Origin: Planctomycetota bacterium
GTDB taxonomy: Bacteria; Planctomycetota; UBA1135; UBA2386
Direction: 5' to 3'
DNA: 47,101 bases
NCBI GenBank assembly: GCA_016872675.1
Contig: VGZG01000022.1
Span: 1-47,101, forward strand
The position numbers and the translations under genes were made by a program. The notes under the pieces are model-generated. The model was not told where the DNA came from and made no database searches. It saw nothing but the letters and a program-made list of their open reading frames with translations. Of this stretch, positions 1-47,101 are shown one piece after another. Within the stretch, counting starts at the first letter, position 1; each line of letters opens with the position of its first letter.

Positions 1-126
1 GCCGCGGCCGCCGGCGGCCCGACCGAGGCCAGCCGCTGGGCCGTGGCCTTGCTGCTCGCCGCGGTCTTCGCCTACGGCGTGGCGGCCTTGCCGCGCGCCA
101 GCGCTTCGTCGCCGACCAAGGCGTGA
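1..126 (+). CDS. C-terminal end of a membrane protein (partial)
   Basis: An open frame enters from the left edge and stops with TGA at 124-126, leaving 41 codons. The visible residues contain one hydrophobic stretch (about residues 14-30: WAVALLLAAVFAYGVAAL) preceded by a polar TEASR, which looks like a last transmembrane helix, then a short Ser/Ala-rich tail. The codon use is the strong GC-third-position pattern of the neighbours. Too little remains to assign a family. The gene is convergent with the toroid-repeat gene that ends at 291. Confidence 0.5.
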   Translation, partial: AAAAGGPTEASRWAVALLLAAVFAYGVAALPRASASSPTKA

Positions 127-228
127 CGGTGCGACCCGCGCCCCGGCGCGGCGATGCCGCGCGCGGGCCGTCGGCGGCCGCACGCGGTGTCGGAGGCGGA
201 GCGACCATCCGTTGCGCGGGCTCTGCGC

Positions 229-244
229 GGCCGCGAAGGCGGCC
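229..244. terminator. GC hairpin between convergent genes
   Basis: A perfect 6-bp inverted repeat (GGCCGC, loop GAAG, GCGGCC) lies in the 164-bp gap between two convergent genes. There is no U-tract, so termination function is inferred from position only. Nothing else recognisable is in 127-290. Confidence 0.3.
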
Positions 245-290
245 ACGACGCGCATCCTGAACGCCCGCGGGACGACGTCGTCTCGGCTGT

Positions 291-2033
291 TCAGCGGCCG
301 GTGATCGCCGGCAGCGACGCCTTCATCAGGAACAACAGGCCGAACGCGGTGTCGGCGAAGCTGCCCCAGGCGCCGTCGGGGTTCTGCGTGGCGACGAGGT
401 GCATCGCGCCCTCGACGTACCAGTCGCGGCCGCCGAGCAACGCCACCTGGTTGAGTTCGCACGCGCGCTCGAGGCCGTAGAGGTAGTACAGGTGCCAGTC
501 GGGGCGCACGGCGTCCGGAAACGGGTTGCCGCGCACGGTCATGTGCTTCTGCATCCACAACAGCCCCGCGCGCACCGACGCGTCGGCCTCGGACAGCAGC
601 TTGGGATTGCCCTTCTTCTGCAGGCGCAACGCCGACGTGCACAACGTCAGGCCGGCGATGCCCGCGGTCGTCATCGAACCGGTGAGCGGACCATCGTCAC
701 GATACGACCAGCCGCGCGGCTGCACCTTGCCGCCGGCCCGGGTGCGCCCTGGCTTGTCGACATCCTTGCGCAGGGTGGCGTCCAACGACTCGGCCGCGCC
801 GTCGAGCCGCGCCTGCAGCAGCCAGTGCTGCGTCGCCGCCGTCCAGACCTGCGACGGCACCTCGACGCCGCACAACTGCGTGCCGTAGAGACCGAGGCAC
901 GCGTACTGGCTGTTGCTGTTGTCCCAATCGACGCCGGGGCCGTAGTGCCAGCGGCGCACGTAGGCGCGGTCGACGGACGTGTCGATGTTGCCGAGCAGCG
1001 TGTCGGACCACTCCTTGACGACGGCCAGGTCGGCAGCCGGCAGCTGGCGCGTCATCGGGACCTTGAGGCGGCCGGCGCGCATCTCGGCCCACTCCCCGGC
1101 CGGCGTGTAGAGCGCCTCCATCGCGAGGATGGCGACCGCCAGCGAGTAGGTGCCGGAGATGACGCACTTGCGCAGGCGGTCGTAGCCGTGGACCAGCGCC
1201 GCGTCGCGCGCGTCCTCGCCGCTGCGCCGCAGCGCGAGCAGCATCATCGCCAACTCCCCCGGCGCGATCTCGTGGTGCGGATTGGCGCCGGGCGCCGGGA
1301 TGTTGTCGGCGCGCTCGGCAAGCTTCTGCTTGAGGTGCGCGGCCGAGGCGCGGATCGCGGCGCGGATGCGTTCCTCGAACGCGGCGTCGTCGGGCCCAGC
1401 GATCGCCGCGTCCTGCCACGCGTCCGTGATCTTCAACGTGCGCTTGCGCAGCACGTGCTTGTGGTCGCCCTCGACCCAAGCCGGGTGCTCCAGTTGCAGT
1501 TCAACGACGCCGTCGAAGGCAGCGACGCGGCCCTGCTCGAGGGCGAGCGTGCGCTGGCCGCGGAAGGTCCCGTCGATGCGCGGCTCGTGCGGCGCGACGG
1601 CGCCGAGTCCGCGCGCCGCCTTCTGGTCGAACGCGATCGTGCCGCGGAAGGCCTGCGCGCCGGCCTGCGGCGCGTCGTACTCGACGTCGATGCGAACCGG
1701 CTGCCAGTTGCCGCGCGCCATCGCCAACTGCGCCTTGCCGCCGCGCGCCGTGCCGAGGTCCAAGGCCACGTGGGCGAGCAGTTCGCGCACGTCGACGACC
1801 TCGCCAGCGCGGCGCACGCGGGCGGCGTCGAGTTCGCCGGCGTAGAAGACGCCGGGCTGGGCCGCGCCGTGCCACGGATCGGGGCAGTGCTGTCCCTCGG
1901 GCACGACCTTCGAGTCTAAGGCGAGCGTGCGCGCGTAGACGAGCCCGCCGCGCTCGGGAACCTGCCAGCGCACGGCCTGGGCGGCGAGCGGCGCCGCGAT
2001 GGCGAACAGGCACGCTGCGAGACGAGGGAGCAT
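291..2033 (-). CDS. Secreted alpha/alpha-toroid (terpene-cyclase-like) repeat protein
   Basis: 580 aa from the ATG at 2033. This start is chosen because it begins a good signal peptide (MLPRLAACLFAIAAPLAAQA), whereas upstream in-frame starts lack one. The second half (about residues 240-575) carries repeated helical pairs with the W/Y and G spacing of squalene-cyclase/prenyltransferase-type toroids, for example RRWHYGPGVDWDNSNSQYA, RGWSYRDDG and NPDGAWGSFADTAFGLLFL. The N-terminal 200 residues are beta-rich and unassigned. I see no DXDD-type cyclase motif, so a non-enzymatic or unknown periplasmic role is more likely than terpene cyclisation. It is divergent from the M1 peptidase gene, with 89 bp between starts. 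The toroid fold assignment is moderately sure; the function is unknown. Confidence 0.7.
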   Translation of the reverse strand: MLPRLAACLFAIAAPLAAQAVRWQVPERGGLVYARTLALDSKVVPEGQHCPDPWHGAAQPGVFYAGELDAARVRRAGEVVDVRELLAHVALDLGTARGGKAQLAMARGNWQPVRIDVEYDAPQAGAQAFRGTIAFDQKAARGLGAVAPHEPRIDGTFRGQRTLALEQGRVAAFDGVVELQLEHPAWVEGDHKHVLRKRTLKITDAWQDAAIAGPDDAAFEERIRAAIRASAAHLKQKLAERADNIPAPGANPHHEIAPGELAMMLLALRRSGEDARDAALVHGYDRLRKCVISGTYSLAVAILAMEALYTPAGEWAEMRAGRLKVPMTRQLPAADLAVVKEWSDTLLGNIDTSVDRAYVRRWHYGPGVDWDNSNSQYACLGLYGTQLCGVEVPSQVWTAATQHWLLQARLDGAAESLDATLRKDVDKPGRTRAGGKVQPRGWSYRDDGPLTGSMTTAGIAGLTLCTSALRLQKKGNPKLLSEADASVRAGLLWMQKHMTVRGNPFPDAVRPDWHLYYLYGLERACELNQVALLGGRDWYVEGAMHLVATQNPDGAWGSFADTAFGLLFLMKASLPAITGR

Positions 2034-2122
2034 GGCGTCCCCGAATCTAGCGCGCGGCCGGGCAATGCGCGCGAAGCCATTGCCGGCGCGACTGCGGCGG
2101 CCACACTTGTCGCTCAAGAACC

Positions 2123-4081
2123 ATGGCCGTCCGCTCCGCCCCGTCGTTCGTCGTCGTCCTGCTCCTCGCCGCCGCCGCCAGCGCCCAGTCCCCCGCCGGG
2201 CCGCGCGTCGTGCCGTATCCGATCGACCTGCCGCCCGGCTTCGAGGCGGCGATCGCCAAGGGCACGCGCACGCGCGACGGGCGGCCGGGGCCCAAGCACT
2301 GGACCAACCACGCGAAGTACACGCTGGCGGCCGAGCTCGACCCGCAGGCGGCGCGCCTCGTCGGCAAGGCGACGATGGTCTACGAGAACCGATCGCCCGA
2401 CGCGCTCGATCGGCTGGTCGTGCACTGCTACCAGGATCTGATGAAGGCCGGCGCGCAGCGCACGCGCACGGTCACGGCGACCAACGGCTTCGAGCTCGTC
2501 GAGGCGCGCCTCGAGGGCAAGAAGATCCGCGCCACCGTGATGGACACGCGCCTGATGGTGCGCCTGCCGCAGCCGTTGCCGCCCGGCGCCTCGACGACGC
2601 TCGAGATCGACTACGCGTTCGACGTGCCCAAGGCCGGCACCGCGCCGCGCATGGGCCACGAGGCCGACAAGGTCTACTACCTCGGCTACTGGTACCCGCA
2701 GTTCGCGGTCTACGACGACGTCGAGGGCTGGGTCGCCGACCCGCACCGCGGCAACGGCGAGTTCTACATGGGCTACGCCGACTACGAGCTGCGGATCACC
2801 GCGCCGGTCGGTTACCTCGTGCGCGCCACCGGCGAGTTGCAGAATCCCGAGGCGACGCTGACCGCCGCGGCGCGGCAACGGCTGGCGCAGGCGGCGACGA
2901 GCCGCGAGATCGTGCGCGTGGTCACCAAGGAGGACCACGACAAGGGCGAGGTCACCGCGACCTCGGCCGACGGCAAGCTGACATGGCGCTTCCTCGCCAG
3001 CAACGTGCGTGACGCCGCCGTCAGCGTCGCGCGCAGCTACCTGTGGGACGCGACGCACGCCGTCGTGAAGGACAAGGACGGCCCCGGCAAGGACGGCACG
3101 TGCATGATCCACGCCGTCTACGAGCCGAACTCGGGCGACTGGGTGCGCGCCGCCGAATACGCGCGCCACACCATCGAGTTCATGTCGGCCAACGCGTACC
3201 CCTACCCGTGGCCGCACATGACCGCCTGCGAGGGCATCATCGGCGGCGGCATGGAGTACCCGATGATGACGATCTGCGGCGGCCGCCAGCCGGCCGGCGT
3301 CATCGCCCACGAGCTGTGCCACATGTGGTTCCCGATGCTGGTCGGCAACAACGAGAAGCGCTTCGCATGGCAGGACGAGGGCTTCACCACCTTCTGGACG
3401 ACGCTCTGCCGCGACGACTTCACGCAGCGCAGCAACGGCCCGCGCCGCGAGGTGATGGCCTACGGCAACCAGGTCGCCGTCGGCGAAGACGTCGTCTGCA
3501 TGCGCCACGCCGACGCCTACGGCCAGGACAACTTCGGCTTCGCCGCCTACGGCAAGCCGGCCGCAGTCCTGCACCAGCTACGCGGCCTGCTCGGCGACGA
3601 GACGTTCTTCGCGGCGTTCCGGCGCTACACGGCGGACTGGGCGTACAAGCACCCCTACCCGCACGACTTCTTCCACGCCTTCGCCGACGCCAGCAAGCAG
3701 GACCTGTCGCCGTACTTCCGCACGTGGTTCTTCGAGGCCTGGCCGCTCGACCACGCGATCGCCGAGGTCGCGCGCAAGGACGGCCGGACGACCGTGCGCC
3801 TGCTCGACAAGGGCCGCGCCGTGCACCCGTGCGTCGTCGAGGCGAAGTTCGCCGACGGCACGACGCAGCGGCAGACCGTGCCGGCGACGACGTGGTGGCA
3901 GGGCACGAGCGCGACGGTCGAGTTCGCCGGCGCCGCGGTCGAGGTGCGCCTCGACCCGGACGTGACCTGCCTCGACTGCGCGCGCGGCAACGACGTGTGG
4001 AAGGCCGCGCCCGAGAAGCCGGCCGACGTCGACGCGAAGGCCGGCCAGGACAAGAAGACCGGTCCCGACAAGCAGGACTGA
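2123..4081 (+). CDS. Secreted M1-family zinc aminopeptidase
   Basis: 652 aa with a signal peptide (VVVLLLAAAASAQS). The gluzincin signature is clear: HELCH at residues 396-400 followed by 18 residues and the third zinc ligand Glu419 (in WQDEGF). The exopeptidase motif GGMEYP lies about 20 residues before it, in place of the canonical GAMEN. The N-terminal 200 residues form the beta-saddle typical of M1 enzymes, and a helical domain follows the catalytic domain. The C-terminal 20 residues are Lys/Asp-rich and look like a linker or tail. M1 peptidases remove N-terminal residues from peptides; the signal peptide places this one outside the cytoplasm, consistent with scavenging of peptides. It runs convergent with the MazG-like gene, 13 bp apart. 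Confidence 0.93.
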   Translation: MAVRSAPSFVVVLLLAAAASAQSPAGPRVVPYPIDLPPGFEAAIAKGTRTRDGRPGPKHWTNHAKYTLAAELDPQAARLVGKATMVYENRSPDALDRLVVHCYQDLMKAGAQRTRTVTATNGFELVEARLEGKKIRATVMDTRLMVRLPQPLPPGASTTLEIDYAFDVPKAGTAPRMGHEADKVYYLGYWYPQFAVYDDVEGWVADPHRGNGEFYMGYADYELRITAPVGYLVRATGELQNPEATLTAAARQRLAQAATSREIVRVVTKEDHDKGEVTATSADGKLTWRFLASNVRDAAVSVARSYLWDATHAVVKDKDGPGKDGTCMIHAVYEPNSGDWVRAAEYARHTIEFMSANAYPYPWPHMTACEGIIGGGMEYPMMTICGGRQPAGVIAHELCHMWFPMLVGNNEKRFAWQDEGFTTFWTTLCRDDFTQRSNGPRREVMAYGNQVAVGEDVVCMRHADAYGQDNFGFAAYGKPAAVLHQLRGLLGDETFFAAFRRYTADWAYKHPYPHDFFHAFADASKQDLSPYFRTWFFEAWPLDHAIAEVARKDGRTTVRLLDKGRAVHPCVVEAKFADGTTQRQTVPATTWWQGTSATVEFAGAAVEVRLDPDVTCLDCARGNDVWKAAPEKPADVDAKAGQDKKTGPDKQD

Positions 4082-4094
4082 CGCGCCGCGGCCC

Positions 4095-4415
4095 TCAGGC
4101 CGCCGGCGGATGCGGGCAGGCGCACGGCGTCGCGGCGCACCGCGGGCAGCCGGCGCCGTACTTCTTGCGGCCGATGGCTTCGAGATCGAGGCCGTGCAGC
4201 GAAGCGAGCGTCGCGAGCCAGGCGTAGACGTCGCCGAACTCCTCCTCAAGGTTGCGCTGGTCCTTGCGGCGGATGGCGCGCACCAGTTCGCCGACCTCCT
4301 CGACGAACCACAGCAGCGTGCCGGGCACGCCGCGGCCAGAGTCACGTTTGAAGTAGACGTCCTCGATCAGGCGCTGGAACGACCCTGGCGGGCCGACGCG
4401 ATCGGGCGCGCTCAT
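4095..4415 (-). CDS. MazG-like nucleotide pyrophosphohydrolase
   Basis: 106 aa. The alpha-helical NTP-PPase motif is present: EEVGEL (residues about 39-44) and EEEFGDV (about 57-63), giving the ExxE...ExxD magnesium-binding pattern of the MazG/dUTPase-like superfamily. An unusual C-terminus carries CPRC then CAC-PH, a possible small zinc site not needed by the core fold. Family members hydrolyse (d)NTPs to monophosphate and pyrophosphate; the substrate here is unknown. The start overlaps the stop of the upstream SpoIIE-like gene by 4 bp (ATGA), so the two are probably translationally coupled. Confidence 0.85.
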   Translation of the reverse strand: MSAPDRVGPPGSFQRLIEDVYFKRDSGRGVPGTLLWFVEEVGELVRAIRRKDQRNLEEEFGDVYAWLATLASLHGLDLEAIGRKKYGAGCPRCAATPCACPHPPAA

Positions 4416-5548
4416 GCGCCGCCCGCTCCGTCGACCGACTTCTTGACCGTCAGCAGCAGCACGTCCTCCCGCAAGCCGTCGGCGCCGGCGTCCTGCTCGA
4501 TGCCGCCGAGCACGACATCCATGAACATGCGCGTGTTGCGCGGCGAACTCTGCCGCAGCATGTCGAGCAGGCCGGCCGTGCGCAGCAGCGCGTCGTTGCC
4601 GAGCACCAGGCGCGTGCCAGGGCTCATGGCGATCTCCTGCGGCCGCAGCGACTTCTCGAACACCGGGCCGTCGTCGAGGCCGAGCGCGATACCCTCGGCG
4701 TTGAGCTCCATCACCTCGTTGCGCTGGCAGATGAGCAGCGGCGTGTGCGCGCCGGCCTGGTAGAGCTTGCAGCCGTCGGGCCCGACCTGCAGCAACGTCG
4801 CTTTGGCGCAAACACCCTGCGGCAGCGCGTTCTTGCACACTCTGTTGGCGTGCGCCAGCGCCTTGCGCGGCGTCGCCGCCTGCTGCAGCGCCCGATGGAT
4901 CTCGTCGCGCGCCAGCTTGCACGCCAGCACTGCGAGCGGGCCTTGGCCTTCGGCGCTGACGACGTAGGCGATGTGGCTCGGCGCCTCGCCCGGCGCGGCG
5001 ACGAGGTCGAAGTAGTCGAGGCCGCCGCGGGATCCCGCGGCGAGCTGGCCGTCGACCTCGTGTCCCGGCACGCCTGGCAGCGTGGTCGGCAACGTCTTGT
5101 CGCGCATCTGGCGCACCAGCGGATCCATGGCGACGTTGGCGGCGCCGCCGGACTGTTCTTGCGCCGCTAGCAAGGCCTGTAGGTCGGTGGCGAGGTACTG
5201 CACCGACCGACCGAGCGCGCCGACCTCGTCGTCGCCGCCGACGCGCACCTTCACCTCGCTGCTGCCGCGACCGATCTTGCCGACCGCGAGGCCGATGTCG
5301 GTGACGCGCGAGCCGACCTTGCCGCCGAGCGCGTAGCCGACCGCGCCGATGGCGACGCCAAACAAGCCGCCGAGCAGCAAGCCGACCGTCCAGCCGCGCG
5401 AGACGACCGCCGGGTCGGCGATGCCGTCGGCGATCTGGGCGATCAGCAGGACAACCAGCAACACGCAGGCGACGAGACCGGCGCCGGCGAGGACGAGACC
5501 GTGATGGCGGGCGAGCGCGCCCGACGACTTGCTGCCTTTGCGGGCCAT
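4412..5548 (-). CDS. Membrane HAMP-SpoIIE-type (PP2C-like) phosphatase protein
   Basis: 378 aa. Two transmembrane helices (about residues 17-40 and 52-74) are followed by a HAMP-like linker (about 75-125) and a SpoIIE/PP2C-like domain (about 150-370). GLDYFDLV matches the GGDYYDV motif and REDVLLLTV matches the final DDxTLL motif. The middle metal motif DVSGHG is replaced by VVSAEGQG, so the Asp appears to be lost and activity is uncertain. Family members dephosphorylate anti-anti-sigma factors in partner-switching systems, but no STAS or anti-sigma gene is adjacent. It lies 88 bp downstream of pgpA and is coupled to the MazG-like gene. Confidence 0.7.
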   Translation of the reverse strand: MARKGSKSSGALARHHGLVLAGAGLVACVLLVVLLIAQIADGIADPAVVSRGWTVGLLLGGLFGVAIGAVGYALGGKVGSRVTDIGLAVGKIGRGSSEVKVRVGGDDEVGALGRSVQYLATDLQALLAAQEQSGGAANVAMDPLVRQMRDKTLPTTLPGVPGHEVDGQLAAGSRGGLDYFDLVAAPGEAPSHIAYVVSAEGQGPLAVLACKLARDEIHRALQQAATPRKALAHANRVCKNALPQGVCAKATLLQVGPDGCKLYQAGAHTPLLICQRNEVMELNAEGIALGLDDGPVFEKSLRPQEIAMSPGTRLVLGNDALLRTAGLLDMLRQSSPRNTRMFMDVVLGGIEQDAGADGLREDVLLLTVKKSVDGAGGA

Positions 5549-5636
5549 GGCGGGGAGCCGGCGACGGGGCGCCGGCGCGGCGCATCATGGCGACGGGGCT
5601 GGGCGCCGTCACGCTGGAGCCGGCGGCCGGCCGCGA

Positions 5637-6134
5637 TCAGCCGCGGACGAACGGCAGCGCCAGCCAGAGCACGAGGCCGGCCTGGACGCCGGCGGCGACG
5701 TCGTCGGCCATGATCCCCCACGCGCCCGGCAGGCCTTCGAGCCGGCGGGCCGGCGGCAGCTTGAGCACGTCGAAGACGCGGAAGGCGAAGAACGCGGCGG
5801 CGTGGTCGACGCCATCGGGCAGGCGGCCGGCGAGGCCGGCCAGCAGGACGACGGTCACGACGTAGCCGACGACCTCGTCGAGCACGAACAGGCCCGGGTC
5901 CACGCCGCCGATGACGCGCGCGACGAACTTCGACTGTAGCGAGCCCCACAGCCACAGCACGGCGGCCGCGGCCGACCACGTCCACAGCGCGGCGGTCAGC
6001 GTCGGCGACGCCGCCTGTAGGCCGACGGCCAGCGCCACGCCGCCAAGCGTGCCGACGGTGCCCGGCGCCCACGGCGAGCAACCGAGTCCGAAGCTGCTGA
6101 CCACCAGCCAGCGACAACGGTCGAGCGGGCTCAC
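5637..6134 (-). CDS. pgpA: Phosphatidylglycerophosphatase A
   Basis: 165 aa, GTG start. Removes the phosphate from phosphatidylglycerophosphate to give phosphatidylglycerol at the inner membrane. Family motifs are in order: GTVGTLGG near the N-terminus, DEVVGY in the middle, and FRVFDVLKLPP followed by GAWGIMADDVAAG near the C-terminus, which includes the metal-binding Asp pair. Several hydrophobic segments are consistent with an integral membrane enzyme. The GTG start overlaps the pgsA stop by 4 bp, so the two consecutive enzymes of phosphatidylglycerol synthesis are encoded in order and probably coupled. Confidence 0.92.
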   Translation of the reverse strand: MSPLDRCRWLVVSSFGLGCSPWAPGTVGTLGGVALAVGLQAASPTLTAALWTWSAAAAVLWLWGSLQSKFVARVIGGVDPGLFVLDEVVGYVVTVVLLAGLAGRLPDGVDHAAAFFAFRVFDVLKLPPARRLEGLPGAWGIMADDVAAGVQAGLVLWLALPFVRG

Positions 6135-6703
6135 TTCGCGCCTCCGAACAACACGTCGCGCGCCTTCCACACGTAGTTGGCGCCCGACACGACGGTCAGC
6201 GCGAGGCTGACCCAGAAACCGCCGACGGCGGCCCAGACCCAGACGTCCGTGCCGGCGCACATCGTCAAGAGCGCGCCGATGGTCCAGCACTGCGCGACCA
6301 TCTTCCACTTGCCGAGCCGGTCGGCGGGGAACGGCTTGCCGCTCGCCTCGACGACGCCGCGCACGGCGGTGACCAGGAACTCGCGCGCGATCACGACGAC
6401 GACGTACCACGTCGTCAGCACGGCGGTCGCGGCCGGAAACTTCAGCAGGATCACGAAGGAGCCCGACGTCAGCACCTTGTCGACGAATGGGTCGGCGACG
6501 CGCCCGAAGGCGGTGACCATGCCCCAGCGGCGCGCCAGCCAGCCGTCGACGAAGTCGCTGAAGGCGGCGACGAGGAACACGACGAACGCCGCCCACACCA
6601 GCGCCGGCGGCGGGGCGGCCGGATCGGCCACGGCCTCGAGGCAGCCGAACACCGCCGCCGTCAGCACGAGCCGCGACAGCGTGATGAGGTTCGGCAGGTT
6701 CAT
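6131..6703 (-). CDS. pgsA: CDP-diacylglycerol--glycerol-3-phosphate phosphatidyltransferase
   Basis: 190 aa, ATG at 6703 chosen because it begins the typical MNLPNLITLSR N-terminus and overlaps the rimO stop by 4 bp. The CDP-alcohol phosphotransferase signature is complete: DFVDGWLAR, then G, D and D at the expected spacing in AFGRVADPFVDK. There are four to six hydrophobic segments. It makes phosphatidylglycerophosphate, the substrate of the next gene product, PgpA. Confidence 0.95.
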   Translation of the reverse strand: MNLPNLITLSRLVLTAAVFGCLEAVADPAAPPPALVWAAFVVFLVAAFSDFVDGWLARRWGMVTAFGRVADPFVDKVLTSGSFVILLKFPAATAVLTTWYVVVVIAREFLVTAVRGVVEASGKPFPADRLGKWKMVAQCWTIGALLTMCAGTDVWVWAAVGGFWVSLALTVVSGANYVWKARDVLFGGAK

Positions 6704-8073
6704 GCCTTCTGCTTGGGCTTCGCCTTGGCCGCGGCGACCTCGCCCTCGAACTCGTAGTCGCGGGCCTTGGTGATCGTGACGTCGACCATCTGGCCGGGCT
6801 CGGCGCAGCCCTTGGGCAGCAGCACGCGGCCGTCGACCTCGGGCGCGTCGGCCCACGTGCGCGCGACGACGCGCTTGGCGTCGGCGTCGTAGCCGTCGAC
6901 GACCGCCGGCAGCGTGCGGCCGACCAGCGACTCGTGGAACGAGCGCATGACGCCGCGCTGCAGTTCCATCAACTCGGCGACGCGCGCCTCGGCGACCTTC
7001 TGCGGCACCTGGCCGGGCATGTCGAACGCCGGCGTGCCCTCCTCCTGGGAGTACGGAAACACGCCCAGGCGCTCGAAGCGGTAGCTGGTGACGAGGTCCC
7101 TGGCGGCCTGGAAGTCGGCTTCGGTCTCGCCCGGGAAGCCGGCGATCAGCGTGCTGCGCACGGCGATGCCGGGCACCTCGCTGCGCAGCCGGTCGAGGAT
7201 GCCGCGCACCTGCTCGCCCGAGACGCCGCGCTTCATGGCCTTCAGCATCGGGCCGCTGATGTGCTGGATCGGGATGTCGAGGTACTTCACCGCCTTGGGG
7301 TGCTCGCGCAGGAACGTCGTCAGCTCCGGCGCGACGGTGTGCGGGTAGGCGTACATCAGCCGGATCCAGCGGATGCCCTCGACCTCGCCGAGCTTCTCCA
7401 TCAGCACGTGGATCTGGCGCTTGCGCGTCGTGTCGAGGCCGTAGGCGGTGCTGTCCTCGGCGACGACGACGAGCTCCTGCACGCCGGCGGCGGCGAGGTT
7501 CCTCGCCTCGTCGACCAGCACGTCGATCGGCTTGCTGCGGTTTCTGCCGCGCATCTTTGGGATCGCGCAGAAGGTGCAGGTGTGGTCGCAGCCCTCGCTG
7601 ATGCGCAGGTAGGCGAAGCTCTTCGGCGTCAGTAGGAAGCGCTTGGTGTCACTGCGCGGCCCCTTGGGCTTGCCGCCGTCGACCGTCGCGACCCAGCGGC
7701 GCTCGCTGCCGTTGACGATCTTGCGCACGACGGCCGGCACGCCCGAGTAGTCGGACAGGCCGAACACCGCGTCGAGCTCCGGGACCTGCTGGCGCAGTTC
7801 GTCGCCGTAGCGCTGCGCGAGGCAGCCGACGGCGATCACGCCCTTGAGGTCACCGTCGTCCTTCAGCTTCGCGACCGACAGGATGGTGTCGATCGACTCC
7901 TGCTTGGCGGTGTCGATGAAGCCGCAGGTATTGACGACGACGACGTCGGCGTCGCCGGGCTCTTTGACCACCTGCAGCCCTTCCTCGACGACGTGGCCCA
8001 GCAGCACCTCGGAATCGACGAGGTTGCGGGCGCAGCCGAGGCTGATCAGGGAGACGCGGATCGCTTCGTTCAC
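6700..8073 (-). CDS. rimO: Ribosomal protein S12 methylthiotransferase RimO
   Basis: 457 aa, GTG start. A radical-SAM methylthiotransferase that modifies an aspartate of ribosomal protein S12. The N-terminal UPF0004 domain has SLGCARN and NTCGFI cysteines. The radical-SAM CxxxCxxC is in EGCDHTCTFCAIP, and a TRAM-like domain ends the protein. The SLGCARNLVDSE and AKQESIDTI stretches separate it from MiaB. It heads the rimO-pgsA-pgpA run. The C-terminus has a Lys/Ala-rich tail. Confidence 0.95.
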   Translation of the reverse strand: MNEAIRVSLISLGCARNLVDSEVLLGHVVEEGLQVVKEPGDADVVVVNTCGFIDTAKQESIDTILSVAKLKDDGDLKGVIAVGCLAQRYGDELRQQVPELDAVFGLSDYSGVPAVVRKIVNGSERRWVATVDGGKPKGPRSDTKRFLLTPKSFAYLRISEGCDHTCTFCAIPKMRGRNRSKPIDVLVDEARNLAAAGVQELVVVAEDSTAYGLDTTRKRQIHVLMEKLGEVEGIRWIRLMYAYPHTVAPELTTFLREHPKAVKYLDIPIQHISGPMLKAMKRGVSGEQVRGILDRLRSEVPGIAVRSTLIAGFPGETEADFQAARDLVTSYRFERLGVFPYSQEEGTPAFDMPGQVPQKVAEARVAELMELQRGVMRSFHESLVGRTLPAVVDGYDADAKRVVARTWADAPEVDGRVLLPKGCAEPGQMVDVTITKARDYEFEGEVAAAKAKPKQKA

Positions 8074-8209
8074 GGCGGAGGTGGGGTCGTGGCCGTCACG
8101 GGGCGGCGCGCGATCGGATCATGCTACCGGCTGCGGCGGCGATCCGCTGCGCGCCAACGCGGGGACGCGCGCCGCCGGCACGAGGCCGCCGGCGGAGCGG
8201 GGCAGCGAC

Positions 8210-8230
8210 GCGGCGCGCCAGGCGCGCCGC
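8210..8230 (-). terminator. Perfect 10-bp hairpin after rplI
   Basis: GCGGCGCGCC and GGCGCGCCGC separated by one base lie 15 bp past the rplI stop. This is the likely end of the ribosomal-protein transcript. There is no T-run. The rest of the gap 8074-8245 shows only further GC-rich partial inverted repeats. Confidence 0.5.
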
Positions 8231-8245
8231 TGTCGCCGGTCCGCG

Positions 8246-8698
8246 TCACTGCACCTTTTGCTGGACGACCCAGACCTTGACCTTCGCCTCGACGTCCGCG
8301 TGCAGGTGCACGAGCACGTCGTAGACGCCGATCTCCTTCAGCGGGTTCTCCAGGCGAACCTGCTTGTCCTCGACGGCGAAGCCCTTGTCGCGCAATGCGG
8401 CGGCGACATTCGAGTTCGTGACCGAGCCGAACAGGTGGCCTTCCGCGTTGGCGCGGCCCTCGATCGTGACCGAGGCCTCGGCCAGTTTCGTGGCGAGGTC
8501 CTGCAAGCTGGCGACGCGCTTCTGCTCCTCGGCCAGGGCCAAGGCGCGAGCACGCTCGATCTCGGCCACGTTGGATTTCGTGACCATGACGGCGAGGCCG
8601 CGCGGCAGCAGGTAGTTGCGCGCGTAGCCGGGCTTGACCTTCACCACGTCGCCGATGCGGCCGAGGTGCTCGATGTTCTGCTTCAGCAGGAGTTCCAT
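8246..8698 (-). CDS. rplI: 50S ribosomal protein L9
   Basis: 150 aa, the normal length. The N-terminal domain begins MELLLKQNIEHLGRIGDVV with the conserved VKPGYARNYLLPRGLA. A long central helix (about residues 45-75) and the C-terminal domain with GHLFGSVT follow. It binds 23S rRNA near the L1 stalk. It is the last gene of the rpsF-rpsR-rplI set, one base after rpsR, and is followed by a strong hairpin. Confidence 0.97.
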   Translation of the reverse strand: MELLLKQNIEHLGRIGDVVKVKPGYARNYLLPRGLAVMVTKSNVAEIERARALALAEEQKRVASLQDLATKLAEASVTIEGRANAEGHLFGSVTNSNVAAALRDKGFAVEDKQVRLENPLKEIGVYDVLVHLHADVEAKVKVWVVQQKVQ

Positions 8699-8699
8699 G

Positions 8700-8978
8700 T
8701 CACATCCTCCCCACGAACGGCATGAGGCAGATCAGACGCGCGTACTTGATCGCTTCCGACAGCTTGCGCTGGTTCTGGCCCGAGAAGCCCGTGCGCTTGC
8801 GCGACTGGATGCGGCCGTTGGCTGACACGAACTTCGACAGATAGGCGATGTTCTTGTACTCGAGGGGTTCCTCGGGGAGCACCTCGCGGCGACGGGCGCC
8901 AAAGCGCCCGAACTTGCTGCGGCGCTGGCCGCCGCCGCCCATGCCACCGTCCTGGGAGTTGGTCGTCATGTTGCTCAT
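8700..8978 (-). CDS. rpsR: 30S ribosomal protein S18
   Basis: 92 aa. The core EYKNIAYLSKFVSANGRI...RKRTGFSGQNQRKL...IKYARLICLMPF is typical S18. The first 30 residues are a Gly/Arg-rich extension (GGMGGGGQRRSKFGRFGARR), longer than in E. coli. It partners S6 on the 30S platform, and rpsF is immediately upstream with a 3-bp gap. No ssb gene sits between rpsF and rpsR, unlike the arrangement in many bacteria. Confidence 0.96.
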   Translation of the reverse strand: MSNMTTNSQDGGMGGGGQRRSKFGRFGARRREVLPEEPLEYKNIAYLSKFVSANGRIQSRKRTGFSGQNQRKLSEAIKYARLICLMPFVGRM

Positions 8979-8981
8979 GGA

Positions 8982-17615: not shown

Positions 17616-17633
17616 CGCAGTTTGTAAACTGCG
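17616..17633. promoter_or_regulatory. 18-bp palindrome between XRE regulator and rsmJ
   Basis: CGCAGTTT-GT-AAACTGCG, 8-bp perfect arms. It lies 20 bp before the rsmJ ATG and 189 bp upstream of the XRE gene, in a stretch visibly richer in A/T than the surroundings. A regulator binding site is inferred. Confidence 0.4.
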
Positions 17634-17652
17634 GCGCAGCGAATCGACGCGC

Positions 17653-18402
17653 ATGCGACCTAGCAGCCTTAGGCCGACGGTAACACTAGCGCCGAGTTCC
17701 GTTGCCTCGGATTCCACACGCGCCGCGGCGTACGGGGTGCCGGCGGCCCCCGTGCGCGACCCGGGCGCATGGCAGTTGGTGCGCGACGGCTGCCGCATGA
17801 CGCTCTGCGGCCCGGTCGCCGACGGTGCCCTGGCGATCGATCTCGACCTCGCGCAAGGCCCCCTGTCCCGCAGACTACGGCAGGCGCGGGGCGACGACCC
17901 GCTGGCCCGCGCCGTTGGCCTCGGCAAGGCGGCGACGCCGCCGCGGTTGGTCGACGCCACCGCCGGGCTCGGCCGCGACGCCATGACGCTCGCTCACCTC
18001 GGCTGCCCGGTGCTCGCCATCGAGCGCGTGCCCGCGCTCGCCTACCTCGTCGCCGCCGCGATCGAAGGCACGTGGCTCGCGCGCAACCTGACCGTACGCC
18101 TCGGCGACGCGGTGGCGATGTTGGCCGGACTCGCCGACGCCAACCGGCCGGACGTCGTCCTGCTCGACCCGATGTTCGAAGAGCAGGGCAACGCGCAGGT
18201 GAAGAAGGCCATGCAGGCCTGCCGCGCGCTCGCCGGCCCGCCGGACGACCCGGCGCCATTGTTCGCCGCCGCGCGCCGCGCGGCCCGCGAACGCGTGGTG
18301 GTCAAGCGCGAGGCCTCGGCGCCGCCGCTCGCGGGCGAGCCGTCGTTCGCCGTCGCCGGCGAACGCGTGCGCTTCGACGTCTACCTGGCGCCGCCGCGGT
18401 AG
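17653..18402 (+). CDS. rsmJ: 16S rRNA (guanine1516-N2)-methyltransferase RsmJ-like
   Basis: 249 aa. SAM-dependent methyltransferase. LVDATAGLGRDAMTLAHLGCPVLAIER is the RsmJ SAM motif (DATAGLGRDA), VVLLDPMFEEQ..VKKAM is its catalytic-region DPMF motif, and RVVVKR..APPLAG closes the domain. The start is uncertain: the first 25 residues are not conserved. The last 22 bp overlap tail-to-tail with prmA on the other strand. RsmJ is mostly known from Gammaproteobacteria; the match of motifs here is strong nevertheless. Confidence 0.85.
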   Translation: MRPSSLRPTVTLAPSSVASDSTRAAAYGVPAAPVRDPGAWQLVRDGCRMTLCGPVADGALAIDLDLAQGPLSRRLRQARGDDPLARAVGLGKAATPPRLVDATAGLGRDAMTLAHLGCPVLAIERVPALAYLVAAAIEGTWLARNLTVRLGDAVAMLAGLADANRPDVVLLDPMFEEQGNAQVKKAMQACRALAGPPDDPAPLFAAARRAARERVVVKREASAPPLAGEPSFAVAGERVRFDVYLAPPR

Positions 18403-19160
18403 CCGACGCTGGTGAAGTCGCCGACCGTCACCCGGTAGGCGACCGGCGCCCCCACCATCGCGCCAACCGCGTCGACCTCGTGCGCGCGCAAACCGCTGAG
18501 CACGAGCGCGTGGCGGCGCTGCCAGCGCGCGAGCATCGCCGGCATCGCCGCGCGCAGTTCGCTGCCGGTCATGTTCGCCACCATGCCGTGCACGGCCGGC
18601 AATGTCTCGGCGCCGCCGAGGAACACATCGGCCTGCGGCAGCAGTTCGCGCGTCGCCATGACCGCCGATTCCTCGATGTCGCACGCGGCGATGCGCGGGC
18701 AGCCGCGCGCGTGCGCGTACAGGGCGAGGATGCCCGAGCCCGCGCCGACGTCGGCGAACGTCGGCGGCGCGTCCCACAGCGCGTGCAGGCAGCGCAGCGC
18801 CGCCTGCGTGCTACCGTGCTCGCCGCTGCCAAAGGCGCCGCCGCGCGGCACCACCAACTCGACGCCCGCGAAGCCCGCTGGGCGCGCGACCCACGGCGGC
18901 CGCACCAGCAGGTCGGCGGCGACGAGGATCGGCCGGTCGGCCTCGAGTCCGGTGATCGTCGCAGCCTGCGGATCGACGGCGATCTCGCGCACGACGACGG
19001 CAGGAAACGGCAATGGTGGCAACTGCGTGGCCAGCCAGACGGTCAGCGCGTCGTCGCCTTCGAGCGCGCCATGGACATCGGCGTGCACGTGCAGCCAGTC
19101 GAGCGCCGCAGCGGCGTCGGCGCCGCGCAGTTCGTAGACGCGCGGCGCGGCCGGCGTCAC
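18381..19160 (-). CDS. PrmA-like ribosomal protein L11 methyltransferase
   Basis: 259 aa, GTG start overlapping the coaC stop by 4 bp. The substrate-loop motif is GGAFGSGEHGSTQAALRCL (PrmA: GxAFGTGxHxTT), followed by the SAM motif FADVGAGSGILALYA and the acidic CDIEESAV. The motif IV position reads ANMTGSEL, where PrmA has ANILAxPL. The N-terminal domain is poorly conserved, so the substrate could be L11 or another protein. Downstream it overlaps rsmJ convergently by 22 bp. Confidence 0.75.
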   Translation of the reverse strand: MTPAAPRVYELRGADAAAALDWLHVHADVHGALEGDDALTVWLATQLPPLPFPAVVVREIAVDPQAATITGLEADRPILVAADLLVRPPWVARPAGFAGVELVVPRGGAFGSGEHGSTQAALRCLHALWDAPPTFADVGAGSGILALYAHARGCPRIAACDIEESAVMATRELLPQADVFLGGAETLPAVHGMVANMTGSELRAAMPAMLARWQRRHALVLSGLRAHEVDAVGAMVGAPVAYRVTVGDFTSVGYRGGAR

Positions 19161-19708
19161 GCCGGCATCCCGAGAAGCTGCAGCGCGCGCGCGAGGATCG
19201 CTTCGGGTTCCACCATGCGGCCGATCGCGTCGTAGCCTTCCGCCAGATGCCCCTCGACCGGGCCGAGCACGTGCACGCCGCGGGCCCTGAGCCGCGCGAC
19301 GTTCTCCTGTGTCGCCGCCGCCAGCCACATGGCGTCGTTCATCGCCGGACAGACCAGCAGCGGGCAGCGCGAAGTCAGCGCCAGCAGCGACACCGGGTCG
19401 TCGGCGGCGCCGGCCGCGAGGCGCGACAGCACGCCCGCGGTCGCCGGCGCGATCACATACAGGTCGGCGGCCTTGCCGGCGGCGATGTGCGGCGCGCTGC
19501 CGTCAGCGTCGATCTGCGTCGTCGACAGGATCGCCTTCTTGCCGGTCAGGCCCTCGAACGTCAGCGCGACGACGTACTCCTGCGCGCCCGCAGTCATCGC
19601 GACGCGCACGCCGACGCCCTTCTGCACGAGGCGGCTGGCGAGGAAACAGGCCTTGTAGGCGGCGATGCCGCCGCCGACGCCGAGCAGGACGTTCTTGGTC
19701 ATGGCCAT
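19157..19708 (-). CDS. coaC: Stand-alone phosphopantothenoylcysteine decarboxylase (CoaC domain)
   Basis: 183 aa. An HFCD-family flavoprotein that decarboxylates phosphopantothenoylcysteine in coenzyme A synthesis. GVGGGIAAYKA is the FMN-binding start, the active-site His is in SAPHIAAGKAADLYVIAPATA, and CPAMNDAMW is the substrate-recognition clamp. The CoaB synthetase domain usually fused to CoaC is absent, and there is no room for it, so CoaB must be encoded elsewhere. AAGGAG lies 5 nt before the ATG at 19708; an ATG at 19702 would give the 4-bp overlap common here. It sits between gmk and prmA. Confidence 0.88.
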   Translation of the reverse strand: MAMTKNVLLGVGGGIAAYKACFLASRLVQKGVGVRVAMTAGAQEYVVALTFEGLTGKKAILSTTQIDADGSAPHIAAGKAADLYVIAPATAGVLSRLAAGAADDPVSLLALTSRCPLLVCPAMNDAMWLAAATQENVARLRARGVHVLGPVEGHLAEGYDAIGRMVEPEAILARALQLLGMPA

Positions 19709-20274
19709 AGCATCTCCTTGACGGCCCGGATGGTCTGGTCGAGGTCGATGTTCTCGATCGTCACATCGTACAGCCGCCGGCCGGCGACGGTCTCGCGCGC
19801 CGCGGCGAGCTCTTCCTCGGCGATGCGCACGCGCTGGTCGATCTCGACCAGGTCGTTGCTGCCGCGATTGACGAGCCGGCGGCGCAGTTCGGCGATGCTC
19901 GGCGGCGCGATGAACACATAGAGCCCCTCGATGCCGCGCTCGCGCAGTTGGCGGGTGCCCTTGACCTCGATCTCAACGAGGAACGTCTTGCCGCGCGCGA
20001 GCGCTGCGTCCATCGGCCAGCGCGGCGTGCCATACAGGTTGCCATTGTACGTCGCCCACTCGAGGAACTGGTTCTCCGACAGGCGGCGCTGGAAGTCGTC
20101 GCGCGAGAGGAAGTGGTAGTCGACGCCGTCGCGCTCGTCGTCGCGCCTGCAGCGAGTCGTCGCGCTGACCGAGAACTCGACTTCGGGGTGCTGCTTCAGC
20201 GCCCGGCAGACCGAGGTCTTGCCGGCCCCTGAGGGCCCCGAGATCACCACCAGCTTGCCGCGCGCGCCGCTCAT
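19699..20274 (-). CDS. gmk: Guanylate kinase
   Basis: 191 aa. Phosphorylates GMP to GDP. The P-loop is GPSGAGKTS, with SATTR and GVDYHFLS for GMP binding, EWATYNGNLYGTP and LVEIEVKGTRQL as in all bacterial Gmk, and the lid around RLVNRG. It overlaps yicC by 4 bp; yicC-gmk is a widely conserved pair. Confidence 0.97.
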   Translation of the reverse strand: MSGARGKLVVISGPSGAGKTSVCRALKQHPEVEFSVSATTRCRRDDERDGVDYHFLSRDDFQRRLSENQFLEWATYNGNLYGTPRWPMDAALARGKTFLVEIEVKGTRQLRERGIEGLYVFIAPPSIAELRRRLVNRGSNDLVEIDQRVRIAEEELAAARETVAGRRLYDVTIENIDLDQTIRAVKEMLWP

Positions 20275-21155
20275 TGCAGATTGGCCGCCTGTTCCTTCAT
20301 GCGTTCGATGTGGGCCTTCATCGCCACGGTTGCGTGCGCGATCGCGGCGTCGGGCGACTTGGCGCCCAGCGTGTTGGTCTCGCGGTGCAGTTCCTGCAGC
20401 AAGAACTCGAGGCGCTTGCCGACCTCGCCGCCGCCCTGCAGCAGCGCCCGCAGCGCCGCCGTGTGGGCGCGCAGGCGCTGCAACTCCTCGGCGACGTCGA
20501 TGCGGTCGGCGTACAGAGCGACCTCGCGCACCAGCTCGGCGGCCGGCGCGACCGACGCCGACGAAGGCGCCTGCGCGGCGAACTCCTGCACGCGCTGCAG
20601 CAGGCGCTGGCGGTACGCGTCGAGCAGTTGCGGCGCGCGCGCGGCGACCTCGTCGGCGCGCGCTTCGTGCGCGTTGAGCTCGTCGAGCACCGCGGCGGCG
20701 GTGCGCTGGCCTTCGGCGGCGCGACGCGCGAGCAGTTCGCCGATCGCCTGCTCGAACAGCGCCAGCAAGCGCGGCGGCAGCGGCCGCGACGTCAGCGGCT
20801 CGCCCTGCCGCGCCGCCTGCGCGGCGCCGAGCACATCGGACAGGCGCGGCGCATCGAGCTTCAGGTCAGCGGCGAGCGCGCGCAGGCCGGCCGCGACTTC
20901 GCGCATGGTCACGGCGTCGGGCAGCGCGCCGCTCTGCTGGGCGCGCTCGAGCACGACGGTCAGGCTGCCGCGGCCGACGCGGGCGCGCAGCAGTTCGTCG
21001 ATCGCCGCCTCGTAGGCGCTGCAGGCGTTGGGCAGGCGCAACTTGGCGGCGAAGCCGCGGCCATTGACCGAGCGGACCTCGACGCGGACCTCGCCCGCCT
21101 CGCTGGCGCCGGCGGCGAGGCCGACGCCCGTCATGCTCTGGACCGGCTGCCCCAT
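20271..21155 (-). CDS. yicC: YicC family endoribonuclease-like protein
   Basis: 294 aa, the usual length. It starts MGQPVQSMTGVGLA, matching the family's SMTGFG, with the VEVRSVNGRGFAAKLRLP motif and the DUF1732 C-terminus GKRLEFLLQELHRETNTLGAKSPD. YicC proteins are reported endoribonucleases acting on small RNAs in E. coli. It is coupled to gmk by a 4-bp overlap. Confidence 0.94.
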   Translation of the reverse strand: MGQPVQSMTGVGLAAGASEAGEVRVEVRSVNGRGFAAKLRLPNACSAYEAAIDELLRARVGRGSLTVVLERAQQSGALPDAVTMREVAAGLRALAADLKLDAPRLSDVLGAAQAARQGEPLTSRPLPPRLLALFEQAIGELLARRAAEGQRTAAAVLDELNAHEARADEVAARAPQLLDAYRQRLLQRVQEFAAQAPSSASVAPAAELVREVALYADRIDVAEELQRLRAHTAALRALLQGGGEVGKRLEFLLQELHRETNTLGAKSPDAAIAHATVAMKAHIERMKEQAANLQ

Positions 21156-21165
21156 GCGCGGGTGC

Positions 21166-21182
21166 GGCGCGCAGCGCGCGCC
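21166..21182 (-). terminator. 7-bp hairpin after secG
   Basis: GGCGCGC and GCGCGCC with a 3-nt loop lie in the 34-bp gap between the secG stop and the yicC start. It may end the DAHP synthase-tpiA-secG transcript. No T-run. Confidence 0.4.
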
Positions 21183-21189
21183 AGGCGGC

Positions 21190-21423
21190 TCAGCCGGCGT
21201 TCCAGGTCGAGCTGATCAGGATCGCCGAGCCACAGAAGGCCGTGGCGAGCGTGAAGGTGAAGCGGTTGATGCCGCCCGACTTCACGCCGAAGGTCTCGGC
21301 GCCCATGCCGCCGAAGGCCTCGGCGAGCCCGCCGCCCTTGGGCTCCTGCAGCAGAATCACCACCGACAAAAGCAGCGCGGAAGCGAAGAACAGGAACCAG
21401 CCGACGTAGTGGAGGATGAGCAT
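21190..21423 (-). CDS. secG: Preprotein translocase subunit SecG
   Basis: 77 aa. Two transmembrane helices (about 7-27 and 55-72) flank the conserved loop VILLQEPKGGGLAEAFGG, followed by FGVKSGG, the hallmark of SecG. It is an accessory subunit of the SecYEG protein channel. Located after tpiA, an arrangement common in many bacteria. Confidence 0.94.
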   Translation of the reverse strand: MLILHYVGWFLFFASALLLSVVILLQEPKGGGLAEAFGGMGAETFGVKSGGINRFTFTLATAFCGSAILISSTWNAG

Positions 21424-21477
21424 GGCGGGGCGGGGGTTGTTTTCGGGGGTGAAGGAGGGCGCGCCGGCGCGGGCGGT

Positions 21478-22248
21478 TCAGCGCTTGTCGTACTCGATGA
21501 TGGGCAGGAACGTCTCGGCTTGCAGGCTGGCGCCGCCGACCAGCAGGCCGTCGACGTTCTCGATCGCCATCAGTTCCTTGGCGTTGTCGGGCTTGACGCT
21601 GCCGCCGTAGAGGATGCGCATGAGGTTAGTGGCCTCGTCGCCGAGGCGCTGCACCAGCCACTTGCGGATCGTGCGGTGCGCCAGGTCGACCTGCTCGGTG
21701 GTCGCGGTCTCGCCAGTGCCGATCGCCCAGACCGGCTCGTAGGCGATCGTGACTCGGTGCGCGTCGGCGGCGACGATCTTCTCGAAGCCGGACTCGAGCT
21801 GGCGCTTGAGCACGCGGTCGGTCTTGGAGCCCTTGCGCTCGTCGAGCGTCTCACCAACGCAGTAGATCGGCAGCAGGTCGGTGTCGAGCGCGACGCGGAC
21901 CTTGCGGCCCATCCACTCGTCCGGCTCGTGGAAAACATGGCGACGCTCGCTGTGGCCGATCAGCACGCGATCGGCGCCGACCTCGCGCAGCATGCGCGGG
22001 GCCAGTTCGCCGGTGAACGCGCCATTCTGCTCGAACCAGATGTTCTGGCCGCCGCAGCCGAGCGGCGAGCCCTGCGCGACCGCGGTCGCGTCGGCGAGGT
22101 AGATCGCCGGCACGAACACGGCGACCTCGCGGTCGTTGCCGTCGCCGAGCCGCGCCTTGATCGTCTTGATCAGGTCGAGCGACTTCAGCCGGTCGAGGTT
22201 CATCTTCCAGTTGCCGGCGATGTACGGCTTGCGGGCACGGTTAGTCAC
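21478..22248 (-). CDS. tpiA: Triosephosphate isomerase
   Basis: 256 aa, GTG start. Interconverts dihydroxyacetone phosphate and glyceraldehyde-3-phosphate. GNWKMN gives the active-site Asn and Lys, IGHSERR the catalytic His, AYEPVWAIGTG the catalytic Glu and loop 6, and LYGGSVKPDN the phosphate loop. The start overlaps the stop of the DAHP synthase gene by 4 bp. Confidence 0.97.
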   Translation of the reverse strand: MTNRARKPYIAGNWKMNLDRLKSLDLIKTIKARLGDGNDREVAVFVPAIYLADATAVAQGSPLGCGGQNIWFEQNGAFTGELAPRMLREVGADRVLIGHSERRHVFHEPDEWMGRKVRVALDTDLLPIYCVGETLDERKGSKTDRVLKRQLESGFEKIVAADAHRVTIAYEPVWAIGTGETATTEQVDLAHRTIRKWLVQRLGDEATNLMRILYGGSVKPDNAKELMAIENVDGLLVGGASLQAETFLPIIEYDKR

Positions 22249-23156
22249 GGAGCGATGGCCTGGTCGTCAAAGGTGTCGATGGTCGGCAGGTCGGCGCCGA
22301 CGGCGGCACCTCGCGCCCAACGCTTGCCCACCAGGGGAACGAGACGCCGCAATTCCGCCGCCAACTGCGCGAACTCCGCCGGCCGCAGCGCCTGCTTGCC
22401 GTCGCTGAGCGCGATCTCCGGCTGCGCGTGCACCTCGATGAGCAGGCCGTCGGCCCCGGCGGCCGCGGCCGCGCGCGCCATCGCCGGCACCAGGCTGGCT
22501 TCGCCGGTGCCGTGGCTCGGATCGACGATCACCGGCAGCGGCGACCGCTGCTTGATCACCGGCACGGCGGCGAGGTCGAGCACGTAGCGCGTCGCCGGGT
22601 CGAAGCCGCGGACGCCGCGCTCGCACAGCACGACGTTGTCGTTGCCTTCCTGCAGGATGTACTCGGCGGCGTGCAGCAGTTCGTCGATCGTCGCCGCCGC
22701 GCCGCGCTTGAGCAGCACCGGCCGGCGCTGGCGACCGACCTCGCGCAACAGCGGAAAGTTCTGCATGTTGCGGCTGCCGACCTGGAGGATCGCGGCGTGC
22801 TCGGCGACGAGGTTGACGTCGCGCGGGTCCATCACCTCGGTGACGACCGGCAGGCCGGTGCGGCGGCTGGCCTCGGCCAGCAGCAGCAGGCCGCTCTCGC
22901 CCAGGCCCTGGAACGACTTGGGCGACGTCCGCGGCTTGAAGACGCCGCCGCGCAGCACAGCCGCGCCGGCAGCGGCAACTGTGTCGGCCACCGTGAACAG
23001 CAATTCGCGGGTCTCGACCGCGCATGGGCCAGCCATGACGACGAAGTAGTCGCCGCCGATGGCCAGGCCGGGAGCTAGGGAAACGGACTTGCGCAAGCGT
23101 GCCGGATTGCCGGGGGAAAGCCGGAAGACAGTAGGACAGAATGAGTAAGGGGTCAA
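22245..23156 (-). CDS. aroF: 3-deoxy-7-phosphoheptulonate (DAHP) synthase, KDPG-aldolase-like type I-beta
   Basis: 303 aa. First step of the shikimate pathway. AGPCAVE, RGGVFKPRTSPKSFQGLG, LQVGSRNMQNF, LLKRGAAATIDE, CERGVRGFD and DPSHGTGEASLVP are all the expected substrate and metal-binding motifs. IEVHAQPEIALSDGKQAL near the C-terminus is also typical. No ACT or chorismate mutase domain is fused. The start is uncertain: TTG at 23156 is preceded by GAGGG; TTG at 23096 would still keep the conserved beta strand IGGDYFVVMAGPC. Confidence 0.93.
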   Translation of the reverse strand: MTPYSFCPTVFRLSPGNPARLRKSVSLAPGLAIGGDYFVVMAGPCAVETRELLFTVADTVAAAGAAVLRGGVFKPRTSPKSFQGLGESGLLLLAEASRRTGLPVVTEVMDPRDVNLVAEHAAILQVGSRNMQNFPLLREVGRQRRPVLLKRGAAATIDELLHAAEYILQEGNDNVVLCERGVRGFDPATRYVLDLAAVPVIKQRSPLPVIVDPSHGTGEASLVPAMARAAAAAGADGLLIEVHAQPEIALSDGKQALRPAEFAQLAAELRRLVPLVGKRWARGAAVGADLPTIDTFDDQAIAP

Positions 23157-23207
23157 ATGCCAGGGGCCCTCAAGGCTGCCGCGGCGTCAACGACCGTCAT
23201 AGTCGAG

Positions 23208-24590
23208 TCAGCCTTCCGGCGCGTTCAGGATCGTCTCGCTGCGCACCGCCTTGAGCGGCGTCTGCGCCACCGGCAGGTCCATCGGCAACTCCGGCCGGCC
23301 GCAAGCGAGGGCCTGCAGCGACGGGCCACAGATGCGCGCCTGGCACGGGCCCATGCCGGCGCGACAGCCGATCTTGATCGCGCGGTGCGAGCCGCCGTGC
23401 AACGCCGCCGCTGCCTTGGCGCGCGCCAACGTCACGTCCTCGCAGCGGCAAACGATCGTTTCCGGCTGCGCCAGTTCGTGCAGGCCAGGCAGGGGCGCGA
23501 ACGCGCGCAGCAGCGCATCGGCGGCCTTGCGTTCGCGCGCGGCCTTGCGCGCGATCCCGGCGGCGATCGGCGCGCCGCGCGCCAGCCGCACGATCGCGGC
23601 GGCGGCGAGTTCGCCCTCGGCCATCGCCACCTCGGCGCCACCGATGCCGCATGCTTCGCCGACCGCGTACACGCCGGCGACCGAAGTGCGCTGCTCGGCG
23701 TCGACGACGAGGCAGTGGCCGCCGCGCGCCGGCAGCAGGCGCGACGCGCAGCCGAGCAACAGGCCGGCCTCGATCGATGGCACGAGGCCGAAGCCGGCGC
23801 CGACGACGTCGACCTCGATGGTGCGCGCGGTCTCGCGCCGCGGCCGGCCGTCGGCGTCGACCTTGCCGATGGTCGCGCGCTGCACGCGGCCGTCGCCCTC
23901 GACGCCGAACACCGTCCACCCCCACTGCAGCTTCACGCCGGCGGTGAGCAGCTTGCGGCCGTACCACAGCGCCTCGCGCAACCGCGCGCCGTTGCCGAGC
24001 ACGCCGGGGAGCGCGCGCAGCGCCCGCCAGCGCGAACTCGCTTCGAGCGCGGCCACGACCTCGACGCCGGCGGACGCGAGCGCGGTGACCGTCGGCAGCA
24101 GCAGCGGCCCCGAGCCAACGACGAGCGCGCGCTTGCCCGGCACGACGCCAAAGCCCCGCACCATCACCTGCAGCGCGCCGGCGGTGAGCACGCCAGGCAG
24201 CGTCCAACCGGGGAACGGGATGCAGCGGTCGTAGGCGCCGGGTGCGAGCACGATGTGCTTGCAGCGCAGCAGCCACGACGCGCCATCCTGCTCGAACCAC
24301 AGCCGGCCAGGCTTGGCGTCCCACACCGAAGCGCCGCTGCGCAGTTCGACCTTGCTCGCGCCGAAGCCGTCGATCAGCGCATGGCCGTGCGCGTGGCTCG
24401 GCGGCTCGGCGATCGCCGCGTGCGGCGCCCCCGGCGGCAGCTGGCGGAAGATCTGGCCGCCGGCGCGGTGGCCTTCGTCGAGCACGACGACGCAGAGGCC
24501 GGCGGCCGCCAGCGCCTTGGCCGCAGCCATGCCGCCGGGGCCGGCGCCGAGCACGCCGACGTCGGCGTCGACGATGCGTTCGCCGCTCAC
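23208..24590 (-). CDS. FAD/NAD(P)-binding subunit of a heterotrimeric flavoenzyme (HcnB/OoxA-like)
   Basis: 460 aa, GTG start overlapping the ferredoxin-like gene by 4 bp. The N-terminal FAD Rossmann motif is GVLGAGPGGMAAAKAL, the second nucleotide motif is LVVGSGPLLLPTVTAL, and YAVGEACGIGG is the FAD-closing motif. At about residues 380-425 a BFD-like [2Fe-2S] domain has CRCED and, about 35 residues later, GCRAGMGPCQARIC. This architecture is that of the second subunit of hydrogen-cyanide synthase, nopaline/octopine oxidase and D-hydroxyproline dehydrogenase. The substrate of this complex cannot be read from the sequence. Confidence 0.85.
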   Translation of the reverse strand: MSGERIVDADVGVLGAGPGGMAAAKALAAAGLCVVVLDEGHRAGGQIFRQLPPGAPHAAIAEPPSHAHGHALIDGFGASKVELRSGASVWDAKPGRLWFEQDGASWLLRCKHIVLAPGAYDRCIPFPGWTLPGVLTAGALQVMVRGFGVVPGKRALVVGSGPLLLPTVTALASAGVEVVAALEASSRWRALRALPGVLGNGARLREALWYGRKLLTAGVKLQWGWTVFGVEGDGRVQRATIGKVDADGRPRRETARTIEVDVVGAGFGLVPSIEAGLLLGCASRLLPARGGHCLVVDAEQRTSVAGVYAVGEACGIGGAEVAMAEGELAAAAIVRLARGAPIAAGIARKAARERKAADALLRAFAPLPGLHELAQPETIVCRCEDVTLARAKAAAALHGGSHRAIKIGCRAGMGPCQARICGPSLQALACGRPELPMDLPVAQTPLKAVRSETILNAPEG

Positions 24591-24871
24591 GGCTTGCCTC
24601 CGCGGCGCACGTCCATGCCCTCGCGCACGACCTGCATGCAGCCGCGCACGGTGTCGCCGTCGACGACGACGAGGCACTCGTAGCAGATGCCCATGTTGCA
24701 GAGCACGCCGCGCGGCGCGCCGTCGCGGCTGCTGGCGCGCAACGCCGGTTGGCCGGCGGCCCACAGCGCCATCGCGACGGTGTCGCCGGCGCGCGCTTCG
24801 ACGCGCTGGCCTTCGAACGAGAACGCGACGACCGGGCGGGCGTCGGCGCCGGGCAGACGGGAAGCGCTCAT
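24587..24871 (-). CDS. [2Fe-2S] ferredoxin-like small subunit (HcnA-like)
   Basis: 94 aa. Fer2_4-type fold: FSFEGQRVEARAGDTVAMAL and the cluster motif CNMGICYECLVVVDG with a later C in VRGC. It supplies the small electron-transfer subunit between the two FAD proteins. It overlaps both neighbours by 4 bp, so the three genes form one tightly coupled unit. Confidence 0.9.
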   Translation of the reverse strand: MSASRLPGADARPVVAFSFEGQRVEARAGDTVAMALWAAGQPALRASSRDGAPRGVLCNMGICYECLVVVDGDTVRGCMQVVREGMDVRRGGKP

Positions 24872-26046
24872 CGCAGGAACCTCGCCGGCAGGTACGGCGT
24901 CGCGTCGATCGTCGTCGGCCGGCCGGTGATCTGCTCGGCGAGCAGCCGGCCGGTGATCGGCGACAGCGTGATGCCGAGGCCCTCGTGGCCGGCGGCGATC
25001 CACAGGCCGCGCAGCGGCGGCCACGGCCCGATCAGCGGGCGCTTGTCGAGCGAATACGGTCGCAGGCCGACCCAGGTGCGGACGATCGGCGCGTGCGCGA
25101 GGCCCGGCGCGTAGCGCTGCGCGCGCAGCAGCGAGCGGTGCAGCAGCGCCTTGTTGAGCGTGCGGTCCATGCCGCGGAACTGGCGCGTGCTGCCGATCAG
25201 GCAGCCGCCGTTGCTCTGCGGCTGCATGTTCATCGCGTGCCCGCCCGGATCGTCGGTGCGCGTCGGATCGACCTTGGCCGCGCCATGCGCGAAGCGGATG
25301 TAGCTGATCTCGAGCAACTGCGTCTGGATCGGCGTGACGTGGTGACCAGTGATCGCGAGGTTGCCGGCGCGCGGCACGATCGGCAGCCGCGGCTGGCCCG
25401 CCATCTCGGCGAGTTCGGGCGCCCACACGCCGCAGCAGTTGACGACGTGCTCGGCGTGGATCGCGCCGTTCGCGGTCTGGACCCCCAGCATGCGATCGCC
25501 CTGGCGCAGCATGCCGGTCACCGGCGTGTGCGGGCGGACGTCGACGTTGGGGTTGTGCTTCTGCGCCTGCCGCAGCATCGCGCCGCACGCCATCATCGGC
25601 AGCACCACGCCATCGCCACGGTAGAAGAGCGCGCCGGGCAGGTCGTGCGCGAGGCCGGGCTCGCGGTCGCGCAGCTGCCGCGGGTCGAGGATCTCGGCGC
25701 GATCCCCGTGGTCGGCGAACTGCTGCTGCAGCACCGCGAACAACTCGACGTCGGCCGGGTCGTCGGCGAGGTAGAGCGCGCCGGTCGGGTTGTAGTCGAA
25801 GCCGCCCTCGCGCTCCTCGAGTTCGGCCCACAGCTTCACGCTGGTGGCGCTGAAGGCGTACTCCTGCGCGTCGTCCGGGGTCACCATCAGGTGGCCCATG
25901 CACGAGGCTGAGGCTGCGCCGGCCACGGGGCCGCGGTCGAGCAGCACGATGCGCGCGCCCTTGGGCAGCAGCTCGGCGCAGTGCTGCACGACGGCGCAGC
26001 CGACGATGCCGCCGCCGACGACGATCAGATCCGCAGTCTCTGCCAT
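24868..26046 (-). CDS. DAO-family FAD-dependent oxidoreductase (HcnC / D-amino acid dehydrogenase-like subunit)
   Basis: 392 aa from the ATG at 26046 (MAETADLIVVGGGIVG); upstream in-frame sequence is low-complexity. The FAD motif VVGGGIVGCAVV is followed by LLDRG, the central VVNCCGVWAPELAEMAG and the C-terminal IAAGHEGLGITLSPITG of DAO-type amine oxidases. It is the likely catalytic subunit that oxidises an amine or imino acid, passing electrons to the other two subunits. First gene of the trio, divergent from the fucosidase gene across 145 bp. Confidence 0.87.
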   Translation of the reverse strand: MAETADLIVVGGGIVGCAVVQHCAELLPKGARIVLLDRGPVAGAASASCMGHLMVTPDDAQEYAFSATSVKLWAELEEREGGFDYNPTGALYLADDPADVELFAVLQQQFADHGDRAEILDPRQLRDREPGLAHDLPGALFYRGDGVVLPMMACGAMLRQAQKHNPNVDVRPHTPVTGMLRQGDRMLGVQTANGAIHAEHVVNCCGVWAPELAEMAGQPRLPIVPRAGNLAITGHHVTPIQTQLLEISYIRFAHGAAKVDPTRTDDPGGHAMNMQPQSNGGCLIGSTRQFRGMDRTLNKALLHRSLLRAQRYAPGLAHAPIVRTWVGLRPYSLDKRPLIGPWPPLRGLWIAAGHEGLGITLSPITGRLLAEQITGRPTTIDATPYLPARFLR

Positions 26047-26177
26047 TCGGGGGCGACGATGATGCCGCCGGCGACGGTTGGCGCAATCCCGGGCGCTGGG
26101 GCAGCGGGATTTCGCGCCGCGACAGTGACGACGACCGCACGGCAACTGCGTCAGCAGCAAGGCCACGGATCCGGGCT

Positions 26178-26193
26178 ATGGTGCGCGCACCAT
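26178..26193. promoter_or_regulatory. 16-bp palindrome over the fucosidase start codon
   Basis: ATGGTGCGCGCACCAT is perfectly self-complementary and its last two bases are the AT of the ATG at 26192. It could be an operator or a hairpin hiding the start codon. No Shine-Dalgarno is seen between it and the ATG. Function is inferred only. Confidence 0.35.
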
Positions 26194-28258
26194 GCGCCAG
26201 CTGCTCGCCGCCGCCCTCGTCCTACCCCTCGTCGCCCAGGCCCCGGTCGCCGTGCCCGACGGCGCCACCGTCGACGCGATCGCCGCGCTCGCCGCCGACG
26301 TGCGACCGAGCGCCCGGCAGCTCGCGTGGCAGGCGACTGGCTGCAACGCCTTCGTCCACTTCGGCATGAACACGTTCACCGGCCGCGAGTGGGGCGACGG
26401 CAAGGAATCGCCCGCGCGGTTCGCGCCGACCGACTTCGACGCCAACCAATGGGTCGCCGCCTTCGCCGCCGCCGGGATGCGCGGCGTCGTGCTGACGTGC
26501 AAGCACCTTGACGGCTTCTGCCTTTGGCCGTCGGCGACGACGACGCACGACGTCGCGAGTTCGCCGTTCCGCGGCGGCAAGGGCGACGTCGTCGCCGAGG
26601 TCGCGGCGGCCTGCCGCGCGCAGGGCCTGCGCTTCGGCGTCTACCTGTCGCCGTGGGACCGCCACGCGCCGACGTTCGGCACGCCCGCGTACCAGGCGAC
26701 GTTCCAAGCGCAGCTACGCGAACTGTGCGTCGGCTACGGCCCGCTGTTCGAGGTGTGGTTCGACGGCGCGAACTGCCCGCCCGACGACCCGACGCTGTTC
26801 GACTGGCTGGCGGTGTTCGCCGTGGTGCGCGAACTGCAACCCGACGCCGCGATCGCCATCACCGGCCCCGACGTGCGCTGGGTCGGCAACGAAGCCGGCA
26901 CGACGCGCGCGCAGGAGTGGAGCGTGCTGCCGCTGCCGCAGAGCGCGCCCGGCGACCTCGCCAGCGATCGGCAATCGTGGCGCGCGCTGTGGGCGCTGCG
27001 CGCGCGCAACCAGGAGCCGGAGCTCGGCGGCCGCGCGGCGCTCGCTGACGCCAAGGCGCTGTGCTGGTGGCCGGCCGAGACCGACGTCTCGATCCGTCCC
27101 GGTTGGTTCTGGCGCGCCGACGAGGACGCGCAGGTCAAGCCGCTCGAGCGGCTGCTCGACTTCTGGTACGGCGCGGTCGGCGGCAACGCGGTGCTGCTGC
27201 TCAACGTGCCGGCCGACACCCGCGGGCGCATCGCCGATCCCGACGTGCGCGCGCTGCGCGAGCTCGGCGACCACCTGAGCGCGACCTTCGGCAGCGACCT
27301 CGCCGACCGCGGCGCGCGCAAGCAGTACCCCAAGGTCGGCGAAGTCGTGTTCGACGCGCCGACAACGGTCGACACCTTCGAGCTGCGCGAGGACGTGGCG
27401 GCGAGCGGCCAGCGCGTCGAGGCGTTCCGCGTCGAAGCGCTGCAGAACGGCGGCTGGCGCGAGTGCGCGCGCGGCGGCACGGTCGGCTTCCGCCGCATCC
27501 TGCGCACCGAGCCGATCACCGCCGACGGCTTCCGCTATTGGATCGAACAGAGCCGCGGCAAGCCGCAGATCGCGCGCTTTTCGCTGCATCGTCGCCCGCC
27601 GCTGCTGCCAGCGCCGCGCATCGCCCGCGATCCGGCCGGCGTGGTGACGCTGCGCGGCGCCGGCGTCGTGCGCTACACGCTCGACGGCAGCGCGGTGACG
27701 GCGGGCTCGCCGCGCTATGCTGCGCCGCTGCCGCTGCCCGACGGCGGCGTGGTGCGCGCCGCGACGTTCGCCAGTGACGCGCCGGCCGAGCCGGCCGGAC
27801 GCGAGGCGGCGGCGACGTTCGGCGTCGCCAGCGCCGGCTTCACGGTCGTCGCCTGCAGCAGCGAGGAAGGCGGCGGCGAAGCGGCGGCGAAGGCGATCGA
27901 CGGCGACCCGCGCACGCATTGGCACACGCGCTGGTCGGGAGCCGTGCCGCGGCCGCCGCACCATCTGACGATCGGCCTCGGTCGCGCGCTCGACCTGCAC
28001 GGCTTCGTCTATCAGCCGCGCGCCGAGGGCGACAACGGCACGGTCGCCGCGTACGAGCTGCATGCGAGCGGCGATGGCGCGGCATGGACGCAGGTGGCCG
28101 CCGGCGAATTCGGCAACATCGCGACGAACCAGACGGCGCAGGTCGTGCGCTTGCCGCAAGCGTTTCCCAGCGCTCGCTTCGTGCGCTTCGTCGCCGTGCG
28201 CGAGGTGCAGGGCCGCGCCTGGGCGTCGTGCGCCGAGCTGTCGGTGCTGGCGAAGTAG
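26192..28258 (+). CDS. Secreted alpha-L-fucosidase (GH29) with F5/8-type C-terminal domain
   Basis: 688 aa with a signal peptide (MRQLLAAALVLPLVAQAP). GH29 catalytic barrel at about 35-360: WQATGCNAFVHFGMNTFTGREWG, LTCKHLDGFCLWPS, FGVYLSPWDRH, and FEVWFDGAN with the nucleophile Asp. VGGNAVLLLNVPADTRGRI closes the barrel. Residues about 470-540 resemble a chitobiase/sialidase C-terminal beta domain (VVRYTLDGSAVTAGS) and about 555-688 a galactose-binding discoidin (F5/8C, CBM32-like) domain with IDGDPRTHWHTRW. It removes fucose from external glycans. Confidence 0.92.
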   Translation: MRQLLAAALVLPLVAQAPVAVPDGATVDAIAALAADVRPSARQLAWQATGCNAFVHFGMNTFTGREWGDGKESPARFAPTDFDANQWVAAFAAAGMRGVVLTCKHLDGFCLWPSATTTHDVASSPFRGGKGDVVAEVAAACRAQGLRFGVYLSPWDRHAPTFGTPAYQATFQAQLRELCVGYGPLFEVWFDGANCPPDDPTLFDWLAVFAVVRELQPDAAIAITGPDVRWVGNEAGTTRAQEWSVLPLPQSAPGDLASDRQSWRALWALRARNQEPELGGRAALADAKALCWWPAETDVSIRPGWFWRADEDAQVKPLERLLDFWYGAVGGNAVLLLNVPADTRGRIADPDVRALRELGDHLSATFGSDLADRGARKQYPKVGEVVFDAPTTVDTFELREDVAASGQRVEAFRVEALQNGGWRECARGGTVGFRRILRTEPITADGFRYWIEQSRGKPQIARFSLHRRPPLLPAPRIARDPAGVVTLRGAGVVRYTLDGSAVTAGSPRYAAPLPLPDGGVVRAATFASDAPAEPAGREAAATFGVASAGFTVVACSSEEGGGEAAAKAIDGDPRTHWHTRWSGAVPRPPHHLTIGLGRALDLHGFVYQPRAEGDNGTVAAYELHASGDGAAWTQVAAGEFGNIATNQTAQVVRLPQAFPSARFVRFVAVREVQGRAWASCAELSVLAK

Positions 28259-28261
28259 CGG

Positions 28262-29230
28262 TTACCCGCCCGCCGGCTCGTCGTGCGTCTCGTCGATCAC
28301 CGGCGCCTTGCCGGCCAGCTCGACGAACTCGGCCCGCGTCTCGCTGCACACCACGCCGCACATGTCGACCCATAGCTCGTCGACGGCGACGCATTCGCCA
28401 GCGCGCCACTGCGTACGGATGAAGTGCGATTCCTCGCCGCCCTTGGTCGGCCGCACGCGCGGCACGTAGGCGGCGTTGACGAACAACGTGCCACCCCGGC
28501 TGACGAAGCGCGTGCGCTCGCCGCCGCGCGGTTGCACGAGCTTGTGGTGCATGTGGCCGGCGATCACCATGCGGACGCGCAGGCCCATGCCTTCGATGCG
28601 CTGGATGGCGAGCGCGAGATCGCGGTCGCCCCAGTCGCCGCCCGGTTTGCCGAAGTCCTTGCCGCAGATGTCGGCCGGCTGGTCGCCGAGCCCGAGCGGC
28701 ATGTTGTGCGCCAGGATCACGAGATCGCGATGCTGCGCGTGACGCGCGGCGTCGACGATCGCCGCCGCCGACTGCTTGCCGGTGCGGATGCCGTAGATCT
28801 CGTCGTACAACTCGGGGCTGCGCAGGCTCGGACCGCCCCACGAGAACGGCCGCGCGCCGACCACCGACACGCCGGCCGCCGGCGCTTCGCGCACGGCGTA
28901 GGCAAGGTGGTTGTCGCCGAGCGCGTTGAGGATGGCGGTCAGCTTCGCGGTCGCGCTGCGCCGACCGAAGCTCTGCCACGCGTCGTGATTGCCGAGCAGC
29001 ACGGCCTTCTTGACCTGCACGGCAAGCACGCGCTCGACGATCTCCAGGTCTTCGTCGCCGAGGTCGCCGACGAACAGCGCGAGATCAGGCTGCGTGCGCT
29101 CGAGGAAGGCCGCGTCGGCGGCGCCCCACCAAGAGTGGACGTCGCCGATGACGGTGAGCGTGGCGGCGGCTGCGTGACGATGGGGCAAGGCGCGGGAGGC
29201 TAGCGGCAGCATCGCCGCGCCGCCGCACAT
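28262..29230 (-). CDS. Calcineurin-like metallophosphoesterase (TIGR04168-like)
   Basis: About 322 aa from the ATG at 29230; TTG 29239 and ATG 29212 are alternatives. The two-metal phosphoesterase motifs are in order: GDVHSWW, GDLGDED, GNHDAW, LAHNMP and AGHMHHK. The long sequence after the last His (RFVSRGGTLFVNAAYVPRV) matches the subfamily found in cyanobacteria and plants. The substrate is unknown. It is convergent with the fucosidase gene (3 bp apart) and 16 bp downstream of the sigma-54 activator gene, so probably co-transcribed with it. Confidence 0.82.
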   Translation of the reverse strand: MCGGAAMLPLASRALPHRHAAAATLTVIGDVHSWWGAADAAFLERTQPDLALFVGDLGDEDLEIVERVLAVQVKKAVLLGNHDAWQSFGRRSATAKLTAILNALGDNHLAYAVREAPAAGVSVVGARPFSWGGPSLRSPELYDEIYGIRTGKQSAAAIVDAARHAQHRDLVILAHNMPLGLGDQPADICGKDFGKPGGDWGDRDLALAIQRIEGMGLRVRMVIAGHMHHKLVQPRGGERTRFVSRGGTLFVNAAYVPRVRPTKGGEESHFIRTQWRAGECVAVDELWVDMCGVVCSETRAEFVELAGKAPVIDETHDEPAGG

Positions 29231-29246
29231 TCGCAGCAATCGCAGC

Positions 29247-31118
<1,872 letters not shown>

Positions 31119-31260
31119 CGTCGGTTTTCCGTCGCCGCCGCAGCGCGCGCCCCGCACCATCGTCGGCGATCCGACAAAGGCTAACCGCTGTGCCTCGTCT
31201 GGTAACGTCCTCCATCCCGAGCACCGCAAGGGCGGCTCCGCCCGCCTCCCCGCCCCACCG

Positions 31261-33783
31261 ATGGCCGCTGCCGACCAACCCCGCCTGCTGCACGCTTCTC
31301 CCGGCCGCATGGTCTGGTTGCGCCCCGGCCGCGACGGCGAGGCCGCAGTGGTCGCCAAGGTGTTCGTCCAGGGCACGCGCGCCGACGCCGAGCGCGAACA
31401 CGCGCTCGGCGACCTCTGCCGCGGCCCGGGCGTGGTGCGCAGCCTCGGCGTCGTCGACGACCCGGCGAGCGGCCGACCGTGCCTGCAGTCGGTCGCCGAA
31501 GATGGCCGCGACCTCGCGCAGGTCGTCGCCGCCGAAGGCGCGCTGCCAGCGGCGACCGCCTGCGCCCTGCTGGCGCCGATCGCCGAGGCGCTGGCGCGTC
31601 TGCACGCGCTCGCCGACCCGCGCGCGAAGCACGGCGTCTGCCACGGCGACGTCAAACCGCGCAACCTGCTGCGCACGGCCGCGACCACGCTGCTGCTCGA
31701 CTTCGAACACACCGCGCCGATCGGCGGCGGCGACCACGCGGTGCGCGGCACGCTCGGCTTCGCCGCGCCCGAAGCGCTGGCCGGCGGCGCGCCGGCCGCC
31801 GCGCTCGATGTCTTCGGTCTCGGCGCGACGCTCGACTGGCTGCTGCGCGGCGGCGACGCTGAGGCCGACGTGCCGCAGGCGCCGGCGGTGCGAACGCTGG
31901 TGCGCGCCTGCACCGACCCTCGACCGGAAGCGCGGCCCGGCGCGGCCGCCGTCGCCGTCGAGTTGCGGCGACTCGCCGAGGAACTGCCGCGTGAGTCCGC
32001 CGAGGCCGCGCTCGCCGATTGGGCGACGGCCAGCTGCGCGCAAGAACCCAACGCAGCGCTGCGCGCCGACGCGCGCGTGGCGCCGTGGTCGCGACGCCGC
32101 AGGCTGTCACAACGCTTGCCCGAAATGCTGCGCGCCGACCTCACCGCGCCGACGACGCCGGGTGAACTCGTCGACGCGCTCGACCTCGTCGCCCGCGCGC
32201 TGCGACGCTTCCCGCGTGCGCCGACGCTGCTCGCCCGCCGCGCCGCGCTGCACAACGCCGCCGGCCGCCTCGTCGTCGTCGCCGCCGCCACGACGACCGC
32301 GCTGCGCAAGCGCGACGAACACGCCGCCGCCGCGACCTGGCTCACCGACCTAGAACGCGCCGTGCGCGCTGTCGCCGGCTCGCCCGCCGGCTTCGCGCTG
32401 CCCGCCGACGCCGAGCTGCCCGACGCAGCCCGACGCGATCCGTTCGGCTGGCTGCGGTTGCTGCGCGAGCAGGCCAACGCCGACGCCGACGCCGCTGCGG
32501 CCGCCAGCACGCGGGTCGCCGCCGACGAGGCGCGACTCGATCTGCGCGCCGCCGAGACCGCCGTGGCCGCAGTCGCCGCCGAACGCGGCGGCGCCTCGCC
32601 GCTGGTGACGCAGTTGCGCGACCGGCTGCACCGCTTCGGCTTCTTCCTCGAACGGGCGGCCCGCGGCGGCGCCAACGTCGCACGCATCGCGACGCTGCGG
32701 CCCGCTGGCGAACTCGAGCCCGTCGCGGCGTTCGTCGCGGCGGCCGCGGCTGGCCTCGGCGCGGCACGCGATGACAGCGGGGCAGCGCTCGGCCTGCGCA
32801 GCCTGCAGGCGACGCTCGACAGCATCGCCGCCGAGTTCCCGCACGCGGTGAGCGCGGGGCCGGCGCGCGCGGCGCTGCACCATGCGTTGGCGGCGCTGAG
32901 CGACGACGCTTGGAAGCTCGTCGCCGAAGCGCGGCGGCTGCTGCAGAGCGTGCCGGTGCCGGTGCGCCCGCTACAACTGACCATCGGCCGTCTCGACACG
33001 CTGCGCATCCTCGAAGCGCTCATCGACCGGCCCGAGCGGCCGCGCAGCCACCTGTTGGACCAGATCGAGGCCCTGCGCATGGCGATGGAACAGGCGCGGG
33101 CGACGCGCGACCGCCTCGCCGCCAGCGCCGAGCACGCGCTCGCGCGCGGCCACTGGACCACCGGCCTGTTCGAGATGGAGCGCGCGGCGGCGCGCCTCGC
33201 CGCCGACGACTCCGACCACGAGGCCGCCAACCGCCTGCAGGAGCGCCTGCAGGAAGCACGGCGCAAGAAGCACGACGTCGACGCGGCGATCAAGCGCAAC
33301 GCCGACCTCGCCGCGCGCTTCGCCGCCCTCGAGGACGATCCGGCCAGCGCCGCGACCGCGCGCCAGCAGGCGCTGGCCGAGCGGCGCGACTGCCTGACGT
33401 TCCTGGCCATGAACGTGTCCGAGGATCGCGGCGCGCTGTACCGCCGCGACCTGCGCGACATCGACGTGCAGCTGGCGCTCGAACGCGCCGGCGACGCCGA
33501 GGCGCAGCTCGCGCGCGTCGATGGCGCCGTCGACCGCGCCCGCCGCGCCCGCGCCGCCGTCGAAGAGCTCGCTGCGGCGATCACCGCGCTGGCCGCTGAC
33601 GGCGAGCCGCCCGGCCGACTGACGCGCGCGCTCGAGCAATGGCGCGGCGTCGCGTCGCGGTGCCAGCACGCCGTCGACGCTGAACGCGCGCAGGTGACGC
33701 AGCGCCGCCGGTGGCGGTTGCTCAGCGCGGCGATCGTGGCACTGGCGACGGTGGCGGCGCTGGTCGCGTTCGCGCGCGATTGA
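31261..33783 (+). CDS. Tail-anchored Ser/Thr protein kinase with long helical region
   Basis: 840 aa, ATG at 31261. Residues about 1-245 form a Hanks-type kinase: Lys33 in VVAKVF, catalytic loop HGDVKPRN (His128, Asp130, Lys132, Asn135), DFE at 147-149 in place of DFG, and GTLGFAAPEAL. The glycine loop is weak. Residues about 260-810 are helical and rich in Ala/Arg/Glu, with coiled-coil stretches. A single hydrophobic helix (about 815-836) ends the protein, preceded by RRRWR, so it is probably anchored in the inner membrane by its tail with the kinase in the cytoplasm. Divergent from the FHA-like/sigma-54 regulator (142 bp between starts). Confidence 0.85.
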   Translation: MAAADQPRLLHASPGRMVWLRPGRDGEAAVVAKVFVQGTRADAEREHALGDLCRGPGVVRSLGVVDDPASGRPCLQSVAEDGRDLAQVVAAEGALPAATACALLAPIAEALARLHALADPRAKHGVCHGDVKPRNLLRTAATTLLLDFEHTAPIGGGDHAVRGTLGFAAPEALAGGAPAAALDVFGLGATLDWLLRGGDAEADVPQAPAVRTLVRACTDPRPEARPGAAAVAVELRRLAEELPRESAEAALADWATASCAQEPNAALRADARVAPWSRRRRLSQRLPEMLRADLTAPTTPGELVDALDLVARALRRFPRAPTLLARRAALHNAAGRLVVVAAATTTALRKRDEHAAAATWLTDLERAVRAVAGSPAGFALPADAELPDAARRDPFGWLRLLREQANADADAAAAASTRVAADEARLDLRAAETAVAAVAAERGGASPLVTQLRDRLHRFGFFLERAARGGANVARIATLRPAGELEPVAAFVAAAAAGLGAARDDSGAALGLRSLQATLDSIAAEFPHAVSAGPARAALHHALAALSDDAWKLVAEARRLLQSVPVPVRPLQLTIGRLDTLRILEALIDRPERPRSHLLDQIEALRMAMEQARATRDRLAASAEHALARGHWTTGLFEMERAAARLAADDSDHEAANRLQERLQEARRKKHDVDAAIKRNADLAARFAALEDDPASAATARQQALAERRDCLTFLAMNVSEDRGALYRRDLRDIDVQLALERAGDAEAQLARVDGAVDRARRARAAVEELAAAITALAADGEPPGRLTRALEQWRGVASRCQHAVDAERAQVTQRRRWRLLSAAIVALATVAALVAFARD

Positions 33784-33823
33784 GCGATTCCGAACGCGCG
33801 AACTCGTCGCTGGCGCCGTGCGC

Positions 33824-34768
33824 TCAGCCCAGCAAGCCGTGGTCGTCGCCCCGCACCGGCCCGCGCGGCAGCAGGCCGAGGTCGAAGCCCGCCAGCAACT
33901 CGCGCGGCGTGCACGACGCGCCGCGCGGCCGCAGGCCGCACAGGTGCGCGAGGTGGCCGACCAGCCGCTCGCTGGCGACGCCGGCGTGCCGGAACGCGCG
34001 CAGCGACGTGTCGCCGTGGCGCTTGGCGAGCCGCAGGCCGTCGACGCCGACGACCAGAGGCACGTGCACGAAGCGCGGCGGCGGCAGACCGAGCGCGTCG
34101 TACAGCAACAATTGCCGCGGCGTGCTCGGCAGCAGGTCGTCGGCGCGCAGCGCTTCGGTCACGCCCTGGGCCGCGTCGTCAACGGCGACCGCCAACTGGT
34201 AGGCCGGCCCGCCATCGCGCTTCTGCACGACGAAGTCGCCGCGCACGCGGCCTTGCTGCGCGCCGGCGAAGCCGTCGTCGAACGGCACAGCGGCGACGTC
34301 GACGCGAAAGCGCAGCGCTGGCTCGCGGCCGGTCGCCGCGCGCGCGGTCGCGAGGTCGGTGAAGCGCCCGCGGCACGTGCCCGGATAGACCGGGCCGTCG
34401 TCGCCCGCTTCGTGCGGCGCCGAGGCGGCCTCCTCAATCTCGCTGCGCGTGCACACACACGGATACGCGCGGCCCTCTGCGACCAGCCGCTCGGCGGCGG
34501 CGCGGTAGCGGTCGAGCCGCGCGCTCTGCACGACGACCTCGCCGTCCCAGTCGAGGCCGAGCCAGCGCAGATCCTCGATCGCCTGCGCCGTCGACTCCGG
34601 CTTCACGCGCGGGCCGTCGATGTCCTCGCTCCGGAGCAGTACAGTGCCGCCGCGCGAGCGGGCCGACAGCCAAGCCAGCAGGAACGTCCGGGCGTTGCCA
34701 AGGTGCAACGCCCCTGTCGGGCTCGGCGCGAGTCTGCCCACCACAGGCCTTCTGAGTGCAACCGTCAT
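33824..34768 (-). CDS. gluQ: Glutamyl-Q tRNA(Asp) synthetase
   Basis: 314 aa. A GluRS-like catalytic core without anticodon-binding domain, which attaches glutamate to queuosine in tRNA(Asp). The HIGH-like motif is in LAPSPTGALHLGNA and the KMSKS-like motif is RLAKRHGD. Zinc ligands appear as CVC and a later YPGTC. The ATG at 34768 overlaps by 13 bp, start to start, with rsgA on the other strand; a GTG at codon 10 would remove the overlap but begins right at the catalytic motif. Convergent with the kinase gene. Confidence 0.92.
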   Translation of the reverse strand: MTVALRRPVVGRLAPSPTGALHLGNARTFLLAWLSARSRGGTVLLRSEDIDGPRVKPESTAQAIEDLRWLGLDWDGEVVVQSARLDRYRAAAERLVAEGRAYPCVCTRSEIEEAASAPHEAGDDGPVYPGTCRGRFTDLATARAATGREPALRFRVDVAAVPFDDGFAGAQQGRVRGDFVVQKRDGGPAYQLAVAVDDAAQGVTEALRADDLLPSTPRQLLLYDALGLPPPRFVHVPLVVGVDGLRLAKRHGDTSLRAFRHAGVASERLVGHLAHLCGLRPRGASCTPRELLAGFDLGLLPRGPVRGDDHGLLG

Positions 34769-35739
34769 CGCCGCAAGGCCTCGTTCTACGCATCGACGCC
34801 AAGGTCTGCCACGTCGAGGTCGACGGCGAACGCCGGCAGTTGCCACTCGCCGGCAAACTGTTCGAGGACAAGGGCCACGAACGCCGACCGCTGGCCGTCG
34901 GCGACCGCGTCGTGCTCGACGCCACCGGCAAGGCGATCGACGCCGTGCTGCCGCGCAGCTCCCAGCTGCACCGCCGCGCCGCCGCCGAGGGCGAAGAACA
35001 GGCGCAGGTGCTCGCCGCCAACATCACCCACGTGCTCGCGGTCGCCAGCGTCCGGGAGCCGGCCTTCCAGCCGGAGCTCGTCGACGGCGTGCTGGCGACC
35101 GCGGCGCGCGAGCGCATCCCGGCGACGCTGGTGCTCAGCAAGATCGACCTCGACGAAGCGCTCGCCGCGACGTGGACGCGCGCCTACGCCGACGCCGGCG
35201 TGCGCGTGCTCGGGACCTGCACCGTCCCCGACCGCTCGACCGAGGCGACGCTGCGCGAACTCGGCACCCTGCTGCGCCAGAACCGTTCGGTCGTCGTCGG
35301 CCTGTCAGGCACGGGCAAGTCGTCGCTGCTCAACGCCGTCCTGCCCGGCGTGCAGTTGCGCACCGGCGACCTCAACCACATCCGCCAGGGTCGCCACACC
35401 ACGACGCACACCGAGCTGATCCCGCTGCCCGGCGGCGGCCACGTGCTCGACACGCCTGGCGTGCGCAACTTCCACCTGTTCTGCGTCGGCAGCCAGGAGC
35501 TGCAGTTCCTGTTCCCCGAGATCGCGCAGCGGCTGCCGCACTGCGAGTACCGCAGCTGCCTGCACGACGGCGAGGCGCGGTGCGCGGTGAAGGACGCGGT
35601 CGAGCGCGGCGAGATCGCCGCGAGCCGCTACCGCAGCTACCACACCATGCTGCAGGACGCGCTGGCGGCGGAACGACCGGGCTCGAAGGCGAGCCGGCAA
35701 CCGGCGCGCGGTGGCGGCCGGCGGCGGCCGCGCGGCTAG
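34756..35739 (+). CDS. rsgA: Ribosome small-subunit-dependent GTPase A
   Basis: 327 aa, GTG start at 34756. Circularly permuted GTPase that matures the 30S subunit. An N-terminal OB-fold comes first, then G4 LSKIDLDEA (about 128), the P-loop GLSGTGKSS (about 182), HTTTHTELIPLPGGG, and G3 DTPGVR. The C-terminal zinc site has HCEYRSCLHDGEARCAV. The Arg/Gly-rich tail is lineage-specific. No better start is seen, so the overlap with gluQ appears real. Confidence 0.94.
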   Translation: MQPSSPQGLVLRIDAKVCHVEVDGERRQLPLAGKLFEDKGHERRPLAVGDRVVLDATGKAIDAVLPRSSQLHRRAAAEGEEQAQVLAANITHVLAVASVREPAFQPELVDGVLATAARERIPATLVLSKIDLDEALAATWTRAYADAGVRVLGTCTVPDRSTEATLRELGTLLRQNRSVVVGLSGTGKSSLLNAVLPGVQLRTGDLNHIRQGRHTTTHTELIPLPGGGHVLDTPGVRNFHLFCVGSQELQFLFPEIAQRLPHCEYRSCLHDGEARCAVKDAVERGEIAASRYRSYHTMLQDALAAERPGSKASRQPARGGGRRRPRG

Positions 35740-35778
35740 CGCGCGGTGATCCGCTGCGGGCGCAGATGGCGACGCCGA

Positions 35779-36360
35779 TCAGCCGCGCGGCGTGAACGCC
35801 GCGACCAGCACGACGCTCGCCGCTTCCGCCGCGAACGCCGCCGGACCACGACCGTCGATGCGCACCGCGTCGCGGGACGCCAGCGGCACGCCGGCGGCGC
35901 GACCGCGGCCCGACCACAGCAGCACGAGTCGCTGCGGCGCGTCGGGCAGCGTCCGGCCCTGGCCGGCGGCGACCTCCACCACCTCGGCGACGGCGGTGAC
36001 GCGGTCGCGCGCGGTCATCACGTTGCAGTCCTCGCACGGACCGCCGAGCAGTTCGCAGTGCACCGGCGGCTCGCCGGGGAAGTCGAGCCGCTGCCGCGAC
36101 TCTGCCAGCACGACCTCGCGGCCGTCGACCTCGAGCCGCACGCCGTCGCCGCTGACGAGCCACATCGAGCGGTCGACGCCCGGCAGGCGCGAGAACGGCC
36201 CGTCGCTGCCGATCTGCGCGATGCTGACCCGCCAGCGGAACGCATCGGCGAGCGTGGCGCCGGGCGGATCGATCGCCACTTGGCGCGTGCTGCCGCCGCC
36301 GTTCGCCCACGGCATCGCCGGCTGCGCCGCGAATGGGATCGCCGTCACTTGGAGGTTCAT
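35779..36360 (-). CDS. HutD/Ves family cupin-like protein
   Basis: 193 aa. The family signature is present: PWANGGGSTRQVA, FRWRVSIAQIGSDGPFSRLPGVDRSM and WLVSGDGVRLEVDG. HutD proteins are double cupins often linked to histidine utilisation, but no hut genes are here, and the role is unknown. The start overlaps the DUF2752 gene stop by 4 bp. Convergent with rsgA. Confidence 0.82.
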   Translation of the reverse strand: MNLQVTAIPFAAQPAMPWANGGGSTRQVAIDPPGATLADAFRWRVSIAQIGSDGPFSRLPGVDRSMWLVSGDGVRLEVDGREVVLAESRQRLDFPGEPPVHCELLGGPCEDCNVMTARDRVTAVAEVVEVAAGQGRTLPDAPQRLVLLWSGRGRAAGVPLASRDAVRIDGRGPAAFAAEAASVVLVAAFTPRG

Positions 36361-36830
36361 GGCTGCCACCTCGCCCATGTATACGCCCACGCCGCGAACA
36401 TTAGCGCGAGACCGTAGCCGGCGACGCGCCAGATCGGCCAGCGCACGACCAGATCGGCAAACGAACGGCCGCGCAGCAGGCACAGCGCTGCGTGCGCCCC
36501 GACCAGCAGCCCGACCGCGGCGACCGCGGCGCCGAACGGTTGCGTCGCGAAGGCCGCGGCGATGCGGCCGTGCACCAGCAGGCAGGCGGCGGTCGTGCAA
36601 CCGCACGTCGGGCACGGGATGCCGTACGCGAGCGGCCAGCCGCAGGCGTCCATGCCCAGTTGTTCATGCGTGCCGTGGCCGCGCGGATCGGGCTGCACGC
36701 GCGCGAGCGCGCCGAACGCCGTCGACGCGGCGGCGACGGTGGCGATGGCCCAGGCGCGGTCGGCCCACGGCGCGATCGGCCCGTCGGCGACGGGGATCGT
36801 GCGCGGCGCGGCAACGAACGAATCGGCCAT
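36357..36830 (-). CDS. DUF2752 membrane protein
   Basis: 157 aa from the ATG at 36830; an earlier in-frame start at 36890 adds a Cys-rich leader with no homology. The CPTCGCTTA motif (DUF2752: CPxCGxTR) lies between the first and second hydrophobic segments; helices at about 18-38, 82-106 and 125-148. Function of the family is unknown. Downstream of the hypothetical gene at 36896 with a 65-bp gap. Confidence 0.8.
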   Translation of the reverse strand: MADSFVAAPRTIPVADGPIAPWADRAWAIATVAAASTAFGALARVQPDPRGHGTHEQLGMDACGWPLAYGIPCPTCGCTTAACLLVHGRIAAAFATQPFGAAVAAVGLLVGAHAALCLLRGRSFADLVVRWPIWRVAGYGLALMFAAWAYTWARWQP

Positions 36831-36895
36831 GGCGCGGAGCGTACGGGCTGCGCTCGCGGCGCAGCAACCGCAGTTTGCCAGCGCGACCAACCAGC

Positions 36896-37435
36896 TCAGC
36901 CGAAGTCGTACACGTACGCCATCTGGTCGCGGCGCAGGATCGCGTAGTCGAGCTTGCCGAGGATCGCGAGCTCGGGATTAGTCAGATCGAGTCCGCGAAT
37001 CGACGGCTCCTGCATGACGAACCACTTGCGGCCCTTGTCGCCTCGCGACTCGTAGGCGCCCGACTCGATGCGGCCGGCAACCTCGAACTGCGTCGGGCCA
37101 GAGTAGAAGGCGCGGATGCGGCAGATCTTCTCGCTCGGCCCGGCGAGCCATCGCTGCGGCTCGTCGCCGGCGACGTCGACGAGTTCGTGCGCCAGCAGCA
37201 CCTCGCGCACGTTGACCATGACCGTCGGCGTGCGGATCACCTCGCGGCTGCGCAGCGAGACCAGCGTCGCGTCCTGCACCGGCAGGAACGTGCGCGCGTA
37301 GTCCTCGAGCAGGTTGGACAGGCGCTTCGTCTTGTTCGGCAGCCGGCCCTTGATCAGGAACACGCCGGTCAAGAACAGGTCTTCGACGAAGGCCGTGGTC
37401 TCGCCGTCTTGGCGCGGCTGTGGTTGTGGAGGCAT
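36896..37435 (-). CDS. Conserved hypothetical protein
   Basis: 179 aa from the ATG at 37435. Features seen: a repressor-like beta pattern LTGVFLIKGRLPNKTKRLSNLLED, then VQDATLVSLRSREVIRTPTVMVNVREVLLAHELVD, which may be an Sm- or OB-like beta barrel. No signal peptide or membrane helix. I do not recognise the family. Starts 7 bp after folC, so it is very likely in the same operon. Confidence 0.75.
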   Translation of the reverse strand: MPPQPQPRQDGETTAFVEDLFLTGVFLIKGRLPNKTKRLSNLLEDYARTFLPVQDATLVSLRSREVIRTPTVMVNVREVLLAHELVDVAGDEPQRWLAGPSEKICRIRAFYSGPTQFEVAGRIESGAYESRGDKGRKWFVMQEPSIRGLDLTNPELAILGKLDYAILRRDQMAYVYDFG

Positions 37436-37442
37436 TGGCTGG

Positions 37443-38723
37443 TCAGGCGCTGGCGTCGAGCAGGCGGCGTGCTTCGCCGGCGAGGTAGAACGAGCCGGTG
37501 ACAACGCGGGGCCCCGGCCGCCGGCGCAGTTCGCGCAGGCCGGCCGCGGCGTCCGCCGCCACCGAGCACGGCACGCCGCGCGCGGAGAAGTAGGTCGCGA
37601 TCACCGCCGCGTCCTCGCTCGTGGTGCCCGAGACCGCAGTGGCGACGACGCTATCGGCGGCGTCGGCGACGGCGCTGAAGGCCTCGCGCCAGCGCTTGCC
37701 CGCCGCGGAACCGACGAGGAACGTCGCCTTGCGGCCGGGCCATCGGCGCCGCAGTTCCGCGGCGACCGCCAACAGCGACTGCTCGGTGTGGGCGCCATCG
37801 AGCACCAACGCTTCGCCGTCGGGCTCGGCGCGCAACTCGAAGCGGCACGGCAGCTCGGGCCGCAGCACCGGGTCGAGCCGCAGCGGCCGCTCGGGCAACA
37901 CGCGCGCGAACGCCGCCGCCGCCAGCGCCAGCGCCGGCAGTTCGAACGCCGCCGCGTCCGGCAGGAAGAACGGCCGCGCGGCGCCGCCGGGCAGCCACAG
38001 CACGCCGCGGGCGCCATCGGCGTCGAAGCGGACGTCGCGCAGGCCGAAGTGCTCACCGAGCACGAACAACTCGGCAGCGACCGCGGCGCAATGTGCGCGG
38101 ATGACCGCCAGCGCCGCGCCGCCGCAGCCGGTGAAGCCGACGCCGCCTGGGCGCACCACCGGCGCCTTCTCGCCGGCGATCGCCGCGATCGTGGCGCCGA
38201 GCACGTCGGTGTGCTCGAGTTCGATCGTCGTCACGATGCTGGCGTCGACCGGCAGGGCGCTGGTGGCGTCGTGCCGGCCGCCGAGGCCGACCTCCCAGAT
38301 GGCGAGGTCGACGGCCTGCTCGCGGAAGCTCTGCGCCGCCGCCAGCGTCATCGCCTCGAAGAACGTCGGAGCGCGCTCGGTCGGCGCCGCCAGCACGTCG
38401 CGCAGGATGCGCTCGAGGTCGCCGACGGCGATGTCGCGGCCGTCGACGCGGATGCGCTCGAGCAACGTGGTGACGTGCGGCGAGCTGTAGAAACCGGGCC
38501 GGATGCCGGCCGCCTGCACGAGCCGCGCCAGCAGCGCGCAGGTCGTGCCCTTGCCCTTGCTGCCGCCAACCTGCACGGCCGGCCGCGGGCACGGCAAAGC
38601 GCCGGGGCGCTGCAAGCACGCCCGCATCGTCGCGAGGTCCCACAGCCGCGCGTCGGGGCGCGCGCGTTCGTAGTTGACCAGCTGGCTGAGCAGCGGCGCG
38701 AGTCGTTCGGCGGCGGGATCCAC
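37443..38723 (-). CDS. folC: Folylpolyglutamate synthase / dihydrofolate synthase
   Basis: 426 aa. Mur-ligase family enzyme adding glutamate to folates. The P-loop is VGGSKGKGTT (usual GTNGKGST), with YSSPHVTTLLERI, EVGLGGRHDATSAL, TTIELEHTDVLGATIAAIAGEKAPVVRPG, and the C-terminal LDGAHTEQS (usual DGAHNP). First gene of a four-gene minus-strand group. Divergent from the esterase gene (78 bp between starts). Confidence 0.93.
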   Translation of the reverse strand: MDPAAERLAPLLSQLVNYERARPDARLWDLATMRACLQRPGALPCPRPAVQVGGSKGKGTTCALLARLVQAAGIRPGFYSSPHVTTLLERIRVDGRDIAVGDLERILRDVLAAPTERAPTFFEAMTLAAAQSFREQAVDLAIWEVGLGGRHDATSALPVDASIVTTIELEHTDVLGATIAAIAGEKAPVVRPGGVGFTGCGGAALAVIRAHCAAVAAELFVLGEHFGLRDVRFDADGARGVLWLPGGAARPFFLPDAAAFELPALALAAAAFARVLPERPLRLDPVLRPELPCRFELRAEPDGEALVLDGAHTEQSLLAVAAELRRRWPGRKATFLVGSAAGKRWREAFSAVADAADSVVATAVSGTTSEDAAVIATYFSARGVPCSVAADAAAGLRELRRRPGPRVVTGSFYLAGEARRLLDASA

Positions 38724-38801
38724 GCGGGCTTTTTCGCTGCCCCTCTGGCGGGGCGGCGGTGGCGCGCAACACTAGCGGCCAGCTCCCCACCAAGGTACCC
38801 G

Positions 38802-39839
38802 ATGCTCGCCCGCTCGCCGCTGCTGCTCGCCCTGCTGATCGCCGCGCCGTCGTTCGAAGCGCCGCTGCTCGCCCAAGGCAACGATCGCCCGCGCCGCGAA
38901 CGCCGCGAAGCGCCCGCCGTCGAACTCAAGCACCTCGACTTCGCCACCACCAAGCTCAAGAGCGAGGCGGTCCAGGCTGAACTCGACATCGGCGTCTACC
39001 TGCCCAAGGGCTACGACGACGAAAAGAACAAGGACGTGAAGTGGCCGGTGGCGATCTGGCTGCACGGCATGTGGGAGGACCCGCTGCGCTTTCACACGCG
39101 CGGCGGTGCTACCGTGCTCGACCGCTGCATCGGCGACGGCACCATGCCGCCGTGCGTGTTCGTCGCCGCCAACGGCGGCCGCACGTCGATGTACGTCAAC
39201 CGCAAGGACCAGCGCTGGGAGGACCTGATCACGGTCGACCTGCTGACGTTCCTCGCCAAGAACTACCGCGTCAGCGAGCAGCGCGAACAGCGCGCGATCC
39301 TCGGCGTCAGCATGGGCGGCATGGCCGCGCTGCGCATCGCCTTCAGCAAGCCGGAACTGTTCGGCGCCGTCGGCGCGCACAGTTCGGCGGTGTTCGAGGA
39401 GGATCCCGAGAAGCTGCCCGAGCGCATCCGCAGCGTCGCCTCGCGCATCGGCCTCGACGAGGTGTTCGGCAATCCGATCCAGAAGGAGCCGTGGCAGAAG
39501 GCCAACCCGCTGTGCCTCGTCCAGGCGCTGGACACGAAGGCGCTCGCCGGACTGCGCATCTACTTCGACGCCGGCAGCGACGACCGCTACGGCTTCGCCG
39601 ACGGCAATGCGCTGCTGCACGCAGCGCTCGACGCCAAGAAGATCCCGCACACGTGGCGCCTGATCGAGGGCGGCGGCCACTCGTGGGGCGCAGGCTTCCA
39701 GGACCAGACGCTGCCGTACTCGTTCGCCGTCGTCGGCGCGATGTTCGCCGGCAAGGCGGACCCGGCTGGGACCAAAGCGCCGGCGGCCGATGGCAAGCCT
39801 CCGGCCAATGCCAAGGGCGCGCCGGCGAAGGGCAAGTAG
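38802..39839 (+). CDS. Secreted alpha/beta-hydrolase (esterase D family)
   Basis: 345 aa from the ATG at 38802, preceded by AAGG and starting a signal peptide (SPLLLALLIAAPSFEAPLLAQ). Alpha/beta-hydrolase with WLHGMWED oxyanion region, nucleophile elbow GVSMGGMAALR, acid in FDAGSDDRYG and His in GGGHSWGAGF. Ends with a Lys/Ala/Pro-rich tail. Substrate unknown; family members cleave acyl esters. Confidence 0.87.
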   Translation: MLARSPLLLALLIAAPSFEAPLLAQGNDRPRRERREAPAVELKHLDFATTKLKSEAVQAELDIGVYLPKGYDDEKNKDVKWPVAIWLHGMWEDPLRFHTRGGATVLDRCIGDGTMPPCVFVAANGGRTSMYVNRKDQRWEDLITVDLLTFLAKNYRVSEQREQRAILGVSMGGMAALRIAFSKPELFGAVGAHSSAVFEEDPEKLPERIRSVASRIGLDEVFGNPIQKEPWQKANPLCLVQALDTKALAGLRIYFDAGSDDRYGFADGNALLHAALDAKKIPHTWRLIEGGGHSWGAGFQDQTLPYSFAVVGAMFAGKADPAGTKAPAADGKPPANAKGAPAKGK

Positions 39840-39939
39840 CGCGCGACCGGCTACCGCGCAGCGACAGGCTGGCGGCGGCACGGGAAATCCGCACTGCCAC
39901 CGCAGGTTGGGTCGCAGCCGTGCCGATCCAAGGAGCTAG

Positions 39940-39984
39940 AGGAGGTGCGACGGTCGCCCCAGCCCGCCTGGACGACCGTCGGCG
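39940..39984 (+). promoter_or_regulatory. Shine-Dalgarno separated from the Nudix ATG by a perfect hairpin
   Basis: AGGAGG at 39940-39945 is followed by an inverted repeat CGACGGTCG (39948-39956) and CGACCGTCG (39973-39981), then GCG and the ATG at 39985. When folded, the distance from AGGAGG to ATG falls from 39 to about 5 nt. No other Shine-Dalgarno lies closer to the ATG. Confidence 0.55.
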
Positions 39985-40416
39985 ATGCCTATGTTCCAGC
40001 TCGAACACCGGGTGCGCGTCTTCGTCTTCCAGGTGCTCGACCGCCGCGTCGAGTACCTGCTGGTCCGGCACAAGCCGCTGCACGAGTGGCCGCTCGGCCC
40101 CGTCGTCGGGCCAGTGACGCCGGGCGAGCAGTTGGAGCAGGCGATCCGCCGCGAGGTGCTGGCCGAGACCGGCCTGCGGCGGCCGATCCACCTGCTGGAG
40201 TTGCAGGCGCCGCAGAAGGACCTGTTCGGCGACATGGGCGTCGTCGACTGGCCGTACGCGTGGCAGGCCGGCACGCCGGACGACCCGGTCGCCAGGCTCA
40301 AGCCTGGACCGATGGTCGGCGAGCTGCACTGGCTGCCGTTCGAGACGGCGTTCCGCGAGCTGGAGCTGGCGACCGACCGCGACGCGCTGGTGCGGCTGCA
40401 GCTGACGCTGCAATAA
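39985..40416 (+). CDS. Nudix hydrolase
   Basis: 143 aa. The Nudix box is G-PVTPG-E-QLEQAIR-REVLAETGL, matching Gx5Ex7REUxEExGU except that the first Glu of the EE pair is Ala. The last Glu that binds metal remains. The substrate is unknown. The start is chosen as the only one that keeps the N-terminal strand; see the hairpin leader. Confidence 0.85.
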   Translation: MPMFQLEHRVRVFVFQVLDRRVEYLLVRHKPLHEWPLGPVVGPVTPGEQLEQAIRREVLAETGLRRPIHLLELQAPQKDLFGDMGVVDWPYAWQAGTPDDPVARLKPGPMVGELHWLPFETAFRELELATDRDALVRLQLTLQ

Positions 40417-40468
40417 TCCGCATCCGATCCGCGGGGCGTCGCGTATATCCGTCGTTCCCCATCCCACC

Positions 40469-40846
40469 ATGAGCGACGCCCCCACCAACAAAGCCGGCGA
40501 GCCGCTGGCCGACGGCCGACTGCCCAGCTCGGCGATGCGCAGCTACGCGCTGCTGACTCCTCAACTGAAGGAGCTCTACATGGGCTTCTACAAAGCAACC
40601 TACGGCAAGTCGAAGATCGAGCTGAAGGTCAAGGAGTTCATCGCCATCGCGGCGGCGCTCACTTCCGGCTGCAAGGGCTGCCTCGAAGGCCACCTGAAGA
40701 AAGCCAAGAAGGAAGGCGCGACCAGCGACGAGATCGCCGAGGTCATCGCGATCACGCTCGGCGTCAACGCCGCGACGATCGTCGACCGCTCGGACATCGC
40801 CAACTTCCACCTCGGCGGCCTGTTCGACAAGCCGGAAGGCGCGTAG
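40469..40846 (+). CDS. AhpD/carboxymuconolactone-decarboxylase-like protein
   Basis: 125 aa. CKGCLEGH (Cys68, Cys71, His75) is the redox motif of AhpD-type peroxidase partners, in a helical CMD domain (VKEFIAIAAALTSGC...AKKEGATSDEIAEVIAI). Likely a small thiol antioxidant. Follows the Nudix gene by 52 bp; no Shine-Dalgarno is evident before the ATG. Confidence 0.87.
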   Translation: MSDAPTNKAGEPLADGRLPSSAMRSYALLTPQLKELYMGFYKATYGKSKIELKVKEFIAIAAALTSGCKGCLEGHLKKAKKEGATSDEIAEVIAITLGVNAATIVDRSDIANFHLGGLFDKPEGA

Positions 40847-40856
40847 CCCGCCGCGC

Positions 40857-40889
40857 GCCGGCGCGCCCGCCGAAATCGCGCGCGCCGGC
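40857..40889 (+). terminator. 10-bp hairpin after the AhpD-like gene
   Basis: GCCGGCGCGC (40857-40866) and GCGCGCCGGC (40880-40889) with a 13-nt loop, 10 bp past the stop. Followed by AAAC, not a T-run. Position suggests a terminator. Confidence 0.45.
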
Positions 40890-40930
40890 AAACCGACCGC
40901 ACCGCCGGTCCGTTGATCGGCTCGCACGCC

Positions 40931-42289
40931 ATGAAACTCTCCGGCCCCGTCCGCCTGCTGCCGCCGCTGCCGCCCGCGCTGCGCTTCGCGCTGGGCGGCG
41001 CGGTCGTCGCCGCGCTCGCGTACGCGATATGGGCGATCGAACACCCAGCGGCCGCGCCGACGCCTGAGGCGCCCGCCGCGCAGGTGCCGTTGCCCACGCT
41101 CGACGATGCGACGCTTGCGCGCGCGCGCGACGACAGCCGCGAACAACGGCTGGTGCTCGAGCCCGAGCCGCTCCGCCACCTGCTCGCCAAGGCGATCGAC
41201 GTCGGCCCGACGGTGGCGCAGGCGCTCGGCCGCCCGGACCGCATGACGCCGGTCGCCACGGTGCGCGCCGTGCCAGCGACGTTCCGCAAGCGCTGGCTGT
41301 GGTACGAGGGCCAGCTCGAGCAGTTGTCGGGTCCGCAGGACGGCCATCCGCTGCCCGGTTACGCGATCTACGAAGCGACGCTGCGCCTCGCCGACGGCGA
41401 GGCCGTGCTCGCCGCGTTCTCACTGCCGCCCGAAGCCGGCCTCGCCGTCGGTTCGTGGGTCCGCGTCGAAGGCTTCTTCCTCAAGCTGCGCGACCTCACC
41501 TACCCGACGGCCATCGACCGCGCGCCGTTGCTGATCGGGCGCAGCCTGCAGCGCGACTTCGCCGACTGGCCGGCGGTCACGCAACTCGATCCGGCTGTGC
41601 TCGCCAAGGTCGACGACTCGAGCTACTGGCCCGGCGACCTGGCGTGGCACACGCTCGAAGAGGACCAGACCGAGGCGCTGTGGCACCTCGCCGCGTACGC
41701 GCGCGATACCGCGGCCACGCGCACGCTGGCGGACTGGCGCCGCATCGGCACGCTCAATACCCACGAGGTGCACGAGAAGCTGATCGCCGGCCAGATCGCG
41801 CGCGGCACGCCGCTGCGCGTCATCGGCACGCTGATCAAGAAGTCGGTGGTCGCCGCGCCGCCCAATCCCGCGGGCATCGAGGCCTGGACCGTCGGCTGGG
41901 TGCAGGTGCGTGAGTACGGCGGCGGCGTGCTGGTGCCGGTGTGGGCGCCCAAGCGCGTGGAGTGGGAGACGCGCGCGCAACTGGAAGTGCGCGGCTTCTA
42001 CTACCGCTGGCAGGCCTACGAGACGCTGCGGAACGAACGTCGCCGCGCGCCGCTGTTCGTCGCCGCCGACCTCGACCTTTACGATCTCGTGGCCGACCGC
42101 ACGATGCAGACGATCGGCACATGGCTGCTGGTGACGTTCAGCGCGTTCGTGGCGCTGGTCTTTTGGTCACAACGGCGCGATGCCGCGCGCGCGCTGGCGC
42201 ACAGCCGCGACCTCGACGCGCGCCGGCGGCGGGAACGCCAGCGCGCTGCGGCGAAGGCGGCGGCGCCGCCAGCGCCACCGCCGGCGTGA
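40931..42289 (+). CDS. Hypothetical membrane protein, two transmembrane helices
   Basis: 452 aa from the ATG at 40931; a TTG at 40913 would add 6 residues. One helix at about 17-38 and one at about 393-413 (IGTWLLVTFSAFVALVFW) enclose a large soluble part, probably periplasmic, with beta-rich segments resembling OB-like folds (EATLRLADGEAVLAAF...VGSWVRVEGFFLKL). A basic, Ala/Pro-rich cytoplasmic tail follows. No known family recognised. Convergent with the next membrane protein, 6 bp apart. Confidence 0.75.
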   Translation: MKLSGPVRLLPPLPPALRFALGGAVVAALAYAIWAIEHPAAAPTPEAPAAQVPLPTLDDATLARARDDSREQRLVLEPEPLRHLLAKAIDVGPTVAQALGRPDRMTPVATVRAVPATFRKRWLWYEGQLEQLSGPQDGHPLPGYAIYEATLRLADGEAVLAAFSLPPEAGLAVGSWVRVEGFFLKLRDLTYPTAIDRAPLLIGRSLQRDFADWPAVTQLDPAVLAKVDDSSYWPGDLAWHTLEEDQTEALWHLAAYARDTAATRTLADWRRIGTLNTHEVHEKLIAGQIARGTPLRVIGTLIKKSVVAAPPNPAGIEAWTVGWVQVREYGGGVLVPVWAPKRVEWETRAQLEVRGFYYRWQAYETLRNERRRAPLFVAADLDLYDLVADRTMQTIGTWLLVTFSAFVALVFWSQRRDAARALAHSRDLDARRRRERQRAAAKAAAPPAPPPA

Positions 42290-42295
42290 GCGGGC

Positions 42296-42937
42296 TCAGG
42301 CGCGCCGCACCGTCGCCGCGCCGAGCGCCGCGCAGGCAGTGCCGGCGAGGATCGTGAACGGCACCCACAGGCCGAACTGCGCCAACGTCACGAGCCGGAG
42401 CTTGGCGTCGAACGCGAGGTCGGCGGGCAACGACGGATGCAGCATGCCGTAGTGCGTGCCCCAGCCCTGCGTCAGGTCGAGCCACTGTACGACCGCAACC
42501 GGAATGCGCGCGAACAGGCCGTAGGCCAGCGTGACGAAGAACAGGCGCGGCCACACGAACAGACCAAGTAGCGCCACCGCCGGCGCGCCGCAGAACAGCG
42601 TCGCCATGCCGTCGTAGAGCGCCTGGCCCTGCAGCTTGGTGCCGATCCACCCGATCGCCGCGATGATCGCGGCGAGACCGAGCAACGGCACGGCGAAGGC
42701 GGCGAGGAACGGCGGCCGGCTGCCGATCTGGGCGGCGCGGCGGCCAAACAACAGGCCGAACAGCGGCACCAGCCAGACGATGCCGAGCAGGCTCATCGAG
42801 CCGCCGGGCGCCGAGGCAAACCACTTGGCGTGCCACTGCAGCGCTTCGCCGAGCGTGCGCACGATGGTCAGCAGCAGCGTCAAGAACGACGCGACCAGCA
42901 CGAGCGGGAGGAAACGCACCGACCCGGGTTCCGCCAT
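42296..42937 (-). CDS. Hypothetical multi-pass membrane protein
   Basis: 213 aa from the ATG at 42937; ATGs at 42946 and 42994 are possible. Five or six hydrophobic helices (first FLPLVLVASFLTLLLTIV, last FGLWVPFTILAGTACAALGA). Conserved-looking polar turns WLDLTQGWGTHYGMLHPS lie between the last two. Family not recognised. Confidence 0.72.
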   Translation of the reverse strand: MAEPGSVRFLPLVLVASFLTLLLTIVRTLGEALQWHAKWFASAPGGSMSLLGIVWLVPLFGLLFGRRAAQIGSRPPFLAAFAVPLLGLAAIIAAIGWIGTKLQGQALYDGMATLFCGAPAVALLGLFVWPRLFFVTLAYGLFARIPVAVVQWLDLTQGWGTHYGMLHPSLPADLAFDAKLRLVTLAQFGLWVPFTILAGTACAALGAATVRRA

Positions 42938-43379
42938 GGCCGGCATCGTCGCGGCGAGCGCGCGGCGGCACAAGCGCGCAGACCTCTGGGCCATGCGATT
43001 GCGACCCCCCGGGCCTAGCCAGTGCGACCAGAGGCTCGTGGTCGGCACGGCGCTGACCTCGCGCTCCTTCAGCGCCTGCGGCCGCCGCCAATTCGTGACT
43101 TGGCTTGGTCGGCCGCTGCGTCGTCGTCGACCTCTGCGCCCTCTGTGCTTGGACTGCTGCTTCCTCCACCACGACGAGCACAGAGAACACGGCGGCTGGA
43201 CCAAGGAGAACGGGAAAAGCCGCAGCGACGCGCGGACCGCGCGTCCAGCCAAGGCCCGGAACCGGAACACAACGGAACCAGTCAACCGACAAGAAGCGCC
43301 GCAGACGGACACGGTGGCCCTCGTTGCGCGCGTCCGCTGCTAGCGCGACACGGCCGCCGGCCGTCACGCTGACTGCGCC
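42938..43379. other. 442-bp gene-free region
   Basis: No convincing gene. The possible N-terminal extension of the membrane protein covers at most 57 bp of the left edge. The centre holds a CACAGAG-type inverted repeat (43141-43185) and looks degenerate, with less regular codon bias. The right edge adjoins the broken btuF-like gene, so part of this may be what replaced its missing 3' end. Confidence 0.5.
43141..43185. repeat. CTCTGTGCT inverted repeat (CACAGAG-type intergenic element)
   Basis: CTCTGTGCT at 43141-43149 and AGCACAGAG at 43177-43185, a perfect 9-bp inverted repeat with 27 bp between. Flanking CTCTGCGCC (upstream) and GAACACGG (downstream) recall the CACAGAGAACACAGAG-type dispersed repeats found in many genomes. 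Only one copy is in this window. Confidence 0.5.
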
Positions 43380-43544
43380 TCAGCCGCCGGCGAGCTGCGC
43401 CCGCAACCGTCGCGCGAGGCCCGCGCTCGGCTCGGTGCAGTAGCGCGTGCAGCCGACCAGCCGGTCGCCGCGGCCAAACGCGCAGACGCTCTCCGTCGTG
43501 CTCGGCACCAGGCTGACGAGCCGCTGCGGCGCGCCGTCGCTCAC
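43380..43544 (-). pseudogene. Truncated BtuF-type cobalamin-binding protein
   Basis: 54 codons from a GTG at 43544. RLVSLVPSTTESVCAFGRG and DRLVGCTRYCTEPSAGLA match the N-terminus of BtuF-type helical-backbone metal receptor proteins, which run to about 250-300 residues. After about residue 43 the match stops and a TGA follows at 43380. No continuation is visible in the other two frames downstream. Its start overlaps the stop of the iron-sulfur gene by 4 bp, as expected of a once functional operon partner. It lacks a signal peptide, which some cytoplasmic BtuF-like proteins also lack. Confidence 0.7.
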
Positions 43545-44320
43545 GGCCCGCCGCGCAGCGACTTCGGCACGAGGCCCCACGGCCCGAACCCCAGCCAGCG
43601 CCGCACCGTCTTGAGGTCGGCGCCGTGCCGGTGCATGGTTTCGCCGGTCTGATCGCGGTGCGCGACGCCGATCGGGCAGGCCGCGCGGCTGGCACAAGCA
43701 TCGGCGCAGCCGCCGCGGTGACGGTGACCGGCGCACTGCGCGGCGTCGGCGACCTTCGTCGCCTCAGCGCCGTGCGCGGGACACGCGGCGACGCACGGCC
43801 GCGCGCATGCAGCGCACGGTTCGAAGCGCTCGGCGAACGACGCGTCCGCGACCGGCCCAAACGGCAGGCCATCGCAGCAGATCGCGCCGCGCACGCGCAA
43901 CCACGGGCCATATTCGGGATGCAGCAAGAGCCCGCTGACCGGCGAGACAACGCCGAGGCCCGCGGCCTCGGCCAGGCGCTCGCCGCGCACGCGGCACGGG
44001 CCGTCGAAGGTCACGCCGGCGGCGCCGATGCCGGCCTGTCGCAGCGCAGTGACGAGATGATCGATCGCCGCGGCGACGTGCTCGGCGACGCTCGTCATCA
44101 GGCCCTGGCCGGTCTCGCGCCGCCAGCGCTCACGCTGCTGGCTTAGCCAGCGGCCGCCGCTGCCGAGCACGAGCACCGTGCCGCACCGCGGCGCGACGCC
44201 GGCGATGCGCCGCTCCTTGGGCTCGCACGCGTCGAAGCGCGCGCGGTCAACGAGGCCGAACAGGTTGAGGCCAGCGCCTTCAGCCTGGACACGCAAGGCA
44301 GTAAGCAGCTTCTGCGGCAC
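43541..44320 (-). CDS. QueG-like iron-sulfur protein in a B12 context
   Basis: 259 aa from the GTG at 44320 (VPQKLLTALRVQAEGAGLNLFGLVD); upstream codons look non-coding. The N-terminal domain resembles epoxyqueuosine reductase relatives (CGTVLVLGSGGRWL...LLLHPEYGPWLRVRGAICCD). Two cysteine clusters follow: CAACARPCVAACP and CAGHRHRGGCADACASRAACP, suited to two [4Fe-4S] clusters. The HEAT-like C-terminus of QueG is absent, and the end GFGPWGLVPKSLRGG is distinctive. QueG enzymes use cobalamin; a role in cobalamin processing or a B12-dependent reduction is inferred from the adjacent btuF remnant and riboswitch. Confidence 0.7.
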   Translation of the reverse strand: MPQKLLTALRVQAEGAGLNLFGLVDRARFDACEPKERRIAGVAPRCGTVLVLGSGGRWLSQQRERWRRETGQGLMTSVAEHVAAAIDHLVTALRQAGIGAAGVTFDGPCRVRGERLAEAAGLGVVSPVSGLLLHPEYGPWLRVRGAICCDGLPFGPVADASFAERFEPCAACARPCVAACPAHGAEATKVADAAQCAGHRHRGGCADACASRAACPIGVAHRDQTGETMHRHGADLKTVRRWLGFGPWGLVPKSLRGGP

Positions 44321-44440
44321 GTTCGGAGAGGCGACGAAACGGGCGCCGACGCGGCGCCGACGATGTTGTCGGTCGCGCGGCGCGGCAAGACAAGCCCCGC
44401 AGCGGCAGATGGCTGCTTGCGCCGCGCCACCAATGCCGTA

Positions 44441-44594
44441 CGCTCTTCTCGCCCCGATGCGGGGAAGTCCGGTGTAAATCCGGCGCTGTCCCGCAGCTGT
44501 ATCCGAGGACGAACGTCCAACATGCCACTTGCAGCCCGTGATCGGGCGGCTGGGAAGGCGGACTTGTAGGTCGAATCGGTAGCCAGAACACCCG
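44441..44594 (+). promoter_or_regulatory. Cobalamin riboswitch
   Basis: Conserved parts of the cobalamin aptamer occur in order: GGGGAAGTCCGGTG, AAATCCGG, CTGTCCCGCAGCTGT (44485-44500), ATGCCACTTGCAG (B12-box core, 44522-44534), GGGAAGGCGG (44552-44561) and AGCCAGAACACCCG (44581-44594). It points rightward, ending 67 bp before the ATG of the secreted protein at 44661. In known systems B12 binding turns the downstream gene off. Confidence 0.95.
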
Positions 44595-44601
44595 CTCGGG
44601 C

Positions 44602-44617
44602 CGGTCCTTCGGGACCG
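44602..44617 (+). terminator. UUCG hairpin in the riboswitch expression platform
   Basis: CGGTCC-TTCG-GGACCG, a very stable tetraloop hairpin 8 nt after the aptamer, followed by TTCTGTT. It is the likely switching hairpin, acting as a terminator or as part of a kissing or anti-structure. The short T-poor tail leaves the mechanism open. Confidence 0.55.
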
Positions 44618-44660
44618 TTCTGTTGCCAAGCGATCGGCGCGCTCGACGCCGACTCGACCG

Positions 44661-46010
44661 ATGACCACGATGTCCTACGGGACGCGTCTGCCGCAGGCAG
44701 CGCGTCGTTTCACTGCTCTCGCCACGCTGGCGTTCGCCCCATTCGCCCACGCCCAGCAGACGAGCGAAGGCCTCGCCTCCGGCCTGCGGCCGCTGCCGGG
44801 CACGACGTCGATCGCCGCCGTCGTCGGCGCCGATCTGGTGACGTTCAACGGCGTCGACCTCAAGGTCACGCCGCCCGGTCAGCCCAGCACGACGCTGCTG
44901 TCGCTGCCGGCGTACTTCTTCGGCTCGTTCCTGCTGCCGGTGAACGGCACGCACGTGCTGCTCGGCTACACCGGCCTCACCGGCGGCGATGCGATCTGGT
45001 TGGTGCCGCTGCAGGGCCCGGCGCCAACCCAGCCGCTCGCCAGCCTCGCGTTCAACTACGACGCCGCGCGCTTCGACGGCCAGCGCGCGCTCGTCTCGGC
45101 GCGCACCGGCGGATTCGCGGCCGCGAACAACGAGCTGTGGACGCTCGACCTGCAGACCGGCGCGACGCAGCGGGTCGCCAGCATTCCTGGCGCTTCGGGC
45201 CCGGTCGCCATCGCCGGCAACGGCGACGTCTACTACGCCACCGGCTTCGCCGGCTTCCCGACGCCGCCCGGCACGTGCACCTTCCTGCGCCTGCCACGCC
45301 CCCTCGTCGACGCCGCCATCGCCGGCAACACGATGCTCGGCCTCGCCCAGACGCAGGTGGTCGCGACCGGCCTCGACGCCGCCGGCGACATGACGTTTGA
45401 CGACGACGGCGACCTGCTGTTCGTCGACTGGTTCAACGGCCGCGTCAGCGAGATCAGCGACGCCGCTTCGGCGCAGCCGTCGATCGTGGCGAACGTCGTC
45501 AACTACGCCACGGCCGCCGTGTCCCCGGCGAGCGTGCAATTCGTTGGCGGCTCGCAGGCAGGCGTGTTCGAGCCGTTCCAGCCGACCAACGGTTCGCTGT
45601 ATGTGTTCGAGACCGACTACTTCGCCACCGCCGGCCTGCGGACGGTCGAGTCGCAACCGGGCGCGCTGCTGGTCAATGCCGCCAACCCGGTGCCCGCCGG
45701 CCTGCTGCAGTTCATCGCCAGCAGCGGGCCCGCCAACGGCATCGGCCTCTTGGCCTTCGGCATCGGCCCGACCGGGGTCACAACTCCGCTGGCGGTCCCC
45801 GGCTTCGAAGCGCCGCTGGCATGGAACAGCGCGCTGACCAACGCGCCGGTGCTGCTGCCGTTCTTGTTCGACGCCACCGGCGGCCACGTGCTGAATGCCA
45901 CCAACCCGGGCTTCGCGACGCCGTTCCCGGCGACCGTCCAGGTGGCGTTCGTCTCGAACGCCGGCCTGCTCGGCGCCACCCCGGCGGCCGCGCTGACGAT
46001 CGGCCAGTAA
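44661..46010 (+). CDS. Secreted beta-propeller-like protein under cobalamin riboswitch control
   Basis: 449 aa, ATG at 44661 (an in-frame ATG at 44670 is possible). Signal peptide RRFTALATLAFAPFAHAQ with a signal peptidase I site, no lipobox. The mature part has repeated strands like propeller blades: NELWTLDLQTGATQRVASI, VAIAGNGDVYYATG, DAAGDMTFDDDGDLLFVDWFNGRVSEI and NGSLYVFETDYF. The last 120 residues form a beta-rich tail ending ALTIGQ. Known riboswitch targets are B12 transporters, synthesis enzymes and B12-independent isozymes; this is none of these by sequence. A cobalamin-capturing role similar in principle to the beta-propeller BtuG is an inference. Confidence 0.8.
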   Translation: MTTMSYGTRLPQAARRFTALATLAFAPFAHAQQTSEGLASGLRPLPGTTSIAAVVGADLVTFNGVDLKVTPPGQPSTTLLSLPAYFFGSFLLPVNGTHVLLGYTGLTGGDAIWLVPLQGPAPTQPLASLAFNYDAARFDGQRALVSARTGGFAAANNELWTLDLQTGATQRVASIPGASGPVAIAGNGDVYYATGFAGFPTPPGTCTFLRLPRPLVDAAIAGNTMLGLAQTQVVATGLDAAGDMTFDDDGDLLFVDWFNGRVSEISDAASAQPSIVANVVNYATAAVSPASVQFVGGSQAGVFEPFQPTNGSLYVFETDYFATAGLRTVESQPGALLVNAANPVPAGLLQFIASSGPANGIGLLAFGIGPTGVTTPLAVPGFEAPLAWNSALTNAPVLLPFLFDATGGHVLNATNPGFATPFPATVQVAFVSNAGLLGATPAAALTIGQ

Positions 46011-46035
46011 GCCCAGCCAGCCGGCCCGAGGAGTG

Positions 46036-46112
46036 CGAAGTCGTTACAGCGCGGCGCTGTAGGGAATAGGCCCGAGCCGCCGTAATCGACGACTTCGGGC
46101 GGACTGCGCCCG
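46036..46112 (+). promoter_or_regulatory. Structured leader upstream of the 46122 gene
   Basis: Three inverted repeats: outer stem CGAAGTCGT (46036-46044) with ACGACTTCG (46089-46097); inner stem TACAGC/GCTGTA (46045-46061); and CGGGCG/CGCCCG (46096-46112), 9 bp before the ATG. The outer and last stems share two bases, so they may compete. No Shine-Dalgarno is visible. It does not match a riboswitch class I know. It could also hold the terminator of the gene ending at 46010. Confidence 0.5.
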
Positions 46113-46121
46113 TCCCACCGC

Positions 46122-47101
46122 ATGCAGAAGCAATCCGCACTCCTCGCCGTCGGCGCCCTGATCCTGCTCGCAGCCCTCGGCGTGGTCGTGCCGCAACTGC
46201 TCGGCGACACCACGCCTATCGTGCGCTGGGACGCGGCGGCCGAACTCGACGTGCCGCAGGAGCCCGCCGACCCGCAGGCCGCGACCAATGCCGACGACAC
46301 GCCGCTGCTCGAGCGCACCGAGGCGCCGCTGCCGGAGGCGCCGCTGCTAGCGGACGAGCGCGTCGACCTGCTGATGCGCGGGCGCGTCGTCGACAAGTTC
46401 CGCGGTCCGGTGCCGCAGGCGACTGTCTGGCTCGACTTCGGTCGCGGCGGGCCGCGCGGTGGCAACAACCGCCAGCGACGCGTGCCCGACCCGGTGACCA
46501 CCGACGGCGACGGGCGCTTCGCCTTCCAGGGCCAGACCTTCCGCAACCTGCGCGTCTCGCTGCAGGTGGCGCACGCGCGCTACGCGCCGGCAATGTTCGA
46601 CAAGGACGTCGGCGCCGTCGCCACTGAACTCGACCTCGGCGAGTTGACATTGCTCGCCGGCGGCCAGATCCGCGGCCGCGTCACCGACCTCGACGGCAAC
46701 GGCATCGCCGTCGCCGAACTGCGCCTGCAGCCGGAGAACGACAATCCGCTGCGCTGGCTGCGCGACCGCGAGAAGCTGGTCGCGCCGTTCCAGACGGACG
46801 TCGCCGGCTACTACGTGCGCGACCACGTCGCCAGTGGCGCTTGGGCGCTGACGGCGGTGGCCAAGGCGCACACCGAGGGCCGCTCACCGACGTTCGTCGT
46901 CGAAGAGGAGTTCCAGATCGACGTCGACGACATCCGGCTCGGCCCGGGCTTCGAGGTCACCGGCTACGTCCGCAACCAGAAGGGCGAGCCGATCGCGAAG
47001 GCGAATGTCACGATGCAGTCGGAATCGCGCCAGCGCGGCGGCGCGGCGCCCGGCGCGCCGGCGGCGGCTTCGCCGGTGGCCGCGAACCCGCACGGCGGCG
47101 A
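46122..47101 (+). CDS. Membrane-anchored carboxypeptidase-regulatory-like repeat protein (partial)
   Basis: Open from the ATG at 46122 to the right edge (at least 326 residues). An N-terminal signal anchor (LLAVGALILLAALGVVVPQLL) is followed by an acidic/Pro linker, then repeated CarboxypepD_reg-like beta-sandwich units: RGRVVDKFRGPVPQATVWLD, RGRVTDLDGNGIAVAELRL and TGYVRNQKGEPIAKANVTM. Such domains act as structural or adhesion modules on extracytoplasmic proteins. The function is unknown. Confidence 0.85.
   Translation, partial: MQKQSALLAVGALILLAALGVVVPQLLGDTTPIVRWDAAAELDVPQEPADPQAATNADDTPLLERTEAPLPEAPLLADERVDLLMRGRVVDKFRGPVPQATVWLDFGRGGPRGGNNRQRRVPDPVTTDGDGRFAFQGQTFRNLRVSLQVAHARYAPAMFDKDVGAVATELDLGELTLLAGGQIRGRVTDLDGNGIAVAELRLQPENDNPLRWLRDREKLVAPFQTDVAGYYVRDHVASGAWALTAVAKAHTEGRSPTFVVEEEFQIDVDDIRLGPGFEVTGYVRNQKGEPIAKANVTMQSESRQRGGAAPGAPAAASPVAANPHGG

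Follow-up and report, generated by a model that had tools for sequence, protein, structure and literature searches.

A beta-propeller protein family behind cobalamin riboswitches in Planctomycetota: a candidate for exported B12 capture

This locus raises the question of what an exported protein without any recognized family does behind a cobalamin riboswitch; the first-pass annotation had proposed that it captures B12 in the manner of BtuG. The window, by which we mean the whole stretch of DNA analysed, is the entire contig C22 (47101 bp), so the operon breaks off 1.1 kb past the gene in question (44661-46010, + strand).

The cobalamin riboswitch and its leader

The aptamer claimed in the annotation was confirmed over the whole model by cmscan. 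The full-length match to RF00174 lies at 44438-44613 on the + strand, covers model positions 1-189 and scores 75.7 bits (E 5.5e-17; gathering score 31.5); the B12 box, AGCCAGAACA, is located within it at 44581-44590 on the same strand. This copy is the sole RF00174 match in its own 3.58-Mb, 95%-complete assembly, and 47 nt separate the end of the match from the start of the open reading frame at 44661 on the + strand.

The leader carries a conserved hairpin, TCGGCG(CGCTCGA)CGCCGA (44634-44652, + strand), that ends 8 nt before the start codon. The hairpin GGCG(CGCnnGA)CGCC, or a close variant of it, is found in 14 leaders of family f1, similarly spaced from the B12 box: about 45-55 nt past it in most leaders and 100 in one. 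In most of them a purine-rich AGGTGG-like stretch lies between the hairpin and a start codon; the stretch is weak in the window leader. In an alignment of 11 leaders every cell of the stem was paired, and two-sided changes were observed at three of the five core pairs, each compensatory change occurring in one sequence only. None of 500 shuffles reached this number of two-sided pairs, and neither did the slid controls as a set. Given that the hairpin search required a stem, the two-sided changes count as evidence and the percentage of paired positions does not. We also considered an intrinsic-terminator platform, which was rejected. A G+C-rich hairpin, CGGTCCTTCGGGACCG, followed by TTCTGTTGC (44602-44617, + strand), is terminator-like by a consensus scan only; the scan found four such sites where 1.5 were expected from shuffles, and candidate sites were present in 8 of 25 leaders without conservation. 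Because the terminators are unconserved among leaders and the hairpin before the start codon covaries, translational control is preferred, with the hairpin at 44634-44652 as the probable expression platform to judge from the leader sequences.

The exported protein and its linkage to the riboswitch

The gene at 44661-46010 encodes a protein of 449 residues, here assigned to a family termed c0 on the basis of the open reading frame, homologues with conserved motifs and an AlphaFold2 model. The first 93 nucleotides (44661-44753, + strand) specify a predicted signal peptide, as read from the ORF translation and the alignment; it resembles a type I signal sequence, MTTMSYGTRLPQAARRFTALATLAFAPFAHA/QQ. 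The signal region of the window protein ends AHA/Q, and no N-terminal cysteine (lipobox) is present. The claim that the protein is exported is upheld by this type-I-like sequence, AHA/QQ, so far as sequence can predict it. No family in Pfam or NCBIfam matched c0 above threshold, the best weak matches being Kelch_3 (E 0.12) and ScyD/ScyE (21.5 bits, cut-off 80).

AlphaFold2, supplied with an alignment of 22 homologues, returned a model with a mean pLDDT of 90.5 and a pTM of 0.87. According to DSSP of this model, residues 38-340 (44772-45680, + strand) are predicted to form a propeller domain of 24 strands, which we read as six four-stranded blades, an assignment made from the DSSP strand string and not from coordinates. 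Residues 341-449 (45681-46007, + strand) are predicted to form a C-terminal beta-sandwich, which is less conserved than the propeller; used as a single-sequence query on its own genome to look for a widespread sorting domain, it recovered only itself and one weak match. Foldseek matches to the model were mostly beta-propellers, among which the six-bladed SMP30/gluconolactonase, Drp35 and Pizza6 were prominent (target-normalised TM-score about 0.55-0.72, about 10-17% identity), and the PDB profile matches were NHL/Pizza-type blades. The annotation had called a propeller from the repeat pattern, and the model and its Foldseek matches point to the same fold.

We found a same-strand riboswitch no more than 700 nt upstream of the first c0 copy in 46 of 56 loci across the phylum, a count drawn from related and thus not independent genomes; linked loci also occur in distant families within the phylum. 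In most genomes, several megabases contain one to three riboswitches, and chance cannot account for the linkage. Ten loci are exceptions. At L058 and L072 the contig ends within 150 nt, and in L071 a LIC_13355-like gene (see below) comes first after the riboswitch, before c0. The riboswitch is more distant in L081 and L123 (3.1 and 1.4 kb, respectively), and none was detected at the c0 locus in L075, L129, L147, L148 and L149. Within the relative set, 38 of 41 genomes gave an RF00174 match, and c0 was found in 31 by single-sequence search, to which a profile adds G029 and G037 (33/41). A sample of 294 genomes of the phylum contained c0 in 30, most with RF00174 just upstream. These counts rest on whole-genome searches; a broader search for relatives with one protein gave one locus. 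The first-pass annotation had staked its proposal on three points, a propeller fold, riboswitch linkage in related genomes and B12-dependent expression; the first two were checked, and both a predicted propeller and the linkage were found. Tandem c0 pairs occur in nine neighbourhoods (L057, L058, L059, L062, L067, L068, L069, L071 and L072), and the riboswitch-proximal copy is the more divergent of the two.

A second family of propellers, A3, occupies the same slot. It is present in exactly 7 of the 41 genomes (G027, G028, G030, G032, G034, G036 and G039), which are all the genomes of the relative set that have a riboswitch and lack c0. In all seven A3 immediately follows the riboswitch on the same strand (L100:3497-5266, L103:4137-5678, L107:5158-6567, L109:3559-5229, L110:4242-5651, G028:C22:173730-175112 and G039:C33:38372-39784). 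A3 and c0 were never found together in any of the 41 genomes, and G019 has no riboswitch, no c0 and no A3. The A3 proteins are secreted, and in the members scanned YVTN propeller repeats score above the curated cut-off. Thus A3, a family of the same order, is like c0 in holding the riboswitch-controlled position, but it is unlike c0 by profile: common ancestry of the two was not supported, a profile comparison giving a probability of 2.3%. The split between A3 and c0 follows families, with A3 in f4, f5 and f7, so that one or two replacements may suffice to explain it.

Cobamide genes at the locus and in the clade

The btuF stump noted in the neighbourhood proved to be genuine. In the remnant (43380-43535, - strand), about 40 N-terminal residues (43535-43416, - strand) match the BtuF proteins of relatives with 57-80% identity, and the open reading frame then runs directly into a short BtuF-like C-terminus (...GLARRLRAQL), indicating an in-frame internal deletion. 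The remnant lacks an intact periplasmic binding domain; the relatives have an intact BtuF at this position. The deletion in the window assembly could represent either decay or assembly collapse. Next to it lies a divergent gene of the QueG/RdhA/CblC superfamily (43541-44330, - strand), delimited by profile matches and alignment; its exact start is uncertain, the mechanical open reading frame extending to 44668, through the riboswitch. The QueG likeness that had been noted is borne out by the alignment and by a profile match to QueG (5d08, E 1.3e-4); NpRdhA is also matched (E 0.0045), and MMACHC weakly (E 0.23). Identity with the tRNA epoxyqueuosine reductase QueG itself was rejected, the protein of a relative scoring 9.6 bits with TIGR00276 against a cut-off of 200. 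The gene product is possibly a cobamide-processing (decyanating or dealkylating) enzyme. On the other side of c0, 111 nt downstream, starts a gene for a membrane-anchored protein with repeated CarboxypepD_reg domains (46122-47101, + strand; PF13620, E 3e-18), which is cut by the contig end. The corresponding cluster, c1, is present in 15 neighbourhoods and often follows c0 in the same family.

Most bacteria that require B12 cannot synthesise it. CbiC, which marks de novo corrin synthesis, was detected in none of the 41 genomes but in 7 of 14 controls; the clade therefore probably scavenges cobamides and appears unable to make them. The genome from which the window derives has six matches to B12-binding domains, five of them over the cut-off, and two pairs of a periplasmic binding protein with a FecCD permease (C118 and C123), which suggests that the organism probably needs and imports cobamides despite its broken btuF. 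FecCD permeases are present in all genomes of the relative set. One TonB-dependent receptor was detected in the same genome, and it scores best as a heme receptor; none of the c0 loci in the 41-genome set gave a Plug-domain match, the window contig ending 1.1 kb downstream. Other riboswitch copies in the group precede BtuF, DUF6580, one BtuB and a second secreted family. The B12 theme that had been proposed for the locus is strengthened by the intact BtuF adjacent in relatives, by the QueG/CblC-superfamily gene and by the absence of CbiC in 41 of 41 genomes.

Cobamide capture and the alternatives

We consider c0 most likely to be a separate, convergent, riboswitch-repressed B12-capture protein of a previously undescribed family. 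The riboswitch would sense the cellular cobamide level, and plentiful cobamide would block c0 production, probably through the conserved hairpin before the start codon, which would hide the ribosome-binding region. When cobamide is scarce, c0 would be made and exported across the inner membrane, and would bind cobamides outside the cytoplasm, either in the periplasm or at the cell surface. Capture would thereby be raised for an outer-membrane receptor, a presumed partner, and for a BtuFC-type ABC transporter. In its working c0 would be BtuG-like, as a separate family probably recruited independently. That c0 binds B12 is a prediction we think rather more probable than the contrary, and we lean to the same extent toward the full explanation, in which riboswitch repression is combined with exported cobamide capture by a separate family. 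The explanation builds on what was shown, namely the riboswitch, the predicted fold, the export signal as read from the sequence, the linkage, the covarying hairpin and the absence of CbiC. Against it, no BtuB-like receptor was found beside c0, the only TonB-dependent receptor detected in the genome scoring best as a heme receptor, and the conserved positions of c0 do not cluster sharply on a single propeller face, the D-A and B-C loops being conserved only modestly above the C-D loops. Moreover, cobalamin riboswitches also repress B12-independent isozymes, so the riboswitch is no proof that the product binds its ligand.

SMP30/gluconolactonase-type enzymes are among the nearest folds, so c0 may instead act enzymatically, as a secreted lactonase/SMP30-like propeller enzyme that processes cobamides or frees them from bound or inactive forms outside the cell. 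The closest folds are six-bladed propellers of the gluconolactonase/regucalcin/Drp35 type, and the conserved Asp/Asn/Glu positions of c0 include D134, N157, D239, D243, D247, D256 and E304. However, no Pfam enzyme-propeller family, SMP30/gluconolactonase included, matched c0 at E<=1, and blade turns may account for many of the acidic residues that are conserved. That A3, an unrelated propeller, fills the same slot also argues less for one catalytic site than for a general property of propellers, for instance a binding cavity, and we regard the enzyme as unlikely. SMP30/gluconolactonase, Drp35 and the designed Pizza6 resemble c0 in having six blades, but they have no Pfam match to it and no known link to B12.

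Cobalamin riboswitches can also repress genes that merely compensate for the lack of B12. Accordingly, c0 could be a B12-sparing or stress protein, such as an adhesin or surface component, that is secreted at low B12 and has no contact with cobamides itself, and the downstream membrane-anchored repeat protein has no known B12 role. Yet the neighbours and other riboswitch targets (BtuF, one BtuB and the QueG/CblC-superfamily gene) are B12-related, and the apparent inability of the clade to make cobamides favours a role in uptake; we judge this account improbable.

The likeness to BtuG that had been suggested was not supported past the general fold. BtuG, a surface lipoprotein with seven blades, is encoded in BtuB operons and was reported only in Bacteroidetes (PMC6143338, PMC10404256). 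We compared c0 with BtuG2 of Bacteroides thetaiotaomicron (PDB 3DSM and 8BMX; Pfam PF16819). PF16819 did not match c0 at E<=1 and was absent from 40 of 41 relatives; no BtuG chain was present among the PDB profile matches of c0 at E<=10 or within the first 50 Foldseek matches to its model. Like BtuG, c0 is an exported propeller behind a cobalamin riboswitch in cobamide scavengers; in contrast to BtuG, it has six predicted blades with an extra C-terminal beta-sandwich, no lipobox and no adjacent BtuB. Orthology of c0 with BtuG in another phylum, for which the propeller fold and the riboswitch position would speak, is thus highly improbable in view of the negative profile and structure searches, the six blades and the missing lipobox.

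The planctomycetes also include Mucisphaera calidilacus, which enters the comparison through another fold. The DUF4465 B12-binding proteins (BtuJ1/J2, D5EK51) are exported scavenging accessories of several phyla, and the member from this species has been tested (PMC13398666). They share exported B12 scavenging with the role proposed for c0, but their beta-jellyroll is unrelated to its propeller; such scavengers outside Bacteroidetes lower the surprise and leave the novelty of the c0 family unaffected. We found no description of c0 in the open-licence literature, and extracellular B12 capture in Planctomycetota is little described, the papers there that treat the phylum together with riboswitches, cobalamin and BtuB appearing to be broad surveys.

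If c0 binds B12, the BtuG strategy has evolved more than once, and unrelated propellers are interchangeable in the role. In a wider reading, BtuG in Bacteroidetes and c0 and A3 in Planctomycetota would be at least three independent recruitments of exported propellers as riboswitch-controlled cobamide capture, c0 and A3 being two new B12-binding families that substitute for each other across the families of one order; we put the chances of this reading at slightly under even. Were it true, nature would have arrived repeatedly at the propeller cavity as a means of scavenging B12. The c0 protein provides a concrete and easily expressed candidate with phylum-wide, riboswitch-linked occurrence, and it illustrates that riboswitch linkage can suggest a function for secreted proteins without a family.

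Some of the other riboswitches precede DUF6580 (PF20221) membrane proteins and one BtuB-like receptor (L082:2519-3067 and 3275-5311; L083:7114-7845), and DUF6580 is a possible membrane component related to B12. A LIC_13355-like exported family of about 340-380 residues directly follows cobalamin riboswitches at 12 loci: L071:5098-6114 and, among the non-c0 riboswitch loci, L068:9354-10460, L084, L087, L091, L092, L093, L095, L096, L097, L098 and L111. Its fold model was of low confidence (pLDDT 73.8) and gave no usable structure match. The family matches the Leptospira LIC_13355 lipoproteins distantly, with NF033170 below the cut-off, and is a candidate for another B12-related surface protein family.
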